Source: an uncultured Spirochaetaceae bacterium
GTDB taxonomy: Bacteria; Spirochaetota; Spirochaetia; Sphaerochaetales; Sphaerochaetaceae
Assembly (NCBI GenBank): GCA_944389145.1
Contig: CALXLH010000020.1
Coordinates: 1 to 64,000, forward strand
Length of the DNA stretch: 64,000 bases
Direction: 5' to 3'
The notes below the pieces were generated by a model. That model ran no database searches and was not told the origin of the DNA. It saw nothing but the letters and a program-made list of their open reading frames with translations. Below, piece after piece: positions 1 to 64,000 of this stretch. Position 1 is the first letter of the stretch. Every line of letters begins with the position of its first letter. Made by a program: the position numbers and the translations under genes.

Positions 1-1062
1 GCAGGAGAAGAGTAGTCTGCCATCATCTTCGGTAAGCACTACGCTGATCTTCCTGTCTGGCGGCATCGCCTCTATCGCGTTATCGAGGGCGTTGGCTATG
101 ATCGTGCAGAGATCGGTTGACTCATCCAGGCCAGATGTATCGGCATCGGCCGTTATGCATAGCTCTATGCCTTCCGCATCAGCCTTCTGATACTTGGCGT
201 TCAGTACTGCGTTTATCAATGGATTCTCGGTGTATCTCCGTGATATCTTCGCGAAATCGGCACCGATCCTCTTGAAATACTCTATGGCTTTCTCGCTCTC
301 TCCCAGATCGAGATATGTCGCGACCACGGTAAAGTGGTTCATCAGGTCATGCTTGAATTTCCTGATCTGCGTCTGTTCCCTTTCAATCTCCTTGTAGTAT
401 TCGGTCTGTTCCTTGAGCCTGGCGTTCTCCCGTGCCAGCCTGGCACTTGTGCCGATGTGGCAGATCAGGGGAATCATGGCGGTTGAGGCCGCGACTATGA
501 AGCAGGTTATGAGCAGCGTCTTCAGAGGATGGTCCGGGGGATTCATCACCGTGAGGAGCATGATAACCGGCGGGCAAAGGGCAATGAACGCCGTGTAGCC
601 CCATAGCCTTTCAGTGAATGAATCCAGGCTCTCCTTGTCCGTATTCCTCACATATTCGCTGAAGATCGTGAAATAGAGGATGCAGAGCGAGGCGAGGAGT
701 ATGAGTATCGTATTCTCAAGCCATAGCGGTGGATCGTAGAGCGCGGATATGCCAAGGCATGTCACGGTGAGGAATGACCAGGCTCCGATTATTGAGAAGA
801 ATATCGCGGAGAACGCGATCCTGCGGAATGGCGAGCCTTTATAGAATACGATCACTATCAGGCTGAATATGATGCAGAAGAAGATGAACGTGGGTACGAA
901 TGCCGGAATGATCGGGAAGAGGCAGACAATGAATAGAAGTATCCCTGACAGTCCTTCCGCTATATTCCCTTGGAACCTTCTGTCGAGGAATACCGGCAGC
1001 GCCTGCGTCACGTTGTAGGCGATGATAAGCGAGATAATCAGGTGGAGAAGCACCATGCTCAT
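1..1062 (-). CDS. GHKL-type sensor histidine kinase, C-terminal end missing
   Basis: Membrane sensor kinase of the AgrC/CitA-like type, cut by the window edge after 354 codons. The first ~200 residues are very hydrophobic and form about six membrane segments. A short coiled linker follows, then the phospho-acceptor motif (K-H-D-L-M-N-H near residue 240), and then the N box of a GHKL ATPase (N-A-L-D-N-A-I-E-A-M). The G boxes lie beyond base 1. The start at 1062 is set by an in-frame stop at 1072-1074; ATG 1056 is the only close alternative, and no Shine-Dalgarno sequence is visible. It is divergent from the reductase gene at 1137. A partner LytTR-type regulator would be expected beyond the window, but this is inference. 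The ligand cannot be guessed. Confidence 0.82.
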   Translation of the reverse strand, partial: MSMVLLHLIISLIIAYNVTQALPVFLDRRFQGNIAEGLSGILLFIVCLFPIIPAFVPTFIFFCIIFSLIVIVFYKGSPFRRIAFSAIFFSIIGAWSFLTVTCLGISALYDPPLWLENTILILLASLCILYFTIFSEYVRNTDKESLDSFTERLWGYTAFIALCPPVIMLLTVMNPPDHPLKTLLITCFIVAASTAMIPLICHIGTSARLARENARLKEQTEYYKEIEREQTQIRKFKHDLMNHFTVVATYLDLGESEKAIEYFKRIGADFAKISRRYTENPLINAVLNAKYQKADAEGIELCITADADTSGLDESTDLCTIIANALDNAIEAMPPDRKISVVLTEDDGRLLFSC

Positions 1063-1101
1063 GCCATGACATTAGCATAAACAGGGCCATTGGGGCGAGT
1101 G

Positions 1102-1130
1102 TTGTTGGAGGATCGGCAGAATGCTAGAAT
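1102..1130 (+). promoter_or_regulatory. Promoter of the ketopantoate reductase-like gene
   Basis: TTGTTG (1102-1107), a 17-nt spacer and TAGAAT (1125-1130). The ATG follows 6 nt after the -10 hexamer and there is no Shine-Dalgarno sequence, so the predicted transcript starts at or next to the start codon. Confidence 0.6.
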
Positions 1131-1136
1131 CGGCAT

Positions 1137-2039
1137 ATGAACGTAAGGATAATCGGAGCGGGCGCAGTTGGTACCGTCGTTGCCTGGAAGCTCTACCGTC
1201 ATGCGGACATGGCCTTCATCGTGGATGAGGAGAGGGCGAGGCGTTATTCTGAAGGTCTCGTAATCAATGGAGAGCGCATACGCTTCTCCCTTCTGACGCC
1301 GTCTGAGGCTGATGCTGCGGATCTGCTGATCTTCGCGGTGAAGAACTTCCAGCTTGAGGACGCGATGGATGAGGCGGCTCCTTTCGTAGGTAGGTCGACG
1401 GTAATACTCCCGCTTCTCAATGGCATAGATGCGGAGAAGGAGCTTGCCCTGCGCTTCGGCCCGGATAAGATACTCTATGGATTCATCACCGATCTTTCCT
1501 CGACGCATTCAGGTATCGAGACTACCTGCTTCTCGGATGGAGGAACGATCGTGTTCGGCGAGCATGATGACTCGATGACCGGGAGGGTCAGGGCCATCAT
1601 GGATCTTTTCGACGCTGCAGGCCAGAAGTACCTGGTCCCTGAGAATATCCTGCATGAGAAGTGGTGGAAGTTCATGCTCAATACCTGCTTCAACACGCTA
1701 TCTGCGATCCTTGAGGCAGATTATGCCGCAATCTCATCCAACGGGGCATTCATCAGAGCCGTGCGGCTCATAGCCAGAGAGGTACAGCGAGTAGGGAATG
1801 CCGAAGGTGTCACTATAACCCAGGATGATGTCGAGGAGATGATACGGCGTGTCACTGCGCTATGCGATCATGGAAAGACCTCCATGCTCCAGGATGTGCT
1901 TGCCGGAAGGGAGACGGAGAACAGGTATTTCGCCGGAGCCGTATCGAGGCTGGGCAAGCTGCATGCGGTTCCTACGCCTATTTCCGACTTCATTTCCATA
2001 CTGCTGGAAGCAAAGCGCTCTGTCAGGGCATCACTGTGA
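1137..2039 (+). CDS. Ketopantoate reductase family protein (ApbA/PanE)
   Basis: Probable NADPH-dependent 2-dehydropantoate 2-reductase or a paralogue with another 2-keto acid substrate. It has 300 residues, normal for the family. The N-terminal Rossmann motif G-A-G-A-V-G is at residues 7-12. The C-terminal domain has the K-W-W-K-F-M-L-N segment, which holds the family's catalytic lysine and asparagine, and S-M-L-Q-D-V-L-A-G-R-E-T-E, which matches the conserved S-M-x-Q-D binding loop. No other coenzyme A pathway gene is near, so the substrate is uncertain and no symbol is given. It stands alone between the kinase and alaS. Confidence 0.82.
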   Translation: MNVRIIGAGAVGTVVAWKLYRHADMAFIVDEERARRYSEGLVINGERIRFSLLTPSEADAADLLIFAVKNFQLEDAMDEAAPFVGRSTVILPLLNGIDAEKELALRFGPDKILYGFITDLSSTHSGIETTCFSDGGTIVFGEHDDSMTGRVRAIMDLFDAAGQKYLVPENILHEKWWKFMLNTCFNTLSAILEADYAAISSNGAFIRAVRLIAREVQRVGNAEGVTITQDDVEEMIRRVTALCDHGKTSMLQDVLAGRETENRYFAGAVSRLGKLHAVPTPISDFISILLEAKRSVRASL

Positions 2040-2065
2040 GTTTCATCGCCAGTGAGCGCATTCTC

Positions 2066-2094
2066 TTGACGCTTGCCGGACGCATGAATAGGAT
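2066..2094 (+). promoter_or_regulatory. Promoter of alaS
   Basis: TTGACG (2066-2071), 17-nt spacer, TAGGAT (2089-2094). The leader is about 15-20 nt and carries AAAAGG shortly before the ATG at 2115. Confidence 0.55.
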
Positions 2095-2114
2095 TAACGC
2101 GGAAAAGGTAGAAT

Positions 2115-3911
2115 ATGAAGGAAATCACAGCGAACGAGCTTAGGAAGCTATACATCGATTTCTTTGTCTCTAAGGGACATAAGCAGATATCAGGAGCATC
2201 GTTGATTCCGGAGAACGATCCGACGGTGCTTTTCACCACAGCCGGCATGCATCCTCTTGTGCCATATATCCTTGGTGCGGAGCATCCAGCAGGAAGAAGG
2301 CTGACCGATTACCAGAAGTGCATCCGTACCGGAGATATCGACAGCGTCGGCGATCCGCATCATCTCACGTTCTTCGAGATGCTCGGCAACTGGTCGCTCG
2401 GTGATTACTTCAAGAATGAGATGATCGGTTACAGCTTTGAGTTCCTTACCAAGGTGCTTGAGATTCCTGTTGATAGGCTTTCCGTCACTGTCTTCGAGGG
2501 TGATGATACCGTACCCCGCGATGAGGAGGCCGCTGCCAGATGGCGTGAGCTTGGAATATCTCCGGATCATATCTACTTCATGCCTCGCGAGGATAACTGG
2601 TGGGGACCGGCGGGAGAGACTGGACCGTGCGGGCCGGACTCTGAGATGTTCTTCGATACCGGACGCCCTGCCTGCGGTCCTGACTGCAAGCCTGGCTGCA
2701 AGTGCGGTAAGTACTTCGAGATCTGGAACGATGTCTTCATGCAGTACCGCAAGGAAGCCGATGGCACGTACCATGAGATGGATAGGAAATGCATCGATAC
2801 CGGAATGGGTATCGAGAGGACCGTAGCGGTGCTGCAGGGCAAGAAGAGCGTCTATGAGACCGAGGTCTTCCAGCCCATCATCCGCCGTATCGAGGAGATG
2901 AGCGGCAAGAAGTACGGAGAGAACGAGGATGACGACATGTCGATAAGGATCATCTCCGATCACATCCGCACTTCCGTATTCATCCTTGGCGATCAGAAGG
3001 CCATCGCCCCTTCCAATGTCGGGCAGGGCTATATCCTGCGCCGCCTTATCAGAAGGGCAGTGCGTCATGGTAAGAAGCTAGGCATCGAAAGCTCTTCATT
3101 CCTGCCGGCCCTTGCAGATACCGTCCTGGAGCTTTATGGAGAGCCATATCCGGAGCTTCTCGAGCATAAGGACTTCATCCATGAGGAGCTTCTCAAGGAG
3201 GAGGAGAAGTTCTCCCTTACCCTCGTGAAGGGAGAGAGGGAATTCGAGAAGATGCTTCCGAACCTTCTCAAGGGCAAGGACCGTGTCATCTCCGGGCGTC
3301 TAGCGTTCAAGCTTTATGATACATATGGCTTCCCGATCGAGCTTACCCGTGAACTTGCCTCCGAGCATGGATTCACGGTCGATGAGGAAGGCTTCAAGGC
3401 TGCTTTCGAGAAGCATCAGGAGACGTCCCGTGCCGGTGCTGAACAGCAGTTCAAGGGAGGGCTTGCGGATCATAGCGAGGCTACTACGGCGCTTCACACC
3501 GCAACGCATCTTCTCCATGCGGCGCTCCGTAAGACGCTTGGCACGCATGTTGGCCAGAAAGGGTCAAACATCACTGCCGAAAGGCTCAGGTTCGACTTCA
3601 CTCATCCGGAACCGATGACTAAGGAGCAGATACAGATTGTCGAGGATCTGGTCAATGATGCGATCAGGCGTGACCTTCCTGTTACCTGCGAGACGATGAC
3701 GCTGGATGAGGCGCGCAATAGCGGTGCTATCGCATTCTTCGATTCGAAGTATGGCGAGATGGTCAAGGTCTATACGATCGGTGATGTCTCAAAGGAGGTC
3801 TGCGGCGGCCCGCATGTCACCCATACCGGTGATATGGGACACTTCAGGATCCTGAAGGAGCAGTCATCGTCTGCCGGAGTCAGAAGGATAAAGGCTGTTC
3901 TGGAGAAGTAA
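2115..3911 (+). CDS. alaS: Alanyl-tRNA synthetase, short form without C-Ala domain
   Basis: Charges tRNA-Ala in the cytoplasm. The class II aminoacylation core is clear at the N terminus (S-K-G-H, the T-T-A-G-M-H-P-L segment, F-F-E-M-L-G-N-W-S). The editing domain carries the zinc/catalytic histidines H-T-A-T-H and, near the C terminus, C-G-G-P-H. At 598 residues it is much shorter than the ~875 residues of the usual bacterial enzyme: it ends right after the editing domain and lacks the C-Ala oligomerisation domain. Spirochaete AlaRS proteins are known to be short, so I read this as natural and not as a truncation; the stop is followed directly by a terminator-like hairpin. Confidence 0.95.
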   Translation: MKEITANELRKLYIDFFVSKGHKQISGASLIPENDPTVLFTTAGMHPLVPYILGAEHPAGRRLTDYQKCIRTGDIDSVGDPHHLTFFEMLGNWSLGDYFKNEMIGYSFEFLTKVLEIPVDRLSVTVFEGDDTVPRDEEAAARWRELGISPDHIYFMPREDNWWGPAGETGPCGPDSEMFFDTGRPACGPDCKPGCKCGKYFEIWNDVFMQYRKEADGTYHEMDRKCIDTGMGIERTVAVLQGKKSVYETEVFQPIIRRIEEMSGKKYGENEDDDMSIRIISDHIRTSVFILGDQKAIAPSNVGQGYILRRLIRRAVRHGKKLGIESSSFLPALADTVLELYGEPYPELLEHKDFIHEELLKEEEKFSLTLVKGEREFEKMLPNLLKGKDRVISGRLAFKLYDTYGFPIELTRELASEHGFTVDEEGFKAAFEKHQETSRAGAEQQFKGGLADHSEATTALHTATHLLHAALRKTLGTHVGQKGSNITAERLRFDFTHPEPMTKEQIQIVEDLVNDAIRRDLPVTCETMTLDEARNSGAIAFFDSKYGEMVKVYTIGDVSKEVCGGPHVTHTGDMGHFRILKEQSSSAGVRRIKAVLEK

Positions 3912-3931
3912 GGATATAATGAATGAGAGAA

Positions 3932-3969
3932 GGGGCTGTTGCCGAAGCTTAGGCTTTTGAAACAGCCTC
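3932..3969. terminator. Terminator-like hairpin after alaS
   Basis: GGCTGTT (3934-3940) pairs with AACAGCC (3961-3967), with an inner AAGC/GCTT pairing. It lies 20 bases after the alaS stop. It shares four sequence blocks with the hairpin at 4071-4107. Confidence 0.55.
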
Positions 3970-4070
3970 CTCTTGTATCTTCTCATGTTTGTGAGGATCT
4001 CTGTCCTGTCCTTTCTTAGGCTTCTGACGGACCTTGCAGCTCTGTAGAAGGTTTCTATGGACATAAGAAG

Positions 4071-4107
4071 GGGCTGTGAAAAGCTTATGCTGGCTTTTCT
4101 ACAGCCC
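4071..4107. terminator. Terminator hairpin between alaS and the XRE gene
   Basis: GGGCTGT-GAAAAGC pairs with GCTTTTC-ACAGCCC around a short loop, giving a stem of about 14 pairs. It sits 6 bases after the stop of the minus-strand regulator and probably ends that transcript. The plus side is followed by ATTCTT, the minus side by CTTCTTATG. Confidence 0.6.
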
Positions 4108-4112
4108 ATTCT

Positions 4113-4439
4113 TCATAGTGCATCGTTATATTCCGCAGATTCTTCTGCCAGGATCTCGCCTAGGCGTTCCATGATATGTGCGGTATAGCGATCACGCCTG
4201 CGCTTCTCCTCGGCATTCTCGCTGCCTGTGTGGAAGAATGTGCTTGGATTCGTCTCAAGCGCCTTGCATAGCGCGACTACCGTCTCCGGCCTAGGGTATG
4301 CCTTGCCTGTCTCGATTGCCGTGATCTGCTTCAGCGATACCCCGATCTTCTCTGCCAGTGATGACTGCGTAAGCTTATGAAGGAGACGCTCCTTCCTTAC
4401 GTTATCCCCCACGATCTTCTTTAGCTCCCTAGCATCCAT
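4113..4439 (-). CDS. Small XRE-family helix-turn-helix regulator
   Basis: A 108-residue DNA-binding protein. An HTH_3 domain fills residues ~8-65 (R-K-E-R-L-L-H-K-L-T-Q-S-S-L-A-E-K-I-G-V, then the recognition helix and I-E-T-G-K-A-Y-P-R-P). A charged helical tail of ~40 residues follows with no recognisable sensor domain. Two ATGs are adjacent (4442 and 4439). I chose 4439 because the -10 hexamer TATACT ends 7 nt before it, and no Shine-Dalgarno sequence is visible. It follows rlmN in the same direction but has its own promoter. An imperfect inverted repeat at 4481-4517 could be its operator. Confidence 0.8.
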   Translation of the reverse strand: MDARELKKIVGDNVRKERLLHKLTQSSLAEKIGVSLKQITAIETGKAYPRPETVVALCKALETNPSTFFHTGSENAEEKRRRDRYTAHIMERLGEILAEESAEYNDAL

Positions 4440-4446
4440 CATATAA

Positions 4447-4476
4447 AGTATAAATGATGTAATTCTAGATGAACAA
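4447..4476 (-). promoter_or_regulatory. Promoter of the XRE regulator
   Basis: On the minus strand, TTGTTC (4476-4471), an 18-nt spacer and TATACT (4452-4447). The start codon at 4439 lies 7 nt downstream, so the mRNA is predicted to be leaderless. Confidence 0.55.
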
Positions 4477-4480
4477 TGGA

Positions 4481-4517
4481 GTTATAGGTTTATAATCTTG
4501 CCGTTGATATAACCTAT
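4481..4517. promoter_or_regulatory. Imperfect inverted repeat upstream of the XRE gene
   Basis: GTTATAGGTTTATA and TATAACCTATC flank a short centre in the 96-base gap between the rlmN stop and the XRE gene. It lies just upstream of the XRE -35 box. It could be an autoregulatory operator; the arms match imperfectly. Confidence 0.3.
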
Positions 4518-4538
4518 CGGGTTAAATCAGCCCTTTTG

Positions 4539-5558
4539 TCATCCTCTTTTCCTGGTATTGCTGGCAAGCTGCCCGCATGCGCCCGATATGCTGCCACCCT
4601 TCTCCATGCGGAGGGTGTAGCTGACACCCAGTCGGCGCAGATCATGGCAGAATGCCTCTATCTCCCGACGGCTTGGTGTCTCGAATGGCAGTCCGTCTAC
4701 GCTGTTCCATGGAATCAGGTTGACGACCGTGTCAAGGCCTGCAGCGAAGCGCCGTAGCTCCTCTGCGCTTTTCTCGGAGGTGTTGACTCCTGATAGCATG
4801 CAGTATTCAAGGGTTATCCTCTTATCCTGCCTATGCTGGAAGTGCTGCAGCTCTGTCTTCAGCACGCTCAGCGGAAAGCTCCTGTTTATCCTCATCAGAC
4901 GTGATCTCGTCTCATCATCTGCAGACACGAGCGATACGGCAAGGCGTACCGGGATATCCAGCTCGGAAAGGCGGCGTATGCCGGGGACGAAGCCGCATGT
5001 GGATATCGTCATCCTGCGGTAGGAGATATTGAATCCATCCTCCCTGTGAAGCTCCCTGATCGCATCCATGGTCGCGGTGAAGTTGGAAAGCGCCTCTCCC
5101 ATGCCCATGAATACGATATGGCTTATCTTCTTTCCCAGTCCTTCGAGATGGACGAACTGTTCCACGATCTCTCCGGCGCTCAGGTTACGTACCAGTCCCA
5201 TCGTGCCGGTCTTGCAGAAGGCACAGCCCATGGCGCATCCTACCTGGCTGGAAAGGCAGGCCGTGTATCTTTCCTTGCCATCTGAGAGGCGTACGCATTC
5301 GATTACTGCACCGTCATCAAGCTCTATCGCGAGCTTTACCGCAGATTCTCCCTCGCTCTTCGCTATTACCTTTGATGAGAGAGTCGATGGATACAGTTCC
5401 ATCAGGCGTTCCCTATCGGCCTTCGATAATGAGGTCATCTCAGAGAAAGAACGGGTTCCCTTCACCAGGAATCCGTGCACGATCCTTGCCTGGAAAGGCT
5501 TTTCCAGGCCGAGGATATCCATCAGTTCATCATTGCTTCTTGCATATAGGCTTTTCAT
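4539..5558 (-). CDS. rlmN: 23S rRNA/tRNA adenine C2 methyltransferase RlmN
   Basis: Radical SAM enzyme that methylates C2 of A2503 in 23S rRNA and A37 of some tRNAs. The cluster-binding motif C-A-M-G-C-A-F-C is at residues 108-115. The two cysteines that carry the methyl intermediate are present: C101 in A-C-L-S-S-Q-V-G and C328 in I-S-G-A-C-G-Q-L near the C terminus. Length (339) is normal. Its start codon overlaps the stop of the upstream OPT transporter gene, so the two are probably translated together, although no functional link is known. Confidence 0.95.
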   Translation of the reverse strand: MKSLYARSNDELMDILGLEKPFQARIVHGFLVKGTRSFSEMTSLSKADRERLMELYPSTLSSKVIAKSEGESAVKLAIELDDGAVIECVRLSDGKERYTACLSSQVGCAMGCAFCKTGTMGLVRNLSAGEIVEQFVHLEGLGKKISHIVFMGMGEALSNFTATMDAIRELHREDGFNISYRRMTISTCGFVPGIRRLSELDIPVRLAVSLVSADDETRSRLMRINRSFPLSVLKTELQHFQHRQDKRITLEYCMLSGVNTSEKSAEELRRFAAGLDTVVNLIPWNSVDGLPFETPSRREIEAFCHDLRRLGVSYTLRMEKGGSISGACGQLASNTRKRG

Positions 5559-7138
5559 CAGAACATTGAGATTATGGCGATTATCACGCCGGTTATCCCT
5601 TCGCCTCCCAGAAGGCCAGATGAGATGAGCGAGGCCTTTTCCTCTGCATCTGCCTTATTCTTCATGGCCTTCTTGACACCGGCCATTATAACAGCGCCGA
5701 GCGCCATTGCGGAAGATATATACGTTGGAAGATATACTCCAAGCCCTATCGTTGCCGATGGAACGCGGAGAAGGAAGAGTACGATTCCTATCATGGCGCC
5801 GATGAAGAATGCGGCAGGACTGTCCAGCCCTCTTGCCATTGCGGCTACCGCTGCCGCCTGGGGCGCTGGCAGTTCCGGACTGCCGAATCCTCCCATGCCT
5901 TCCTTGAGTATGATGAGGGAAAATGCCGCTGCTATGGCTCCTATGATACCTCCGATTCCCTCTGCCATGAGCTGATACCGCGGCTCGGTTCCTATCAGGG
6001 ATCCGCTCTTGAGGTCATTCATCACATCCCCCGTAAGGCCGCATGCGACAGCGACGACTCCTGCTATGGAGAAGGCAGCTGCAAGGGACGGAGACATCAC
6101 CGCAGATATCCCCAGAAGCACGAGTATGGCGAAGATCTCCATAGGATTCACTCCGGTCTGCCCCGTAAGCATTCCTGAAAGATATGTGGCGAGATATACG
6201 CCTACGATGAGAAGCACGGCCTCTGGTATCGTGATTTCCGTAAGAAGCACGAGGAGTATGATGGTAAGCAGGCAGAGCATTCCTATCATTACGATGGAAC
6301 GAGCCGGTATCTCCCTGCCTTTACCCTTTTTCTTCCTAAAGAGCGTTATGATTGCCTTTATCGCGACTCCAAGCCCTGTTCCTATCATGAGCCCGATTCC
6401 CAGATTGCTTCTGAACGCGTCAGCCTCAGCCATCGTGGCAAAGAGCTCTGTGGCAAGACCGATCGGAGTGAGGATGAAATATCCTATTACGCAGCCGAGG
6501 AACCACATCAGGGACAGCACCGGTCCGATTATCGCACCGATTCCGAGCGCCATCGGAGATACCCACACGGAAAGCGAAGGAAAGAGCGCGCTGCCTCTGA
6601 AGAGCGTGAGGACTGCAGGGATCCTGCCAAGCCCATCCCTTATGAATGTGAATATGACCGAGGCTCCCATCGACGAGAAGAGGAGCGGGGCACCTTTCCC
6701 TTCCTTGCCTGCGATGAGCGTATTATATGCCGCGTTGCCGTTCGGGTAGGGGAGATTCTCCTTCTCTATGAACGTACGGCGGAAGACCATCGTGAAGAGA
6801 GTGCCCAGCACGGCGCCCGTGACGGATATCGCGATGATCGTCATGAGCGGCATGGAGGCTTCCGGATCTGTCATCCAGAGTCCGGGAATCGTGAAGGCCA
6901 GGCCACCTGCGACCATCGCACCTGCGCTCATCAGCGTATGCGTGCAGTTTATCTCCTGCAGCGTCGAACCTTTTGCCTTGCCGAGTACTGCCATGGAGAT
7001 GACTGTGACGAATACGGTCGGCCATGGAAGCGCACCCATGCGGAGCGCGACATACATGCTTGATGCCGTTATTACCACGAGTCCTGCGATACCGAGGGCC
7101 AAGCCTCTCAGCGTAAGCGGTGATCTTTCGTTATCCAT
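5558..7138 (-). CDS. OPT family oligopeptide or metal-chelate transporter
   Basis: Integral membrane importer of 526 residues with about 13-14 hydrophobic segments spread along its whole length. It starts with a typical OPT N terminus (L-T-L-R-G-L-A-L-G, then the first helix). The segment around residues 120-150 contains the conserved P-Y-P-N-G-N-A-A. Bacterial OPT proteins move small peptides or metal chelates; the substrate here is unknown. The -10 hexamer TATAAA ends 7 nt before the ATG and there is no clear Shine-Dalgarno sequence. It leads an operon with rlmN. Confidence 0.88.
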   Translation of the reverse strand: MDNERSPLTLRGLALGIAGLVVITASSMYVALRMGALPWPTVFVTVISMAVLGKAKGSTLQEINCTHTLMSAGAMVAGGLAFTIPGLWMTDPEASMPLMTIIAISVTGAVLGTLFTMVFRRTFIEKENLPYPNGNAAYNTLIAGKEGKGAPLLFSSMGASVIFTFIRDGLGRIPAVLTLFRGSALFPSLSVWVSPMALGIGAIIGPVLSLMWFLGCVIGYFILTPIGLATELFATMAEADAFRSNLGIGLMIGTGLGVAIKAIITLFRKKKGKGREIPARSIVMIGMLCLLTIILLVLLTEITIPEAVLLIVGVYLATYLSGMLTGQTGVNPMEIFAILVLLGISAVMSPSLAAAFSIAGVVAVACGLTGDVMNDLKSGSLIGTEPRYQLMAEGIGGIIGAIAAAFSLIILKEGMGGFGSPELPAPQAAAVAAMARGLDSPAAFFIGAMIGIVLFLLRVPSATIGLGVYLPTYISSAMALGAVIMAGVKKAMKNKADAEEKASLISSGLLGGEGITGVIIAIISMF

Positions 7139-7145
7139 GCCCCGC

Positions 7146-7174
7146 TTTATATAGAAAAGGACTGAGGTTGTCCA
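7146..7174 (-). promoter_or_regulatory. Promoter of the OPT transporter gene
   Basis: On the minus strand, TGGACA (7174-7169), 17-nt spacer, TATAAA (7151-7146), then 7 nt to the ATG at 7138. A strong sigma-70-like match with a start codon at the predicted +1. Confidence 0.6.
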
Positions 7175-7279
7175 CTACTGGAATGTTTTTCGCTCATTAT
7201 CCTTGAAGAGTCAGCGGATGTCAGGTAGAGTCAGATATGTCTATATGCCTTCTTTTAGGAGGTTTGGAGGAAAAACAAC

Positions 7280-7798
7280 ATGAGAAAGAAAGCGATTATC
7301 CTTCTTGTCGTTGCTGCCCTGGCCATCGCGCCTGCGGCTGCTGCACAGTATAAGGGTGCTACGGATGAGGGATCATGGGGTATCGGACTCAATCTTGGAA
7401 CCAACACTGGCGTTGCTATTAAGTATGGATATGGCGATTTCGATATCTTCGGAAATGTCGGCTTCGACTTTCTGAATCTTAAGACCGATCCATTCCAGTT
7501 CAGCCTCGGTGTCGATGTTGGCTTAAGCTATGAGGTTTATGATGTCGACTTCGGCGGCGGCCATCATATGCCTATCACCGTAGGACTTCTGTTCCCCATG
7601 GGCTTCATCATCACCGATAACAACCTCAATTTCAATCTTGGAGTTCAGGCTCAGGCTGGCATAGAGTACCAGATTCCGGATGTTCCGCTCGCGTTCTATC
7701 TTAGGCTTGGTGTTGGCCTTGATATGCTCTTTGGAACGAGTGGAATCGAACTGGGGCCAGGATTCTCCGGCGGACTTGGTATCCTTTACGTATTCTAA
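7280..7798 (+). CDS. Small outer-membrane beta-barrel-like protein
   Basis: A 172-residue exported protein. Residues 1-22 form a signal peptide with a clean A-A-A-A-Q end. The mature part alternates hydrophobic and glycine/aromatic stretches (for example G-I-G-L-N-L-G-T, then F-D-I-F-G-N-V-G-F-D-F) and ends in G-I-L-Y-V-F, a terminal aromatic as in outer-membrane barrels. About eight strands are possible, so it may be an OmpA- or OmpW-like small barrel; I do not recognise a named family. A strong Shine-Dalgarno (GGAGG, twice) precedes the ATG, suggesting high expression. A terminator follows. Confidence 0.65.
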   Translation: MRKKAIILLVVAALAIAPAAAAQYKGATDEGSWGIGLNLGTNTGVAIKYGYGDFDIFGNVGFDFLNLKTDPFQFSLGVDVGLSYEVYDVDFGGGHHMPITVGLLFPMGFIITDNNLNFNLGVQAQAGIEYQIPDVPLAFYLRLGVGLDMLFGTSGIELGPGFSGGLGILYVF

Positions 7799-7820
7799 GA
7801 TCGTCAATGGTCCTTGCAGG

Positions 7821-7841
7821 CTGCCCGGTATTCCCGGGCAG
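7821..7841. terminator. Terminator shared by the barrel protein and hflX
   Basis: CTGCCCGG (7821-7828) pairs with CCGGGCAG (7834-7841) around a 5-nt loop, followed by TTTCTC. It lies between two convergent genes and could serve both strands. Confidence 0.75.
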
Positions 7842-7845
7842 TTTC

Positions 7846-9081
7846 TCATCTCAGATACTTTCCCACCAGTTCCTTGCGCAGCCTTGCCTTGATCGTGACC
7901 TCGCCATCTCCGTATTCGACCTCCCTTACCGTACCATCGCGATATAGGTCGCTGATGAGTGCAGTGGAGCAGGGTGATGTGATCGTTATGTCCTGAAAGG
8001 CATCATCGGTTATCTCCATCATGGCCTTCTTCAGCTCATCTATCCCTTTACCTTCCTTCATGCTTGTCTCCACGATCCTGTATGGAGATGATCTGAGGGC
8101 TGCATACGAGATATCATCATAGATATCGTCGGTCTTGTTTATCACAAGGATCCTGACCTTATCCAATGCGCCGAGGCCGGCAAGCGTCTTCTCTGTCTCC
8201 CGGAGGCAGCCTAGCGCATCTGGGTGGGATGCGTCTGCGACGATCATCAAGGCTTCTGCCGAGAGCGCTTCCTCAAGAGTGGATGAGAATGCCTTCACCA
8301 GCGGTGCCGGCAGCTCTGATATGAAGCCTACCGTGTCTGATAATAGTACCTTCTGCCCCGATGGCAGCTTCATGCTCCTCGTAGTGGTGTCGAGCGTTGC
8401 GAAGAGCTTATCCTCTGATATCACATCAGAGCCGGTAAGCGCATTGAGGATAGTGGACTTGCCTGCATTGGTGTAGCCGACGAGCGCGAACGTGAATATC
8501 CCTGAGCGCCTTCGTGCGTTGCGCTGCGTGCGCCTCACTTCCTCGCTTGCCCTTATCTCGCGTTCCAGCTGATGGATGCGGGTGTCGATCATGCGACGCT
8601 CCAGCTCTATCTTTCTCTCTCCTTCGCCCTTTGCTCCCCTGACGCCGCCTCGCTGCTGCGACAGCCTTGCCTCCCGATTGGCAAGGCGCGGCCTGAGATA
8701 TTCCGCCTCAGCCTTCTCGATCTGAAGCCTTGCCTCACGGGATCTGGCGTTCTGGAAGAAGATCGATAGGATGACGGCCTCCCTGTCAGATATCGGAATT
8801 CCCAGCGCTTCCTCCAGGTTCTTTTCCTGCCTTGGAGTGATGGATGCGTCTATGATTGCCTCATCAGGCTCATATGCCCTTATGGCTTCCTGCAGGGCCT
8901 CTACCTGGCCCTTTCCGATCAGCGTGGATGAACGCGCCTCCCGTAGCGTCAGATGCGCGGTATATACGATATTCAGGCCAAGCGTGGCTATGAGGCTTCT
9001 GATCTCAGCTTCCCTCAGGAACCCTCTTCGTTCAGGCTCATTGCTCTCGCGTATGGCTATGAGGATCACTTCTCCTTCCAT
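7846..9081 (-). CDS. hflX: Ribosome-dissociating GTPase HflX
   Basis: GTPase that splits stalled 70S ribosomes. The N-terminal HflX domain (residues ~20-190, with L-I-G-K-G-Q-V-E and the R-G-G-V-R-G linker) precedes a G domain with G-Y-T-N-A-G-K-S-T (G1), D-T-V-G-F (G3) and N-K-T-D (G4). The open frame extends upstream to 9156, but the ATG at 9081 gives the normal family N terminus and lies 6 nt after a TACACT -10-like hexamer (9093-9088). Length from there is 411. It is divergent from ychF. Confidence 0.92.
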   Translation of the reverse strand: MEGEVILIAIRESNEPERRGFLREAEIRSLIATLGLNIVYTAHLTLREARSSTLIGKGQVEALQEAIRAYEPDEAIIDASITPRQEKNLEEALGIPISDREAVILSIFFQNARSREARLQIEKAEAEYLRPRLANREARLSQQRGGVRGAKGEGERKIELERRMIDTRIHQLEREIRASEEVRRTQRNARRRSGIFTFALVGYTNAGKSTILNALTGSDVISEDKLFATLDTTTRSMKLPSGQKVLLSDTVGFISELPAPLVKAFSSTLEEALSAEALMIVADASHPDALGCLRETEKTLAGLGALDKVRILVINKTDDIYDDISYAALRSSPYRIVETSMKEGKGIDELKKAMMEITDDAFQDITITSPCSTALISDLYRDGTVREVEYGDGEVTIKARLRKELVGKYLR

Positions 9082-9182
9082 GCCATTAGTGTACAATGTA
9101 AGCGGCATGGCAATCATCAGGTCAGGGAAGGTTGACACTTCTTTCTCTATGGACAATCATTTGCTGGTCATTGGAGGTGTTT

Positions 9183-10289
9183 ATGGCACTTAACTGCGGT
9201 ATCGTAGGACTCCCTAACGTAGGCAAGTCGACGATTTTCTCGGCGGTGACTTCCGCTCCTGCGGAGGCTGCGAACTATCCTTTCTGCACGATCGATCCGA
9301 ATATCGGGATAGTATCCGTGCCAGATGGCAGGCTTGACGAGATCGTGCGCCTCATTCCCACTAAGAAGGTGATTCCTGCAACTGTTGAGTTCGTGGATAT
9401 CGCGGGGCTGGTAAAGGGAGCAAGCCAGGGAGAGGGCCTTGGGAACAGGTTCCTTGCGTCGATCAGGGAGGTCGGTGTCATCGCCCATGTCGTTCGCTGC
9501 TTCGATAATCCTGACATCGTGCATGTAGCGAACAGGATAGATCCTGCCTCTGATATAGAGACGATAAACATAGAGCTTGCCCTTGCCGATCTTGAGACCG
9601 TGCAGAAGCGTTATGACAAGCAGTCGAAGCTCTCAAGGGTATCAAAGGAGCAGCAGAAGGAGAACGAGAAGCTCCTGCCTATATATGAGCGCCTCATGAA
9701 ATGCCTGGAGGAGGGGATCCCTGCAAGGACGCTGGGACTGGATGAGGATGAGCTTGAGCTGGCCTATGACCTTCACCTCATGACGCTCAAGCCCGTTATC
9801 TATGTCTGCAATGTCGATGAGGATGCCATAACCGAGGATAATGATTATGTAAGGACCGTGAGGGAGATCGCAGCGAAGGAGAATGCCCCGGTGGTCGTTA
9901 TCTGCGGCAAGATCGAGAGCGAGATAGCTGCCCTTGAGAGCGAGGAGGACAGGAAGGAGTTCCTTGAAGCCTCCGGGCTTACGGAGAGCGGTCTCAATCC
10001 TCTCATCAGGGCTGCATATTCCTCGCTCGGCCTCCGTACGTTCTTCACAGCTGGTCCAGATGAGGACAGGGCCTGGACGTTCAAGGCAGGAGCAAAGGCT
10101 CCTGAATGTGCCGGGATCATCCATTCTGACTTCGAGAAAGGATTTATCAAGGCGGAGGTATACAGCGTCGATGACCTTATCGCATATGGTTCCGAGGCGA
10201 AGGTCAGGGAGGCTGGAAAGCTGAGGCTGGAAGGTAAGGAATACGTTGTCCAGGATGGTGACATCGTCTTCTTCCGCTTCAACGTATGA
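9183..10289 (+). CDS. ychF: Ribosome-binding ATPase YchF
   Basis: Obg-family P-loop ATPase that binds the ribosome. G1 is G-L-P-N-V-G-K-S-T near residue 9, followed by the A-N-Y-P-F-C-T-I segment, D-I-A-G-L-V (G3) and N-V-D-E. The C-terminal TGS-like domain ends in V-V-Q-D-G-D-I-V-F-F-R-F-N-V. Length 368 is normal. The start at 9183 follows a strong GGAGG; an upstream in-frame ATG at 9132 would add 17 residues that do not fit the family. TTGACA at 9132 with an AATCAT -10 candidate is a possible promoter. Its last 11 bases overlap the convergent ABC-F gene. Confidence 0.95.
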   Translation: MALNCGIVGLPNVGKSTIFSAVTSAPAEAANYPFCTIDPNIGIVSVPDGRLDEIVRLIPTKKVIPATVEFVDIAGLVKGASQGEGLGNRFLASIREVGVIAHVVRCFDNPDIVHVANRIDPASDIETINIELALADLETVQKRYDKQSKLSRVSKEQQKENEKLLPIYERLMKCLEEGIPARTLGLDEDELELAYDLHLMTLKPVIYVCNVDEDAITEDNDYVRTVREIAAKENAPVVVICGKIESEIAALESEEDRKEFLEASGLTESGLNPLIRAAYSSLGLRTFFTAGPDEDRAWTFKAGAKAPECAGIIHSDFEKGFIKAEVYSVDDLIAYGSEAKVREAGKLRLEGKEYVVQDGDIVFFRFNV

Positions 10290-11799
10290 TTAGCTGACCA
10301 TCGTTGCCATGCCTCTCTATGGTCCATCTGGAGCTGCATGTCGCCTCGATGAACGCTTCATCGTGGCTTATGAGGATGAGCGTGAATGATGTATCCTCTT
10401 TACTGAGGATCCTCTCGAATATCCTCATGGATGTTATGTCCAGATGATTGGTGGGTTCATCCATCAGAATGATGTCCCTTCCTTCATTCCTTGAGAGTGA
10501 GAAATCGAGCTTCTTCAGCTCTCCAGGGCTGGGGACGATCGTCGGATCAAGCAGGAAATAGGGATTGGAGCCAAGCCGGTACATATCGGAAAGCACCTCT
10601 CCCTTTTCCTTGTCATTCATCGCCATTATCCTGTTCTCCAGCCTCTGGATATCCTCTGCCGCGTATTCCTGCGGTATATAGATCGTCCGCGTTTCCCGTC
10701 CCGCATCCCGGATGCTCCGTACCAGGGCCTTCATGAACATGGTCTTCCCTGTTCCGTTGCTGCCTGTTATGGCGATATGCGCACCTCCGGGAATCGTAAG
10801 CTCGGGAATGGAAAGAGCATATCCTCCACCTCTGATTACCATCGGTCCGATGGATAGCCTCGGTATGTAGCCGTTGCCTGTGGTGAGCGTCAGCCCCTCC
10901 TTGCGCATCAATGGCCTTTCCATGCCTGAGAGTTCCTTCATCCCATGTTCAATCCTTGATGATATCATCCGCTTCTGATCATCGATTGAACGGTCCTTTC
11001 CTGTAAGGCGTGCGCCGTCTATGGCGCTCTTTGCGCTGTGATCGGCCTTATCTATGCCCCTTTTGGATAATCTTGCGTTCATTGCCCTCGAACGATCTGC
11101 CATCGCTGCCATGAGCTGCCTTTGCCTTGAGAGCTCATCTTTCTTTGCATCATAGGCTTCCTTCATATCGTTCTGCCGTCTCTCAAGCTCATCCAATGCA
11201 GCTGATAGAGGAAGAGGGATGTCATGGATACGGGCAGGGGCGGCTGTGCCTCGTTCGAGGATCAGCGTACGGGAGGAAAGCTCATCTGCGCTCTTCCTGT
11301 CATGGGTTATGATGATGCCGCATCCGGAGAATGAAAGCAGGGCCGATACGATCATGCGACGGCTCGCGCTATCAAGATGATTGGTCGGTTCATCAAGGAT
11401 GAGGATCTCTGGCCTTCTTGCCAGCGCTGCAAGAAGCTGAAGCCTCTTCTTCTCTCCTCCGGAAAGGATGTCAGGGTTCTCCAGCATATCATCGGTTATG
11501 CCGAGCCGTGATATCAGCTCACCAGTCTCCCTTGTCCCATCATAGATATAGAATGGATCTTCATCGGTAAGCCCTGTGAATACCTGAGGGCAGAGCAGGG
11601 CTTCACCGCTTCTGCTGATGGCCCCTGCATCTGGAATGATGCTTCCTGAGATCAGGGCGGCCAGCGTGGTCTTTCCTGCTCCGTTCGCTCCGGCAAGCAC
11701 GGTCCATCCGTCATGGAATGAGAGCGAAAGCCCTTCGAATATAGATACCGATGATCCTGGGTATGCGTATGACACGCCGCTTATCGTTATGTATGACAT
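10279..11799 (-). CDS. ABC-F family ATPase
   Basis: Soluble twin ABC protein of 506 residues with no membrane segments. Domain 1 has Walker A G-A-N-G-A-G-K-T (37-44), the signature L-S-G-G-E-K-K-R and L-D-E-P-T-N-H-L-D. A charged helical linker of ~100 residues follows. Domain 2 has G-S-N-G-T-G-K-T, a degenerate signature (P-G-E-L-K-K-L-D) and M-D-E-P-T-N-H-L-D. Members act on the ribosomal E site, either in translation quality control or as antibiotic target protectors. The length fits both kinds and I cannot decide. Shine-Dalgarno AAGGAG is present. Confidence 0.88.
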   Translation of the reverse strand: MSYITISGVSYAYPGSSVSIFEGLSLSFHDGWTVLAGANGAGKTTLAALISGSIIPDAGAISRSGEALLCPQVFTGLTDEDPFYIYDGTRETGELISRLGITDDMLENPDILSGGEKKRLQLLAALARRPEILILDEPTNHLDSASRRMIVSALLSFSGCGIIITHDRKSADELSSRTLILERGTAAPARIHDIPLPLSAALDELERRQNDMKEAYDAKKDELSRQRQLMAAMADRSRAMNARLSKRGIDKADHSAKSAIDGARLTGKDRSIDDQKRMISSRIEHGMKELSGMERPLMRKEGLTLTTGNGYIPRLSIGPMVIRGGGYALSIPELTIPGGAHIAITGSNGTGKTMFMKALVRSIRDAGRETRTIYIPQEYAAEDIQRLENRIMAMNDKEKGEVLSDMYRLGSNPYFLLDPTIVPSPGELKKLDFSLSRNEGRDIILMDEPTNHLDITSMRIFERILSKEDTSFTLILISHDEAFIEATCSSRWTIERHGNDGQLIIR

Positions 11800-11877
11800 C
11801 CTGACTCCTTCTTAAGGTACTATTGCTCAGAACATCATCAGCATCGGCGTATCCTCCGCCATTATCCATACATGAAT

Positions 11878-11901
11878 TGCCTCATATGTGTCAATGAGGC
11901 A
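11878..11901. promoter_or_regulatory. Inverted repeat upstream of rpsD
   Basis: TGCCTCAT and ATGAGGCA form a perfect 8-bp inverted repeat with a 7-nt centre, followed directly by TATAATATT. It lies between the divergent ABC-F and rpsD genes, upstream of the main rpsD promoter. It could be an operator or a second promoter; no S4-binding leader structure is obvious. Confidence 0.35.
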
Positions 11902-11923
11902 TATAATATTACCATTACAGCAA

Positions 11924-11952
11924 TTGACACGGATAGCGCTCTGCAATAGAGT
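11924..11952 (+). promoter_or_regulatory. Promoter of rpsD
   Basis: TTGACA (11924-11929), 17-nt spacer, TAGAGT (11947-11952). The predicted leader of about 55 nt carries a strong GGAGGG before the ATG. Confidence 0.7.
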
Positions 11953-12012
11953 GTAAAAGCTGTGCTTTGGCACGGTAGATAAACTGACGCTTGTTACTGG
12001 AGGGTAAGATCT

Positions 12013-12606
12013 ATGGCAAGGTATATGGGTCCTAGATTCAAGCAGTGCAGAAGACTTGGTGTGAATGTATGTGGACATCCCAAGGCAATGAACAGGGCAT
12101 CGAGCCCCGCGTTCGCAAGAAGGAAGAAGCCGACTGATTACAGCAGGCAGCTTACTGAGAAGCAGAAGCTCAAGGCTTATTATGGTATCCTTGAGAAGCA
12201 GCTTCGCAAGTATTTCGACAAGGCTCTTAAGTCTAACCTCGCGACAGGTGACGCTCTCGTCATCTCTCTTGAGAGAAGGCTTGACAATGCAGTCTACCGC
12301 ATCGGTTTCGGTAACTCTATCCGCCTTGCTCGCCAGCTCGTATCCCACGGCCACATCCTCGTGAATGGGAAGAAGGTTGACATCCCTTCCTACCAGATCA
12401 ATGTCGGCGATGTTATTTCCCTGAAGGAGAAGTCAAGGAACAACGAGCATTTCAAGGCTTGCTTCCTTGGCCATCCCGCATTCAACCTTCCTTATTTCGA
12501 AAGGAACGAGGAGGAGTTCTCCGGAAAGTTCGTAAGGCTTCCTGAGAGGTCCGAGATACCCGTGCAGGTCAACGACCAGCTCGTGGTTGAGTTCTACTCA
12601 AAGTAA
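12013..12606 (+). CDS. rpsD: 30S ribosomal protein S4
   Basis: Primary 16S rRNA-binding protein of the small subunit. The start M-A-R-Y-M-G-P, the helical domain and the S4 RNA-binding domain (R-R-L-D-N-A-V-Y-R, then H-I-L-V-N-G-K-K-V-D-I-P-S) are all typical. Length 197 is normal. The gene stands alone with its own promoter and terminator and is not in an alpha operon with rpsM, rpsK and rpoA. Confidence 0.97.
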   Translation: MARYMGPRFKQCRRLGVNVCGHPKAMNRASSPAFARRKKPTDYSRQLTEKQKLKAYYGILEKQLRKYFDKALKSNLATGDALVISLERRLDNAVYRIGFGNSIRLARQLVSHGHILVNGKKVDIPSYQINVGDVISLKEKSRNNEHFKACFLGHPAFNLPYFERNEEEFSGKFVRLPERSEIPVQVNDQLVVEFYSK

Positions 12607-13020
12607 GGGTCTTCATTTTCATCCCATCCACGCATCCGGCCCACATCCGGATCGGAGAGGAAGGTACAAGGCCACATTCCAACATGCCCGCCTTCCGAAG
12701 CGCCTCCTGACGGCTGCCCTCGAAAACAGGAGACGAGGATAGGACAGATGGTGGGGCTGCGTCCAATGCGATGCAGCCCTTCTTCTTTGCCTTTTCATAT
12801 CGGATCTGATCCATGATCTGATCAGGAAAGGGATATCATCAGAGATGATCCAAGACGATGCTCTTTCTCTCTGAGATCCGAACCGTCATCTCACGCGCAG
12901 GATCTGGATCCCTGTGGGTAGGGTACCATGGCAAGGGGTAATCTCATCTCATGCGCAAGCCGGTACGTAAGGACTGGCTCCCATCCTGCCCATCAGGATA
13001 TGGGACAGGAATGGCTCTGA
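12607..13020. other. 414-base gap between rpsD and a lipoprotein gene
   Basis: No convincing gene. It holds the rpsD terminator (12754-12779). After it is a cluster of GATC sites around 12799-12822 and two similar stretches (CATCTCACGCGCA near 12888 and CATCTCATGCGCA near 12945). An imperfect CCCATCCTG/CAGGATATGGG repeat lies near 12980-13005. The terminator is ~150 bases from the rpsD stop, unusually far, so a small RNA or long 3' UTR is possible. An 81-codon minus-strand frame looks spurious. Confidence 0.4.
12754..12779 (+). terminator. Rho-independent terminator downstream of rpsD
   Basis: GGGCTGC (12754-12760) pairs with GCAGCCC (12773-12779), followed by TTCTTCTTTGCCTTTT. Confidence 0.8.
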
Positions 13021-13716
13021 TCACTCCCAGCCTATTGAGAATGATATAGGGTCATTGAGGAGCAGGAATGAGATTATCGGGAAGCTGAACTCAGCCGTTG
13101 ATGCATCGATTACCTCTGCATTCTCCGCTGTCGTTATGCTGCCCGGCACCGATATCCTTATGGTGACGAGGCCGTTCTCTATCGCTCCAGGCCCATCCTC
13201 GCCGAGAAGGAAGGAGATCATCTCAAGGTAATCAGCCTCGCTCATTCCCTGATTGTACTCAGGGCCATAGACTTCGAAGTTGGGATCCGCAAGGAATGGC
13301 ACGATTTCCTTGAGCTCCGCATAGTTCTCCATATCCAGATGGAATGAGAAGCTATTATCCGTGAGCTTCATCAGGCTCTGTCCCTCGATTCCGAATCCCT
13401 TGATGAAGTCATCGATGCCCTCGATGGAGAAGTCTATGAGGTACTCATTCTCTCCTGTCTTCTCCGTGGATGCATAAAGCACCGCATCCCTTGTGGAGAG
13501 GTCGCTGCCGAATGATTCGATGGCACTGTCCATTATCGAGGCGTCATCCTCTGGAAGGAACTGGGCGAAGTCCGTAAGGACATCCACGAAGAACTGCTCT
13601 ACGTGTATCTCTGAGCCGCTCGTGACCGATCCGCTGCCATCTATGGCTATATTCTCTGTTACGGTACAGGCAGAAAGCATCATCGCCGCGATTGCTGCTA
13701 GCGTTATTCTTCTCAT
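13021..13716 (-). CDS. Exported lipoprotein of unknown function
   Basis: A 231-residue protein with a lipoprotein signal (M-R-R-I-T-L-A-A-I-A-A-M-M-L-S-A-C, lipobox L-S-A-C) and an acidic mature part. It begins with repeated strand-like segments and D-G-S-G-S-V-T-S-G-S-E. This start resembles spirochaete and Firmicutes lipoproteins that open with I-D-x-x-G-S-G, but I cannot name the family. ATG 13716 was chosen because it begins the signal peptide and TATCAT ends 6 nt before it; the frame itself extends to 13752. It is divergent from the FN3-like protein. Confidence 0.72.
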   Translation of the reverse strand: MRRITLAAIAAMMLSACTVTENIAIDGSGSVTSGSEIHVEQFFVDVLTDFAQFLPEDDASIMDSAIESFGSDLSTRDAVLYASTEKTGENEYLIDFSIEGIDDFIKGFGIEGQSLMKLTDNSFSFHLDMENYAELKEIVPFLADPNFEVYGPEYNQGMSEADYLEMISFLLGEDGPGAIENGLVTIRISVPGSITTAENAEVIDASTAEFSFPIISFLLLNDPISFSIGWE

Positions 13717-13722
13717 ATCCTG

Positions 13723-13752
13723 ATGATAGTCTATATCGCCAAGGTACGGCAA
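13723..13752 (-). promoter_or_regulatory. Promoter of the 13716 lipoprotein gene
   Basis: On the minus strand, TTGCCG (13752-13747), 18-nt spacer, TATCAT (13728-13723), then 6 nt to the ATG. TATAGA a little upstream is an alternative -10. Confidence 0.5.
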
Positions 13753-13808
13753 TCATGGCTGTAGACACCGGCGCCTCTTTATGATACTTGATTTATCCCG
13801 GAGCGAAG

Positions 13809-14627
13809 ATGAAGAAGGAATCAATCATCATGCCCTTGATGCTATTGCTTGCATCGGTATTATCTGCGTCCGCGCTGGATGTCCAGGCAGAAGGGCTTCC
13901 CACATCGATACATATGACATGGGACGGCATCGAAGGAGCTGAGCATTATGATATCTACAATGGTGACGTGCCTGTAGCCAGGCTTGATCATGATGCGCGT
14001 GAGTATACTGTCACGCATCTTCTGTCAGATACCGGGTACAGGCTATGCGTCGCGGCCCGATCTCATGAGGATAAGGACCTCGCGGTAGAGTGGGTTGATG
14101 AGAGGACGACCAGCTGGGATGGCATATACGAGTGGATCAATAAGACCGACAGCGACAATAACGGCAAGCTCCGGCATCTGAAGCTGAGGCTGGAAACGAA
14201 CATGGATCCTGCCTATGGGCAGTACCAGTCCGTATACCTGATGTTCGATGATGGATCTGAATTCATGATCTTCCCTCTGTTCCCGTTTGATTCCAAGCTT
14301 TCAGGCGCATGGATCGACTATGATGATGAAAGCCGCGGCGGGGTTGCGTACAGGACCAATGCCGAGCTTTACAATGTATCGCCGTTCAAGCCATCGCGCT
14401 GGCGCATAGACCGGGTTGAGATTGACTATGATTCGACTTCGGCTTACATTCAGACGAGTGCGCTTGGCATCACCGTGATGACGGAGACTTCCTATCATCT
14501 ATATATGGAGGATGGTTCCGCGATGATGGCCTTCGAGACAAAAGGCAGCGGCATTGCCGATAAGGTGATTTTCAAGAACCCGAATCCGGGTGAGGGCGAT
14601 GCGTTCATCCTTAGAAGGATCCAGTAG
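13809..14627 (+). CDS. Exported protein with fibronectin type III-like domain
   Basis: A 272-residue protein with a signal peptide (residues 1-22, ending S-A-S-A-L-D). Residues ~25-100 look like one fibronectin type III module: I-H-M-T-W-D-G-I-E-G-A-E-H-Y-D-I-Y, then the Y-R-L-C-V-A-A-R-S strand. The remaining ~170 residues are strand-rich and aspartate/tyrosine-rich with no family I recognise. I chose the second in-frame ATG (13809) because it starts the signal peptide and follows GGAG. It lies 9 bases before topA in the same direction, so they may share a transcript, but no functional link is evident. Confidence 0.7.
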   Translation: MKKESIIMPLMLLLASVLSASALDVQAEGLPTSIHMTWDGIEGAEHYDIYNGDVPVARLDHDAREYTVTHLLSDTGYRLCVAARSHEDKDLAVEWVDERTTSWDGIYEWINKTDSDNNGKLRHLKLRLETNMDPAYGQYQSVYLMFDDGSEFMIFPLFPFDSKLSGAWIDYDDESRGGVAYRTNAELYNVSPFKPSRWRIDRVEIDYDSTSAYIQTSALGITVMTETSYHLYMEDGSAMMAFETKGSGIADKVIFKNPNPGEGDAFILRRIQ

Positions 14628-14636
14628 GAGGCGACC

Positions 14637-17168
14637 GTGGTAGCAGACCCGTCCAAGAAGACGCTTATTATAGTTGAGTCCCCGACGAAGGCAAGGACCA
14701 TATCGAGATATCTCCCCCCGACCTGCAAGGTCATAGCCTCGAAGGGGCATGTCGTCGAATTGGCACCAGATCCCAAGACGGGCGTGTTCGGCGTTGATGT
14801 GGATAACGGCTATTCCCTTGAATATGAGATAGAGGGCGATAAGAAGAATGTGCTTGCGGAGCTGAGGCGCGGGCTTAAGGATGCCGAGCAGCTGATACTC
14901 GCTACCGATGAGGACCGGGAGGGAGAGTCCATCTCATGGCATCTATATAATGAGCTTAAGCCGAAATGCCCTGTTTATAGGATGGTCTTCCATGAGATAA
15001 CGCGGCAGGCCATAACCAAGGCCTTCTCCTCATGCAGGGAGATAGATATGAATCTCGTTCATGCCCAGGAGGCACGGCGTGCCGTGGACAGGCTTCAGGG
15101 ATATGGCATATCTCCGCTGCTCTCCCGCAAGCTCGGAGGGCGGTACTCAGCCGGAAGGGTGCAGTCTCCAGGGCTGAAGCTCATAGTCGAGAGGGAGAAG
15201 CTGCGCAGATGCTTCCAGTCTTCCTCATATTCCTCCGTAGAGGCTGAGCTTGAAAGCGATGGAGTGAGGTTCCGTTCTACGCTTCTTTCCGTGGATGGCA
15301 TTCCTGTGGCGACATCCAAGAGCTATGATAGGGAAACAGGCAGGATGAAGGAGGGCTTCATCGCCCTCGATGAGGATTCTGCCAAGGCCATAGCAAGGGA
15401 GCTCGATGGCGCGTCCGCAGTCGTCGAGAGCGTGATGAACAAGGACTCGGTGCAGAACCCTGCCATGCCATTCACGACGTCAACGCTGCAGCAGGACGCC
15501 TCCAGGAAGCTCCGCAAGGGAGTCCGTGAGATCATGTCGATAGCCCAGACACTGTATGAGAATGGATTTATCACATATATGCGTACAGACTCGCCGACGC
15601 TCTCCTCTGAGTGCATAAGCGCATCTCGTCGTCAGGTTGAGGAGATGTTCGGTTCCCAGTATCTTTCCTACAGGCCGAGGAACTATAAGGCGACGAGCGA
15701 GGGTGCTCAGGAGGCTCATGAGGCGATAAGGCCTGCCGGTGACCATTTCCGCCGGCCTGAGGAGACAGGGCTGAGCGGGGATCAGCTCAAGCTCTATACC
15801 CTGATCTGGAAGAGGACGCTTGCCACTCAGATGAGAGAGGCTGAGAAGAGCACGACGACCGCGACCTTCGCAAGCGGGCGCTATACGCTGGTTTCCTCCG
15901 GAACGACGATACGCTTCCCTGGATTCCTGAAGCTCTATGAGGCGGCTTCAGATGATAAGGAGGAGATGGGAGAGGAAGGAATCCTGCCGCATCTCGAGGC
16001 CGGTTCTTCCGTTGCGATAACGAAGGCTGGGGATAAGGGACACTCGACCGAGCCTCCTGCAAGATATAATGAGGCGTCTCTCGTGCAGAAGCTTGAGAGC
16101 GAGGGAATCGGCCGCCCTTCCACTTATGCGACGATCATCTCCACGCTCATAGATCGTCAGTATGTCGTGAGACAGGCACAGCAGCTTGTTCCGACCTTCA
16201 CCGGCTTCTTCGTCGACTCATTCCTCGAGAGTTCATTCCCGGTCTATATAGGCTATGGCTTCACATCGGATATGGAAAGCCGTCTCGATCATATCGCGGA
16301 TGGAAGCCTGTCAAAGGAATCATTCCTTGATGGCTTCTGGCATGGCAAGGAAGGATTCAACGGGTTGGAGAAGGACATCGCCTCCGTTAACAGGGGCGTA
16401 AGGCGGTCTGAGGTGAAGAGCCTCCAGCTCTCAGGCCTGGCATATAGGTTCGAGCACGAGGAAAAGGATGTGTCTTACTCCATCAAGATCGGCAAGTTCG
16501 GCCCATATGTGTCATCAGACTGGATCGATGGATCGAGCGGGAAGGAAAAGATGTCCTCGATCGACCAGCTCAAGTATTTCCCGGGTACGTTCACCGATGG
16601 CGATGCTGCCGCTATCCTGTTCCCGGAGGCTGAGGAACCCGTATATATCGTTGATGACATAAGGGTCATGAAAGGACGTTATGGAGAGTACCTCCGCCGG
16701 GACAGTGACGGTAAGATCGTCAATGTGCAGCGCGGCAGGAAGGCATCCTCTTACTCTCCTGAGACCGTGCGACTCCTGTTCACGCTTCCGAAGGTGGTAG
16801 GGGCGGATGCCGAGGGCAGGGAAGTTACGCTGAATGCCGGGCCATATGGGATATATGCCAAGTACGATGGCCGGAATATACGGGTTCAGGATCCCTTCAA
16901 TGTCGATGTGGAATCGATCATCAGGCCGGGTGAGGTGAAGGAGGAGAAGAAGCCTATAAAGGAGTTTGCTCCGCTTGACGATAAGCCGCTTTGCATCATC
17001 GACGGCCGCTATGGAGCCTATCTTAAATGGGGTGATAAGAACTGTCCGCTCTCCAAGGAGGAGAAGGCCGATCCATCGTCCGTGACTGAGGAGCGTGCCA
17101 GGGAGATCGCCATCAGCACTCCTGAGAAGAAGAGGACATTCCGCCGCAGGTCATCAAGCAGGGGCTGA
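14637..17168 (+). CDS. topA: DNA topoisomerase I
   Basis: Type IA enzyme that relaxes negative supercoils. It begins with GTG after a strong AGGAGGCG. The Toprim domain has I-I-V-E-S-P-T-K-A-R (residues ~11-20) and the acidic triad D-E-D-R-E-G-E (91-97). The active-site tyrosine is Y314 in F-I-T-Y-M-R-T-D-S-P. Instead of four-cysteine zinc fingers, the C terminus has repeats of the G-x-Y-G-x-Y type (K-F-G-P-Y-V, G-R-Y-G-E-Y-L, G-P-Y-G-I-Y, G-R-Y-G-A-Y-L) and a basic tail. Length 843. A hairpin follows the stop. Confidence 0.96.
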   Translation: MVADPSKKTLIIVESPTKARTISRYLPPTCKVIASKGHVVELAPDPKTGVFGVDVDNGYSLEYEIEGDKKNVLAELRRGLKDAEQLILATDEDREGESISWHLYNELKPKCPVYRMVFHEITRQAITKAFSSCREIDMNLVHAQEARRAVDRLQGYGISPLLSRKLGGRYSAGRVQSPGLKLIVEREKLRRCFQSSSYSSVEAELESDGVRFRSTLLSVDGIPVATSKSYDRETGRMKEGFIALDEDSAKAIARELDGASAVVESVMNKDSVQNPAMPFTTSTLQQDASRKLRKGVREIMSIAQTLYENGFITYMRTDSPTLSSECISASRRQVEEMFGSQYLSYRPRNYKATSEGAQEAHEAIRPAGDHFRRPEETGLSGDQLKLYTLIWKRTLATQMREAEKSTTTATFASGRYTLVSSGTTIRFPGFLKLYEAASDDKEEMGEEGILPHLEAGSSVAITKAGDKGHSTEPPARYNEASLVQKLESEGIGRPSTYATIISTLIDRQYVVRQAQQLVPTFTGFFVDSFLESSFPVYIGYGFTSDMESRLDHIADGSLSKESFLDGFWHGKEGFNGLEKDIASVNRGVRRSEVKSLQLSGLAYRFEHEEKDVSYSIKIGKFGPYVSSDWIDGSSGKEKMSSIDQLKYFPGTFTDGDAAAILFPEAEEPVYIVDDIRVMKGRYGEYLRRDSDGKIVNVQRGRKASSYSPETVRLLFTLPKVVGADAEGREVTLNAGPYGIYAKYDGRNIRVQDPFNVDVESIIRPGEVKEEKKPIKEFAPLDDKPLCIIDGRYGAYLKWGDKNCPLSKEEKADPSSVTEERAREIAISTPEKKRTFRRRSSSRG

Positions 17169-17178
17169 TGCATGAAGA

Positions 17179-17198
17179 GAGGCCCTGGAAGGGGCCTC
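17179..17198. terminator. Terminator between topA and a convergent lipoprotein gene
   Basis: GAGGCCC (17179-17185) pairs with GGGCCTC (17192-17198). It lacks a strong T run on either side, so it may be a weak bidirectional terminator. Confidence 0.6.
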
Positions 17199-17206
17199 CT
17201 GCGGTG

Positions 17207-17635
17207 TCAGTACCTGTAGTAGATTCCTCTATAGTATATATGAGGTGACAATCCTTCCTCTATTATGACTTCAAGCATATCATCATAATCTGTCCTCGTG
17301 ATATGGAATGAGGTTGGATATCCATAATATCCGCTGTGTATCGTCAGATCCAGGTAATCATATCCTCCGTATGCTGAGTATCCGTAATCGATATCTGAGA
17401 TATATGCTCCTGGGTAATCGAGTATCGCCGAGGTGCTGAAGTAACGGCCATCGACCGTTCCTGATATCGAGTCCTCCGTGATTATCAGGTTCCCGCCGGG
17501 GCCTGTCCAGGTATCCCTTGCCCATAAAGGCGTCGAGAAGCGATCGTCATTGATCAATATGAGGTCACATGATGACATGAGGATGATGACAAGCAGCACT
17601 GATATGATGATGTAGCTATGGCGCCTTCCCTTCAT
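17207..17635 (-). CDS. Small lipoprotein of unknown function
   Basis: A 142-residue protein with a hydrophobic N terminus ending in the lipobox M-S-S-C near residue 23. The mature part is short, rich in tyrosine, glycine and isoleucine, and strand-like (A-W/T-W-T-G-P-G-G-N-L-I-I, then Y-G-Y-S-A-Y-G-G-Y-D-Y). The W-T-G pattern resembles small lipocalin-like repeats in bacterial lipoproteins, but this is only a resemblance. TAGAAT ends 6 nt before the ATG with no Shine-Dalgarno sequence. Confidence 0.68.
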   Translation of the reverse strand: MKGRRHSYIIISVLLVIILMSSCDLILINDDRFSTPLWARDTWTGPGGNLIITEDSISGTVDGRYFSTSAILDYPGAYISDIDYGYSAYGGYDYLDLTIHSGYYGYPTSFHITRTDYDDMLEVIIEEGLSPHIYYRGIYYRY

Positions 17636-17641
17636 ATGCAG

Positions 17642-17670
17642 ATTCTACCGTAGGGCTGGACGTATTGGAA
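17642..17670 (-). promoter_or_regulatory. Promoter of the 17635 lipoprotein gene
   Basis: On the minus strand, TTCCAA (17670-17665), 17-nt spacer, TAGAAT (17647-17642), then 6 nt to the ATG. Confidence 0.5.
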
Positions 17671-17744
17671 GGGAGCTGCTGGATCTTATGCTGATTTAAC
17701 GCAGCTATCACATGCAATCATGATACTCATGGTAATCTTAGGCC

Positions 17745-18275
17745 ATGGATGGTGTCGTTATCACATATTCGAGCGTATATGGCTCATCAAGGAAGTATGC
17801 GGAGAAGCTGGCAGAACGGCTTGGCATTCCTCTGTCAGAGGCATCATGCGCGGATTTCCATGATGCGGGGCTTATCGTGCATTTCGGCGGTCTTTATGCA
17901 GGCTCTCTCCTCGGATTGAGGAGCGTGGCTGGACGGATACCGGAGGATGCTTCCCTTTACATCGTGTCCGTAGGAATCGCAGATCCAGGCGAGGAACGCA
18001 ACGCGCGAGCCATAGATGATGTGGTCTGGAAGCACATTCCGGATGGAATGAGGGATCGAGTGAGGGTATTCCATCTTCGCGGTCGCTTGGATTATCCTGC
18101 CATGACGGTAAGGCATCGCGCGATGATGTGGATGCTCTGCAGATGGATCATGCATAAGGAGAGTCGGAGCCATGAGGATCAGATGATCCTTGATACCTAT
18201 GGTTCCGTGGTTGACTTCATGGATCCCGGATCGATAGAACCGATTGCCAGCGCAGTGGAGGCCTGGCGGCAATGA
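17745..18275 (+). CDS. Flavodoxin-fold protein (HemG-like)
   Basis: A 176-residue flavodoxin-domain protein. The FMN phosphate-binding loop is at the N terminus (Y-S-S-V-Y-G-S-S-R-K-Y-A, residues ~8-19). The central V-H-F-G-G-L-Y-A-G and the later V-S-V-G-I-A-D-P match the protoporphyrinogen-oxidase-like flavodoxin_5 group. No haem genes are nearby, so the role is open; a small FMN redox protein is the safe call. There is no Shine-Dalgarno sequence; a weak TAATCT ends 6 nt before the ATG. Its last 79 bases overlap the convergent glycosylase gene. Confidence 0.78.
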   Translation: MDGVVITYSSVYGSSRKYAEKLAERLGIPLSEASCADFHDAGLIVHFGGLYAGSLLGLRSVAGRIPEDASLYIVSVGIADPGEERNARAIDDVVWKHIPDGMRDRVRVFHLRGRLDYPAMTVRHRAMMWMLCRWIMHKESRSHEDQMILDTYGSVVDFMDPGSIEPIASAVEAWRQ

Positions 18276-18892
18276 GCTGCGATCGGGCAGTGATCGCATA
18301 TGGCTGTCTTCCTGCAGCAGGTGATGCAGTGATCGAGGATGAGCCAGTGGAAATATCCGTAAAGCCGGGCGTCCTGAGGAATGCCTGCCTCGAAGAACTG
18401 CCTTATCTCCCTGTCATCCTGGAATCCGTAGCCTAGGCGGCCAAGGAGGCGGCGCGTGTATGCATCGATGATGAAGGATGGCTTGCGGATGGCATATACG
18501 AGGATTGCATCGGCTGTCTCCTCTCCGATTCCCTTTATGTCCAGAAGCTCACTACGTAGGCTGGCCGTAGGGTTGTCCGATGCCTTTGCCGCATCATAGG
18601 AGTATGTCCTGAACCATTCGGCGACGCTCCTGATGGTACGTGCCTTGGCCTTCTGGAAGCCGCAAGGCCTTATAAGGCTCTCCATCTCTTCCTCATTCAT
18701 CCGGCCAAGCCCGTCAGGCGACATCATATCTCCGATGAGTGCCGAAGCCTTCTCGACATTCCTCCATGCGGTGTTCTGCACGAGTATGGCCTGTACCATG
18801 ACGGTGAATGGATCCTCGGACCACCAGCGCGGCTGTCCATAGCCATGGAGCAGGAGCTCATATAATCCTTCAGCGCTTATCATATCCTTCAT
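18197..18892 (-). CDS. HhH-GPD DNA glycosylase, endonuclease III-like
   Basis: Base-excision repair protein with an iron-sulphur cluster. The helix-hairpin-helix L-L-D-I-K-G-I-G-E-E-T-A-D is at residues 117-128 and the catalytic aspartate D143 lies in I-I-D-A-Y-T-R-R. The position of the Nth lysine nucleophile is glutamate (E125), as in the MagIII/COG2231 group, so it is probably a monofunctional alkyl-base glycosylase and not an AP lyase. Cysteines 192, 199, 202 and 208 fit C-x6-C-x2-C-x5-C. The start is uncertain (18922, 18892 or 18883); 18892 gives a family-like N terminus. The last ~25 residues lie antisense to the flavodoxin gene. Confidence 0.85.
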   Translation of the reverse strand: MKDMISAEGLYELLLHGYGQPRWWSEDPFTVMVQAILVQNTAWRNVEKASALIGDMMSPDGLGRMNEEEMESLIRPCGFQKAKARTIRSVAEWFRTYSYDAAKASDNPTASLRSELLDIKGIGEETADAILVYAIRKPSFIIDAYTRRLLGRLGYGFQDDREIRQFFEAGIPQDARLYGYFHWLILDHCITCCRKTAICDHCPIAAHCRQASTALAIGSIDPGSMKSTTEP

Positions 18893-18937
18893 CCACCGCT
18901 GATTCTGCGGCCATGGCGTCATGCCGTCAATACATGC

Positions 18938-18967
18938 TTGAACGCACTGACCTCATGATGCTACCGT
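18938..18967 (+). promoter_or_regulatory. Promoter of the GNAT gene at 18974
   Basis: TTGAAC (18938-18943), 18-nt spacer, TACCGT (18962-18967), then 6 nt to the ATG, with no Shine-Dalgarno sequence. Confidence 0.42.
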
Positions 18968-18973
18968 CATGGC

Positions 18974-19489
18974 ATGATAAGGAAGGCTAGGGAAGAGGAC
19001 ATAAAGGCTGTTGCCGCAATCTATGATGAGCTTCATGATGCAGAGGAGCGCGGGGATATCACAGTGGGATGGCGGCGTGGGGTCTATCCTACGGAAATGA
19101 CCGCCGAGGATGCATTCAGGCGTGGAGATCTTTTCGTCGATGATGAGGAATGCATCGTTGCTGCTGCGATAATAAACAAGCGTCAGGTCGATGCATATGA
19201 TGGCGCTGCCTGGAGGTATCCAGCACAGCCTGATGAGGTGATGGTGCTTCACACGCTTGTCGTATCTCCTGATGCATCAGGAAGGGGCTACGGAAAGGCT
19301 TTCGTTGCCTTCTATGAGGCGTATGCCGCGGAGAATGGCTGCAGATATCTGCGTATGGATACCAACGAGCGCAACGTCCGTGCCCGTGCCATGTATAAGA
19401 AGCTTGGCTATGAGGAGATAGGTATCGTTCCTACCTTGTTCAATGGCATCGAGGGAGTGGGGCTGGTCCTTCTGGAGAAGAGGCTCTGA
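18974..19489 (+). CDS. GNAT family N-acetyltransferase
   Basis: A 171-residue acetyl-CoA-dependent acyltransferase of unknown substrate. It starts M-I-R-K-A-R-E-E-D-I, the usual first strand and helix. The acetyl-CoA pyrophosphate loop appears as V-S-P-D-A-S-G-R-G-Y-G-K-A, followed by A-R-A-M-Y-K-K-L-G-Y-E-E-I-G typical of the last helix and strand. It is a single gene with no partner. Confidence 0.88.
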   Translation: MIRKAREEDIKAVAAIYDELHDAEERGDITVGWRRGVYPTEMTAEDAFRRGDLFVDDEECIVAAAIINKRQVDAYDGAAWRYPAQPDEVMVLHTLVVSPDASGRGYGKAFVAFYEAYAAENGCRYLRMDTNERNVRARAMYKKLGYEEIGIVPTLFNGIEGVGLVLLEKRL

Positions 19490-19611
19490 GAAGATAAGAA
19501 CGGTAGATAAGGCAGCCGGCAGGACTACCGTCTGTGATGTCGGTCAGACATCTCTGTAGCCAGGAGGCTGTCCTTGCCTTCTCCTCTATCCAGATTTAGG
19601 ATTCAGGTGAG

Positions 19612-20097
19612 ATGTATTGCATGTTTTATAGAAGGCTACTGAAAGCGTCATGCTTCATGCTGATAGCGATCTTCGCGGTCTCATCTCCTCTGTATGCGGA
19701 GGATGATCGTTCACGGTTTGATGAGGCAATAAGCAATGATGATATGAATATGCTCCTGGAGCTGATTGCCTCTGGTGCTGACGTGGATGCAAGAGATGAA
19801 AGGGGATGGACACCGCTGATGCGTGCCGCAGCTTACAATGGCGACCCGGATATCATCAAGACGCTGCTTGATGCTGGTGCAGATGTGAATGCAAGGGATA
19901 ATCTTGGCTTTACGCCGCTGATGCATGCTGTCCCTCGCTTTAATAGCAATTCTGATATGATCATCGCTCTGCTTGATGCAGGTGCTGATGCAAAAGCTAA
20001 AGATATATATGGAAAGCGTGCCGTTGATTATGCCAAGGATAACAGCCGCATCTACAGGACAAATGCATACTGGACCCTGAATGATGCGAGCTTTTGA
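19612..20097 (+). CDS. Exported ankyrin-repeat protein
   Basis: A 161-residue protein. Residues ~8-30 form a signal peptide ending S-P-L-Y-A-E. The mature part holds three ankyrin repeats (L-I-A-S-G-A-D-V-D-A-R-D, L-D-A-G-A-D-V-N-A-R-D and L-D-A-G-A-D-A-K-A-K-D). Secreted or periplasmic ankyrin proteins bind other proteins; the partner is unknown. Two starts are possible (19612 and 19621). TTGCCT and TAGGAT with a 17-nt spacer lie just upstream. Confidence 0.8.
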   Translation: MYCMFYRRLLKASCFMLIAIFAVSSPLYAEDDRSRFDEAISNDDMNMLLELIASGADVDARDERGWTPLMRAAAYNGDPDIIKTLLDAGADVNARDNLGFTPLMHAVPRFNSNSDMIIALLDAGADAKAKDIYGKRAVDYAKDNSRIYRTNAYWTLNDASF

Positions 20098-20150
20098 TTG
20101 GATTCTTGAGATACCGTATTTGATTCGTAATCAGTACTGTATATAACAAA

Positions 20151-20176
20151 GGAGCGGCTCCTTGAAATACCGCTCC
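20151..20176 (-). terminator. Terminator of tRNA-Arg
   Basis: Read on the minus strand, GGAGCGG and CCGCTCC form the stem and TTTGTTAT follows. It lies 46 bases after the tRNA 3' end. Confidence 0.7.
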
Positions 20177-20221
20177 TCGCTTCATAAGAAAAGGCTCTGT
20201 ATCACCTTTTATGTCTTAAGA

Positions 20222-20295
20222 TGATCCTGAGCAGATTCGAACTGCTGACCTTCCGCTTAGGAGGCGGACGCTCTATCCAGCTGAGCTACAGGATC
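20222..20295 (-). tRNA. tRNA-Arg (anticodon CCT)
   Basis: A 74-nt cloverleaf. The acceptor stem GATCCTG/CAGGATC has discriminator A. The D arm contains AGCTCAGCTGGATAGAGC. The anticodon stem TCCGC/GCGGA encloses CTCCTAA, giving anticodon CCT, which reads AGG. The T arm has loop TTCGAAT. The 3' CCA is not encoded. AGG is a common arginine codon in this window. Confidence 0.97.
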
Positions 20296-20317
20296 GCCGC
20301 TTTGCACGCTGAATGAC

Positions 20318-20346
20318 AAAATACCGCATTTACGCGTATTAGGCAA
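20318..20346 (-). promoter_or_regulatory. Promoter of tRNA-Arg
   Basis: On the minus strand, TTGCCT (20346-20341), 17-nt spacer, TATTTT (20323-20318). The predicted start is about 15 nt before the mature 5' end. tRNA-Gln at 58583 has the same -10 hexamer. Confidence 0.6.
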
Positions 20347-20459
20347 GAGGGTAGGCGCCTCTTAGCCTCATATTGGCATACTTATAATATGCTTATGCCT
20401 AATCTGTTTGGTTTTAAGGCATTAAGCGTAGAAATTATTTCATAAAGGCTGTCCTGATG

Positions 20460-20488
20460 TTGCATGAAAATGCAATTTTCTGTATACA
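20460..20488 (+). promoter_or_regulatory. Promoter of the liv operon
   Basis: TTGCAT (20460-20465), 17-nt spacer, TATACA (20483-20488). The leader is about 35 nt with GGAGGTG before the livK ATG. The 165 bases upstream are AT-rich and contain TATAAT-like strings but no clear operator. Confidence 0.6.
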
Positions 20489-20528
20489 GTGAGATAACTT
20501 TTTCCCGGTTCACTATGGAGGTGTATAT

Positions 20529-21716
20529 ATGAGAAAGGCTATTATAATGCTCCTTGTGGCGCTTTTCGCCATTGCCGGCGTCTATGCAGGCGGAGCTGGT
20601 GAGAGCGGCGATTCCGATGTATACAAGATCGGCTTCATCGGACCTCTCACGGGAGATAATGCAAACTATGGAATCAGATGTTCCAATGCTGCACGCCTTG
20701 CCATCGATGAGATCAACGCGGCTGGCGGAATAGATGGAAAGCAGCTCGAGCTTATCGCGGAGAACAGCGAGGGAACTGTCGAGAAGGCGCTTTCCAGCTA
20801 TGAGAAGCTCGCATATACCGATGAGGTGTGCGCGATCATCGGACCTGTCTTCACCGGTCCGGCTCTTGCGGTTGCGCAGCGCTGCCAGGAGGATGGCATC
20901 GTGATGATCTCCCCGTCAGCTACCCATAAGGATGTCACTGCCCAGGCGATCACGAACCCTGACGGACTGAACTATGTCTTCAGGACCGTTCCTTCCGATG
21001 CTCTCCAGTCTGAGGTCGCGGCTCATTACTTCTATGAGGTGCTTGGCTTCAGGAAGCTCGCCTCCCTTTATGCGATGAACGACTACAGCCAAGGCCTTGC
21101 TGATGGCATGGCTGAGACCTTCACATCTCTCGGCGGAGAGATCGTTGCCAGCGAGACCTGCATGGTCGGTGATAAGGACTTCAGGACACAGCTTACCCAG
21201 ATCAGGTCTGCAGGCCCTGAGGCAATCTACATCCCGAACTACACGGTAGAGGATGCGCAGATCCTTGAGCAGGCTGCACAGCTTGGCATCACGGTTCCGT
21301 TCCTCTCAAGCGATGGCTTCTCCGATCCTGAGATCTACAACCTTGCCGGAGACTTCACCGATGGCGTCATCTACGTCGGTCCTGCCCAGGCAGAGGCTTC
21401 TTCTATCCTCTCTGATTTCCAGGCCGCATATTCCGCAGCATATAACGGTGATGCTCCTGATTCATTCGCCACCAATTCCTATGATGCGACATATATCATC
21501 GCAGCAGCCCTCGATGCCGCTGATTCAGGGGACACGAAGGCTGTAAGGGATCAGGTAGCAGCTACCAAGGACTTCCTTGGCGCTAACGGCACGATCAACT
21601 TCGCCGCCAACGGCGATCTCGTCGCAAGCCAGGGCGTATATGAAGTCGAAGGTACTACTCCTGTATACATCGGTTCGTTCCAGGTCGTGGACGGACATAT
21701 CGTGCAGGTTGACTGA
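20529..21716 (+). CDS. livK: Branched-chain amino acid ABC transporter, binding protein
   Basis: Periplasmic receptor of a Liv-type importer, 395 residues. The signal region M-R-K-A-I-I-M-L-L-V-A-L-F-A-I-A-G-V-Y-A-G-G-A lacks the cysteine that lipid-anchored versions have, so it should be a soluble periplasmic protein. The body is a Peripla_BP_6 domain: Y-K-I-G-F-I-G-P-L-T-G-D-N-A near the start, then A-I-I-G-P-V-F-T-G-P and the S-P-S-A-T segment that usually contacts the ligand. Strong Shine-Dalgarno. A hairpin separates it from livH. Confidence 0.93.
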   Translation: MRKAIIMLLVALFAIAGVYAGGAGESGDSDVYKIGFIGPLTGDNANYGIRCSNAARLAIDEINAAGGIDGKQLELIAENSEGTVEKALSSYEKLAYTDEVCAIIGPVFTGPALAVAQRCQEDGIVMISPSATHKDVTAQAITNPDGLNYVFRTVPSDALQSEVAAHYFYEVLGFRKLASLYAMNDYSQGLADGMAETFTSLGGEIVASETCMVGDKDFRTQLTQIRSAGPEAIYIPNYTVEDAQILEQAAQLGITVPFLSSDGFSDPEIYNLAGDFTDGVIYVGPAQAEASSILSDFQAAYSAAYNGDAPDSFATNSYDATYIIAAALDAADSGDTKAVRDQVAATKDFLGANGTINFAANGDLVASQGVYEVEGTTPVYIGSFQVVDGHIVQVD

Positions 21717-21732
21717 ACGAAAGAAGCTCAGC

Positions 21733-21762
21733 ATCTGCCGGAGGCCATCGCTTCCGGCAGAT
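21733..21762 (+). terminator. Hairpin between livK and livH
   Basis: ATCTGCCGGA (21733-21742) pairs with TCCGGCAGAT (21753-21762), followed by CTGTTTGATTATT. It probably acts as a partial terminator or 3' end stabiliser that keeps livK mRNA more abundant than the permease message. The operon continues past it. Confidence 0.65.
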
Positions 21763-21789
21763 CTGTTTGATTATTAATCGGAGGCGTCA

Positions 21790-22710
21790 GTGGTTACGCT
21801 CACACTCTATCTTCAGTACATCGTCAACGGTCTTACGCTGGGGGCCATCTATTCGCTTATCGCTCTTGGCTATACGATGGTGTACGGCATATTGAAGTTC
21901 ATAAATTTCGCCCATGGCGATATCCTCATGGTCGGGGCCTTCGTGGGCCTTATCGTCTATGAGGCGCTTCTTGGCACATCCACATCAGGCGCGTGGATGC
22001 TTATCGCCTTCTTCATCGCCATGATCGCCAGCATGGCCTTCTGCGCGGTGCTTGGCATGTTCATCGAGCGCGTGGCATATAAGCCGCTGAGGAATGCGAA
22101 CAGGCTTGCTCCTCTGCTGTCGGCCATAGGCGTGTCGTTCATCCTCTCCAATGGAGCGGCATGGATGTTCGGTACGCAGTCGCGCCGCTTCCCATATCCT
22201 TTCGATAATACCCCGCTGACATTCCTCGGGATCTCGATAACCCCTCATCAGATACTCATACTCGTCGTCTCTGTCGCGATGATGCTGGTACTTGCCTTCT
22301 TCGTTAACAAGACGCGCATGGGCAAGGCCATGAGGGCCACATCCCTCGATCAGCCTACCAGCCAGCTGATGGGAATAAACGTGAACAGGGTGATCTCCCT
22401 GACGTTCGCGATCGGCTCTGCGCTGGCTGCCGTCGGAGGCATCCTCGCGGCATTTGATTTCCGCGTCTATCCATCCATGGGAACGATGACGGGACTCAAG
22501 GCATTCGTAGCCGCTGTCATCGGAGGCATCGGAAGCATTCCTGGAGCCATGCTTGGAGGCATCCTCCTTGGAATACTTGAGGCGGTAGGCGCTCCTCTGC
22601 TTCACATCCCCAACGGTCTTCGCGATACCGTCGCATTCGCCGTCCTGATCATAGTCCTCCTGTTCCGACCGGAGGGAATACTCGGTAAGAACGAGAGGGA
22701 GAAGGTCTGA
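21790..22710 (+). CDS. livH: Branched-chain amino acid ABC transporter permease LivH
   Basis: Inner-membrane permease of 306 residues with about eight hydrophobic helices. The N-terminal block G-L-T-L-G-A-I-Y-S-L-I-A-L-G-Y-T-M-V-Y-G and F-I-N-F-A-H-G-D are conserved in LivH. The start is GTG, preceded by GGAGGCG. The second half contains the E-A-A-like cytoplasmic loop that contacts the ATPases. It is followed one base later by livM. Confidence 0.94.
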   Translation: MVTLTLYLQYIVNGLTLGAIYSLIALGYTMVYGILKFINFAHGDILMVGAFVGLIVYEALLGTSTSGAWMLIAFFIAMIASMAFCAVLGMFIERVAYKPLRNANRLAPLLSAIGVSFILSNGAAWMFGTQSRRFPYPFDNTPLTFLGISITPHQILILVVSVAMMLVLAFFVNKTRMGKAMRATSLDQPTSQLMGINVNRVISLTFAIGSALAAVGGILAAFDFRVYPSMGTMTGLKAFVAAVIGGIGSIPGAMLGGILLGILEAVGAPLLHIPNGLRDTVAFAVLIIVLLFRPEGILGKNEREKV

Positions 22711-22711
22711 T

Positions 22712-23644
22712 ATGATTAACTTCTTCATGCTCATTTTGATATACTCCGGCGTCTATGCCCTCATGGCCATAGGGCAGAACTGCATAACCGGCTCAACCGG
22801 CATGCTCTCACTCTGCCATGCCGGATTCTTCTGCATCGGCAGCTATGCTACCGCGATTGTCTGCAAGGTCTTCGGCCTGTCATTCTGGCTCTCGCTTCCA
22901 GTGGCGGCTATCGCGGCAGGCTTCGTCGGATTCCTGATCGGAGTCCCGACGCTGCGCCTGAAGGGAGACTATCTCTGCATAGCCACGCTGGGACTTGGCG
23001 AGATAATCCGCAACATCGCCACTAATATCAATCCGGTAGGCATAAACAGCATCCCTCGTGCATCGCTTTTCGGCTATCAGTTCGCATCGCGAAACAAGAT
23101 GGCGTTCATATTCCTCATATGGGCATTCGTCATCATCTTCTACATCCTGTTCCAGCAGCTTGCGCACTCCCGCCTCGGACGTGCGATGACGGCTATCAGG
23201 GAGGATGAGGTGGCCGCCCAGTCGAACGGTATCAATGTCACGAAATACAAGATCAGCTCATTCGTGCTTGGTGCCGCGATCGGTGGCATAGCGGGATGCT
23301 TCCAGACCGCGTATACCCTTACGGTGAGTCCGTCTTCCTATACCTTCATGGTATCTGTGATGGTGCTTTGCACCGTCGTTCTCGGTGGAATGGGCAATGC
23401 GAAGGCTGTCATACTCGGAGCCTTCATCATCCAGTTCATATCATACTTCCAGCAGCTTACCGGACTTACGAACGTAATCCCGCCGCAGGCGAACCAGATG
23501 ATCTTCGGCCTCATCCTTGTCGTCATGATGATCTGGAGGCCGCAGGGACTCCTCGGCAGGGATAAGTACCGCTATGGAGATCCTCGTACCTGGAGGCAGA
23601 AGATCGCAGAGTCATTCGGCAGGAAGAAGGGAGGTGAGAGATGA
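22712..23644 (+). CDS. livM: Branched-chain amino acid ABC transporter permease LivM
   Basis: Second permease subunit, 310 residues, with about eight membrane segments. The motif G-Q-N-C-I-T-G-S-T-G-M-L-S-L-C-H-A-G-F-F corresponds to the L-x-G-Y-x-G-x-x-S-L-G-x-A region of LivM, and R-A-M-T-A-I-R-E-D-E-V-A-A is the coupling loop. Its stop overlaps the livG start by 4 bases, pointing to translational coupling. Confidence 0.94.
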   Translation: MINFFMLILIYSGVYALMAIGQNCITGSTGMLSLCHAGFFCIGSYATAIVCKVFGLSFWLSLPVAAIAAGFVGFLIGVPTLRLKGDYLCIATLGLGEIIRNIATNINPVGINSIPRASLFGYQFASRNKMAFIFLIWAFVIIFYILFQQLAHSRLGRAMTAIREDEVAAQSNGINVTKYKISSFVLGAAIGGIAGCFQTAYTLTVSPSSYTFMVSVMVLCTVVLGGMGNAKAVILGAFIIQFISYFQQLTGLTNVIPPQANQMIFGLILVVMMIWRPQGLLGRDKYRYGDPRTWRQKIAESFGRKKGGER

Positions 23645-24420
23645 AGCTCCTGACTACTGATCATCTTACCCGTGAGTTCGGAGGAGTTATCGCTGTCAAT
23701 GATGTCTCCTTCAATGTCGAGGCAGGACTCGTAACTGGACTTATCGGCCCGAATGGAGCGGGAAAGACGACGCTCTTCAATCAGATAACCGGCGTGGACA
23801 GGCCTACAAGCGGCACAATAACGTTCGATGGCATGGACATAACGGGATTCCCCGCATGGAAGGTGAGCCGGCTTGGCATCGCACGTACATTCCAGAACAT
23901 CAGGCTCTACAAGGAGCTTACGGTGGTCGAGAACGTGATGATGGGACTGCATTTCAAGGTCGGCAGCGATCCCTTCCATGGACGATTCCTGCAGGCAATC
24001 AAGAGCTATGTGTTCGCCCAGCGTGAGAACAGGATGGTATATGAGAAGGCCCTTGAATGGCTGAGGTTCTTCGATCTTGAGGCCCATGCCCAGGATTTCG
24101 CGAGGAGCCTTCCATATGGTAAGCAGAGGGAGCTGGAGATAGCCCGCGCGCTTGCTGCCGATCCAAAGCTCCTCTTCCTTGATGAGCCGGCTGCGGGAAT
24201 GAATCCGGCTGAGACTGCGCATCTGATGGAGGTCGTCGATAAGATACGCTCCCTCGGCGTTACCGTGGTGCTTATCGAGCATGACATGAAGCTCGTGATG
24301 AACATATGCGACCAGATCACGGTCCTGAACTTCGGTACGAAGATCGCGGAGGGAACGCCTCAGGCGATCAAGCACGACAAGGCTGTCATAGAAGCGTATC
24401 TGGGCAAGGAGGAGGACTGA
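23641..24420 (+). CDS. livG: Branched-chain amino acid ABC transporter ATPase LivG
   Basis: Cytoplasmic ATPase of 259 residues. Walker [21 protein letters not shown] (LivG-specific Q-loop region), Walker [14 protein letters not shown] and the H-loop histidine in I-E-H-D-M are present. The signature is S-L-P-Y-G-K-Q-R, the usual L-S-Y-G variant of LivG. It overlaps livM by 4 bases and livF by 1. Confidence 0.96.
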
Positions 24421-25157
24421 TGGACATACTGAATATCAAGGGAATATCCGTATCATATGGCAACATCAGGGCTCTGTCTGATGTATCGATAAACGTGGGG
24501 CAGGGCGGCATCGTCTCCCTCATCGGAGCCAATGGCGCAGGAAAGTCCACGCTCCTCAATTCCATAGTCGGTCTCGTCCCGCTCTCTCAGGGGGCGATAG
24601 TGTTCGATGGCGAGGAGATATGCCAGGCTAAGTCTGTCCACCACCATCATCTGACCACTGACCTTATCGTGCGCCGTGGAATCGCCCTTGTTCCGGAAGG
24701 CCGTCATGTCTTTGCCGATATGACCGTGGAGGAGAATCTCGACATGGGAGCATTCATGGTCCGCGATCAGGCTCTTATCGAGCGACGCAAGGCCGAGATG
24801 TATGACTTCTTCCCTATCCTTGGCGCTCGGCGCCGGCAGAAGACCAGGTCTCTTTCCGGCGGAGAGCAGCAGATGATGGCTATCGCCCGCGCGCTCATGT
24901 CATCTCCGCGCCTGCTGCTTCTGGATGAGCCCGGATTGGGCCTTGCCCCGCTTGTGGTCCAGGACATCTTCAATAAGATCAGGATCATCAACGAGGAGAA
25001 TGATGTGACAGTGCTCCTCGTCGAGCAGAATGCGAAGCTTGCCCTCAAGACGTCCGATTACGGCTATGTCATCGAGAATGGCAGGATCGTCCTTGAGGAT
25101 AAGGGCGAGAATCTTCTGAATAATGAGCGGGTGCAGAAGGCTTATCTTGGCGCTTAG
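24420..25157 (+). CDS. livF: Branched-chain amino acid ABC transporter ATPase LivF
   Basis: Second ATPase, 245 residues from the ATG that overlaps the livG stop (TGATG); the frame is open further upstream but that part lies inside livG. Walker A G-A-N-G-A-G-K-S-T, signature L-S-G-G-E-Q-Q, Walker B L-L-L-L-D-E-P-G-L-G-L-A-P and the LivF hallmark V-P-E-G-R-H-V-F are present. There is a short insertion with four histidines in a row (S-V-H-H-H-H-L-T, about residue 70) before the V-P-E-G-R segment, longer than usual for the family. Confidence 0.95.
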   Translation: MDILNIKGISVSYGNIRALSDVSINVGQGGIVSLIGANGAGKSTLLNSIVGLVPLSQGAIVFDGEEICQAKSVHHHHLTTDLIVRRGIALVPEGRHVFADMTVEENLDMGAFMVRDQALIERRKAEMYDFFPILGARRRQKTRSLSGGEQQMMAIARALMSSPRLLLLDEPGLGLAPLVVQDIFNKIRIINEENDVTVLLVEQNAKLALKTSDYGYVIENGRIVLEDKGENLLNNERVQKAYLGA

Positions 25158-25209
25158 CCTTTGATTTCCCCGCCTTTGGGGTTATCATTGGGGTAGAGAG
25201 GAGGTATAG

Positions 25210-25857
25210 ATGATCATAGCAAGAAGGATGACGCGCAATCCGGTTACGGCAACCCCCGATATGTCGGTAGGAGAGGCTTCTGACCTGATGAGGCGTGAGA
25301 AGGTGCATAGGCTTCCTGTTCTGGATAAGAATAAGAACCTCGTCGGCGTCATAACGGAGAAGGATGTGCTTTATGCCTCCCCGTCTCCTGCGACAAGCCT
25401 TTCGATACATGAGATGGCATATCTTCTGTCGAAGCTCAAGGTCAAGGATCTCATGACACGGGATGTCGTGACGATAACGGAGGATACGACGGTAGAGGAG
25501 GCTGCGAGGCTGATGGTTGATCAGGACCTTTCCTGCCTGCCTGTCGTAAATGCCACCGGCAAGCTGGTCGGTATCGTCAGCAAGAGCGATATGTTCCGTA
25601 TACTCCTGGAGCTTTTCGGTGCCCGTCATTACGGGGTCAGGATGTCGTTCCTCGTCGAGGATAAGCCAGGCACGATCGCTAAGATAAGCGCGGCCCTTGC
25701 GGAGAAGGGACTGGATATCGTATCGTTCGGAACGTTCACCGGCACCGATCCTACGAACGCTATCTGCACGATAAAGGTACAGGGCTGCACGAAGGAGTCG
25801 CTCCTTGAGCTGATGAAGCCCTTCGTATCAGAGGTGCTGGATATCAGGGAAGTGTAA
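25210..25857 (+). CDS. CBS-CBS-ACT domain protein (AcuB-like)
   Basis: A 215-residue cytoplasmic sensor protein. CBS domain 1 spans residues ~1-60 (A-R-R-M-T-R-N-P-V-T-A-T-P, H-R-L-P-V-L-D). CBS domain 2 spans ~78-135 (K-D-L-M-T-R-D-V-V-T-I-T, S-C-L-P-V-V-N). A C-terminal ACT domain follows (D-K-P-G-T-I-A-K-I-S-A-A-L-A-E-K-G-L-D-I). CBS pairs bind adenine nucleotides and ACT domains commonly bind amino acids. It sits 52 bases after livF with its own GGAGG. Sensing of branched-chain amino acids is possible but is inference. Confidence 0.85.
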   Translation: MIIARRMTRNPVTATPDMSVGEASDLMRREKVHRLPVLDKNKNLVGVITEKDVLYASPSPATSLSIHEMAYLLSKLKVKDLMTRDVVTITEDTTVEEAARLMVDQDLSCLPVVNATGKLVGIVSKSDMFRILLELFGARHYGVRMSFLVEDKPGTIAKISAALAEKGLDIVSFGTFTGTDPTNAICTIKVQGCTKESLLELMKPFVSEVLDIREV

Positions 25858-25858
25858 G

Positions 25859-27229
25859 TTGGGAAGGAAGAAGACCCGGGCGGCGGATATAAGGCGCCGC
25901 CTTATTGATGATGATAAGGATATCTCCCCGTTCGCCTCGATAAGGCTTGTCGAGAAGAAGGAGGAGAAGAAGAGCATGCCGAAGAAGAGCGTTCCGGCTG
26001 CTCCGCGGAAAAAGCCCTCAGAGATCGTGCAGGGCTATGATCCGTCATCATCATTTGCCGATATCCTGTACTCCTTCGAGCATACCGGCAATCCATATTC
26101 CATGCCTCATCCGACCAAGGGAAAGAGCGGATCCGGCAAGATGGACTTCGGCGCGATCCTCGATAAATGGGAGGGAAAGGACAAGGTTAAGGCCAGGCCT
26201 TCCGGCACTTCCTCCCAGAAGAAGAGCGTATATACCCCGACACGCTCATTCGCGGACATACTCTCAAGCTATGAAGGAGGAGGGAAGCCCGCTGCCCAGC
26301 CGGCCCACCCTGTGAAGAAGGAGAGCCCTCAGGATAAGAAGTCCACGGTGAAGGAGACTCCTGAGCCTCTCCTGTCAGATAATCTCTTCCGCAGTCCCGA
26401 GGAAGGGGAGAGCCTCTCCTCATCCGCCTCATGGTCGATATTCGGAGGGCGCAATGAGAGCTTCGTGCGGCCAGAGAAGGAGGAGAAGAAGGAAGAGGTG
26501 AAGGCCGAGGAGCCTGCTGTCAGGACCGAGGTCAGGAAGAACGCCTATAAGCCTACTAAGTCCTTCGCTGATATCCTCTCAAGCTATGAGGGGAAATCCC
26601 CAAAGAGGGAGGAGGAGAAGCCTGAAGCCATGAAGCCTCAGGCTGCCGTGAGCGAGGAGAAGCCCCTTTCCGATAACCTCTTCAAGACCCCTGAGGATGG
26701 GGAGAAGCGCGCAGAGGGTGTCGCCTGGTCCGTCTTCGGCGGCAATGAGGGCTTCGTCCGTCCGAAGAAGGAGGCAGAGCCTGCATCGGCTGGGAATAGG
26801 AAGGAAGAGCGTCCTGCCTATGAGCCATCCTCGTCATTCGGCACCATACTGGAGCGCTATGCGTCAGTTCCGAAGGAAAAGACCTTCGAGGAGTATATGA
26901 AGGAGAAGGGCGATGAGGAGAGGAAGAAGGAGAGCCTCACGATATCGAAGCTGCGCGCAATGCCTCCTCAGAGTACTCTCGACCTCCATGGATATACAGC
27001 CAGGGAAGCGGAGGATGCCGTAAGGTCATTCCTCTCCGAGTGCCGTGACAATAAGATAAGGAAGGTCTCGATAATAACAGGAAAAGGACTCCATAGCGAG
27101 GATGGAGTCGGTGTATTGAGATCGACTGTACAGACAGTCCTTGATGAATCAGGCTTAGTGAGCGAGAAGGCAAACGCACCTGTTTCCGCAGGCGGTTCAG
27201 GAGCGCTCTGGATCATACTAAAGGCCTAG
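25859..27229 (+). CDS. Smr-domain protein with a long repeat-bearing disordered region
   Basis: A 456-residue protein starting at TTG directly after the previous stop (AGGGAAG upstream). Residues 1-365 are charged and proline/lysine/glutamate-rich, so probably disordered. They contain five copies of an F-x-x-I-L motif (66-70, 97-101, 131-135, 236-240, 327-331), four preceded by Y-x-P and followed by S-Y-E-like residues, plus two longer repeats S-D-N-L-F...W-S-x-F-G-G...F-V-R-P (173-205 and 271-302). The C-terminal ~90 residues are an Smr domain with L-D-L-H-G-Y-T (374-380) and I-I-T-G-K-G-L-H-S. Smr domains are endonucleases linked to ribosome rescue or repair. Confidence 0.88.
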
Positions 27230-27444
27230 CGCTCGCGGTAGACGATCCTTCCTTTCGTGAGATCATACGGAGAGAGCTCTACCTTCACCGTGTCACCAGG
27301 GACGATCCTGATATAATGCTTCCTCATCTTGCCAGAGAGATGTGCGAGAATGACGAGCTTGTTGGTAAGCTCGACGCGGAACATCGTGTTAGGGAGGGCT
27401 TCCTTTACGACTCCCTCTACCTCGATTGCTTCTTCCTTTGCCAT
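27226..27444 (-). CDS. infA: Translation initiation factor IF-1
   Basis: A 72-residue S1/OB-fold factor that binds the ribosomal A site during initiation. [19 protein letters not shown] and the end [10 protein letters not shown] are typical. It has its own promoter and Shine-Dalgarno (TAGGAG), so it is not part of a ribosomal protein operon here. Its stop overlaps that of the Smr gene by 4 bases. Confidence 0.97.
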
Positions 27445-27468
27445 TGTGTCTCCTATAAAACCTTGAAC

Positions 27469-27497
27469 AGTCTATATATGCGGCCTCAATCTGTCAA
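27469..27497 (-). promoter_or_regulatory. Promoter of infA
   Basis: On the minus strand, TTGACA (27497-27492) followed by TAGACT (27474-27469, 17-nt spacer) or TATAGA (27476-27471, 15 nt). The leader is about 20 nt with GGAG. Confidence 0.65.
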
Positions 27498-27584
27498 TTA
27501 TTCGCATTCTTGGACTGTCTAAATCATGCTCCCTTGTTGATTCTTCCCTCGCTTTGAGTCATGCTTTTCTCTGTCGGAGGGTAT

Positions 27585-29090
27585 ATGGGAGCATTAGAAG
27601 AGTATCTATCAAGTGGAGCGAGGATCACTCCCGAGATGTGCATGTATGTCTCATCGCTGGAGCTTGTGAGCCGCGTGTCACCGTCGATCGCAGGCCGTAT
27701 CGTCAGGGAACTCAGGGATCAGAGGACCCATCTGAAGCTGATCGCGAGCGAGAACTTCTCATCGCTGTCTACGCAGGCGGCTATGGGCAATCTCCTTACG
27801 GATAAGTATTCTGAGGGCTTTCCTCATCATAGGTTCTATGCCGGATGCGATAACGTCGATGCCGTCGAGGACGAGGCCATAGAGAGCGCCAAGAGGCTAT
27901 TCGGCGCGGAACACGCCTATGTCCAGCCCCATTCCGGCGCTGATGCCAACCTCTGCGCATATTGGGCGATACTGAATGCCCGCATAGAGGTACCGGCACT
28001 TGAGGAGATCGGCATAACGAATCCCTCTGCGATGACGAGGGAGGACTGGAACAGGCTCCGCGAGACCCTTCATAACCAGCGTCTTCTGGGCCTTGATTAC
28101 TATTCTGGAGGCCATCTTACGCATGGTTACAGGCAGAATATATCTGCGCAGATGTTCGATGCGTACTCCTATTCCGTGGACGAGAAGACGGGACTTCTTG
28201 ACTATGGTGAGATCGAGCGCCTTGCAAGGGAGATAAGGCCTCTGATACTCCTTGCTGGCTACTCAGCGTATCCGAGGAAGATCGATTTCCACCGCATGGC
28301 TGACATAGCCCATGCTGTCGGAGCAGTCTTCATGGTCGATATGGCTCATTTCGCAGGCCTTGTAGCGGGAAAGGTATTCACAGGCGACTATGATCCCGTA
28401 AGGTGGGCAGACGTGGTGACGACCACGACGCATAAGACGCTCCGAGGCCCTCGCGGCGGCATGATCCTCTGCAAATCTGAGTTCGCGGAGTCTGTGGATA
28501 AGGGCTGTCCTCTGGTTATCGGCGGACCGCTTCCGCATGTCATGGCGGCGAAGGCCGTAGCTTTCAGGGAAGCTGAGTCAGAGGATTTCAAGGCATATGC
28601 CGCGCGTATCGTGGAGAATGCACGCACGCTTGCCTCTGCCTGCATGAAGGAGGGCATACGCGTGGCTACCGATGGTACCGATAACCATCTGATGCTTCTT
28701 GATGTGCGTTCCTTCGGCCTCAATGGCCGCCAGGCCGAGAGCCTGATGAGGGAGGCCGGCATAACCCTTAACCGCAATGCGCTTCCGTTCGATCCCAACG
28801 GTCCTTGGTATACCTCCGGCCTGAGGATCGGCACGCCTGCCGTGACGACGCTGGGAATGGGTGAGAAGGAGATGGAGGAGATCGCCGCGATAATCGCCTT
28901 GGTGCTGAAGAACGCAAGGCCTAAGATCATAGCCAAGGGAGAGAAGGCTGGCGAGATCTCCAGGAACAGGGCGGAGGCACCGGAAGCCGTGATGGATGAG
29001 GCAAGACGCCGTGTCCAGGCCCTCCTCGATGCCTTCATGCTCTATCCTGAGCTGGACCTGCCATTCCTTGAAAGGGAATTCCCACTCTGA
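27585..29090 (+). CDS. glyA: Serine hydroxymethyltransferase, long form
   Basis: PLP enzyme that converts serine and tetrahydrofolate to glycine and methylene-THF. The start at 27585 follows GGAGGG; an upstream ATG at 27561 is less likely. The PLP lysine is K284 in T-T-T-T-H-K-T-L-R-G-P-R-G-G, and L-I-A-S-E-N-F is at ~52-58. Length is 501 against ~415 for the E. coli enzyme. The extra length is an N-terminal extension and an insertion of ~45 residues after Q-P-H-S-G-A-D-A-N. Similar long forms are known in treponemes and chlamydiae. A terminator follows. Confidence 0.95.
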   Translation: MGALEEYLSSGARITPEMCMYVSSLELVSRVSPSIAGRIVRELRDQRTHLKLIASENFSSLSTQAAMGNLLTDKYSEGFPHHRFYAGCDNVDAVEDEAIESAKRLFGAEHAYVQPHSGADANLCAYWAILNARIEVPALEEIGITNPSAMTREDWNRLRETLHNQRLLGLDYYSGGHLTHGYRQNISAQMFDAYSYSVDEKTGLLDYGEIERLAREIRPLILLAGYSAYPRKIDFHRMADIAHAVGAVFMVDMAHFAGLVAGKVFTGDYDPVRWADVVTTTTHKTLRGPRGGMILCKSEFAESVDKGCPLVIGGPLPHVMAAKAVAFREAESEDFKAYAARIVENARTLASACMKEGIRVATDGTDNHLMLLDVRSFGLNGRQAESLMREAGITLNRNALPFDPNGPWYTSGLRIGTPAVTTLGMGEKEMEEIAAIIALVLKNARPKIIAKGEKAGEISRNRAEAPEAVMDEARRRVQALLDAFMLYPELDLPFLEREFPL

Positions 29091-29097
29091 TAGCAGG

Positions 29098-29121
29098 GGC
29101 GTGGTTATAGTGCCACGCCCA
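29098..29121 (+). terminator. Terminator of glyA
   Basis: GGGCGTGG (29098-29105) pairs with CCACGCCC (29114-29121) with an 8-nt loop, followed by ATTGCCTTG. Confidence 0.65.
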
Positions 29122-29194
29122 TTGCCTTGTCCGTTATCAGCAAGATATGCAGGGTTTTCTCCTGTGGGAAATCGTAGTTATCTTGCCGATAGTA

Positions 29195-29209
29195 AGGTAT
29201 ACTGTACCT
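29195..29209 (+). promoter_or_regulatory. Palindrome over the Fic gene -10 region
   Basis: AGGTA-N5-TACCT, which contains the -10-like TATACT, lies 12 bases before the Fic start codon. Because the Fic protein has an N-terminal helix-turn-helix, this is a candidate autoregulatory operator. Confidence 0.4.
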
Positions 29210-29221
29210 AAGAGGTATCCT

Positions 29222-30112
29222 ATGGAATATGCGTCGGTTCAGGAGATCGCCAGGAAATGGGGGATGTCAGAGCGGTCAGTACGGAATTACTGTGCCCGTG
29301 GGCGGATCACCGGGGCGTTCATGACCGGTAAGACCTGGAGTATCCCATGCGATGCGGTAAAGCCTGCCCGTAAGCCTAGGGACAGGAAGGCAGCCTCCTC
29401 TCTTCTTGAGAGGTTGAAGGCTGAGCGTGAATCCGGGTTTAATGGCGGCATATATCATAGGATCCAGATCGATCTGACATATAATTCGAACCATATCGAG
29501 GGAAGCAGGCTTTCCCATGATCAGACTAGGTACATCTTCGAGACCCATTCAGTCGGACTGGGGGATGGGGCTGTGGATGTCGATGATATCGTGGAGACGG
29601 TCAATCATTTCCGATGCATCGATATGGTCATAGATAAGGCGATGCAGCCGCTTTCAGAGGCGATGATCAAACGCCTGCATCTGATGCTCAAGTCCGGTAC
29701 CAGCGACAGCCGCAGGTCATGGTTTACCGTAGGGGATTATAAGAAGATCCCGAATGAGGTCGGAGGAAGGGAGACTACGCCTCCTGGCCAGACAGCATCG
29801 GAGATGCGAGGATTGCTGCGGGATTATAATCAGGCTTCTCTACATACCTTCGATGATCTGCTTGATTTCCATGTGCGTTTTGAGCGTATACATCCATTCC
29901 AGGATGGGAATGGGAGGGTTGGCCGTCTCATTCTCTTCAAGGAATGTCTACGTAATGGAATAGTTCCGTTCATCATAACCGATGAGCTGAAGCTGTTTTA
30001 CTACCGGGGTCTGCAGATGTGGGACACGGAGAGAGGCTACCTTCGTGATACCTGTCTTACGGCGCAGGATCAGATGAAGGTAGTCCTCGATTATTTCCAG
30101 GTACCTTATTGA
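29222..30112 (+). CDS. Fic family protein with N-terminal helix-turn-helix
   Basis: A 296-residue protein that probably transfers AMP to a target hydroxyl. Residues ~5-42 are a MerR/excisionase-like helix-turn-helix ([16 protein letters not shown]). The Fic core is [12 protein letters not shown] (224-235), complete including the catalytic histidine. The N-terminal inhibitory helix S-x-x-x-E-G is at 89-94, placing it in the self-inhibited class II. The start is set by AGAGG at suitable spacing; the frame extends to 29147. No antitoxin gene is adjacent. The macrodomain gene converges on it with a 7-base overlap. Confidence 0.9.
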
Positions 30113-30594
30113 TCAGATGCTATCCTCATCGCCATCTCATAATCGCCCTGGCTGTAGCAGCAGAGGGTCGTCTCAAGGTCATCTGCCTTGTTAAGCTCCT
30201 CAAGGGCTATCCTTATCGCATCGGCTTTGGGGTAGCCGTATACGCCGGCGCTGATGAGCGGAAAGGCAATGGTCCTGATGCCATGCTCCCGAGCTATCTC
30301 AAGCGACCTGCGGTAGCAGCTTCTGAGGAGGCCTTCCTCGCCATGGCCGCCGCCGCGCCAGACAGGTCCTGGGGTATGGATCACGTATCGTGATGGAAGA
30401 TCATATCCTTTCGTGATCTTCGCGTCGCCTGTCCGGCATCCTCCAAGCGTCCTGCATTCCTCCAGGAGCCTCTGTCCCGCGGCCCTGTGTATCGCGCCAT
30501 CGACACCGCCGCCACCAAGAAGCGAGCAGTTCGCCGCGTTTACTATCGCATCGACATCAAGCGTCGTGATGTCTCCTTTGATGATCCTGACCAT
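30106..30594 (-). CDS. Macrodomain protein (O-acetyl-ADP-ribose deacetylase type)
   Basis: A 162-residue single macrodomain protein that hydrolyses ADP-ribose esters. The ADP-ribose-binding features are complete: G-D-I-T near residue 7, [19 protein letters not shown] and [11 protein letters not shown]. This matches the MacroD/YmdB group. TAGAAT ends 6 nt before the ATG and no Shine-Dalgarno sequence is visible. It is convergent with the Fic gene, so co-regulation is not implied. Confidence 0.93.
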
Positions 30595-30600
30595 GATCGT

Positions 30601-30629
30601 ATTCTAGCCCATGCAGAAGCATATCGCAC
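30601..30629 (-). promoter_or_regulatory. Promoter of the macrodomain gene
   Basis: On the minus strand, TAGAAT (30606-30601) with a weak -35 GTGCGA (30629-30624, 17-nt spacer). The start codon lies 6 nt after the -10 hexamer. Confidence 0.4.
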
Positions 30630-30672
30630 CCCATTTCCATATGTGGTAGTATCGATAGGAGTAGGAGGAGCC

Positions 30673-31446
30673 ATGACAGCTATCGTCATAATCACTGCAT
30701 TCATTGCCACGATACTCGGATCTATCAGCGGAATAGGGGGCGGCGTGATAATCAAGCCCGTGATGGATGCCATCTGCCCGTTTTCCGCATCCACGATCAG
30801 CTTCCTGTCTGGAACCACGGTCCTCACCATGACGATAGTCTCGCTTCTCAGGAGCCGTGGAGGCGAGGTGAGGATAGACAGGAGGGGTACGTTCCTTGCC
30901 ATCGGCGGAGCGGCGGGGGGCCTTGTCGGCAAGCTCATTTTCTCCTATGTCTCATCAGGGGCATCCGATCCATCGTTCGTGTCGCTCGTGCAGAACATCG
31001 TGATGGTGGTACTTACCGTGACGGTCTTCTTCTATGTGCGCTACAAGGCGCGCATCCGCACGCTCTCCGTGACGAATCCCGCCCTCTCATCATTCCTTGG
31101 CTTCCTCCTGGGTATGCTCTCATCGTTCCTTGGAATCGGTGGAGGCCCGATAAACATCATGCTGCTCTCATATTTCTTCAGCATGGATAGCAAGAGCGCG
31201 GCACTTACCTCGCTATATATAATATTCTTCTCTCAGGCTGTCTCCTTCATCAGTACCGCGATCGAGGGCTTCCCTCCGTTCGAACCGCTGATGCTGGTGC
31301 CGATGATGGCCGCTGCTGTCCTTGGCGCCACGATAGGACGCAGCGTGTCGCGCCGCCTCTCCGGACATGGGGTCGATGTGCTTTTCCAGTGTATGCTGGT
31401 GATCATAACGCTTATATCGATATATAACTGCATACGCTTTGCCTGA
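30673..31446 (+). CDS. TauE/SafE family membrane permease
   Basis: A 257-residue membrane protein with about eight helices in two homologous halves. Each half opens with the family motif: G-S-I-S-G-I-G-G-G-V-I-I-K-P near residue 16 and L-G-I-G-G-G-P-I-N-I in the middle. The family exports or imports sulphite, sulphoacetate or other organic anions; the substrate is unknown. The frame runs back to 30487, but the ATG at 30673 follows GGAGGAG and starts the first helix. Confidence 0.88.
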   Translation: MTAIVIITAFIATILGSISGIGGGVIIKPVMDAICPFSASTISFLSGTTVLTMTIVSLLRSRGGEVRIDRRGTFLAIGGAAGGLVGKLIFSYVSSGASDPSFVSLVQNIVMVVLTVTVFFYVRYKARIRTLSVTNPALSSFLGFLLGMLSSFLGIGGGPINIMLLSYFFSMDSKSAALTSLYIIFFSQAVSFISTAIEGFPPFEPLMLVPMMAAAVLGATIGRSVSRRLSGHGVDVLFQCMLVIITLISIYNCIRFA

Positions 31447-31520
31447 TTGCGGCTGGCGCGGCGGTTTGAAGTTGCGGTATCGTTAATCGTCGGTTACCCT
31501 TCTATCAAAAGGAGATTCCT

Positions 31521-32525
31521 ATGAAGAAACTAACCGCATTCGTGCTTGTGGCGATCATCGCCGTATCGTCGATATTCGCTGCTGAGTCAGTGAATGCCTA
31601 CACGACGCTTGAGGAACCGCTTGCCGCGGCACTGTTCGCCCGCTTTGAGGAAGAGACCGGCATAAAGGTCAATTTCGTGCGTCTCTCAGGAGGAGAGGCA
31701 GTGGCGAGACTTGAGGCTGAGGCTTCCAATCCGCAGGCATCGATCTGGGTCGGAGGCGTAGGCCTTGATCATATCACTGCAAAGGGCAAGGGCCTTACCG
31801 AGCCATATGTAAGCCGTTATTCCAAGAACACTCCTGCGCAGTACCGCGATCCTGATAACTACTGGATCGGACTCTATGTAGGACCGCTTACGTTCGTGAC
31901 TAACCTTGACAGGGCGGAGGAGCTCGGCCTTGACGTGCCTCATTCATGGGCGGATCTTCTCAAGCCGGAGTACAAGGGGTATATAAGGATGGCGAATCCT
32001 AATTCATCCGGAACTGCCTATAATGTCCTGACGACGATGTGCTATGTCCTTGGATCTGAGGATGCGATGATGGAGTATATGACAGAGCTGGATAAGAATA
32101 TCGACCAGTATACGCGCTCAGGCTCTGCTCCTGGCAAGAGCGTCGGGACAGGTGAGATCCCAATAGCCATCGGCTATGCGCATGATCAGGTCAAGCTCAA
32201 GGAAGCCGGTGCGAACATTGAGATAACTGCTCCTGAGGAAGGAACGGGCTTCGAGCTCGCTTCCATGTCCCTCGTGAAGGGAGGCCCTGATCCTGTGAAT
32301 GCCAAGAAGCTCTATGACTGGGTGATCTCAGATCCTGATGCCCAGCAGATCTTTACGGAATGGTATGTCGTACTCGTAGCCAATGGCGCGCCTAAGCATC
32401 CTGATGCGCTTTCTATCGATCAGATCAAGACTGTCAACCAGGATTTTGCCTGGGATGGAGACCCTGAGACAAAGAGCCGCCTCCTTGACCGCTGGACAAG
32501 TGAGATTGGAAACAAGCGCGGCTGA
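31521..32525 (+). CDS. Iron-type ABC transporter, substrate-binding protein
   Basis: A 334-residue periplasmic protein with signal peptide M-K-K-L-T-A-F-V-L-V-A-I-I-A-V-S-S-I-F-A and cleavage near A-A-E. The mature part is a type 2 binding protein of the FbpA/AfuA/FutA group: V-N-A-Y-T-T-L-E-E-P, then E-T-G-I-K-V-N-F-V-R-L-S-G-G-E and A-S-I-W-V-G-G. Ferric iron is the usual ligand, but thiamine, 2-aminoethylphosphonate and other anions occur in this group. It leads an operon with the permease and ATPase; a hairpin separates it from the permease. Confidence 0.86.
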   Translation: MKKLTAFVLVAIIAVSSIFAAESVNAYTTLEEPLAAALFARFEEETGIKVNFVRLSGGEAVARLEAEASNPQASIWVGGVGLDHITAKGKGLTEPYVSRYSKNTPAQYRDPDNYWIGLYVGPLTFVTNLDRAEELGLDVPHSWADLLKPEYKGYIRMANPNSSGTAYNVLTTMCYVLGSEDAMMEYMTELDKNIDQYTRSGSAPGKSVGTGEIPIAIGYAHDQVKLKEAGANIEITAPEEGTGFELASMSLVKGGPDPVNAKKLYDWVISDPDAQQIFTEWYVVLVANGAPKHPDALSIDQIKTVNQDFAWDGDPETKSRLLDRWTSEIGNKRG

Positions 32526-32535
32526 TCGCCTCCTA

Positions 32536-32557
32536 CCTGCCTCCAGCCGGAGGCAGG
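32536..32557 (+). terminator. Hairpin between binding-protein and permease genes
   Basis: CCTGCCTCC (32536-32544) pairs with GGAGGCAGG (32549-32557), followed by CATTTAT. It probably reduces readthrough into the permease gene, as at 21733. Confidence 0.65.
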
Positions 32558-32573
32558 CATTTATGGATAAGAG

Positions 32574-34811
32574 ATGTTCAATAAGAAAAGACTGATCCAG
32601 TTCGCAGTCATAGCTGTCCTTTTCTGTTCTGCCGTACTCTGGATCTACAGCCAGCTTGCCTCTTCGTTTTCCGAGTATGTGGATGAACGCAACTTCAAGG
32701 AGATAAGCCTGTTTGCTGAAACCGCTCCGGAAGAGATATCTGCTGATACGGCCGCTCCATGGCTTTCGTCCGTCTCGTCTATGATTCCCGGTGCGAGGAG
32801 CGCTTATCTGATATACGATGAGGAGACCTTTGATTTCAGGCCTCTTGCCGGTTCGGAGCCTCTGATAGCGCTATATGAGGCCGAAAGGGAATCAGCATCA
32901 TTCGTCAGGGCTATGGATAGCTGCTATTACCTTGAGCCGATGGTGATGCCGACGCTCTACAGCGTCGATTATTCCGCTGATCCTGACGCGTCGATAGCGG
33001 AGCCTGCCGAGAGCCAGATCTACTTCATACCGACTGCAGATGAGAGCGGGGCATTCGTGATAGGCGCGGTGATGATTGCCGTCCCGGAAATCGCATCCTC
33101 CGGATTCGAAGGGCTTCTGCGTACGCTCCTGGCAGGGGGTACGATCCTATTCCTCATCATCGTATTCATACTCATGTTCACCCGTGATCCAATGACCGGC
33201 TTCCTTGTGCTCGGTCTCTTCGTGATCGTGGGGCTTTTCGTGGCGTTCCCGATCTTCGAGGCCGTAAGGCTGTCGTTCATCGTGGATGGCCGCTTCTCCT
33301 TCGCTACCTGGCGGGCATGCCTGTCACCGACGTATCTGGAGGCGCTGTGGGGATCATTGAAGCTTGGCGTGCTTACTGCATCGATCTCTACCGTGATAGG
33401 CTTCCTGTTCGCATTCCTGATAGAGCGTACATCATTCAGGCCGAAGAAGCTGATGACGACCCTTGCGACGATGCCTGTGATATCACCGCCATTCTCGCTC
33501 TCTCTTTCGATAATCCTGCTTTTCGGCAACAATGGCCTGATATCCAAGCAGATACTCCATCTGGACGCTTCGATATACGGACTGGGCGGACTCGTGCTTG
33601 TAGAGACGATCGGCATGTTCCCGATCGCGTTCATGACGCTCTCCGGAGTGCTTAGGCAGATTGATTCTACCGTGGAGGATGCTGCGCTGGATCTCTCTGC
33701 CACGAGATGGCAGGCGTTCCGCACGGTCACGCTTCCCCTTGCTGTTCCTGGCATCCTGTCTGCCTGGCTCCTGGTATTCACCAACAGCCTTGCTGATTTC
33801 GCGAATCCGCTCCTTCTTGCCGGTGATTATCGGGTGCTTTCCACTGAGGCCTATATGATCGTCACGGGACGGAATAACCTTGGAGCCGGATCCGCGCTCT
33901 CGTTCCTTCTCCTACTGCCGACGCTGACGGCGTTCCTCGTTCAGCGCTTCTGGGTGTCGCGCAAGAGCTATGTCACCGTTACCGGCAAGCCTTCCACCAC
34001 GCTTACCGATCTTACCAACCGTCCGGTCCGGATCGCGCTTGAGGCTGTTGCCTGGACGATCATGGGTTTCATCCTGCTGCTCTATCTTACGATCGTTGCC
34101 GGCTGCTTCGTGCGCAACTGGGGCATAGATTATTCATTCACCCTCGATAACTGGGGAGAGGCATTAGGACGCGGCTGGACTGCTATAAGGGATACCGTCA
34201 CGCTTGCTGCGATAGCCACGCCGATCGCAGGGCTCCTGGCGATGATCGCCGCGATGCTCATCGTGCGCAAGAGGTTTCCGGGCAAGAGGCTTCTCGAGAT
34301 ACTCATCATGACGCCTTATGCCATTCCGGGAACGCTGATCGGCATAAGCTATATCCTGGCATTCAACAAGCCTCCGATACTCCTTGTCGGTACTGGCGCC
34401 ATCATCGTCATAAACTACGTCATCAGGGAACTCCCTGTAGGGGTAGAGAATGGTATCGCGGCCCTTCACCAGATCGATCCGGCCATAGAGGAAGCTGCGT
34501 CTGACCTTGGTGCGGATGTGAATACGGTATTCCGTACGATCGTCCTGCCGCTGGTGCGTCCTGCGTTCATATCATCGATGAGCTATACGTTCGTGCGTTC
34601 CATGACTGCCGTGTCGGCGATCATCTTCCTCATAAGCGCGAGATGGAACCATCTTACCGTATTGATCTTCAATTTCTCCGAGAACCTGAGGTTCGGCCTG
34701 GCCAGTGTCCTCTCTACGGTTCTCATCGTCATAGTGCTGGCCGTTTTCTTCCTCATGAATGTCCTTGTCCGCGATGAGGGCCTGACTGAGAAGACTATAT
34801 CTGCGAGGTAG
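32574..34811 (+). CDS. Iron-type ABC transporter, fused double permease with extracytoplasmic domain
   Basis: A 745-residue FbpB-type permease in which two six-helix halves are fused. Each half has the coupling motif: E-D-A-A-L-D-L-S-A-T and E-E-A-A-S-D-L-G-A-D. Unusually, the N terminus adds one helix (residues ~7-27), then about 150 mostly polar residues, then a second helix near 187-203, before the normal permease starts. This extra region looks like an extracytoplasmic domain of the kind seen in sensors. It starts at ATG 32574 after GGATAAGAG and is followed by the ATPase gene after 2 bases. Confidence 0.9.
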   Translation: MFNKKRLIQFAVIAVLFCSAVLWIYSQLASSFSEYVDERNFKEISLFAETAPEEISADTAAPWLSSVSSMIPGARSAYLIYDEETFDFRPLAGSEPLIALYEAERESASFVRAMDSCYYLEPMVMPTLYSVDYSADPDASIAEPAESQIYFIPTADESGAFVIGAVMIAVPEIASSGFEGLLRTLLAGGTILFLIIVFILMFTRDPMTGFLVLGLFVIVGLFVAFPIFEAVRLSFIVDGRFSFATWRACLSPTYLEALWGSLKLGVLTASISTVIGFLFAFLIERTSFRPKKLMTTLATMPVISPPFSLSLSIILLFGNNGLISKQILHLDASIYGLGGLVLVETIGMFPIAFMTLSGVLRQIDSTVEDAALDLSATRWQAFRTVTLPLAVPGILSAWLLVFTNSLADFANPLLLAGDYRVLSTEAYMIVTGRNNLGAGSALSFLLLLPTLTAFLVQRFWVSRKSYVTVTGKPSTTLTDLTNRPVRIALEAVAWTIMGFILLLYLTIVAGCFVRNWGIDYSFTLDNWGEALGRGWTAIRDTVTLAAIATPIAGLLAMIAAMLIVRKRFPGKRLLEILIMTPYAIPGTLIGISYILAFNKPPILLVGTGAIIVINYVIRELPVGVENGIAALHQIDPAIEEAASDLGADVNTVFRTIVLPLVRPAFISSMSYTFVRSMTAVSAIIFLISARWNHLTVLIFNFSENLRFGLASVLSTVLIVIVLAVFFLMNVLVRDEGLTEKTISAR

Positions 34812-34813
34812 GA

Positions 34814-35911
34814 ATGGAAAAGAAAAGCGTATCGGTTACGCTCGACCATGTGACTAAGAGATTCAAGAACGTGAAGGGCAAGGCGGATGTCATCGCCGTC
34901 AATGATTCCTCGTTCGTCATCGAGCCTGGGGAGCTTGTCACCCTTCTTGGCCCGTCAGGCTGCGGCAAGACGACGACGCTCAGGATGATCGCCGGCTTCG
35001 AGCTGCCGACAGAGGGGCATATCCTCATAGGCAATGAGGACGTGACGATGCTGCCGCCCAACAAGCGTGATACCGCTACGATGTTCCAGTCCTACGGCCT
35101 GTTTCCGCATATGACGGTATTCGATAACGTCGCATATGGACTGAAGCTCCGCAAGGTCGACAAGGCAGAGATCAGGAAGCGGGTTGATGAGATGCTTGTG
35201 CTTCTCGGGCTTGGGGATATGGGGGATCGGGCGCCGTCGAAGCTCTCCGGAGGACAGCAGCAGCGCGTTGCCCTTGCCCGTTCCCTTATCGTAGCGCCTT
35301 CCGTGCTGCTTCTGGATGAGCCTCTCTCGAACCTCGATGCGCTCCTGCGTGAGCAGATGAGGGTTGAGATAAAGAAGGTCCAGAGGGCGATGGGCATTAC
35401 CGCCGTCTATGTCACCCATGACAGGACCGAGGCCATGTCGCTCTCTGACCGGGTGATAGTCATGAAGAACGGCGTAATACGACAGATGGGGTCGCCCTCT
35501 CAGATATATGAGGCTCCAGATTCCCGGTTCGTTGCCGGCTTTGTCGGCAAGGCGGCATTCTTCAATGTCGAGGTCAAGGGGCATGATGGGGCGAACTGGA
35601 TGTGTGCCCTCGGCAGCAAGGTCGTCCCTGTCACGCATGCCGCTTCCGGAGTGAAGGAGGGCCGTGCCGTGATAATGGCAAGGCCGGAGTCCCTGAAGGT
35701 ACGGGGAAAGGGAGAAGGCAAGATCGATGGCCGTGTCAAGCTCAACGTGTATCTGGGAAGTGCTGTCGAATCCTTCATAGACACCCCGTTCGGAGAGGTG
35801 CTGGCTGAGATCGATGATCCATATGTCAAGACGATCTACCCGGAGGGGAGCGAGGTTTCGATAGACTTCAGTCCCGACAGGGTCCGGCTCCTATCTGAGA
35901 GCGAGGAGTGA
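34814..35911 (+). CDS. Iron-type ABC transporter ATPase
   Basis: A 365-residue ATPase of the FbpC/PotA group. Walker A G-P-S-G-C-G-K-T-T, Q-loop M-F-Q-S-Y-G-L-F-P-H, signature L-S-G-G-Q-Q-Q-R, Walker B V-L-L-L-D-E-P-L-S-N-L-D and the H-loop T-H-D-R-T-E-A are complete. The C-terminal ~120 residues form a TOBE regulatory domain (V-Y-L-G-S-A-V-E-S-F-I). It is the last gene of the transporter operon, followed by a hairpin and the two-component genes. Confidence 0.93.
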   Translation: MEKKSVSVTLDHVTKRFKNVKGKADVIAVNDSSFVIEPGELVTLLGPSGCGKTTTLRMIAGFELPTEGHILIGNEDVTMLPPNKRDTATMFQSYGLFPHMTVFDNVAYGLKLRKVDKAEIRKRVDEMLVLLGLGDMGDRAPSKLSGGQQQRVALARSLIVAPSVLLLDEPLSNLDALLREQMRVEIKKVQRAMGITAVYVTHDRTEAMSLSDRVIVMKNGVIRQMGSPSQIYEAPDSRFVAGFVGKAAFFNVEVKGHDGANWMCALGSKVVPVTHAASGVKEGRAVIMARPESLKVRGKGEGKIDGRVKLNVYLGSAVESFIDTPFGEVLAEIDDPYVKTIYPEGSEVSIDFSPDRVRLLSESEE

Positions 35912-35913
35912 CC

Positions 35914-35948
35914 TTGAGGGCGGGAAGGACTTTCCTCTCGCCTTCAAT
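35914..35948 (+). terminator. Imperfect hairpin after the ABC ATPase gene
   Basis: TTGAGGGCGGGAAGG and CCTCTCGCCTTCAA pair imperfectly around ACTTT. It separates the transporter from the response regulator gene and overlaps that gene's weak -35 region. Confidence 0.45.
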
Positions 35949-35959
35949 GTTCATATAGT
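35931..35959 (+). promoter_or_regulatory. Promoter of the response regulator gene
   Basis: A weak -35 TTTCCT (35931-35936), 17-nt spacer, TATAGT (35954-35959), then 7 nt to the ATG at 35967. No Shine-Dalgarno sequence, so the mRNA is predicted to be leaderless. Confidence 0.5.
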
Positions 35960-35966
35960 CTCATGT

Positions 35967-36647
35967 ATGCGCGTGCTTGTTGCTGATGATGAGAAGGCTC
36001 TAAATGATGTGCTGACCCGTACCCTGACCGATGAGGGGTATGCGGTGGATAGCGTCTATGATGGCGATACTGCCCTTGAGTATCTGGAGGCAGGTCCGTA
36101 TGATGCTGCCGTGCTTGACATAATGATGCCGGGAATCGATGGGATTGAGGTGCTGAGGCGCTACAGGGAAGGCGGGGGAAGCTCTCCCATCCTCCTGCTG
36201 ACGGCCCGCGATGGCGTCGATGACAGGGTCCGTGGCCTTGATAGCGGTGCTGATGATTACCTCGTAAAGCCCTTCATGTTTCCAGAGCTGCTCGCCCGAC
36301 TCCGTGTCCTTATGCGCCGGCGTGACGGTGCTGAGCGCTCATCGGTTCTCCGCTGCGGCCCGCTTTCCCTCGATACCGCCTCCCACCGTGCCGAGCGTTC
36401 CGGACGCGTCATAGAGCTGAGCGCGAAGGAGTATGCGATACTTGAGTATATGATGCATAACGTGGGGATGATACTCTCAAGGGAGAACATCCGCAGCCAT
36501 ATATGGTCCTGGGATTATGAAGGAGAGTCGAATGTCGTGGATGTCTATATAAGGTATCTGCGCAAGAAGATCGACGACGGAGAGGATAAGAGGCTCATAC
36601 ATACCATACGAGGCTCAGGGTACATGCTATCAGAGGACGATGCGTGA
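35967..36647 (+). CDS. OmpR-family response regulator
   Basis: A 226-residue two-component regulator. The receiver domain has the acidic pair D-D near residue 7, phospho-acceptor D51 in V-L-D-I-M-M-P-G and K101 in L-V-K-P-F. The C-terminal winged helix (residues ~125-222) contains E-L-S-A-K-E-Y-A-I-L-E-Y and the N-V-V-D-V-Y-I-R-Y-L-R-K-K-I recognition helix. It overlaps the kinase gene by 4 bases. It lies downstream of the iron-type transporter in the same direction, so it may control it; this is inference. Confidence 0.94.
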   Translation: MRVLVADDEKALNDVLTRTLTDEGYAVDSVYDGDTALEYLEAGPYDAAVLDIMMPGIDGIEVLRRYREGGGSSPILLLTARDGVDDRVRGLDSGADDYLVKPFMFPELLARLRVLMRRRDGAERSSVLRCGPLSLDTASHRAERSGRVIELSAKEYAILEYMMHNVGMILSRENIRSHIWSWDYEGESNVVDVYIRYLRKKIDDGEDKRLIHTIRGSGYMLSEDDA

Positions 36648-38005
36648 TGCTCTCGATCAGGAAGAGGATAGTGATCTGGTATACCGTCTGGATGGTTGCG
36701 ATCGTCTCGCTGATCCTGGCAGCCCTTTCCTCCGGAAGCGGCATGCTCGTGGAGCGCCGTACCAAGGCGCTTCTCACTGAGAAGGTCCATGGGAGGGCTG
36801 AGGAGATAGAGGTGAGCCAGGGACGGATAAGCATAGGGGAGGATATCTCGTTCTTCGAGGACGGGGTATATATGGCCGTGTATTCCTCTTCGGGCAATCT
36901 CATCGCCGGCCGCATTCCCCATGGCGTTCCTCTCGGTGATTATCCTGAGAACCAGGTACTGGCAGTTCCTGGGGATGACGATAGCTCATGGTATGTCTAC
37001 TGGATACAGCTCTCTTTCGCCGATGACAGCTCCGCCCGCATAATAGGTGCCATAAGGGTTCAGGATATGTCGATATTCTTCTCTGCCTTCGCAGGCGTCT
37101 CCTTCTGGCTTATCGTCGTCATAGCGGCATTGTCTTCGATAGGCGGGTATATCATCGTACGGCGTTCGTTCCGTCCCGCGGAACGCGTCATTGCGACAGC
37201 CGGGGAGATCGCAGGGGGAAGCGACCTTTCGAAGAGGATCGGACTTGATGAGGGCTCTGGTGAGATACATCAGATGGCTGCGGCCTTCGATAAGATGCTT
37301 TCCAGGCTTGAGGAGGCCTTCGAGCGTGAACGGCAGTTCACCGATGATGCATCCCATGAGCTCAGGACACCGATCTCGGTCATACTGGCTGAGTGTGGCT
37401 ATGCCAGGGGCCATATCGATGAGAAGGAGAAGGCCGTGGAGGCCATAGATGCCATTGAGGCTCAGGCCGGCAGGATGTCGAGGCTCGTCTCAGCGCTTCT
37501 CTCGATCGCCCGCTCAGATAAGGGTACCCTGGTTCCGGTAAGGACAGACGTGGATCTGTCTGAGCTGGGGGAGATCGTGCTTGATACGATGGAGGATGAT
37601 GCCAGGGCGAAGGGAATATCATTGTATGGGGATATAGAGCCTTCGGTTCATCTTTCGTGCGATCATGACATGCTCATGGCAATAATGGTGAATCTCCTTT
37701 CCAACGCCATAGGCTATGGCAGGGAAGGGGGCATGGCGAGGCTTGCCATCAAGGATATGGGTACCGAGGTCCTGATAAGCGTCAGCGATGATGGCATAGG
37801 GATCGGAGCGAAGGATCTTCCGAGGATCTGGGACAGGTTCTATCAGGCAGATCCTTCACGGCGCGGCGGAGGGGCCGGGCTTGGCCTTTCCATCGTCCGC
37901 ATCCTTGCGGAGAGCCACGGGGGAAGCGTTGCTGTCGAGAGCGTGCTTGGAGAGGGATCGGCATTCGCCGTTCATATCCCCAGGAGCTCCTCCTCAACGA
38001 AATGA
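36644..38005 (+). CDS. Two-component sensor histidine kinase
   Basis: A 453-residue membrane kinase paired with the preceding regulator. TM1 spans residues ~8-28, an extracytoplasmic domain of ~115 residues follows, and TM2 spans ~146-171. HAMP follows (R-R-S-F-R-P-A-E-R). The phospho-acceptor is H237 in D-D-A-S-H-E-L-R-T-P. The ATPase has N (L-L-S-N-A-I-G-Y-G), G1 (D-D-G-I-G-I), F (W-D-R-F-Y-Q-A-D) and G2 (G-G-G-A-G-L-G-L-S-I) boxes. All catalytic parts are present. Its last 34 bases overlap the convergent acetyltransferase gene. Confidence 0.95.
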   Translation: MMLSIRKRIVIWYTVWMVAIVSLILAALSSGSGMLVERRTKALLTEKVHGRAEEIEVSQGRISIGEDISFFEDGVYMAVYSSSGNLIAGRIPHGVPLGDYPENQVLAVPGDDDSSWYVYWIQLSFADDSSARIIGAIRVQDMSIFFSAFAGVSFWLIVVIAALSSIGGYIIVRRSFRPAERVIATAGEIAGGSDLSKRIGLDEGSGEIHQMAAAFDKMLSRLEEAFERERQFTDDASHELRTPISVILAECGYARGHIDEKEKAVEAIDAIEAQAGRMSRLVSALLSIARSDKGTLVPVRTDVDLSELGEIVLDTMEDDARAKGISLYGDIEPSVHLSCDHDMLMAIMVNLLSNAIGYGREGGMARLAIKDMGTEVLISVSDDGIGIGAKDLPRIWDRFYQADPSRRGGGAGLGLSIVRILAESHGGSVAVESVLGEGSAFAVHIPRSSSSTK

Positions 38006-38571
38006 ACCTCTGACCCATCCCAGTATCTCATATATGTCCAGTCATCCCTCCCGTCCAGATTCAGCTGATACATACGGAAGATGACAGTGATTCCCTTCGG
38101 CTGCCAAAGCTCCTGATAGGAGTATCTGTAGCTCATCCCGATGTTCCGCATCACGCCGCCGCTATGTGGATTGTCCCTGTCATGGGTTGCCGTCACATAC
38201 GGGATCCCGTCATCCCGCAGCCTTGCGATGAATGCCCGTCCTGCCTCGCTCGTCAGTCCCAGATGCCAGAATTCATGGCGTATGGCATACCCCAGGTCGT
38301 ATGAGTCATCCATGCCGATCTTGATGTATCCTACCGGCACATCATCGGACCTGAGGCATATGGCGTAGGCGTATTCCCAGCCCTTCCTGTAGCGGGAGAG
38401 ATAGCGCTCCTCAAGAAAGCGCCTTGCGTCATCCATGCTTCTGGCCGTGTGCCATGGGAGGAACGTATTTGCCTTCTCATCGCCGTATATCATATAGATG
38501 GCGCTCAGATCGTCCTCGGTGAAGTGGCGGAGGCATAGCCGGTCTGTCATGATTCTCTTATCTGAAATCAT
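37972..38571 (-). CDS. RimJ/RimL-like GNAT acetyltransferase
   Basis: A 199-residue acetyltransferase. It begins M-I-S-D-K-R-I-M-T-D-R-L-C-L-R-H-F-T-E-D-D, the usual T-x-R-L-x-L-R start of the RimJ/RimL group, and continues with V-G-Y-I-K-I-G, L-G-Y-A-I-R-H-E-F-W-H and the end-of-fold R-N-I-G-M-S-Y-R. These proteins acetylate protein N termini or small molecules; the target is unknown. AAGGA lies upstream of the start. Confidence 0.87.
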   Translation of the reverse strand: MISDKRIMTDRLCLRHFTEDDLSAIYMIYGDEKANTFLPWHTARSMDDARRFLEERYLSRYRKGWEYAYAICLRSDDVPVGYIKIGMDDSYDLGYAIRHEFWHLGLTSEAGRAFIARLRDDGIPYVTATHDRDNPHSGGVMRNIGMSYRYSYQELWQPKGITVIFRMYQLNLDGRDDWTYMRYWDGSEVHFVEEELLGI

Positions 38572-38643
38572 CGTTTCTCATCTTCCTTTAATCTTCAGCT
38601 TCTATGATAGGGCCATCGAAGGAAAGATAAAGGAGAAAAGGAT

Positions 38644-39360
38644 ATGAAGATTTCCAAGAGAATCATGATGACGGCTGCGGCACTTGCTGCAGGAACGGCG
38701 CTTTTCGCTTCTGTCGGGGCTACCGAGGCTGAGATGATCGCGGTCAGCCATTCCGGGGCTGGTGATGCCAGGTTCGTGCATACCGAGCGCGATAGGGACG
38801 ATGGGCGGCAGATCTGGGATGTTGGCTTCTATGCCGGAGATACCGAATACAGCTATGACATAGATGCGGATACGGGTGATATCCTGAAGTATGACTGGGA
38901 ACTCGACTGGTGGGATCGCTCAGGCGAGGATATCTCGGAGGATGGCGCGCTGGCAGCAGCTCTTGCCGATTCCGGAGTCGATGAGGCTTCCGCTTCCTAT
39001 ATCCGCGTACGCAGGAGCAGGGATGACGGCGCGTCGATCTATGAAGTCCGCTTTGCAGATTCCTCCGCGATCTATGAGTACGACATAGCGGCGAATGGAA
39101 CCATGGTGAAGAAGTCCGTGGACTATGTAGATGGGACAGCGCAGGATGTGATGAGCGTGGATGAGGCTGCCGCGATCGCCCTTGAGCGCGTGCCGGGTGC
39201 CACCCGTGATGATATGCGCATCCGCCAGGGCATGGATGATGGACGGATAGTCTATGAGGGCAACATCTATCATGATGGCTATGAGTATGAGTTCGAGATC
39301 GATGGCAGCAGCGGCCGCTTCCTGGATTTCGAGCGTGAGCGTGAGCGCTGGGACTGGTAG
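38644..39360 (+). CDS. Exported protein with three PepSY-like domains
   Basis: A 238-residue exported protein. The signal peptide covers residues 1-26 (ends F-A-S-V-G-A-T-E-A). The mature part holds three repeats of about 65 residues, each with a helix (A-A-x-A-L), a strand with R-D-D-G-x-x-I-Y/W-E/D-V and Y-E-Y-D/E-I-D/A. These match PepSY domains, which inhibit or chaperone proteases or bind ligands in the cell envelope. It is very acidic. Strong Shine-Dalgarno AAAGGAG. Two hairpins follow. Confidence 0.82.
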   Translation: MKISKRIMMTAAALAAGTALFASVGATEAEMIAVSHSGAGDARFVHTERDRDDGRQIWDVGFYAGDTEYSYDIDADTGDILKYDWELDWWDRSGEDISEDGALAAALADSGVDEASASYIRVRRSRDDGASIYEVRFADSSAIYEYDIAANGTMVKKSVDYVDGTAQDVMSVDEAAAIALERVPGATRDDMRIRQGMDDGRIVYEGNIYHDGYEYEFEIDGSSGRFLDFERERERWDW

Positions 39361-39370
39361 ATCATGAAAA

Positions 39371-39410
39371 CGGGGCCGGGCTGGAGAGAAGGAGTGCCGC
39401 CCGACCCCCG
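39371..39410 (+). terminator. Hairpin after the PepSY gene
   Basis: CGGGGCCGGGC and GCCCGACCCCCG pair with one mismatch around a 17-nt loop, 10 bases after the stop. Confidence 0.5.
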
Positions 39411-39423
39411 ATATTCGAATAGG

Positions 39424-39445
39424 CAGGCGGAGCAGATGCCGCCTG
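39424..39445 (+). terminator. Second hairpin after the PepSY gene
   Basis: CAGGCGG (39424-39430) pairs with CCGCCTG (39439-39445). It lies between the first hairpin and the GTTAGC palindrome, separating the PepSY and ligase units. Confidence 0.5.
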
Positions 39446-39463
39446 ATCCTATGATAGCACATT

Positions 39464-39481
39464 GGTTAGCTTTTGCTAACC
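39464..39481. promoter_or_regulatory. GTTAGC-N4-GCTAAC palindrome upstream of the acyl-CoA ligase
   Basis: GGTTAGC-TTTT-GCTAACC, a perfect 7+7 inverted repeat. It lies 5 bases before TTGACA (39486-39491) and an AT-rich stretch. The same 16-bp core occurs twice before the DUF3793 gene. It resembles boxes of DtxR-type metal regulators (TTAGGTTAG dyads), which is inference. Confidence 0.7.
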
Positions 39482-39553
39482 CGTATTGACATATATATAT
39501 TTAATAATTAACGTTTCTGACAGAATACCACACAAGTGTAGGAATACGTCGCG

Positions 39554-41449
39554 ATGTACGGAACAATAAGCCAGCTGTTGGACAAGACGACAGCGGAGAA
39601 TCCAGATGCCATAGTCCAGCTTGGGAAGAACCGGGCTGGATCGTTCATTCCCAGATCCTATTCGCTCCTGCAGCGTGAGTCGCGTGCCCTTGCGCTTGCG
39701 CTGAAGAGGCTAGGCGTAAGGCGTGGCGATGCCGTTGGCATAATCAGCGATAACCGCTCTGAGTGGTTCGTCGCCGATCTCGCTGTTCTCGCCCTTGGGG
39801 CTGCCGATGTTCCCCGTGGCCGTGATGCGATGCCCTATGAGATAGAGTATATGTTCTCCGTGACGGGCCTGAGCATAGCCTTTGCCGAGAATGATGCCCA
39901 GCTGGAGAAGATACTTGCGCTCAGGCCATCCCTTCCTGCGCTACGTTCCATCATACTGATAGAAGGCGAGGCCAGGATCGATTCTGGAGATATAGAGGTG
40001 AGGCTCTACTCCGATCTTCTGGAGGAAGGGCTGTCCATTCTTGATGCAGAGGGCGGAAAGGATGAGATCGAACGGGAGATCGCGATGGGAAACGAGGAGG
40101 ATACTGCCACGATCATATTCACCTCAGGTACCACGGGACTTCCCAAGGGCGTGATGCTATCGCACCGGAACATCATCTATCAGCTCCACGCCGTTGACAA
40201 GATCATCGTATTCGAGAAGGGATGGAAAGCGCTTTCCGTGCTTCCTATCTGGCATGCCTTCGAGCGCATCATCCAGTACGTCGTGCTGTTCAAGTGCTGT
40301 ACGATTGCTTATTCGAAGCCCATCGGAAAGGTGATGCTCACCGATTTCCAGCGCGTCAATCCGGAGGTCCTCTGCTCTGTGCCGAGGATCTGGGAGACCG
40401 TAAAGGCCGGCGTATACCAGAATCTGAAGAACAAGAAGCCGATAGAGCGGCGCGTATTCTCATTCTTCCTTGCCGCTGCCAGGCTCAGAAGGCACTTCGA
40501 GAATGTCGCCTATGACCTGTATCCGAGGATTGGAAAGCCCGACAGGCTCAAAATGAAGGCTGCCATGATTCCCTATGCCTTCCTCTCCCTCATCTATAAG
40601 CTCGGAGATAAGGTCGCCTTCTCCCAGATCAAGGAGAAGCTTGGCTCTTCATTCGTGGCTGGCATATCCGGGGGCGGTTCGATGAGCCGCGATGTGGAGG
40701 AGTTCTTCTCTGCCATCGGCATAAAGCTGCTTGATGGCTATGGGCTTACGGAGACGGCGCCTGTCATCGGCCTCCAGCGCTATCCACGCTCTATCGTCGG
40801 CTACATGCAGCCGTTCGAAGGCACGGATATAAAGGTCGTAGATCCGGAGACCGGAAGGGAATTGCCGACGGGGGAGAAAGGCGAGCTCCTTGTCCGCGGG
40901 CCGCAGGTGATGAAGGGCTATTACAACGATGAGGAGCGTACGCGCCGCGTGATCGACCGCGATGGCTTCTTCCATACAGGTGATCTTGCCATCATCGAGG
41001 AGCGTGGGGATTTTGCCATAGTAGGCCGCGTGAAGGACACGATCGTGCTTTCCGGAGGAGAGAACATAGAGCCTGTCCCTATCGAGAACGCGCTCATAGC
41101 GAGCGAGTACATCGAGAGCGCAGTGGTCGTAGGGCAGGACAGGAGATACCTCGGAGCCCTTATCGTCATAGACAGCAAGAATGTCGAGCGCTTCCTGAAG
41201 GACAGCAACGTGCCATACTTCAACAAGACCGATCTTACGGAGATGGACGAGGTCCGGCATCTTATCGATGGAGAGGTCCAGCGGCTGGTATCACGGGCCA
41301 ATGGCTTCAAGCCCTATGAGCAGATAGCCCGGTTCGCGCTTCTCTCCAGGCCGTTCCAGGTCGGCAGGGAGCTTTCTGCCAAGCAGGAAGTGAAGAGAGC
41401 TGAGATCCAGAAGCTCTATAAGGATGAGATCGAAAGCATTTTCATCTGA
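39554..41449 (+). CDS. AMP-forming long-chain acyl-CoA ligase
   Basis: A 631-residue ANL-family enzyme that activates a fatty acid to acyl-AMP and then acyl-CoA. Motifs: the P loop F-T-S-G-T-T-G-L-P-K-G, Y-G-L-T-E-T-A-P-V-I, and the hinge region H-T-G-D-L-A-I-I...G-R-V-K-D-T-I-V-L-S-G-G-E-N-I-E-P. The length and the insert region fit the FadD15/long-chain group found in spirochaetes. No Shine-Dalgarno sequence is close to the ATG. The upstream GTTAGC palindrome suggests metal-responsive control, which is unexpected for this function. Confidence 0.9.
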   Translation: MYGTISQLLDKTTAENPDAIVQLGKNRAGSFIPRSYSLLQRESRALALALKRLGVRRGDAVGIISDNRSEWFVADLAVLALGAADVPRGRDAMPYEIEYMFSVTGLSIAFAENDAQLEKILALRPSLPALRSIILIEGEARIDSGDIEVRLYSDLLEEGLSILDAEGGKDEIEREIAMGNEEDTATIIFTSGTTGLPKGVMLSHRNIIYQLHAVDKIIVFEKGWKALSVLPIWHAFERIIQYVVLFKCCTIAYSKPIGKVMLTDFQRVNPEVLCSVPRIWETVKAGVYQNLKNKKPIERRVFSFFLAAARLRRHFENVAYDLYPRIGKPDRLKMKAAMIPYAFLSLIYKLGDKVAFSQIKEKLGSSFVAGISGGGSMSRDVEEFFSAIGIKLLDGYGLTETAPVIGLQRYPRSIVGYMQPFEGTDIKVVDPETGRELPTGEKGELLVRGPQVMKGYYNDEERTRRVIDRDGFFHTGDLAIIEERGDFAIVGRVKDTIVLSGGENIEPVPIENALIASEYIESAVVVGQDRRYLGALIVIDSKNVERFLKDSNVPYFNKTDLTEMDEVRHLIDGEVQRLVSRANGFKPYEQIARFALLSRPFQVGRELSAKQEVKRAEIQKLYKDEIESIFI

Positions 41450-41469
41450 TTTGGTGTATGCTTTCACCC

Positions 41470-42528
41470 ATGAAGGTTCTTCTGGGAATGTCCGGAGGGA
41501 TAGATTCCTCCGTTGCCGCGTATCTCCTGAAGCAGGCAGGCTACGATGTCGAGGGTGTCACGATGCTCATCTGGCGCCCAGATTCGCCGTATCCCGCGCC
41601 TGTATCATCGACATCGTGCTACTGTCCCGATAAGAGCGGGGATCTTGAGCGCATCAGCCGCATCTGCGCTGAGCTTGGCATAAGCCACACGACGATCGAC
41701 TGCTCGTCTGTCTTCGAGCGTGAGGTCCTTTCCAACTTCAGGACAGAGTATATATCTGGCCATACGCCCAATCCCTGCATATGGTGCAATAGCCGCATCA
41801 AGTTCGGCGTGATGTTGGAACTTGCCAGGGAACGGATCCCCTTCGACCTGTTCGCAACCGGACATTATGCCCGCATCGTCCATGATGGCGGGAGCGGCCG
41901 ATATATCCTCAGGCGGGCCAGGGATAGGGCCAAGGATCAGTCTTATTTCCTTTCACGGCTGTCTCAGGAGCAGCTGTCTCGGACGCTCTTTCCCCTGGGG
42001 GACTATACGAAGGCCGAGATAAGGGTTATCGATGAGCGTCTTGGCTTTCATGATAAGGGGGCTCCAGAGAGCCAGGATTTCTATGGATCCGATTACTCTG
42101 ATCTCCTGATGCTCCCAGATAAGGATGGAGAGATTGTCCTTCCTGATGGTACCGTCCTTGGCCATCACAGGGGCTACTGGCATTATACGATAGGACAGCG
42201 CAAGGGACTGGGCGTGGCCTATCATGAGCCGCTTTATGTGACACGCATCATCCCCGAAGAGAATAAGGTAGTCGTGGCGGCTGCCGATGCAAGCGCCTCT
42301 TCCTTCCTTTCTGCCTATGATGTCGTCTATGGCGCGTCGGATCATTTCGATGGCAGGGAGTACACGGTATGCATCCGTAGCATGGACAGAGGAACGCCTG
42401 CCCATGTGGAGGCTTCAGCTGAAGGCTTCACTGTGCATTTCTCAAGGCCGGTGAGGGGCATAGCGCCTGGGCAGAGTGCCGTTGTATATGACGGCGACGC
42501 GGTAGTGGCATCGGGGTTCATATCATGA
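41470..42528 (+). CDS. mnmA: tRNA-specific 2-thiouridylase-like protein MnmA
   Basis: A 352-residue enzyme of tRNA wobble U34 thiolation. PP-loop S-G-G-I-D-S-S (8-14), the N-P-C-I-W-C-N segment with C103 and C106, D-Q-S-Y-F-L, and T-I-G-Q-R-K-G-L-G in the middle domain are typical. The second catalytic cysteine (usually in S-x-x-I-C-F) is absent: the segment reads E-S-Q-D-F-Y-G (200-206). Extra cysteines occur at 50 and 52 (S-C-Y-C-P). ATG 41470 is chosen because TATGCT ends 7 nt before it; 41458 is an alternative. It overlaps the next gene by 4 bases. Confidence 0.88.
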   Translation: MKVLLGMSGGIDSSVAAYLLKQAGYDVEGVTMLIWRPDSPYPAPVSSTSCYCPDKSGDLERISRICAELGISHTTIDCSSVFEREVLSNFRTEYISGHTPNPCIWCNSRIKFGVMLELARERIPFDLFATGHYARIVHDGGSGRYILRRARDRAKDQSYFLSRLSQEQLSRTLFPLGDYTKAEIRVIDERLGFHDKGAPESQDFYGSDYSDLLMLPDKDGEIVLPDGTVLGHHRGYWHYTIGQRKGLGVAYHEPLYVTRIIPEENKVVVAAADASASSFLSAYDVVYGASDHFDGREYTVCIRSMDRGTPAHVEASAEGFTVHFSRPVRGIAPGQSAVVYDGDAVVASGFIS

Positions 42529-43007
42529 AGCTGCGCAAGGCTGACAGAACCGAGGCCGCGGAAGTCTACCGCATGATAGAGGAGCGCGTTGAATGGATGG
42601 AGCGAAGCGGCAAGCGGTCCTGGAACAGCTCTGATTATCTCTCCATATTCCCGCTTCCGTACTTCGAGAGGATGGCTGACGAAGGGGCCTTGCATGTCCT
42701 CTGCGAAGGCTCTGATATCCTTGCCGCCGCAGTCATCCTTGAATCCGATGAGAGGTGGCCGGAGGGCGGAAGCGCCCTGTACATACACAATCTTGTATCG
42801 CGGATCGGCAGCAAGGGCTCAGGACGAAGGCTCATAGAAAGCGCTGAGGCCCTTGCCCGGAAGCGTTGCAAGTCTGAGCTCAGGCTCGATGCCGCTACGG
42901 ATAATGCATCCCTTCTTTCCTATTACCATGCAGAGGGCTTCATCGATTCAGGCTTCTGCTCTGAAGGGACTTATGAAGGCACGAGGCTGAGAAAGCTGGT
43001 ATACTGA
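42525..43007 (+). CDS. GNAT-like acetyltransferase
   Basis: A 160-residue protein whose start overlaps the mnmA stop. M-K-L-R-K-A-D-R-T-E-A-A-E-V-Y opens the fold. I-H-N-L-V-S-R and the S-K-G-S-G-R-R-L-I loop correspond to the acetyl-CoA-binding strand and turn, and L-R-L-D-A-A-T-D-N-A-S-L-L-S-Y-Y-H-A-E-G-F closes it. The substrate is unknown. It sits between mnmA and nagB, all in one direction. Confidence 0.82.
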   Translation: MKLRKADRTEAAEVYRMIEERVEWMERSGKRSWNSSDYLSIFPLPYFERMADEGALHVLCEGSDILAAAVILESDERWPEGGSALYIHNLVSRIGSKGSGRRLIESAEALARKRCKSELRLDAATDNASLLSYYHAEGFIDSGFCSEGTYEGTRLRKLVY

Positions 43008-43021
43008 TATAGGAGGTTCTC

Positions 43022-43831
43022 ATGAGAGTGATAATTGAGCCGGATTACGACAGGATGTCGCTCTGGGCTGCAAGGTATATAGCGCGCAAGCTGAAGGAGC
43101 ATTCGAGAAGCGGGGAAAGCCGTCCGTTCGTGCTTGGCCTTCCCACCGGATCATCGCCGATCGGGACGTATAAGGAGCTTATAAGGCTCAACAAGGCTGG
43201 ATTCATCTCATTCAGGAACGTTGTCACGTTCAATATGGATGAGTATGTCGGCCTTCCTGAGGAACATGAGCAAAGCTATCATACGTTCATGCGTGAAAAC
43301 TTCTTCAGCCATGTGGATATACCGGCGGAGAATACGAACATGCTTGACGGCAATGCTGCTGACGTGGAGAAGGAGTGCCGGCGCTATGAGGAGAAGATTG
43401 CCTCATATGGCGGCATAGATCTCTTCCTCGGTGGCATCGGGGCCGATGGGCACATCGCGTTCAATGAGCCGTTCAGCTCGCTTTCATCGCATACGAGATG
43501 CAAGACACTTACCTATGATACGAAGGTCATGAACTCACGCTTCTTCGATGGCAATATAGCGGCAGTGCCGTCTACCGCGCTCACTGTCGGTATCAAGACG
43601 ATAACCGATGCCAGGGAAGTGATGATCCTCGTCAACGGCCATTCGAAGTCCAGAGCCCTGCAGCATACGATAGAGGGCGGGGTGTCGCAGATGTGGACAG
43701 GCTCTGCGCTGCAGCTCCATCCTCGTGCGATCATCGTCTGCGATGAGGCGGCATGTGATGAGCTTAAGGTAGGGACATATCGATACTTCAAGGATATCGA
43801 GCGGGGAAACCTCGAACCGATGTCCATCTGA
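43022..43831 (+). CDS. nagB: Glucosamine-6-phosphate deaminase
   Basis: Converts glucosamine-6-phosphate to fructose-6-phosphate and ammonia in amino-sugar use. 269 residues, normal. Conserved blocks: [32 protein letters not shown] and the lid region T-V-G-I-K-T. The start follows AGGAGG. No nagA is adjacent. A strong hairpin follows the stop. Confidence 0.96.
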
Positions 43832-43837
43832 ATATCC

Positions 43838-43862
43838 GTCCCCTGCTTAACCGGCAGGGGAC
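43838..43862 (+). terminator. Hairpin after nagB
   Basis: GTCCCCTGC (43838-43846) pairs perfectly with GCAGGGGAC (43854-43862). The following ATCCTATATCC is not a clear T run. Confidence 0.6.
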
Positions 43863-43932
43863 ATCCTATATCCTGATTAGTTTATTATGATGGTGTTTAA
43901 TTCCTATTAAAGAATGTTATATCGATTAGAAA

Positions 43933-43954
43933 GGAAGGGCATTGCTGCCCTTCC
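43933..43954 (-). terminator. Terminator of the flavodoxin operon
   Basis: GGAAGGGCA and TGCCCTTCC pair perfectly around a 4-nt loop. Read on the minus strand the hairpin is followed by TTTCTAAT. It begins 7 bases after the flavodoxin stop. Confidence 0.75.
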
Positions 43955-43960
43955 GCAAGC

Positions 43961-44377
43961 TCAAAGGAGAGATTCCGCAGCTTCAGTGAGTTCTGCTATT
44001 GCCGCATCATCCGGTGATTCCTGGCATATCACCGGATCATGGGCGAGGATCGCTCCGTCTGCCTTGCATCTTTCCTCCCAGTTCCGCATCCACTCGCCAT
44101 CGCCCCAGCCATATGAGCCGAATAGGATGAGCTTCTTGCCGCTGAGGCTGCCCTCGACCGATGCGAACATCGGCTCGAACGCTTCTTCCTCCAGCACTTC
44201 CTGCCCCATGGCGGGGCAGCCGAAGGCTATCGCATCATAGTCTCCGATCATAGCGGCACTGAATGATTCGGGTGCTATCCTATCTACCTCTGCCCTGCCA
44301 TGGAGAGCGTTATCCACAGCATCTGCCATCGCTTCGGTATTGCCGGTTCCTGAATAATAGACTAAAGCTATCTTCAT
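43961..44377 (-). CDS. Flavodoxin
   Basis: A 138-residue FMN electron carrier. The phosphate loop Y-Y-S-G-T-G-N-T-E-A is at residues ~7-16, F-G-C-P-A-M-G and F-G-S-Y-G-W-G-D-G-E are the other FMN contacts. Flavodoxins commonly replace ferredoxin when iron is scarce. It lies 21 bases after a DUF3793 gene whose promoter region has two GTTAGC palindromes, so iron-controlled expression is likely. AGGAGG precedes the start. Confidence 0.94.
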   Translation of the reverse strand: MKIALVYYSGTGNTEAMADAVDNALHGRAEVDRIAPESFSAAMIGDYDAIAFGCPAMGQEVLEEEAFEPMFASVEGSLSGKKLILFGSYGWGDGEWMRNWEERCKADGAILAHDPVICQESPDDAAIAELTEAAESLL

Positions 44378-44398
44378 ATATTCCTCCTAAATTCGTTT

Positions 44399-44938
44399 TC
44401 AAGCCGTGATGCAGAGCTGTGCCAGCGGCACTCCTCTGCTGTATGAGCGGATGTATGCCTGGCGGCATCTCTCATAGATTCCCTGTATATATGCTGCTTT
44501 CTCTATGTTGCTGTAGACCTTCCACAGGCCGGAGTAGGCATAGTCCCTGCCGCCATTCCTGATGAAGCCTTCCACATCGAGCGGGGGATAGGAGAGGAAG
44601 AGTCCGACCTCGTGCGGAAAGCCCGTGGAACGAAAGCGTTCCTTCAGATGCGCGAGAAGATCATCAAGCGTCGCATCCGCTGGGTATCCGACCTGATGGA
44701 GCAGCCTCTGGGCAGCCTTATCCTGCAGCTCCTCCCAGAGCCTTTTCCTCCTGTATACCAGGAGGAGCTTTTCTCCCTTGACGTTGGTCAGCGTCAGGAA
44801 CGACAGGCCTTTTTCCTCAAGTTCCTTGCGGGAGAAGCTTCCTTTCCCGTCAAGGCTCTTCAGGGCTATGAGGGAGCCTCCCTTCATCGCCGCGAGAGTG
44901 GGAGAAGAGTGGATCACTAGAAGATCAGAGAGTGTCAT
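44399..44938 (-). CDS. DUF3793 family protein
   Basis: A 179-residue protein of unknown biochemical role. Features that recall DUF3793 proteins are H-S-S-P-T-L-A-A-M-K-G-G-S-L near the N terminus, the basic L-V-Y-R-R-K-R-L block, H-E-V-G-L-F-L-S-Y-P-P-L-D-V-E-G-F and the Y-S-G-L-W-K-V-Y segment. From memory, such genes are often next to flavodoxin or iron-uptake genes in anaerobes, as here. I chose ATG 44938, 5 nt after GGAGG; 44941 and 44956 are upstream in frame, and 44956 falls inside the GTTAGC box. Confidence 0.8.
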   Translation of the reverse strand: MTLSDLLVIHSSPTLAAMKGGSLIALKSLDGKGSFSRKELEEKGLSFLTLTNVKGEKLLLVYRRKRLWEELQDKAAQRLLHQVGYPADATLDDLLAHLKERFRSTGFPHEVGLFLSYPPLDVEGFIRNGGRDYAYSGLWKVYSNIEKAAYIQGIYERCRQAYIRSYSRGVPLAQLCITA

Positions 44939-44948
44939 CATTGCCTCC

Positions 44949-44964
44949 GTTAGCATAAGCTAAC
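44949..44964. promoter_or_regulatory. GTTAGC-N4-GCTAAC box A of the DUF3793-flavodoxin operon
   Basis: GTTAGC-ATAA-GCTAAC, a perfect 6+6 palindrome just upstream of the Shine-Dalgarno. It lies downstream of the -10 candidate TATAGT (44973-44968), so a bound repressor would block the start of transcription. Confidence 0.7.
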
Positions 44965-44982
44965 TAGACTATAGCATACAAA

Positions 44983-44998
44983 GTTAGGCTTTGCTAAC
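44983..44998. promoter_or_regulatory. GTTAGC-N4-GCTAAC box B of the DUF3793-flavodoxin operon
   Basis: GTTAGG-CTTT-GCTAAC, one mismatch from the box A palindrome, centred 34 bp upstream of it and overlapping the -35 region. Two boxes about three helical turns apart suggest cooperative binding. Confidence 0.65.
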
Positions 44999-45094
44999 CA
45001 CCTTGCGCCATTTTTCTGTCTTTTCTGCCTTGCATGAAGCTGGCTGCGGGATCGCCTGATTTAGTGTATGCTGTCTCATTGCAGGAGATGAGAG

Positions 45095-46066
45095 ATGGGC
45101 GGAAGAAGGATAGGAGTGATCGGTAGCCTTAACGTGGATTATGTCTCGTATGTCAGGAAGAGTCCTGAAAGGGGCGAGACCGTATTAGCTGATGATTTCT
45201 CCATCGTCCCAGGGGGAAAGGGTGCGAATCAGGCCTTTGCCTTAGGCCGGATAGGCTGTGATGTGTCTATGTTCGGCCTAGTCGGCGATGATGATAACGG
45301 GAAGCTTGGCCTGGCGAATCTTGAATCGGCCGGCGTTGATGTCAGCGGAGTCGAGGTATGCAGTGCTCCTACGGGACTTGCCCTGATCACCGTGGCTGAG
45401 GACGGTGACAATAGCATCGTTGTCGTTCAAGGTGCGAATAAGAAGGTAGGCAGGGAGTACATCGACAGGAAGTTCAGCGAGATATGCCGGTGCGATATCA
45501 TCGTGTTCCAGATGGAGATACCGAAGGAGACCGTGCTGTATGCGGCGAAGAGGCTCAAGGATGAGGGGAAGGTGATAATCCTGGATCCTGCGCCTGTTCC
45601 TGACGGCTTTCCGGATGAGCTTCTCGGATATGCCGATTACATAAAGCCGAATGAGACCGAGCTCGTGCGGCTATCGGGGCTGCCAGCGTCAGGGTTCTCC
45701 ATTGAGGAGGCTTGCCGCCTTCTTATAAGGCGAGGCGCAGCCTGCATCCTGGCCAGTGCCGGTCCTGAAGGTGCCTTCTGCATGGATCGGAGCGGGAACC
45801 TTAGGCATTTCCCCTCATACGAGGTCGATGTGATAGACACCACTGCAGCCGGGGACAGCTTCACGGCATCCTTTGCCTATGGTATCGCAAACGGATTCTC
45901 TTTCGATGATTCTGTCAGGCTGGCAGTTGAGGTGTCGACGATCGTCGTACAGCGGAAGGGGGCTCAATCCTCCATACCGGAAAGAAGGGAGATCCTGAGC
46001 CTGATAGAGCGGCTCGGGATTCCTGCAGGACGGAAGGCAGGGATTGCCTTCGGCGGCAATCCCTGA
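45095..46066 (+). CDS. Ribokinase-like PfkB sugar kinase
   Basis: A 323-residue carbohydrate kinase. The N-terminal PfkB signature V-P-G-G-K-G-A-N-Q-A-F-A-L-G-R (residues ~40-54) and the C-terminal D-T-T-A-A-G-D-S-F-T-A-S-F with the catalytic aspartate match ribokinase closely. N-x-D near residue 13 in G-S-L-N-V-D also fits. No ribose transporter is adjacent, so the sugar is not certain. GGAGATGAGAG precedes the ATG. The terminator stem lies partly inside the last codons. Confidence 0.87.
   Translation: MGGRRIGVIGSLNVDYVSYVRKSPERGETVLADDFSIVPGGKGANQAFALGRIGCDVSMFGLVGDDDNGKLGLANLESAGVDVSGVEVCSAPTGLALITVAEDGDNSIVVVQGANKKVGREYIDRKFSEICRCDIIVFQMEIPKETVLYAAKRLKDEGKVIILDPAPVPDGFPDELLGYADYIKPNETELVRLSGLPASGFSIEEACRLLIRRGAACILASAGPEGAFCMDRSGNLRHFPSYEVDVIDTTAAGDSFTASFAYGIANGFSFDDSVRLAVEVSTIVVQRKGAQSSIPERREILSLIERLGIPAGRKAGIAFGGNP
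46039..46064 (+). terminator. Terminator overlapping the end of the sugar kinase gene
   Basis: AGGGATTGCC (46039-46048) pairs perfectly with GGCAATCCCT (46055-46064) around a TTCGGC loop. The stem includes the last seven sense codons and reaches into the stop codon. A convergent gene ends 11 bases away. Confidence 0.65.
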
Positions 46067-46076
46067 TGCCTGATGC

Positions 46077-47180
46077 CTATCTGACCGTTATCAGATTGTA
46101 TTCCATCGTTCCAAGCCCTATGCTCTGGGCATATTCCAGACCCTGCTTCCAGCTCGTGTTCGGATGTATGTCATCGAAATGGTCGTGATGGGTATGCTCT
46201 GACTCGGAGAGCATCGTGTTCGGATTCACGGGCATCCTGTTCACGGCATCGGCGCAGGCCTTATCTAGCGCTACCGGATCGAATGAGGCGAATATGCCGA
46301 TGTTGGGTACTATCGGAGCATCGTTCTCGTTGTGGCAGTCGCAGTTGGGGGAGATATCCGCGGCAATCGCGATATGAAAATGCTCCCGTCCCTGAAGGAC
46401 TGCCTTGGAGTACTCCATCATGCGGCAGTTCAGCTCCTCATTGGAGTTGTCTGCGCCTGCCACGATCGCGTCCTTGGGGCAGATCGCTATGCAGCGTCCG
46501 CATCCTACGCATCTGTCATGGTTGATGCGGCACCTGCCATCGATGAACTCCTGCGCAGAATGCGCGCAGATCTTCTCGCAGCGGCGGCATCCTATGCAAA
46601 GCTCCTCCTTCACGACAGGCTTTCCCGCAGCGTGCATCTCCATCTTGCCTCGTCTTGAGCCTGAGCCCATGCCGATGTTCTTCAGAGCCCCTCCGAATCC
46701 TGTCGATTCATGTCCCTTGAAGTGTGAGAGGGAGATGATGATATCCGCATCCATTATCGCGCGGCCGATCTTTGCCTCATGAACGTATCTGCCGTCTACG
46801 GGCACCTCGACCTCATCATTTCCCTTGAGACCGTCTGCGATGATAACATGGCAGCCTGTGGTAAGCGGCGTGAAGCCGTTCTCGTCAGCGCTTGCCAGAT
46901 GCTCCAGGGCATTCTTGCGGCCTCCGACGTAAAGCGTGTTGCAGTCTGTCAGGAATGGCTTCCCGCCAAGCCTCTTGACCTCATCAGCGACGCATCTAGC
47001 CCAGTTCGGACGGAGGAAGGCGAGGTTGCCTGGCTCTCCGAAATGCATCTTGATCGCGACGAAATGATCGCTGAAGCCTATTGTCTCCATTCCGGCCCTT
47101 CTCATCACCTTCCTGAGCTTATCAAGGAGGCTGTTGCCGAAACCCGTCCTCATGTCTGAGAAGAATACATCGCTAGCCAT
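46077..47180 (-). CDS. DUF362 protein with two [4Fe-4S] ferredoxin motifs
   Basis: A 367-residue iron-sulphur protein. The N-terminal DUF362 domain covers residues ~1-185 (V-A-I-K-M-H-F-G-E-P-G-N, then S-L-S-H-F-K-G-H). Two cluster motifs follow: C-I-G-C-R-R-C-E-K-I-C and C-V-G-C-G-R-C-I-A-I-C-P. A C-terminal domain has S-P-N-C-D-C-H and D-P-V-A-L-D-K-A-C. The family is common in anaerobes, with unknown substrate. It lies 1 base after the GDPD gene, in an apparent three-gene operon with trmJ. Confidence 0.88.
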   Translation of the reverse strand: MASDVFFSDMRTGFGNSLLDKLRKVMRRAGMETIGFSDHFVAIKMHFGEPGNLAFLRPNWARCVADEVKRLGGKPFLTDCNTLYVGGRKNALEHLASADENGFTPLTTGCHVIIADGLKGNDEVEVPVDGRYVHEAKIGRAIMDADIIISLSHFKGHESTGFGGALKNIGMGSGSRRGKMEMHAAGKPVVKEELCIGCRRCEKICAHSAQEFIDGRCRINHDRCVGCGRCIAICPKDAIVAGADNSNEELNCRMMEYSKAVLQGREHFHIAIAADISPNCDCHNENDAPIVPNIGIFASFDPVALDKACADAVNRMPVNPNTMLSESEHTHHDHFDDIHPNTSWKQGLEYAQSIGLGTMEYNLITVR

Positions 47181-47181
47181 G

Positions 47182-47985
47182 TCAGTTCCTTATTCCCATC
47201 TCCCTGGCAACATTTATCAGCAGCCTGGGGTTATCAGTCATTATCGTATCGACGCCCATTGAGTAGAGGCGCCTCATCTCTTCTTCCTCGTTTATCGTCC
47301 AGACCATCACGACAGCTCCCCGCTTATGCATCTCACGCACGAAGCGTTCGTTCACGACCGTTATTCCATACTGCCTTACAGGTATCTGGAAGATGATCTT
47401 CCTGTCGAAGGAACGCGGAAGGAGGCCCATCTTGCCTCTTAGCACCAGCGGCACTACCTCCTTTGTCGTGATGGACGTGAGTATATCCGGAGCGGCAGAC
47501 CTGAGGCGCTTCAGGTTCCCGTAGTGGAAGGAGGCGACGCAGATGCGCCTCTCCGCCTTATGGGCCCGGATAACGGAAAGGAAGCGATCTACTATGTCCG
47601 GCTCCTGGCTCTTTAGATCTATGTTGAATCGCTCCTCGGGACAGGCCTCAAGCGCTTCTGAGAGCGTTGCCAGCCTCACGCCCTTGCCTCGGAACGGATA
47701 GCTCCTGCCTCCATCAGCGGTGAATGTGTATCCGGCGTCATATCGCTTCAGCTCGGCAAGCGTATGGCTTTCTATCGTACCCGTGCCGTCGGTGTTGCGC
47801 TCAAGCGTGGGATCGTGCCATATGACGATCTCTCCATCCGCAGTGAGATGAACGTCAGTCTCTATCACATCGATGCCGAGAGAGGCTGCGCTCCTGAATG
47901 CCTCCAGCGTATTCTCCGGGAAGAAGGCCGAGTCTCCGCGATGGGCGACCACCCGTGGCATCGGATCGAGGAAATCAAGATTCAT
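47182..47985 (-). CDS. Glycerophosphodiester phosphodiesterase family protein
   Basis: A 267-residue TIM-barrel phosphodiesterase. A-H-R-G-D-S near residue 14, P-E-N-T-L-E-A-F, E-T-D-V-H-L-T-A-D-G and W-H-D-P-T-L-E-R-N-T-D-G-T-G give the complete metal and catalytic set. The C terminus has V-W-T-I-N and T-D-N-P-R. No signal peptide, so it acts in the cytoplasm on glycerophosphodiesters. It overlaps trmJ by 11 bases. Confidence 0.93.
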   Translation of the reverse strand: MNLDFLDPMPRVVAHRGDSAFFPENTLEAFRSAASLGIDVIETDVHLTADGEIVIWHDPTLERNTDGTGTIESHTLAELKRYDAGYTFTADGGRSYPFRGKGVRLATLSEALEACPEERFNIDLKSQEPDIVDRFLSVIRAHKAERRICVASFHYGNLKRLRSAAPDILTSITTKEVVPLVLRGKMGLLPRSFDRKIIFQIPVRQYGITVVNERFVREMHKRGAVVMVWTINEEEEMRRLYSMGVDTIMTDNPRLLINVAREMGIRN

Positions 47986-48718
47986 CGCTGGCCCCCTTGT
48001 GCCGTGAGATCAGCTCGGCTTTCCTGAATATCTTTTCGAATCTCTGCATCTCGCTCTCCGAGAGCGCGGCCCTCTCGCATATGTCTGCCAGGAGCTGCTC
48101 TGTCCATTTCCTCTCGTCTGCAAGCTTGAAGTATCCCATTGCCTCAAGATGGTCCGCCATCTCATGTCCGGCCATCCTGACCCTCTCATGCGATACCGCG
48201 GTCATGCCCGTAGGATATTTCGCGGCTCCCTGGAAGAGCGCATAGCATATTATCTGCACGGCCTGGGAGAGATTGAGCGACGGAAAGCGCTCGGACGTGT
48301 CTATCGTGACGATCGAGGAGCATGCGGCGACCTCATCATCTGTCAGCCCATCCGATTCCCTTCCGAACACGATGGAGATGTCTCCGTCGGGGAGTTCCTT
48401 CAGCTTCCTCGCAAGCTGCTCCGGCGAATATGCGCTCATCTTGCGGAACTTTCCCCTGCGCCTGGTGGCTCCGACGGTGAAGATGCTGCCTCTGAGCGCT
48501 TCTTCAAGGGTGTCGAAGCGTTCTGCCCTTTCCCATACGTCCGAGGCGTGAAGCGCCAGCGTCCTGACCCTGTCCTCGTCATATCCGCGCCCGCCTACGA
48601 TCACCAGGCGCTCTATTCCCATCGTCTTCGCCGCACGGCACGCAGAGCCTATGTTCGCCCCGTCCTGCGTATCGACAAGGACTATGCGTACCCGCTGAAG
48701 ATATCCATCTCTTTCCAT
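47975..48718 (-). CDS. TrmH/SpoU-family RNA 2'-O-methyltransferase (TrmJ-like)
   Basis: A 247-residue SPOUT methyltransferase. Motif 1 is N-I-G-S-A-C-R-A-A-K-T-M-G, motif 2 is I-V-F-G-R-E-S-D-G-L and motif 3 is P-S-L-N-L-S-Q-A-V-Q-I, all needed for the knot and SAM binding. The C-terminal helical extension of ~70 residues matches TrmJ, which modifies position 32 of tRNAs. TACAAT ends 7 nt before the ATG and no Shine-Dalgarno sequence is present. Divergent from the AI-2E permease gene 57 bases away. Confidence 0.88.
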   Translation of the reverse strand: MERDGYLQRVRIVLVDTQDGANIGSACRAAKTMGIERLVIVGGRGYDEDRVRTLALHASDVWERAERFDTLEEALRGSIFTVGATRRRGKFRKMSAYSPEQLARKLKELPDGDISIVFGRESDGLTDDEVAACSSIVTIDTSERFPSLNLSQAVQIICYALFQGAAKYPTGMTAVSHERVRMAGHEMADHLEAMGYFKLADERKWTEQLLADICERAALSESEMQRFEKIFRKAELISRHKGASDES

Positions 48719-48725
48719 GGCGCTG

Positions 48726-48768
48726 ATTGTATTCCGTATTGCGTGTTTTTGCCATAGCGAGGTATAAT
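48726..48768. promoter_or_regulatory. Divergent promoter pair for trmJ-like gene and AI-2E family gene
   Basis: Minus strand: TACAAT (48731-48726) with weak TGGCAA 17 nt upstream; the start codon lies 7 nt downstream. Plus strand: TTGCGT (48739-48744), 18-nt spacer, TATAAT (48763-48768); the start codon lies 7 nt downstream. The two elements interleave within 43 bases and neither gene has a Shine-Dalgarno sequence. Confidence 0.55.
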
Positions 48769-48775
48769 TCCCACC

Positions 48776-49963
48776 ATGACCCCGGCACTATCCGATAGCA
48801 CAATGAAGATCATCAGGGATATCCTTGTCTTCCTTGCCGCCATCCTCCTGCTGGCGGTAATGAAGGTGACCGCCTCGATCATCGTGCCGATGGTCATAGC
48901 ATTCTTCATATTCATACTGATCAATCCCATGCTCTCGCGCATGGATAAGCTGCGGGTCCCGCGGCTGCTTTCGATGCTCATAGCCCTGCTGATCGTGGCT
49001 GCCGTGTTCGTGCTCTTCCTGTACGTATTCTTCGTGATGGTCAACATGCTCATGCGGCCTGATACGGGGATATCTGCATATGCGGCAAGGGTTGCCCAGC
49101 TCGATATGGCTGTCTCGGCATGGCTGGCGCCGTATCTGGATGAGAATCCAGAGACCTTCAGCCTCCTCAGCTGGCTCAACATAAACTGGTATTCGGTGCT
49201 TATATCAGGCCTCTCGTCGGTCTCAAGCAAGTTCATCTCGGTCCTTTCTGATGCGCTCCTGGTATTCCTCTATCTGATGTTCATAATCCTCGAGAGGCAG
49301 ACGGTCATGCCGAAGCTTCTGGCCGCGCTTCCCCGCGGTAAGGTCCAGAGGGCCTCCCAGATGGTCGAGAGGATGAACAGGCAGACCTCGCGCTATCTGC
49401 TGACCAAGGTGATAATAAGCATCGCGACCGGCATAATGTTCTACTTCGCCTCGATAATATCCCATCTGGATTTCGCCCTTGTATGGGGAGTCCTTGCCGT
49501 GATACTGAACTTCATCCCCACCATCGGCTCTATCGTCTGCACCGCCGGCACGATAATAATGGCGATCATACAGTTCGCTCCTGACTGGGGGAATATCATA
49601 TATGTCACGCTTCTGATGATCTCCATCGAGATGGTGCTGGGGAATATCATAGATCCGAGGCTGCAGGGCGTGCAGCTGAATATCTCGCCTCTGGTCATCC
49701 TCGTATCTCTTGCGATCTGGGGATATGTCTGGGGAATCCCAGGCATGTTCCTTGCAGTCCCTCTGACCTCAATGATCCAGATCATATGCGCGAATGTTCC
49801 ATCGCTTCGTCCTATCGCGATCATCCTCTCGGAAGGGCGCTATTACCGCAAGGACTATGACCGGAAACGGAAGCGCAAGAAGATGATCCGTGAGGAGACA
49901 GGGGATGTGGAGCTGCCGGAGGCCATGTCCGATCATATCGAGGACGATGGCGGCGGCCTCTGA
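48776..49963 (+). CDS. AI-2E family transporter (PurR/YhhT type)
   Basis: A 395-residue membrane protein of the AI-2 exporter family. About seven to eight helices: two close to the N terminus (residues ~12-50), one at ~58-85, then after a polar loop a group at ~140-175 and ~210-340. The conserved D-P-R-L-Q-G-V-Q-L-N-I-S-P-L-V-I-L block near residue 300 is a family hallmark. The tail is highly basic, then acidic. Members export AI-2 or act as ion antiporters; function here is unknown. It ends exactly where the next, convergent gene ends. Confidence 0.88.
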   Translation: MTPALSDSTMKIIRDILVFLAAILLLAVMKVTASIIVPMVIAFFIFILINPMLSRMDKLRVPRLLSMLIALLIVAAVFVLFLYVFFVMVNMLMRPDTGISAYAARVAQLDMAVSAWLAPYLDENPETFSLLSWLNINWYSVLISGLSSVSSKFISVLSDALLVFLYLMFIILERQTVMPKLLAALPRGKVQRASQMVERMNRQTSRYLLTKVIISIATGIMFYFASIISHLDFALVWGVLAVILNFIPTIGSIVCTAGTIIMAIIQFAPDWGNIIYVTLLMISIEMVLGNIIDPRLQGVQLNISPLVILVSLAIWGYVWGIPGMFLAVPLTSMIQIICANVPSLRPIAIILSEGRYYRKDYDRKRKRKKMIREETGDVELPEAMSDHIEDDGGGL

Positions 49964-50851
49964 TCACTCCCGCCATGATATCGCAAGGCCTGCAAGCATG
50001 AGCATCGATCCTGCGATGAGCGAAGGATAGAGCCTTGAGTACAGCGCCCAGTCAAGGATTGCCGCCATCAGTATCTGCCCTGCGGACATCATCACCGAGG
50101 ATACGGCACCCGGAAGGCGGGGGATCACCGTATTCGATGATACCACTACCACGCACGCTAGGACGCCGCCTCCGATTATCGTGATGAGCGGTAGCTGTGG
50201 CAGCCGTGAAAGCCCTTCGATGGTAGCCTCCGGACGCGTGATCAGCGCGAATAGCGTTATCCCGATAAGTCCTGATACCACGTTCTGGCGCGCCGAGAAG
50301 AATGCTCCCTTGTAGGATGCGAACCGTGAGTTATAGGCCATCTGCACCATGGTGATCACTCCGGCGAGTACCGCTATGAGCGCATAGCCTGTCCTTATCT
50401 CCTCTCCGGAGAAGAGCATCATGATGGCTATCGAGAGTGCCGTTATGGCGAGGGAGGCTATCCTTCGTCCTCCTATGCGCCTTCTTTCCATCCACATCCA
50501 TCCGGTGATATCCAGCACGGTACCTGCCAGGCATTGGCCGAATACTGCCGCCGCCATCGCGATCGTCGCTCCCGTTGCCCTCACGGAGAAGTAGTTGCAT
50601 GTTATCACGACAAGGCCGAAGAGGCCTCCGAACCAGAGCTGCCACGGAGCCTTTCGTCGCTCAGGATTGACCGTCCTGTCATTCCTGAATGCCACGATGA
50701 TCGCTGACAGCGTGATTATCCCCACGGCCTGGTTCACCAGTATCGAGGCGCTGTTCGTCGTCGCTTCTCCCAGCTCTGTGTTGAATATGACCATGACGGA
50801 GATCACGGCACCGGTGAGAAACGCCATCATGAGGCAAAGGCTTCTTTTCAT
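49964..50851 (-). CDS. DMT-superfamily membrane protein (YdcZ/DUF606 type)
   Basis: A 295-residue protein with ten hydrophobic segments in two repeats of five, as in tandem YdcZ proteins. The first repeat has S-I-L-V-N-Q-A-V-G-I and W-Q-L-W-F-G-G-L-F-G-L-V-V; the second has R-Q-N-V-V-S-G-L-I-G-I and I-I-G-G-G-V-L-A-C-V. The substrate is unknown. TATCCT ends 6 nt before the ATG, without a Shine-Dalgarno sequence. Confidence 0.82.
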   Translation of the reverse strand: MKRSLCLMMAFLTGAVISVMVIFNTELGEATTNSASILVNQAVGIITLSAIIVAFRNDRTVNPERRKAPWQLWFGGLFGLVVITCNYFSVRATGATIAMAAAVFGQCLAGTVLDITGWMWMERRRIGGRRIASLAITALSIAIMMLFSGEEIRTGYALIAVLAGVITMVQMAYNSRFASYKGAFFSARQNVVSGLIGITLFALITRPEATIEGLSRLPQLPLITIIGGGVLACVVVVSSNTVIPRLPGAVSSVMMSAGQILMAAILDWALYSRLYPSLIAGSMLMLAGLAISWRE

Positions 50852-50857
50852 ATGCGG

Positions 50858-50886
50858 AGGATAGGGAGAAAGCCGGGCTTGTGCAA
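50858..50886 (-). promoter_or_regulatory. Promoter of the DMT-type gene
   Basis: On the minus strand, TTGCAC (50886-50881), 17-nt spacer, TATCCT (50863-50858), then 6 nt to the ATG at 50851. Confidence 0.6.
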
Positions 50887-50943
50887 GCGCGATGTTGACT
50901 GACAGCCCCTTATCGCATCAGAATCGCCATAGGAGATGAGGAT

Positions 50944-51552
50944 ATGGAGATAGTCTGCCTTGACCTTGAGGGCGTGCTTGTGCCTGAGATATGGATCGCG
51001 TTCGCTGAGAAGACCGGGATTCCCGAGCTTCGGAGGACGACCCGTGATGAGCCTGATTACGATAAGCTGATGGCTTACCGCATCGCGATACTCAAGGAGC
51101 ATTCGCTCCGCCTTTCTGATATCCAGGACGTTATCGCCACGATCAGGCCGCTGGAAGGAGCCAGGGAGTTCCTTGACCAGCTCAGGGAGATGACGCAGGT
51201 CGTGATCCTCTCGGATACGTTCCAGGAGTTTGCCCTGCCGCTTATGAGGCAGCTTGGCTATCCTACGATACTCTGCAACAGCCTGCGGGTCTCCGCCGAT
51301 GGCATGATAGAAGGCATCAGCATGAGGTGCGAGAACGGGAAGATGAAGGCCATAGAGGCATTCTCCTCGATCGGATTCCGCACCTTTGCCTCCGGTGATA
51401 GCTATAACGACCTTGCCATGATCCGCAAGGCCGACGGAGGCTGTCTCTTCCGCGCACCTGATAACATCCTGGAAAGCGAGAGGGATCTGGTCCTGACACG
51501 TACCTATGACGAGCTTCTGGCAAGGATAAGGAGCTTCATCGATAATGGATAG
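50944..51552 (+). CDS. thrH: ThrH-type phosphoserine phosphatase / homoserine phosphotransferase
   Basis: A 202-residue HAD enzyme. The nucleophile motif is L-D-L-E-G-V-L-V-P-E (residues 6-15), the E-G form typical of ThrH. Motif II is I-L-S-D-T-F and motif IV is A-S-G-D-S-Y-N-D. ThrH hydrolyses phosphoserine and can move phosphate to homoserine, giving bypass routes to serine and threonine. GGAGATGAGGAT precedes the start. It overlaps the next small gene by 8 bases. Confidence 0.92.
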   Translation: MEIVCLDLEGVLVPEIWIAFAEKTGIPELRRTTRDEPDYDKLMAYRIAILKEHSLRLSDIQDVIATIRPLEGAREFLDQLREMTQVVILSDTFQEFALPLMRQLGYPTILCNSLRVSADGMIEGISMRCENGKMKAIEAFSSIGFRTFASGDSYNDLAMIRKADGGCLFRAPDNILESERDLVLTRTYDELLARIRSFIDNG

Positions 51553-51748
51553 GAGGCGTCGCTTCATCGTCTCCATCGCCATGCTGATAACGGGCATGAG
51601 CGTGGGATTCCTGCTTCTTGGGACCATTTATGATGGCCCGAGATGGGTTGCGTTCCTTGTGTTCGCTGCCTATCTCGCGATAACGACCCTCGTCATCAGG
51701 TTCTCCTACCGCTATGCCCGCTCATTGAAGAATGAGGAGAAGCGCTGA
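51545..51748 (+). CDS. Small two-helix membrane protein
   Basis: A 67-residue protein with a basic N terminus (M-D-R-R-R-R), two predicted membrane helices (residues ~8-27 and ~34-52) and a basic tail. Both ends should be cytoplasmic by the positive-inside rule. No family recognised. It overlaps the end of thrH, with GATAATGG at the junction, so it is probably co-translated with it. Conservation of the pair would be the test of a real gene. Confidence 0.6.
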   Translation: MDRRRRFIVSIAMLITGMSVGFLLLGTIYDGPRWVAFLVFAAYLAITTLVIRFSYRYARSLKNEEKR

Positions 51749-52055
51749 ATCATAAGGGGTTTCATGATCAGGTAGCTCATGGTCTCCTGTCATCGATTTC
51801 TTGCGAAGATATGTGAAATTGACTGGCGCAATGAAAGGGTAGGGCCTTGGCATGATGATCTGCGATGCGTGCCTTGATCGCTTCTCCTGCAGTGCCTCTG
51901 GCCGTGGCCGGATCGATCTGCCCCTGAGACCGGTGATTCCTACATTTTCCGCTCCATTGTGCAAATGTCGCTTCGTAACGCAGATTTTACTTGACTGAAC
52001 CATGATATCTGTGCAGATATATTGCTATCATTTTTGGTTAAGGGGGTTAATTGCG
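51749..52055. other. 307-base gap upstream of the DksA-like gene
   Basis: No convincing gene; a 93-codon minus-strand frame lacks coding character. The right part holds the promoter region of the DksA-like gene: TTGACT (51991-51996), the palindrome at 52005-52020 and TATCAT (52026-52031). The left 200 bases show nothing I can name. Confidence 0.45.
52005..52020. promoter_or_regulatory. Palindrome in the DksA-like gene promoter region
   Basis: ATATCTG-TG-CAGATAT, a perfect 7+7 inverted repeat between a TTGACT -35 candidate and the TATCAT -10 candidate, 36 bases before the start codon. A likely operator position; the binding protein is unknown. Confidence 0.45.
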
Positions 52056-52418
52056 ATGGATGCTTTTACCCAGGAGATGGAACAGCGGCTTCTTGCAGAG
52101 CGTGATGTACTGCTGAAGAAGCTGAGCAACGAAGGAGATGACTTCCGCAATGAGGCTCAGGCCTCATCAGGAAGGGGAGATAGCAGCGATCTGGCATCTG
52201 ATGAGGGAACCTACAGGAAGATGGAGGCACTTAACGCTATGGATGCCAAGAAGCTCAAGGCGATAGAAGGAGCTCTCAAGAGGATCAGCGAAGGCAAGTA
52301 CGGAATCTGCCTGCAGTGCGGCAAGAGGATTCCTGAAGGCCGTCTCCGCGCCATTCCTGAAGCAGTGCTATGCATCGACTGCAAGACCGCCAACGAGAGG
52401 ATGGCTGGCGGCAACTGA
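52056..52418 (+). CDS. DksA/TraR-family zinc-finger protein
   Basis: A 120-residue protein. The N-terminal two-thirds are helical (a coiled coil around residues ~5-40 and ~60-85), then a four-cysteine zinc finger: C-L-Q-C-G-K-R-I and C-I-D-C-K. These proteins bind the RNA polymerase secondary channel and modulate rRNA and stress promoters, often with ppGpp. The D-x-x-D-A tip of true DksA is not clear, so it may be a YocK/TraR-like relative. The start follows AAGGGGG. Confidence 0.87.
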   Translation: MDAFTQEMEQRLLAERDVLLKKLSNEGDDFRNEAQASSGRGDSSDLASDEGTYRKMEALNAMDAKKLKAIEGALKRISEGKYGICLQCGKRIPEGRLRAIPEAVLCIDCKTANERMAGGN

Positions 52419-52425
52419 TAACAGA

Positions 52426-52453
52426 AGAGCTGTCGCGTTGATGCGGCAGCTCT
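52426..52453 (+). terminator. Terminator of the DksA-like gene
   Basis: AGAGCTG (52426-52432) pairs with CAGCTCT (52447-52453), extended by CGC/GCG inside, followed by CTGCTTTTCC. Confidence 0.75.
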
Positions 52454-52475
52454 CTGCTTTTCCTGTGATGAGGAT

Positions 52476-53105
52476 TCATCTCATATAGGGATTCGTCTCC
52501 CTTTCGTATCCTATCGTGGTCATTCCACCATGTCCTGGCAGTACCCGCGTATCCGGGGGAAGGCTGCCTAATGCCTTCAGCGATGAGAGTATCATGCCGT
52601 AGTCACCGCCGAGGTCGGTTCTTCCTATGCCTCCCTGGAAGAGCGTATCGCCAGAGAATAGCACTCCATCCTTCTCCGAATAGATGGAGACGGATCCATT
52701 GGTATGTCCCGGAGTCTCCATGATTGAGAAGGGGCCTTCATAGCATCCGTATCCCATTGCGTCATCAGGCAGGCGCACATCCTTTACATCCTCAAGGAAT
52801 GCCTGATCGAATGAGAGGAGCATCTTCCTCAGCTTCCTTCCATCATCCTCAAGATACGGCATGTCCTTCTCTGAAAGATATATCAGGATGGATGGGAATG
52901 CCTCTCTGAGGGATGCGAGTCCGAATACATGGTCATGATGGCCATGTGTCAGCAGCACGCACTCCGGCACGAGGGAGCTTTCCCTGAGATCATCGATCAC
53001 CGCGTCTGCTGGATACGGGGCGTCTATGATCACGGCGCGCCCATCCTCCTCGACGATGTAGCAGTTGGTGGCATATGGTCCAAGGGAAAGTGCCTTTATC
53101 CTCAT
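52476..53105 (-). CDS. Metallo-beta-lactamase-fold hydrolase (glyoxalase II-like)
   Basis: A 209-residue di-metal hydrolase. T-H-G-H-H-D-H (residues ~54-60), H-T-N-G near 134, D in F-S-G-D-T-L-F and the final G-H-G-G-M-T-T-I-G complete the metal site. It belongs to the small GloB-like thioesterase group; the substrate could be a thioester such as S-lactoylglutathione or another thiol adduct. Its start overlaps the stop of the upstream RNA-binding gene (TGATG). Confidence 0.92.
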   Translation of the reverse strand: MRIKALSLGPYATNCYIVEEDGRAVIIDAPYPADAVIDDLRESSLVPECVLLTHGHHDHVFGLASLREAFPSILIYLSEKDMPYLEDDGRKLRKMLLSFDQAFLEDVKDVRLPDDAMGYGCYEGPFSIMETPGHTNGSVSIYSEKDGVLFSGDTLFQGGIGRTDLGGDYGMILSSLKALGSLPPDTRVLPGHGGMTTIGYERETNPYMR

Positions 53106-53698
53106 CAGTCCTGATTCTCAGCTTCCTTCGCTCCGCCTTTCTTCTCTGCGAACGAGACAGATGCGGTACGTCCGTTGATATCCATGCCGGAGACCTTCTC
53201 TATGGCCTTCTGGCAGTTTTCCTCACTCATGGTGACGAACGAGTACTTGTCATGGATCCTTATCGCGTAGATATCATCGCGCGTGATGCCAAGCACTCCC
53301 TGCAGGAGCTTCGAAAGATCCTTCGCATAGAGGTGCTTCATCTTGCCCACGTTGATATAGATGGTCTTCGCGCCCTCAGGGATGATGCGTTCCGGCTTCG
53401 GCTCTGCCTTTGCCTTATCCTGGGCCTGGCGTGGCTCTGCCGCCGTCCTTGGCTTTTCCGGCCTGTCTGGCCTTGCTCTTCTCTCGCCTTTCCTCTCCGG
53501 GGCCTTCCTGCCCTCGGCTGCCAGCATCAGGAGGTATGCTGAGAACGCGCTCCTTGTGAAGAACGGAACGCTCTTCCTGATGATTCCCTTGAGCCTCTCA
53601 AGCTCTTCCGGCTGCTCTCTCCTCATGGCTTCGAGGAGGCTGCCGATCCTCTGCTGAAGTTCCTCGTCCGAGAGGCCCTTCATCTCTTCTTTCTCCAT
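53105..53698 (-). CDS. Stand-alone DbpA RNA-binding domain protein
   Basis: A 197-residue protein with a helical N-terminal region (residues ~1-65), a basic low-complexity linker rich in R, K, P, A and E (~68-112), and a C-terminal DbpA-type RRM (I-Y-I-N-V-G-K-M-K-H-L-Y-A-K-D-L, G-I-T-R-D-D-I-Y-A-I-R-I, Y-S-F-V-T-M). In DbpA this domain binds 23S rRNA hairpin 92 next to a DEAD-box helicase; here the helicase is absent. The frame reaches 53845, but the ATG at 53698 follows GGAG. The 5' leader looks structured. Confidence 0.83.
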   Translation of the reverse strand: MEKEEMKGLSDEELQQRIGSLLEAMRREQPEELERLKGIIRKSVPFFTRSAFSAYLLMLAAEGRKAPERKGERRARPDRPEKPRTAAEPRQAQDKAKAEPKPERIIPEGAKTIYINVGKMKHLYAKDLSKLLQGVLGITRDDIYAIRIHDKYSFVTMSEENCQKAIEKVSGMDINGRTASVSFAEKKGGAKEAENQD

Positions 53699-53798
53699 TC
53701 TTTTCTCCATAATCGCCCGATCGGGTTGGAAATATGCCCTAAATGGGTATTGGGCAACCGTGAAGTTTCCAGCAGGAAAGGTCCGGACTATCACGGTC
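53699..53798 (-). promoter_or_regulatory. Structured 5' leader of the DbpA-domain gene
   Basis: On the minus strand the predicted transcript starts near 53798. ACCGTGA (53797-53791) pairs with TCACGGT (53763-53757), enclosing GTCCGGAC and a TTTCC-TGCT-GGAAA hairpin. Further down, GCCC can pair with either of two GGGC stretches, the second close to the Shine-Dalgarno. It may be a cis-regulatory RNA; no known riboswitch class is matched. Confidence 0.4.
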
Positions 53799-53804
53799 AA
53801 TGAA

Positions 53805-53855
53805 AGAATGATTGAATGGTGCTTGTTTGTCAATAAATACCTCATATGTGATACA
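53805..53855. promoter_or_regulatory. Overlapping divergent promoters (DbpA-domain gene and coiled-coil gene)
   Basis: Plus strand: TTGTCA (53827-53832), 17-nt spacer, GATACA (53850-53855). Minus strand: TTGACA (53833-53828), 17-nt spacer, CATTCT (53810-53805). The two -35 boxes occupy the same bases, so both polymerases cannot bind at once. Confidence 0.5.
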
Positions 53856-53863
53856 CTTCAATC

Positions 53864-54925
53864 ATGAGTGCGCGAGAGGAACTGCTGAAGGAGAACGAGG
53901 AGAACGTACGCGAGTGCGAGGACCGGATAGCCGCGCTGATGCTTTCCCTTGGCAGGAAGGGTGTCGAGAGCGCCTCATCCCTTTCCATTTCCGTCGGACA
54001 GCGCCTTCTGTCGGAGTGCTATGACAGGATCGCGGAGCGTAGGAAGGCGGAGGAAAGGCTTTCATCCATAAGAAGCGCATCGGCAGAGCATGAGGGCAGG
54101 CAGGAGAGCCTTGCGGAGAAGGAGCGGGAGCGCGACAGCCTTGGGGATCGCCTTGATACCCTTGAGGCCCAGCTCGGGGCGATCATATATGAGCGATGCT
54201 CATTCTCCCTTCTGGATAAGTCACGCTATGAGCGCGTTTATCATGATATCGAGAAGGACGGGAAGAAGAAGGGCAGCCTTGCCTTGTCCTTGCGCAATGC
54301 GGGCCAGCGGCGGCGATTTGTCCGCTATTCGCGCATCGCGGAAGCAGATGATGCCGCATCCGGACTTGATGGCAGTGCCTTGCAGCTCCTTTCCGAGATC
54401 AGCGATATCAGGAAGGAGCTCGTGAGGCTCGATGGGGAGAGGAAGAGCCTTTCTTCTGTGATCCATTCCAAGCGCCATTCATACCGGGCCATGTCCCATG
54501 GCGGTATCGAGAGGGCGGAGAAGGCCCTCTCGGAGTGCATAAGGCGCGAGAATGAGGCGATGGAGGGCTATGGTTCCCAGCTCTATGACAAAGGAGCCCT
54601 CTGGATCAGCGATAGCACTCCATCTCCCATGCTTTCCGATCTTCAGGCGATACTCAGCGAGAAGCGGCTTCTGGATAACCTTCTTTCTGAGCGTGCGCGG
54701 CTCGGGCGCGAGGCTAAGGCGGATGATCTGAGGACGCTGCTGGAGAGCGAGGAGGGAAAGCTGCGGATCCTCCGCCGCGAGCGTGAGCGCATCGATGGTG
54801 AGATCGCGGAGATCGAGCGTGAGGCAGAGCGGCTTAGAGGGAATATCGAGAAGCTGCAGGGTGCGTCAGAAAGGGGCGGCAGAGGAGAAGCTGACGCGGC
54901 TTCCGCTCACAGGATGGATGAATGA
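53864..54925 (+). CDS. Coiled-coil protein of unknown function
   Basis: A 353-residue cytoplasmic protein, very rich in E, R, K, S and L, with heptad-like coiled coil at ~60-110, ~175-215 and ~285-345. No enzyme motif, signal or membrane segment. There is no Shine-Dalgarno sequence, and the -10 hexamer ends 8 nt before the ATG, so the message should be leaderless or nearly so. The last 60 bases overlap the convergent pseudouridine synthase gene. Function unknown; a structural or scaffold role is possible. Confidence 0.72.
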   Translation: MSAREELLKENEENVRECEDRIAALMLSLGRKGVESASSLSISVGQRLLSECYDRIAERRKAEERLSSIRSASAEHEGRQESLAEKERERDSLGDRLDTLEAQLGAIIYERCSFSLLDKSRYERVYHDIEKDGKKKGSLALSLRNAGQRRRFVRYSRIAEADDAASGLDGSALQLLSEISDIRKELVRLDGERKSLSSVIHSKRHSYRAMSHGGIERAEKALSECIRRENEAMEGYGSQLYDKGALWISDSTPSPMLSDLQAILSEKRLLDNLLSERARLGREAKADDLRTLLESEEGKLRILRRERERIDGEIAEIEREAERLRGNIEKLQGASERGGRGEADAASAHRMDE

Positions 54926-56104
54926 GATCGAGGATGCGTGGAGCATCAGCCTCTCTCCTTCCTTCCTCGTTCCATATAGCCTGTCTCCCTTTATGGGATG
55001 TCCGATGAACTTCGAATGGACCCTAAGCTGATGGGTGCGTCCCGTCTCCGGGAAGAACCGTACGCGCGTGTATTTCCTGCCATCGATGATCTCTATCCTG
55101 ATCCTCTTCCAGCGCGTGACTGCTCTCTTTCCCCGTTCCCAGTCTATGACCTGGCAGGGCCTGTTCTCCACATCAAGGCGCATTGGCGCATCGATCGTCC
55201 CTTCGTCATCCGTGATGACTCCTTCAAGGAGCGCTTCGTATTCCTTCTGTACCGTCTTTGCCTCGAACTGCATGGATACGGCCCTGTGCGCTTCCTTCGT
55301 GAACGCCATGACCAGGAGTCCGGACGTATCCATATCGAGGCGGTGGGTATGGCATACCTCAGGGCTTGACGGAAAGAGCGAGTGGAACCTGTACGCGGCA
55401 CTGTCCCTCTTTTCCTCTCCACGCCCCGGTACGCTGAGCATCCCAGCCTCCTTGTCTATCACGGCTATCGCGCCATCGGCGTAGAGGAAGCGGAGGCCCA
55501 GCATCCGGGGAAGCAGCAGTCCGCATCGCTCTTCGCAGGGGGCATGGAAGGAAAGCGAGCCGTCATCGTTCAGAGTGAACTCGGCGAGTCCCGTCATCTC
55601 CCAGCCGTTACGCAGAGCTGTGTTGATGAGCCTCAGCCCCGCGCAGTCCCCGGTTCCTGTCGGAGCCTTCTCCGGAAGTCCAGCAGCGCTTTTGTCCCAG
55701 CATGAGAAGGAATAGAGCCCTCTTATCCTCGCAAGGCTGGCTTCGGTAAGCGCCTTGCGCTCCTCTTCCAGGCCTGTCGCTCCGTCAGCTATGCGCTCTG
55801 TCAGCTCATGGATGCGCTTATCGTTCATTGCCGAGGCCCTTGCATATTCATTCTTAGAGAAGCATGGATTTACGTAGCCAGGAGCGGTAGGCGAGCCATT
55901 GATCAATCCTGAGAATGCCCTTAGGATCCGCTCTCCGCCTCCGGCCGTCCTGACCGTCATGACCGCGAAGGTCGGCCGCTTGCTGATCGATGATAGCCTG
56001 CAGCCGGATGATGGCGGAAATGAATATGAGTCGGACGAGAGCATCTGGCAAGCCATCTTCATGGCCTCATTCCGTACGGCCTCGGTCTCCAAGAATGCAA
56101 TCAT
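54866..56104 (-). CDS. RluA-family pseudouridine synthase with N-terminal extension
   Basis: A 412-residue enzyme that isomerises uridine in RNA. The catalytic motif is H-R-L-D-M-D-T-S-G-L-L (the aspartate in R-L-D) and G-R-T-H-Q-L-R-V-H-S is the second family block; both lie in the C-terminal ~200 residues. The first ~200 residues contain F-A-V-M-T-V-R, F-S-G and C-W-D-K-S-A-A-G-L-P-E-K-A-P-T-G-T-G-D-C, a pattern seen in larger RluA-type proteins. The RNA target is unknown. It overlaps the HAD gene by 4 bases. Confidence 0.88.
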   Translation of the reverse strand: MIAFLETEAVRNEAMKMACQMLSSDSYSFPPSSGCRLSSISKRPTFAVMTVRTAGGGERILRAFSGLINGSPTAPGYVNPCFSKNEYARASAMNDKRIHELTERIADGATGLEEERKALTEASLARIRGLYSFSCWDKSAAGLPEKAPTGTGDCAGLRLINTALRNGWEMTGLAEFTLNDDGSLSFHAPCEERCGLLLPRMLGLRFLYADGAIAVIDKEAGMLSVPGRGEEKRDSAAYRFHSLFPSSPEVCHTHRLDMDTSGLLVMAFTKEAHRAVSMQFEAKTVQKEYEALLEGVITDDEGTIDAPMRLDVENRPCQVIDWERGKRAVTRWKRIRIEIIDGRKYTRVRFFPETGRTHQLRVHSKFIGHPIKGDRLYGTRKEGERLMLHASSISFIHPVSGSRVSFSSAAPF

Positions 56105-56853
56105 GGGAAGAGGACCGGATCGGAGAGCAGGTCAAGGAGCGTCGGATAGACGGCATCCGCCTGCTTCTGCAGTCTTTCGATATCACCTGAACCCGTAAGG
56201 ACGGCGACGGCGTATCCTGCCTTGCCGAGATGTGCGAATTCCATATCAACGATGGTATCTCCGATGATCGCCACTTCCAGGCTTTCCAGTCCCTTCTCGT
56301 CGCAGAATTCCTTTATCGCCTCCGGATTCGGCTTTGGATGGGTAGGGCTGTCCTTCGTCCTGATGAATGAGATGTAATCGCTTATGCCCATCTTCTGTAG
56401 GAAGAGCGACGTGGACCGCAGCGTGTCATTGGTGACGATGCCGAGGATATAGCCGCGCTTATACGCTTCCTCGAACACCTCGCGGACACCTGGAAACTCC
56501 ATGCTCTCGATCCTCTCTTCCAGTCCAAGATCCGTCTTCTTCATGAATGAGAACATCGCCCGGCCTACCATGAACGGGCTTAGGCGATAGAGCATGCAGA
56601 GCCTGAGAATCCGGAGCGTGGCGGTTATCTTCCTGTCATGACGGAAGATGATGCCGTTAGGATAGGTGTTTCCCTTGTCATCGACGCCGAGCACCTTCAT
56701 GAAGTCAAGGGTGCATTGCCGCCTTCTTTCCTCTGGGAGATGAGCAGTAGACAATCCCCTTGAGATGGCCTTGAATAATATCGGACCCCAGACCTCCCCA
56801 TAATCGAAGAGGGTGCCATCCTTATCGAATATTATTCCCTTGATGCCATCCAT
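56101..56853 (-). CDS. HAD-superfamily phosphatase (Gph-like)
   Basis: A 250-residue hydrolase. The nucleophile motif is F-D-K-D-G-T-L-F-D near residue 9, a helical cap domain follows, motif II is V-T-N-D-T, motif III lysine is in T-H-P-K-P-N-P-E and motif IV is I-G-D-T-I-V-D. This matches phosphoglycolate-phosphatase-like enzymes; the substrate is unknown. I chose ATG 56853 over 56865 because TATGCT ends 7 nt before it. It leads an operon with the RluA gene. Confidence 0.88.
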   Translation of the reverse strand: MDGIKGIIFDKDGTLFDYGEVWGPILFKAISRGLSTAHLPEERRRQCTLDFMKVLGVDDKGNTYPNGIIFRHDRKITATLRILRLCMLYRLSPFMVGRAMFSFMKKTDLGLEERIESMEFPGVREVFEEAYKRGYILGIVTNDTLRSTSLFLQKMGISDYISFIRTKDSPTHPKPNPEAIKEFCDEKGLESLEVAIIGDTIVDMEFAHLGKAGYAVAVLTGSGDIERLQKQADAVYPTLLDLLSDPVLFP

Positions 56854-56860
56854 ATATCCT

Positions 56861-56889
56861 AGCATATGAAAAAACTGGCTCTTAGTCGA
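56861..56889 (-). promoter_or_regulatory. Promoter of the HAD-RluA operon
   Basis: On the minus strand, TCGACT (56889-56884), 17-nt spacer, TATGCT (56866-56861), then 7 nt to the ATG. Confidence 0.5.
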
Positions 56890-56901
56890 TATCGCATGCG
56901 C

Positions 56902-56930
56902 TTGGTGGATCGGCGTATTTAGGCTATCCT
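56902..56930 (+). promoter_or_regulatory. Promoter of the SMUG1-type glycosylase gene
   Basis: TTGGTG (56902-56907), 17-nt spacer, TATCCT (56925-56930), then 6 nt to the ATG at 56937, without a Shine-Dalgarno sequence. Confidence 0.58.
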
Positions 56931-56936
56931 CAGAGC

Positions 56937-57644
56937 ATGCCGGTCATTGATGATATCCTATCTGCCTATCGCGCTCTCTCTTCCAGCCTTGATGCCCTTG
57001 TCCCCGAGAGCCCTGTCCTGACGTATAACGTGCTTTCCTATGCCTGGGATAACCATGAGGCTTACCTGAGGATGGCCCTGGGCAAGGGAGCAGGCACGGT
57101 GATGCTCGGCATGAATCCCGGCCCATATGGCATGGCTCAGACAGGGGTGCCATTCGGGGCGGTAAGCTTCGTCCGTACCTATCTCGGGATAGACGGGAAG
57201 GTCGGCCATCCTGCCAACGAGTCCCCTCTGCGTCCCATCGTCGGGATGGATATACGGCGGGATGAGGCCTCCGGAAAGGCCGTCTGGACGATGGCATCGC
57301 ACTATGGCAGCCGTGATGAGTTCCTTTCCCGCTGCACCGTCCTGAACTACTGCCCGCTTCTCTTCCTTGATGAGAAGGGCCGCAATTTCACGCCGGATTG
57401 TCTTCAGCGGGACTTCCGTTCCAAGATCGAGGATCTCTGTACCGCGTCTCTCTCTTCCATCCTTGCCATCCTTTCCCCTTCTTCCGTCATAGCCCTTGGA
57501 CGCTATGCCGAGGGAAAGGCGAAGGCGTGCACATCTGCCTCTGTCTATTATTTTCCCCATCCATCGCCGCTCAATCCCTCATCCTATTCATTCTGGAAGG
57601 AGAAGGCCCTTGAGGAGCTCAGGAGGATCATCGATGCGTCTTGA
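56937..57644 (+). CDS. SMUG1-type uracil-DNA glycosylase
   Basis: A 235-residue base-excision repair enzyme. The active-site block G-M-N-P-G-P-Y-G-M-A-Q-T-G-V-P-F-G is at residues 58-74, where the asparagine and the M-N-P-G segment are diagnostic of SMUG1. H-P-S-P-L-N-P is at 208-214. It removes uracil and oxidised pyrimidines from DNA. SMUG1 is well known in animals and present in scattered bacteria. It overlaps ispE by 11 bases. Confidence 0.93.
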   Translation: MPVIDDILSAYRALSSSLDALVPESPVLTYNVLSYAWDNHEAYLRMALGKGAGTVMLGMNPGPYGMAQTGVPFGAVSFVRTYLGIDGKVGHPANESPLRPIVGMDIRRDEASGKAVWTMASHYGSRDEFLSRCTVLNYCPLLFLDEKGRNFTPDCLQRDFRSKIEDLCTASLSSILAILSPSSVIALGRYAEGKAKACTSASVYYFPHPSPLNPSSYSFWKEKALEELRRIIDAS

Positions 57645-58410
57645 GGCATATGCGAAGGTGAATATCGGGCTGATCGTCGGCGGGAGCAGGCCTGATGGGT
57701 ATCATGATATAGAGAGCTATATGGCCCTTGTGGATCTGCATGATAGGATCGATGCGGAGATAAGGCCTTCATCCGTCCTCTCCGTGGATATAGAGAGGAA
57801 CGTTCCTTATCTAGAGGAGGGAGCGATGGATCTGATGGAGAAGGCTGCCCGCATATTCTCAGAACGCTTCTCGCTGCCTTTCTCGCTTTCTCTCAGGATA
57901 GACAAGAGGATACCCTCGCAGGCTGGGCTCGGCGGCGGATCCTCAGACGCCGCGGCTGTCCTGCGCTTCCTCTTCGGAAGATATGGCATCACGAAGGGGC
58001 TTCTCGATACCGCTGCGGCCGTTGGTTCTGACGTTCCTTTCCTTGCTTCAGGCTATCGTACCGCGCTCGTGCGGGGCAGGGGAGAGATCGTCGCGGAACG
58101 GACAGGGCTGCATGGGAGGCCTGTCATGATCTTCGTCCCAGAAGCAAGGAGCTCTACCGGCAAGGCCTACGCTCTTCTTGACGGCATGGATCGTCCCGGA
58201 CGTCATCTGCCGCCGCTCTCATCCTCTCTGGATAAGGATTCCTTCCCCAATGACTTCGAACGGGTCTTTCCACCTTCGGTTCCCGCAGCCATCTCTGATT
58301 CAGGTGCGTTCGTCTCCCTGACAGGATCGGGCAGCGCATGGTATGCGATCCCATCAGCAGGAACGGTACTCCCTGATATCCCTGGCGCGATCGCATGTAC
58401 CTTCCTTTAG
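57634..58410 (+). CDS. ispE: 4-diphosphocytidyl-2-C-methyl-D-erythritol kinase
   Basis: GHMP kinase of the MEP isoprenoid pathway, 258 residues. The N terminus R-L-E-A-Y-A-K-V-N-I-G-L and the phosphate loop P-S-Q-A-G-L-G-G-G-S-S-D-A-A (94-107) are conserved, with L-T-G-S-G-S-A-W near the C terminus. The frame runs back to 57496 inside the glycosylase gene; the ATG at 57634, after AGGAGG, gives the family start. Other MEP genes are not in the window. Confidence 0.94.
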   Translation: MRLEAYAKVNIGLIVGGSRPDGYHDIESYMALVDLHDRIDAEIRPSSVLSVDIERNVPYLEEGAMDLMEKAARIFSERFSLPFSLSLRIDKRIPSQAGLGGGSSDAAAVLRFLFGRYGITKGLLDTAAAVGSDVPFLASGYRTALVRGRGEIVAERTGLHGRPVMIFVPEARSSTGKAYALLDGMDRPGRHLPPLSSSLDKDSFPNDFERVFPPSVPAAISDSGAFVSLTGSGSAWYAIPSAGTVLPDIPGAIACTFL

Positions 58411-58582
58411 TCCATCATCCGTCGTCGCAAGGCGTTTCCCATGCCGGCGGGCCGGAATCCGCCTGCGCATTCCGAAGCATGGGAGCGTGTTGCCGTTATT
58501 CCCGGCGATTGGCAGGAAAGGCTCCTTCACTGGCCTGCATTATTGCAAGATTGGGCCATATCTGCTATTTTCGCTCTTGCGT
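58411..58582. other. Gap between ispE and tRNA-Gln
   Basis: CCCATGC (58439-58445) can pair with GCATGGG (58476-58482), enclosing GGCGG/CCGCC, a probable terminator or structured 3' end for ispE. The tRNA promoter follows. Confidence 0.4.
58543..58571 (+). promoter_or_regulatory. Promoter of tRNA-Gln
   Basis: TTGCAA (58543-58548), 17-nt spacer, TATTTT (58566-58571). The tRNA starts 11 nt after the -10 hexamer. Confidence 0.7.
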
Positions 58583-58655
58583 TGGGAAGTAGCCAAGTGG
58601 TTAAGGCACGAGATTTTGATTCTTGCATTCGAAGGTTCGAGTCCTTCCTTCCCAG
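58583..58655 (+). tRNA. tRNA-Gln (anticodon TTG)
   Basis: A 73-nt cloverleaf. The acceptor TGGGAAG/CTTCCCA has discriminator G and the U1-A72 start pair typical of glutamine tRNAs. The anticodon stem CGAGA/TCTTG encloses TTTTGAT, giving TTG. The T arm GAAGG-TTCGAGT-CCTTC is intact. The 3' CCA is not encoded. Confidence 0.97.
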
Positions 58656-58762
58656 CTTCTATTGATACCTTGCAGAAAAATCCTTTGTCAGATATCATCG
58701 TTAGCCGTGCTTCGGCACTTTATGGTAATCGGCATGGCCGATGAGAGTATAAGGAGAAGAAG

Positions 58763-59401
58763 ATGGGCGAGAAGAAGTTTCTTGGCGCAAGGCTTAGGAC
58801 AGCTGACTTCGGTTCAGCTGGTTCGAGAAGGCTCCTGAGGAATGGAGAGATTCCTGGGGTCGTGTATGGAAAGGAGCAGCCGATCCATGTCATCGTGAAT
58901 GCACGTGAGTTCGCTGCGAAGAGGTCAGGATTCGGTGAGTCTACCCTTATCTCGCTCAATGTCTCTGACGAGAAGTCCCATGATGTGTTCGTCAAGTCAT
59001 ATCAGGAGGATCTCCTGAAGGGTGTCGTCCAGCATATCGATTTCTTCGAGGTCACCGCTGGACAGGCCGTAAGGACCAATGTCCGCATCGAGCTTGTCGG
59101 GAACCCGGTCGGCACGAGGAACGGAGGCGTCCTGGAGCAGCTTATCCACGAGGTCGAGGTGGAATGCCTTCCTTCCGACCTTCCGGAGACGATCAGCGGA
59201 GATATCTCAGCGCTTGATGTCAACGAGTCGTTCCGCATCAACCAGCTCAATATCCCTCAGGGCGTAAGGATCCTTGTCGATGGAGAAGAGACGGTCGCTT
59301 CGATCAAGTACGTCAAGGAAGAGGCTCCTGCGGCAGCTGATGATACGGCTGCGGATGATGCAGCGGCTACAGACGCGGCAGCAGCTACAGAGACGAAGTA
59401 A
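58763..59401 (+). CDS. rplY: 50S ribosomal protein L25, long (CTC) form
   Basis: 5S rRNA-binding protein of 212 residues. The N-terminal L25 domain (R-R-L-L-R-N-G-E-I-P-G-V-V-Y-G) covers ~1-95, and the C-terminal TL5/CTC domain covers ~96-185 (V-P-x/N-P-V-G-T, I-H-E-V-E-V-E-C-L-P). A tail of alanine, aspartate and threonine ends the protein. AAGGAG precedes the start. It lies 1 base before pth, a common bacterial pairing. Confidence 0.96.
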   Translation: MGEKKFLGARLRTADFGSAGSRRLLRNGEIPGVVYGKEQPIHVIVNAREFAAKRSGFGESTLISLNVSDEKSHDVFVKSYQEDLLKGVVQHIDFFEVTAGQAVRTNVRIELVGNPVGTRNGGVLEQLIHEVEVECLPSDLPETISGDISALDVNESFRINQLNIPQGVRILVDGEETVASIKYVKEEAPAAADDTAADDAAATDAAAATETK

Positions 59402-59402
59402 G

Positions 59403-59942
59403 ATGGTCGTATTCGGTCTTGGCAATCCCGGGGCTGGATATGCGCGTACAAGGCACAATGTCGGATTCGACACTGTGGAGAGGATAGCAGCGCTGAAGGG
59501 CATGAAGCTCCGGAAGCGCTGTTTCCGTCTCTATAGGCGTGCTTCAGCCGGGAATCTCACGCTCGTGGAACCTCTTACCTATATGAACAGCTCCGGCGAC
59601 GTGGTGGAGGAGAATCTCAAGCCCGGCGATGAGATGGTGGTGATCGTCGATCAGATGGACCTGCCTCCTGGCCGCATCAGGATACGCCGCGGAGGTGGCT
59701 CTGCCGGTCACAATGGCCTGAAGTCCATCATCGCCGCCCATGGCTCTGACTTCATCCGTATCTATGTGGGTATCGGTAGGCCGCAGGAGGGGACCTCTGT
59801 GACCGATCATGTGCTGACTCGCTTCAACGAGACTGACCGCGTGCTTGTCGATCAGGCTGAGGAGAGAGCTGCGGAGGCGGTTCTCCGCCTGGCCGGAGGA
59901 GAGAGGTTCGAAAGTGTCGTCCAATGGGCTAATTCCCTCTGA
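59403..59942 (+). CDS. pth: Peptidyl-tRNA hydrolase
   Basis: Releases peptides from peptidyl-tRNA that has dropped off the ribosome. 179 residues. F-G-L-G-N-P-G-A-G-Y with N8, catalytic H18 in R-H-N-V-G-F-D, P-L-T-Y-M-N-S-S-G and G-G-G-S-A-G-H-N-G-L-K-S are all present. The frame extends back into rplY; the ATG at 59403 gives the normal N terminus. The tilS gene overlaps its end. Confidence 0.95.
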   Translation: MVVFGLGNPGAGYARTRHNVGFDTVERIAALKGMKLRKRCFRLYRRASAGNLTLVEPLTYMNSSGDVVEENLKPGDEMVVIVDQMDLPPGRIRIRRGGGSAGHNGLKSIIAAHGSDFIRIYVGIGRPQEGTSVTDHVLTRFNETDRVLVDQAEERAAEAVLRLAGGERFESVVQWANSL

Positions 59943-61179
59943 TGTCGCTCTTCCTCCGGGACGCCTCCTGCTGGCGTTCTCCGGCGGTGATGATTCCCTT
60001 GCGCTTCTCTCTGTCCTTTCAGAGATAGCTCCTGGACGGACAGGTGCGATGTACGTGAACCACGCCATCAGGGAAGAGAGGGAATTAGCGGAAGAGGAGG
60101 AGCTTAACAGGCATAATGCCGCGCTTCTCGGTATTCCGCTGCATATAGAGAGGCTGGGAAGAGGGCGCGTCGATGAGCTTTCCAGGCTGAAGGGCATCGG
60201 AACCGAGGCTGCCGCGCGCACGCTTCGCTATGAGGCGCTCAGGCGCTATGCCGCTGAGAATGGCTTTGACCGCATACTTACGGCCCATCACCGTGATGAT
60301 CAGGCTGAGACGGTGGCGATGCGTATGCTTTCTTCTGCCCCGTTCTATGCCTGGAGCGCGATCGTCAGGGATGATGGAATGCTTTACAGGCCTCTCCTTC
60401 CATACTGGAAGTCCGAGATCCTTGATTATCTTTCCTCGACGGGCCTCACTCCTTCCATTGATACCACCAATGAGGATACCGCCTATAGCCGCAACAGGAT
60501 CAGGAAGGCGCTTATGCCGTCTCTTTCCTTGGAGGCGAAGGATATGATGGCCTCGATTGCTGATAATGTAGCAGCATTCAGGGATAAGCACAGGCTGGAG
60601 CCTTCGTTTTCCGGATTCTATATCGCATATAGCCGTGAGGATATCATCAAGGCGCCTCGCTTTGCCTCAGAACGGGCGGTCTATGATGCCAATGCCTCGC
60701 TCGGCTCTTCGATGCGCATATCACGCCATGCGATAGATGCGGTCCTGTCCAAGGCTGAGGAAGGGCGGGGCAGCATGGCTGTCGGCGATCTTGAGTTCAT
60801 GTTCACGAAGGATGAGATGAGGATATACCCCTCATTGCCTGATTTCGCCATGCCCTTTGAGGATGGGGCGCCTATAGCCGATGGCCTGCGGCTGAGCATA
60901 GGAGGCGCGTGTGATGGGCTTACGCTGAGAATGCCGCTTTCGTCCCTTTCCCATCCAGCGGTAATCCGCAGCGCCCGCGAATGTGACGTGATTGCCCTGA
61001 AGGGGGCGGATAAGAAGGTCTCGGAGCTGATGAAGGACCAGCGCGTGCCATATGCCGCCGTCATTGAGGACAGGTCCGGAATAGCAGCGTATCTTGCCAG
61101 GCCGTTCGGTGGGCGGGATAGGCTTTCAAGACGCTTCCTAGGAGCATCTGGAGAGCCTGTTGCCCTTGCCCTTATCTGA
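59914..61179 (+). CDS. tilS: tRNA(Ile)-lysidine synthetase
   Basis: Modifies C34 of the CAU-anticodon isoleucine tRNA so that it reads AUA, a frequent codon here. The PP-loop S-G-G-D-D-S is at residues 23-28 and the H-H-R-D-D-Q-A-E-T motif lies at ~129-137. The usual loop reads S-G-G-x-D-S, so this is intact. The start is uncertain: no ATG lies just upstream of the PP-loop. GTG 59914, 7 nt after GAGAGG, gives 421 residues; ATG 59845 would give 444. It overlaps pth by 29 bases. Confidence 0.9.
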   Translation: MSSNGLIPSDVALPPGRLLLAFSGGDDSLALLSVLSEIAPGRTGAMYVNHAIREERELAEEEELNRHNAALLGIPLHIERLGRGRVDELSRLKGIGTEAAARTLRYEALRRYAAENGFDRILTAHHRDDQAETVAMRMLSSAPFYAWSAIVRDDGMLYRPLLPYWKSEILDYLSSTGLTPSIDTTNEDTAYSRNRIRKALMPSLSLEAKDMMASIADNVAAFRDKHRLEPSFSGFYIAYSREDIIKAPRFASERAVYDANASLGSSMRISRHAIDAVLSKAEEGRGSMAVGDLEFMFTKDEMRIYPSLPDFAMPFEDGAPIADGLRLSIGGACDGLTLRMPLSSLSHPAVIRSARECDVIALKGADKKVSELMKDQRVPYAAVIEDRSGIAAYLARPFGGRDRLSRRFLGASGEPVALALI

Positions 61180-61194
61180 TAGCTACGGTATATT
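61166..61194 (+). promoter_or_regulatory. Promoter of ftsH inside the end of tilS
   Basis: TTGCCC (61166-61171), 17-nt spacer, TATATT (61189-61194). The ATG at 61204 lies 9 nt after the -10 hexamer, so the leader would be 0-3 nt. Confidence 0.55.
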
Positions 61195-61203
61195 TTGCTT
61201 CAA

Positions 61204-63213
61204 ATGGACGAGAAAGAGAATAAGGAGAACGAGGTCAGGCCAGATGGTGCCTCACCCGCTCCAGAACCGGAAAGGAAGCCGGAAGGCCCCGAGGGGGGCC
61301 GAAAGCAGGACGAGAAGCCCAGGAAGAACGTATATGACCAGTATAGATACTGGGGCTCTGGCGGTCAGGGGGGCGACGGTGGCCCATTCAAGGGAGGCGG
61401 CAAGCGTAACCGCCTTGCTCTCATCGCGCTCATCCTTCTCGTTATTTCCTTCGTATATGTGTTCATGTCCACGCCATCCGGCGTGGAGGCAGAGGAGACC
61501 TCCTATACCGCATTCCTTGATCAGGTAGAGCGTGGAAATGTCGCTTCTGTCACGATCGTTGAGCATAGCGTCATCGATTACACGCTCAGCAGCGGCGTGG
61601 CGGCGACCTGCCGCATCCCGTATCCTGATGGTACCCTTCTTGATAAGCTTGCAGAGAAGGGCATAGAGGTCAGCGGTGCGGTGCAGCCGACCCCGATATG
61701 GTACATCGTCATACAGCTTCTGCCGTGGATTGTCTTCGTGGTGATGATCTTCATGATCATGAGGCAGACCGGCGCGGCCGGAGGCGGCAGGATGATGTCA
61801 TCCTTCGGCAAGAGCCACGCGCAGATGTATGGCAAGAACGACAAGAAGGTCACATTCCAGGATGTCGCGGGACAGAAGGAGGCAAAGTATGAGCTCCAGG
61901 AGGTCGTTGACTTCCTTAAGCATCCAGACCGCTTCGTGAAGATCGGTGCCAGGATTCCCCGCGGCGTGCTTCTCGTAGGTCCTCCTGGAACGGGTAAGAC
62001 CCTCCTTGCGCGTGCTGTAGCAGGCGAGGCCGGCGTATCGTTCCTCCATACCTCAGGCTCGGATTTCGTCGAGATGTTCGTCGGTATGGGAGCTGCCCGT
62101 GTCCGTGACCTCTTCGCCGAGGCGCGGAAGAATGCTCCCTGCATAATCTTCATTGATGAGCTTGATGCCGTTGGCCGCGCACGTGGCGCAGGGCTTGGCG
62201 GCGGACATGACGAGAGGGAGCAGACGCTTAACCAGATGCTCGTCGAGATGGATGGATTCTCTTCCGATCCCGGCGTTATCGTGATGGCTGCCACGAACAG
62301 GCCGGACGTCCTTGATCCGGCACTTCTCAGGCCGGGACGCTTTGACAGGCAGGTCGTGGTCGAGCTTCCTGATGTGCAGGAGAGGCTTGATATCCTCCGC
62401 ATCCATGTGAAGAAGGTGCAGGTGGCGTCCGATGTCGATCTTGAGAGGATCGCAAGGGCGACTCCTGGATCATCCGGAGCGGATCTTGCCAATCTCGTGA
62501 ACGAGGCGGCTCTCTTCGCAGCCCGTGCCAATCGTTCTGTCGTCTCTATGGATGACTTCGAGAAGGCTAGGGATAAGATACTCCTTGGCGTTGCCAGGGA
62601 ATCCGTGTATATGACCGATGAGGAGAAGAGGGCTACAGCCTATCATGAGGCGGGACACACGCTCCTGCATTACTATCTGAAGAATGCCGATCCCCTGCAC
62701 AAGGTGACGATCATACCTCATGGGCGTGCCCTTGGCCTGACGATGAGCCTGCCAGAGAAGGATGCCTATACGAAGAACCGTTCGTTCCTTGAAGACAGGA
62801 TCAAGATCTGCATGGGCGGCTATGTTGCCGAGGATATCGTATATGGCGAGACGACGACAGGCACCAGCAACGATATAAAGCAGGCGACGCAGATGGCCAG
62901 GCGCATGGTGACGGAATGGGGTATGTCGGCACTTGGCTTCGTCTCCCTCTCCGATGATGATGAGCCATTGTTCCTCGGCCGCGAGATAGCAAGGCATAAG
63001 GATTACTCCGAGGAGACTGCAAGGCGCATCGATGAGGAGGTCGGGAAGATCCTCTCCAGGTGCATGGATGATACCAGGGATATCCTTACGACGCACCGTG
63101 ATCAGCTCGATGCCCTTACCGAGGCGCTGGTGCAGAGGGAGACTCTGGATGATAAGGAGATCAGGGAGATGCTTGGATTCCCTCCCGTGCATCATGTCTC
63201 GGATCTTACATAG
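61204..63213 (+). CDS. ftsH: ATP-dependent membrane protease FtsH
   Basis: Membrane-anchored AAA+ zinc protease, 669 residues. Unusual for the family, ~70 charged, glycine/proline-rich residues come before TM1 (71-89). A periplasmic domain and TM2 (~165-187) follow. Walker A G-P-P-G-T-G-K-T is at 259-266, Walker B I-I-F-I-D-E-L at 314-320, SRH R-P-G-R-F-D-R near 376, and the zinc motif H-E-A-G-H at 481-485. ATG 61204 is preferred to TTG 61195; neither has a Shine-Dalgarno sequence. The final part reaches V-S-D-L-T and lepA follows 7 bases later. Confidence 0.96.
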
Positions 63214-63220
63214 GTGAGCG

Positions 63221-64000
63221 ATGGATACTTCTCATAAGAGGAATTTCTGCATAATCGCGCATATCGATCATGGAAAGTCTACGCTGGCGGACCGCTTCAT
63301 AGAGCGAGCCCGCCTCGTCGTGTCCAGGGGGCCGCAGCAGACGCAGATCCTGGATAATATGGATATCGAGCGCGAGAGAGGCATAACGATCAAGAGCCAG
63401 GCGGTCACGATCCCGTACACCGCAGCGGACGGGGAGGAGTACGAGCTTAACCTCGTAGATACTCCGGGACATGTCGACTTCACATACGAGGTCTCCAGGG
63501 CGATATCCTCATGCGAAGGCGCGCTGCTTCTGATAGACGCATCCCAGGGGGTGGAGGCGCAGACGCTAGCCAACCTCTATCTTGCGATGGAGCATAACCT
63601 GGAGATAATCCCGGTAATCAACAAGATCGACCTTCCTTCTGCCGATATCCCAGCGTGCCTGGAGCAGATCGACCATGACCTCGGTCTCGATCCTGACTCG
63701 ACATGCTTCGTGTCTGCCAAGACAGGTGAGGGCGTAGATACCCTCTATGAGGCGATCGTAAATCAGATACCGGCCCCTACGGGAAGCGCTGACGATCCGC
63801 TGAAGGCGCTCATATTCGATTCGCACTATGATCCGTACCGCGGAGTCATCGTGCATTGCCGACTCTTCTCCGGGCGCATGAGGCCCGGTGATGAGATAAG
63901 GTTCATGCATTCTGGCGCGGAATACAAGGTCGAGGATACAGGACGCTTCCAGCTGCAGCTAGTATCGAAGCCAGAGCTTTCGGCTGGCGACGTAGGTTAC
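63221..64000 (+). CDS. lepA: Elongation factor 4 (LepA), cut by the window end
   Basis: Ribosome-associated GTPase that back-translocates or remodels stalled ribosomes. 260 codons are visible with no stop. G1 is A-H-I-D-H-G-K-S-T-L near residue 13; R-G-I-T-I-K-S-Q (G2 region), D-T-P-G-H-V-D-F (G3) and N-K-I-D-L (G4) follow. R-L-F-S-G-R-M-R-P-G-D begins domain II. The LepA-specific K-S-Q-A-V and the G-A-E-Y-K-V part separate it from EF-G. AGGTGAGCG precedes the ATG. Confidence 0.95.
   Translation, partial: MDTSHKRNFCIIAHIDHGKSTLADRFIERARLVVSRGPQQTQILDNMDIERERGITIKSQAVTIPYTAADGEEYELNLVDTPGHVDFTYEVSRAISSCEGALLLIDASQGVEAQTLANLYLAMEHNLEIIPVINKIDLPSADIPACLEQIDHDLGLDPDSTCFVSAKTGEGVDTLYEAIVNQIPAPTGSADDPLKALIFDSHYDPYRGVIVHCRLFSGRMRPGDEIRFMHSGAEYKVEDTGRFQLQLVSKPELSAGDVGY

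Follow-up and report, generated by a model that had tools for sequence, protein, structure and literature searches.

What is the function of the conserved sequence that lies ahead of an orphan RNA-binding-domain gene in a group of uncultured gut spirochaetes, and is it conserved as RNA or as DNA? The question is raised by a 64,000-nucleotide stretch of DNA (here called the window) from a 2.13 Mb genome of 'Candidatus Ornithospirochaeta' (Sphaerochaetaceae). The gene, referred to here as dbpA (53105–53698, minus strand), encodes a protein of 197 amino acids in which Pfam recognises a single domain, the DbpA RNA-binding domain (E 2e-17, residues 112–181). An AlphaFold model made from 15 relatives places three N-terminal helices within residues 11–61, followed by a low-confidence linker and a C-terminal end that resembles an RRM (residues ~110–183), with a mean pLDDT of 72, and the best matches among solved structures are to the E. 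coli DbpA helicase. Judged by its domain, its predicted fold and these structural matches, the product is an RNA-binding protein. Within the RRM, 37 of the 68 columns between residues 110 and 177 are identical across all 15 aligned proteins, and these include proteins from clades that do not have the leader described below. A second possible in-frame ATG of dbpA is present at 53710; the relatives begin at the position equivalent to 53698.

The neighbourhood of the gene is of interest in its own right. Overlapping the end of dbpA is a gene for an MBL-fold hydrolase (52476–53105, minus strand; Pfam Lactamase_B, E 3e-34) that is probably carried on the same transcript. The MBL motif TH.H.D was observed just 3′ of dbpA in 79 of the 79 named loci with enough sequence (L111, which ends too early, was excluded), a stable and unexplained pairing of an RRM gene with an MBL gene. 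Named relatives of the dbpA-like protein belong to 'Candidatus Ornithospirochaeta', to uncultured Spirochaetaceae and to other Sphaerochaetaceae, and searches of plasmid and viral sequences with this protein gave no match. The host genome contains a second DbpA domain, located elsewhere within an open frame of 618 codons that probably encodes a DEAD-box helicase.

Structure of the leader and compensatory change in its outer stem

Of 80 named loci that were fetched, 25 share with the window the same leader after a TTGACA promoter, and we refer to these 26 sequences as type I leaders. The leader of the window covers about 100 nucleotides between the predicted start of transcription and the start codon (53699–53798; this and all leader elements below are on the minus strand). 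It scores 83.4 bits (E 1.1e-14) with R1, a covariance model built from 24 leaders of which the window itself is one. Read from 5′ to 3′, type I leaders comprise a stem with a bulge (P1), an internal motif made of GUCC and GGAAAC, a variable cap, one or two small hairpins and a GGAG ribosome-binding site. P1 has seven base pairs and a single bulge at −2; its 5′ arm, ACCGUGA, lies at 53791–53797 and its 3′ arm, UCACGGU, at 53757–53763, both supported by covariation. A preliminary description, made from the letters of the window, had already pointed to this 7-bp stem (ACCGTGA/TCACGGT), which is indeed present on the minus strand and appears in the minimum-free-energy fold. The inner elements proposed at that time, a GTCCGGAC palindrome and a TTTCC/GGAAA hairpin, can be found in the window, but relatives retain neither the palindrome nor the TTTCC partner and instead keep GUCC pairing with GGAAAC.

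This internal motif is the conserved core of the leader. Its 5′ half (53785–53788) reads GUC in 26 of 26 leaders, with C as the fourth base in 25 and U in one, and its 3′ half, GGAAAC (53765–53770), is invariant in all 26; if the first A is the partner of the U, two A are bulged. The core is best read as a G-C pair followed by a U-A pair, a two-A bulge and two G-C pairs. The P2 cap varies among relatives in both length and sequence. Downstream, the P3 hairpin (UGCCC…GGGCA, 53735–53756) is nearly invariant in its GCCC…GGGC arms, has UACCCAU in the loop in the window's group and varies in spacing from 4 to 17 nt; 96.9% of its cells are paired, and because only one pair shows a double change, P3 is weakly supported. 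The P4 hairpin (CCC-GAUC-GGG, 53716–53725) shows double changes in three of its four pairs in a model-fitted alignment, and is missing in L042 and L044. The ribosome-binding site GGAG (53705–53708) is invariant in the 26 leaders and in the window sits 6 nt before the start codon.

Compensatory change in the outer stem is found strongly among the relatives. The comparison was made on an alignment of 23 leaders that was not fitted to the structure and that omits L038, L046 and L051. There, P1 contains 33 double-change cells, compared with 6.7 after shuffling, and none of 500 shuffles was as high. The same is true of the proportion of paired cells (95.6% vs 81.6% shuffled) and of the covariation score (0.474 vs 0.178 shuffled), each with 0 of 500 as high, and 2 of 500 shuffles reached the observed count of doubly changed pairs (8 vs 3.8 shuffled). 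Versions of the P1 pairing in which the arms are slid against each other are only 24–40% paired. Likewise, for the whole structure in a 24-leader alignment (A3), 92.2% of cells are paired and there are 37 double-change cells vs 8.4 shuffled (0 of 500). The base of P2 also carries compensatory change, together with P1. When the leaders are set in register with the core, the two P1 arms vary together. One P1 pair may serve as an example: over the 26 leaders it is UA in 17, CG in four, AU in three, GC in one and GU in one. Furthermore, RNAalifold recovers P1 unprompted, and parsimony counting along the tree puts both-side changes on 16 branches over the seven P1 pairs (13 when one pair with a non-standard inferred root state is excluded); this count used a topology copied by hand for 25 of the 26 leaders, with the pair type at branch ends unchecked.

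Folding of single sequences is less informative. The folding energy of the window's leader by itself is not striking (z −1.47 and −2.02 in two runs), and in six of the 26 leaders the probability of P1 is 0.06 or lower, so that the thermodynamic prediction and the comparative structure are sometimes at odds. On the comparative evidence, P1 is an RNA structure maintained by compensatory change.

Distribution of the leader and of other dbpA leaders

The two leaders of L046 and L051, which were left out of R1, are found again by the model at E 1e-8 to 1e-9. All genome scans, with R1 and with a second model of P1 and P2 alone (R2), used Infernal's stricter filters. Among 48 genomes of the genus, R1 has exactly one match in 26 and none in the other 22, and every one of these 26 matches lies directly upstream of dbpA (18 placed by position and eight by contig and coordinates compared with the named loci). 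In a phylogeny built from joined DbpA and MBL proteins, the 25 type I copies included fall in a single clade with support 100/100. When R1 was applied to 139 genomes of the order, the sole addition was one genome, G104 (E 0.007), and we take this match to be due to chance, as it is without P1 and the core and lies upstream of an open reading frame that, named by eye, resembles a copper-transport ATPase. With R2, 22 of the 26 type I leaders are recovered, all but those of G018, G025, G029 and G061. Its best other matches (24.2 bits, E 0.0025 and 0.0029) were rejected, being one place in two genomes that is antisense to a coding gene and lacks GGAAAC; weaker R2 matches elsewhere have E values of 0.02 to 0.4.

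A side observation concerns sequence L124, in which positions 1540–1638 of the minus strand contain two dyads like ATACCC…GGG(T)AT upstream of a reading frame that by eye is copper-transport-ATPase-like; these dyads resemble CsoR boxes.

Known families do not account for the leader. At its gathering thresholds, Rfam release 15 identified two tRNAs and nothing else in the window. A permissive Rfam scan of 351 bases gave four hits, all weak and to unrelated families (best E 0.59), and neither ten loci that included five of type I nor ten further loci had an Rfam match. In viral contigs, the pattern AGTCCG-N-CGGAAACTG proved too loose, occurring in at least 120 stretches, and R1 run on 80 of them found nothing better than E 0.075. 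No paper on the type I leader was found in the open-licence literature. By all of these sequence comparisons, the type I leader is a real and new structured mRNA leader of a known kind, specific to one clade and found before dbpA only, once per genome. It adds to the RNAs of uncultured gut spirochaetes a well-supported structure whose internal-loop motif is invariant and which matches nothing in Rfam.

It is also useful to consider what precedes dbpA in relatives from other clades. In another genus of the family, loci L104, L106 and L108 have an unrelated dbpA leader of ~165 nt with a mean column identity of 89%. This leader is present in three of the 139 genomes of the order, has no Rfam match, and contains 36 predicted pairs, three of them with a double change among the three sequences. 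Its CCUCC could pair with either GUGGAG or AGGAG at the ribosome-binding site, an alternation that is a lead only because it comes from three sequences. Bullifex porci and its relatives (L084, L087, L102) have another dbpA leader that by eye looks conserved (GGTATGATTGCA ... TTTGACAATCCGCTTCCTGA) and is not type I. Lastly, in dbpA leaders from other Ornithospirochaeta clades (L054, L056, L058 and L082; L057, L059, L062, L065, L067, L070, L085 and L110), a hairpin loop often reads, by eye, UACCCAU, UAUCCAU or UUCCCAU, as in the P3 of the window.

Promoters, the divergent gene and the ribosome-binding site

The dbpA promoter is predicted from a −35 element TTGACA (53828–53833, minus strand) and, 17 bp away, a −10 element CATTCT (53805–53810, minus strand). 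TTGACA is present in all 26 leaders, although this count is not independent because the loci were cut at that word, and most relatives have TATNCT at 17–18 bp. Given the −35, the 17-bp spacer and the −10, transcription is predicted to start about 7 nt further on, at the first bases of P1. A consensus promoter scan called no promoter at this position.

On the plus strand, TTGTCA (53827–53832) overlaps the dbpA −35, and TACACT (53852–53857), a possible −10, lies 19 bp from it. These elements precede a divergent coiled-coil-like gene (53864–54925, plus strand) that has no Pfam or NCBIfam match. Homologues of this gene were found in 18 of the 40 genomes searched, that is, in 18 of 24 from the genus and in none of the 16 others. 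It adjoins dbpA in the opposite orientation in 16 of these 18 genomes, and is on another contig in G005 and G006. From the window, it had been suggested that the two promoters share their −35 bases and compete. This is partly borne out. The overlap is present, and arises because a TTGACAA word necessarily reads TTGTCAA on the opposite strand; a candidate opposite −10 (TAnACT-like, also TACATT and TAAAAT) at 16–17 bp exists in 16 of the 26 leaders, the spacing in the window is 19 bp and the other nine have no such element at 16–17 bp. Built-in competition is possible, though it is not conserved across the whole clade. Moreover, the available parts of a study of E. coli (PMC12825309) describe five bidirectional-promoter cases in which basal activity is too low for competition, so competition at the dbpA promoter is not to be assumed. 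As in those E. coli promoters (PMC12825309, as far as the available parts describe them), two divergent promoters share bases, so that polymerases would exclude each other; they differ in that the E. coli promoters share a −10, whereas the overlap at dbpA is at the −35 and does not extend to all relatives.

A second regulatory reading of the window was a translational switch in which GCCC would pair with either of two GGGC stretches, the second of them next to the ribosome-binding site. This did not survive comparison with the relatives: the second helix has no double changes and 72.9% of its cells paired, which is not above shuffles, and its fourth pair fails in 14 of 24 sequences. An alternative pairing of the 3′ arm of P3 with the 5′ arm of P4 was also tried and rejected, having no double changes and no signal; P4 covaries with itself. 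Across the 26 leaders no clade-wide hiding of the ribosome-binding site was found; the partners of this site vary by species, with a mean unpaired probability of 0.44. In the window's minimum-free-energy fold, UUUCCA (53727–53732, minus strand) is able to pair with the ribosome-binding site. It is the top partner there (0.41), as it is in L035 (0.50) and, in the form UUUCAAC, in L051 (0.79), an arrangement that is not general. A role as terminator or attenuator was likewise rejected: a scan of the window's minus strand found no terminator-like site in the leader, and in L052 the hairpin that the terminator scan picks out lies within P1/P2 and not in P3.

Possible roles of the leader

We consider the likeliest role of the type I leader, with a probability of roughly 0.4, to be that of a candidate site where the DbpA-RRM protein would bind its own mRNA and regulate it. 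The proposal, which the preliminary description had also entertained, can be laid out as follows. The dbpA-mbl mRNA of one Ornithospirochaeta clade would start with the conserved structured leader; the DbpA-type RRM protein, when in excess over its main RNA target, would bind this leader, with the P1 core as the putative site; and the bound protein would lower the expression of its own operon, much as ribosomal proteins do via their leaders. Such binding would act on ribosome loading or on the decay of the mRNA, not on a GCCC/GGGC switch. Because the structured leader is specific to one gene and that gene encodes an RNA-binding domain, autoregulation stays plausible. Specificity for a single gene is as expected of an autogenous site, and conservation of the core exceeds what a plain stem would need. 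The protein itself offers a further correlation. Residue 127 of the RRM is Asp in 26 of 26 members of the type I clade vs nine of 54 other relatives, and residue 130 is Lys or Arg in 26 of 26 vs one of 54 (L082), both positions being in helix 1 of the RRM; since a single clade is concerned, this association is a correlation only. Several findings weigh against autoregulation. Ornithospirochaeta clades without a type I leader have a well-conserved RRM too, L086 and L088 carry only a short leader of ~33 nt, no clade-wide way of covering the ribosome-binding site was found, and folding of single sequences gives P1 a low probability in the six leaders mentioned above.

Autogenous leaders commonly, though not always, resemble the main RNA target of their protein, and partial 23S sequences were compared with the type I leader. 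The core model reached at best 10.1 bits on the partial sequences L130–L132 (from G000, G004 and G015, at contig ends) and 7.1 bits on L133; hairpin 92 is present only in L130 and L133. No 9-mer is common to the window's leader and L130, the fragment of 23S from the same genome; with L133 (3035 bases) the leader has one 10-mer in common, which comes from the unconserved P2 cap and is taken as chance. By the core model and k-mer comparison of these partial 23S sequences, no likeness of the leader to hairpin 92 or to other 23S rRNA is convincing, which may weigh against autoregulation.

The main rival explanation needs no specific binder. Protective stems at the 5′ terminus, of the ompA type, occur on bacterial mRNAs, and P1, at the predicted first nucleotide, might likewise shield the mRNA from 5′-dependent decay. 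P1 does start at, or a few nucleotides from, the predicted start in type I leaders, and some of the leaders that we label type III also begin with a stem near the start. That of L062 is one example; the type III stem has seven pairs in six sequences, two with a double change, and a slightly unfavourable covariation term, all for few sequences. Another type III leader, that of L070, has a small hairpin near the start and a folding energy that is not unusual. The dbpA leader resembles ompA-type stems in having a stem at the predicted 5′ end of the mRNA, and differs from them in its invariant internal motif and further hairpins. A plain stem requires neither GUCC/GGAAAC, invariant in 26 of 26 leaders but for one C-to-U change, nor P4, and L086 and L088 manage without such a stem. 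We regard simple protection as possible but somewhat doubtful.

The leader could instead be the target of a different RNA-binding protein, such as a ribosomal protein, CsrA or the protein with the second DbpA domain, whose 618-codon open frame is in the same genome. Nothing links any such protein to the motif, and for CsrA in particular the GGA of the leader lies within a stem, unlike typical CsrA sites; this explanation is an unlikely one. A small-molecule or ion riboswitch for the operon, with the MBL-fold hydrolase and its substrate as the metabolic clue, appears improbable. Internal loops that are asymmetric and invariant are a typical mark of ligand pockets, and an MBL gene comes next after dbpA in 79 of 79 loci, but the leader serves one operon per genome in one clade only, its motif is small, no alternating expression platform was found and there is no Rfam match. 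It is very hard to credit that what is conserved here is a DNA operator or a promoter spacer and not RNA: P3 is a DNA palindrome in part of the clade, and the weak R1 match at G104 has a similar ATACCC-N5-GGGTAT dyad, reminiscent of CsoR-type operators, but the arms of P1 vary freely yet keep pairing, G-U pairs included, the spacing of P3 ranges from 4 to 17 nt, and G104 is one weak match (E 0.007, one genome) in 139 genomes, without P1 and the core.

Autoregulation by the DbpA-type RRM protein can be placed beside two better-known systems. In the DEAD-box helicases DbpA and YxiN, the RRM binds hairpin 92 of 23S rRNA, according to the parts of the source available (PMC7973409). The orphan protein has the same type of RRM; unlike those helicases, it is without a helicase core, and its leader is without detectable likeness to hairpin 92 in the partial 23S sequences compared. 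The leader bears on whether a DbpA-type RRM without a helicase can regulate mRNA.

The second comparison is with ribosomal protein S15, for which, in the portions of two reports at hand (PMC4137082, PMC4684408), one and the same protein is served by RNA structures that differ between bacterial groups. On that precedent, limited as it is to those portions, conservation of the RRM in clades without a type I leader is not a fatal objection to autoregulation. It is tempting to extend the idea to the whole family: the several unrelated dbpA-mbl leaders across Sphaerochaetaceae clades might each be an independently evolved site for self-control by a helicase-free DbpA-type RRM, which would make this an S15-like system outside the ribosomal proteins, and the P1 core a new RRM-recognised motif. 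We hesitate to press this extension, which we think doubtful. Should a DbpA-type RRM without a helicase prove to regulate mRNA, several different leaders on one operon would amount to a natural experiment in which one RNA-binding protein gains new RNA sites. The dbpA product differs from S15 in that it is not a known ribosomal protein, no rRNA mimicry was detected by the comparison with partial 23S sequences, and binding is here a proposal. The resemblance, as far as the available portions of those reports describe the S15 leaders (PMC4137082, PMC4684408), lies in the architecture of the two systems: in both, the mRNA of a conserved RNA-binding protein carries a structured leader of its own, and different clades carry different leaders.
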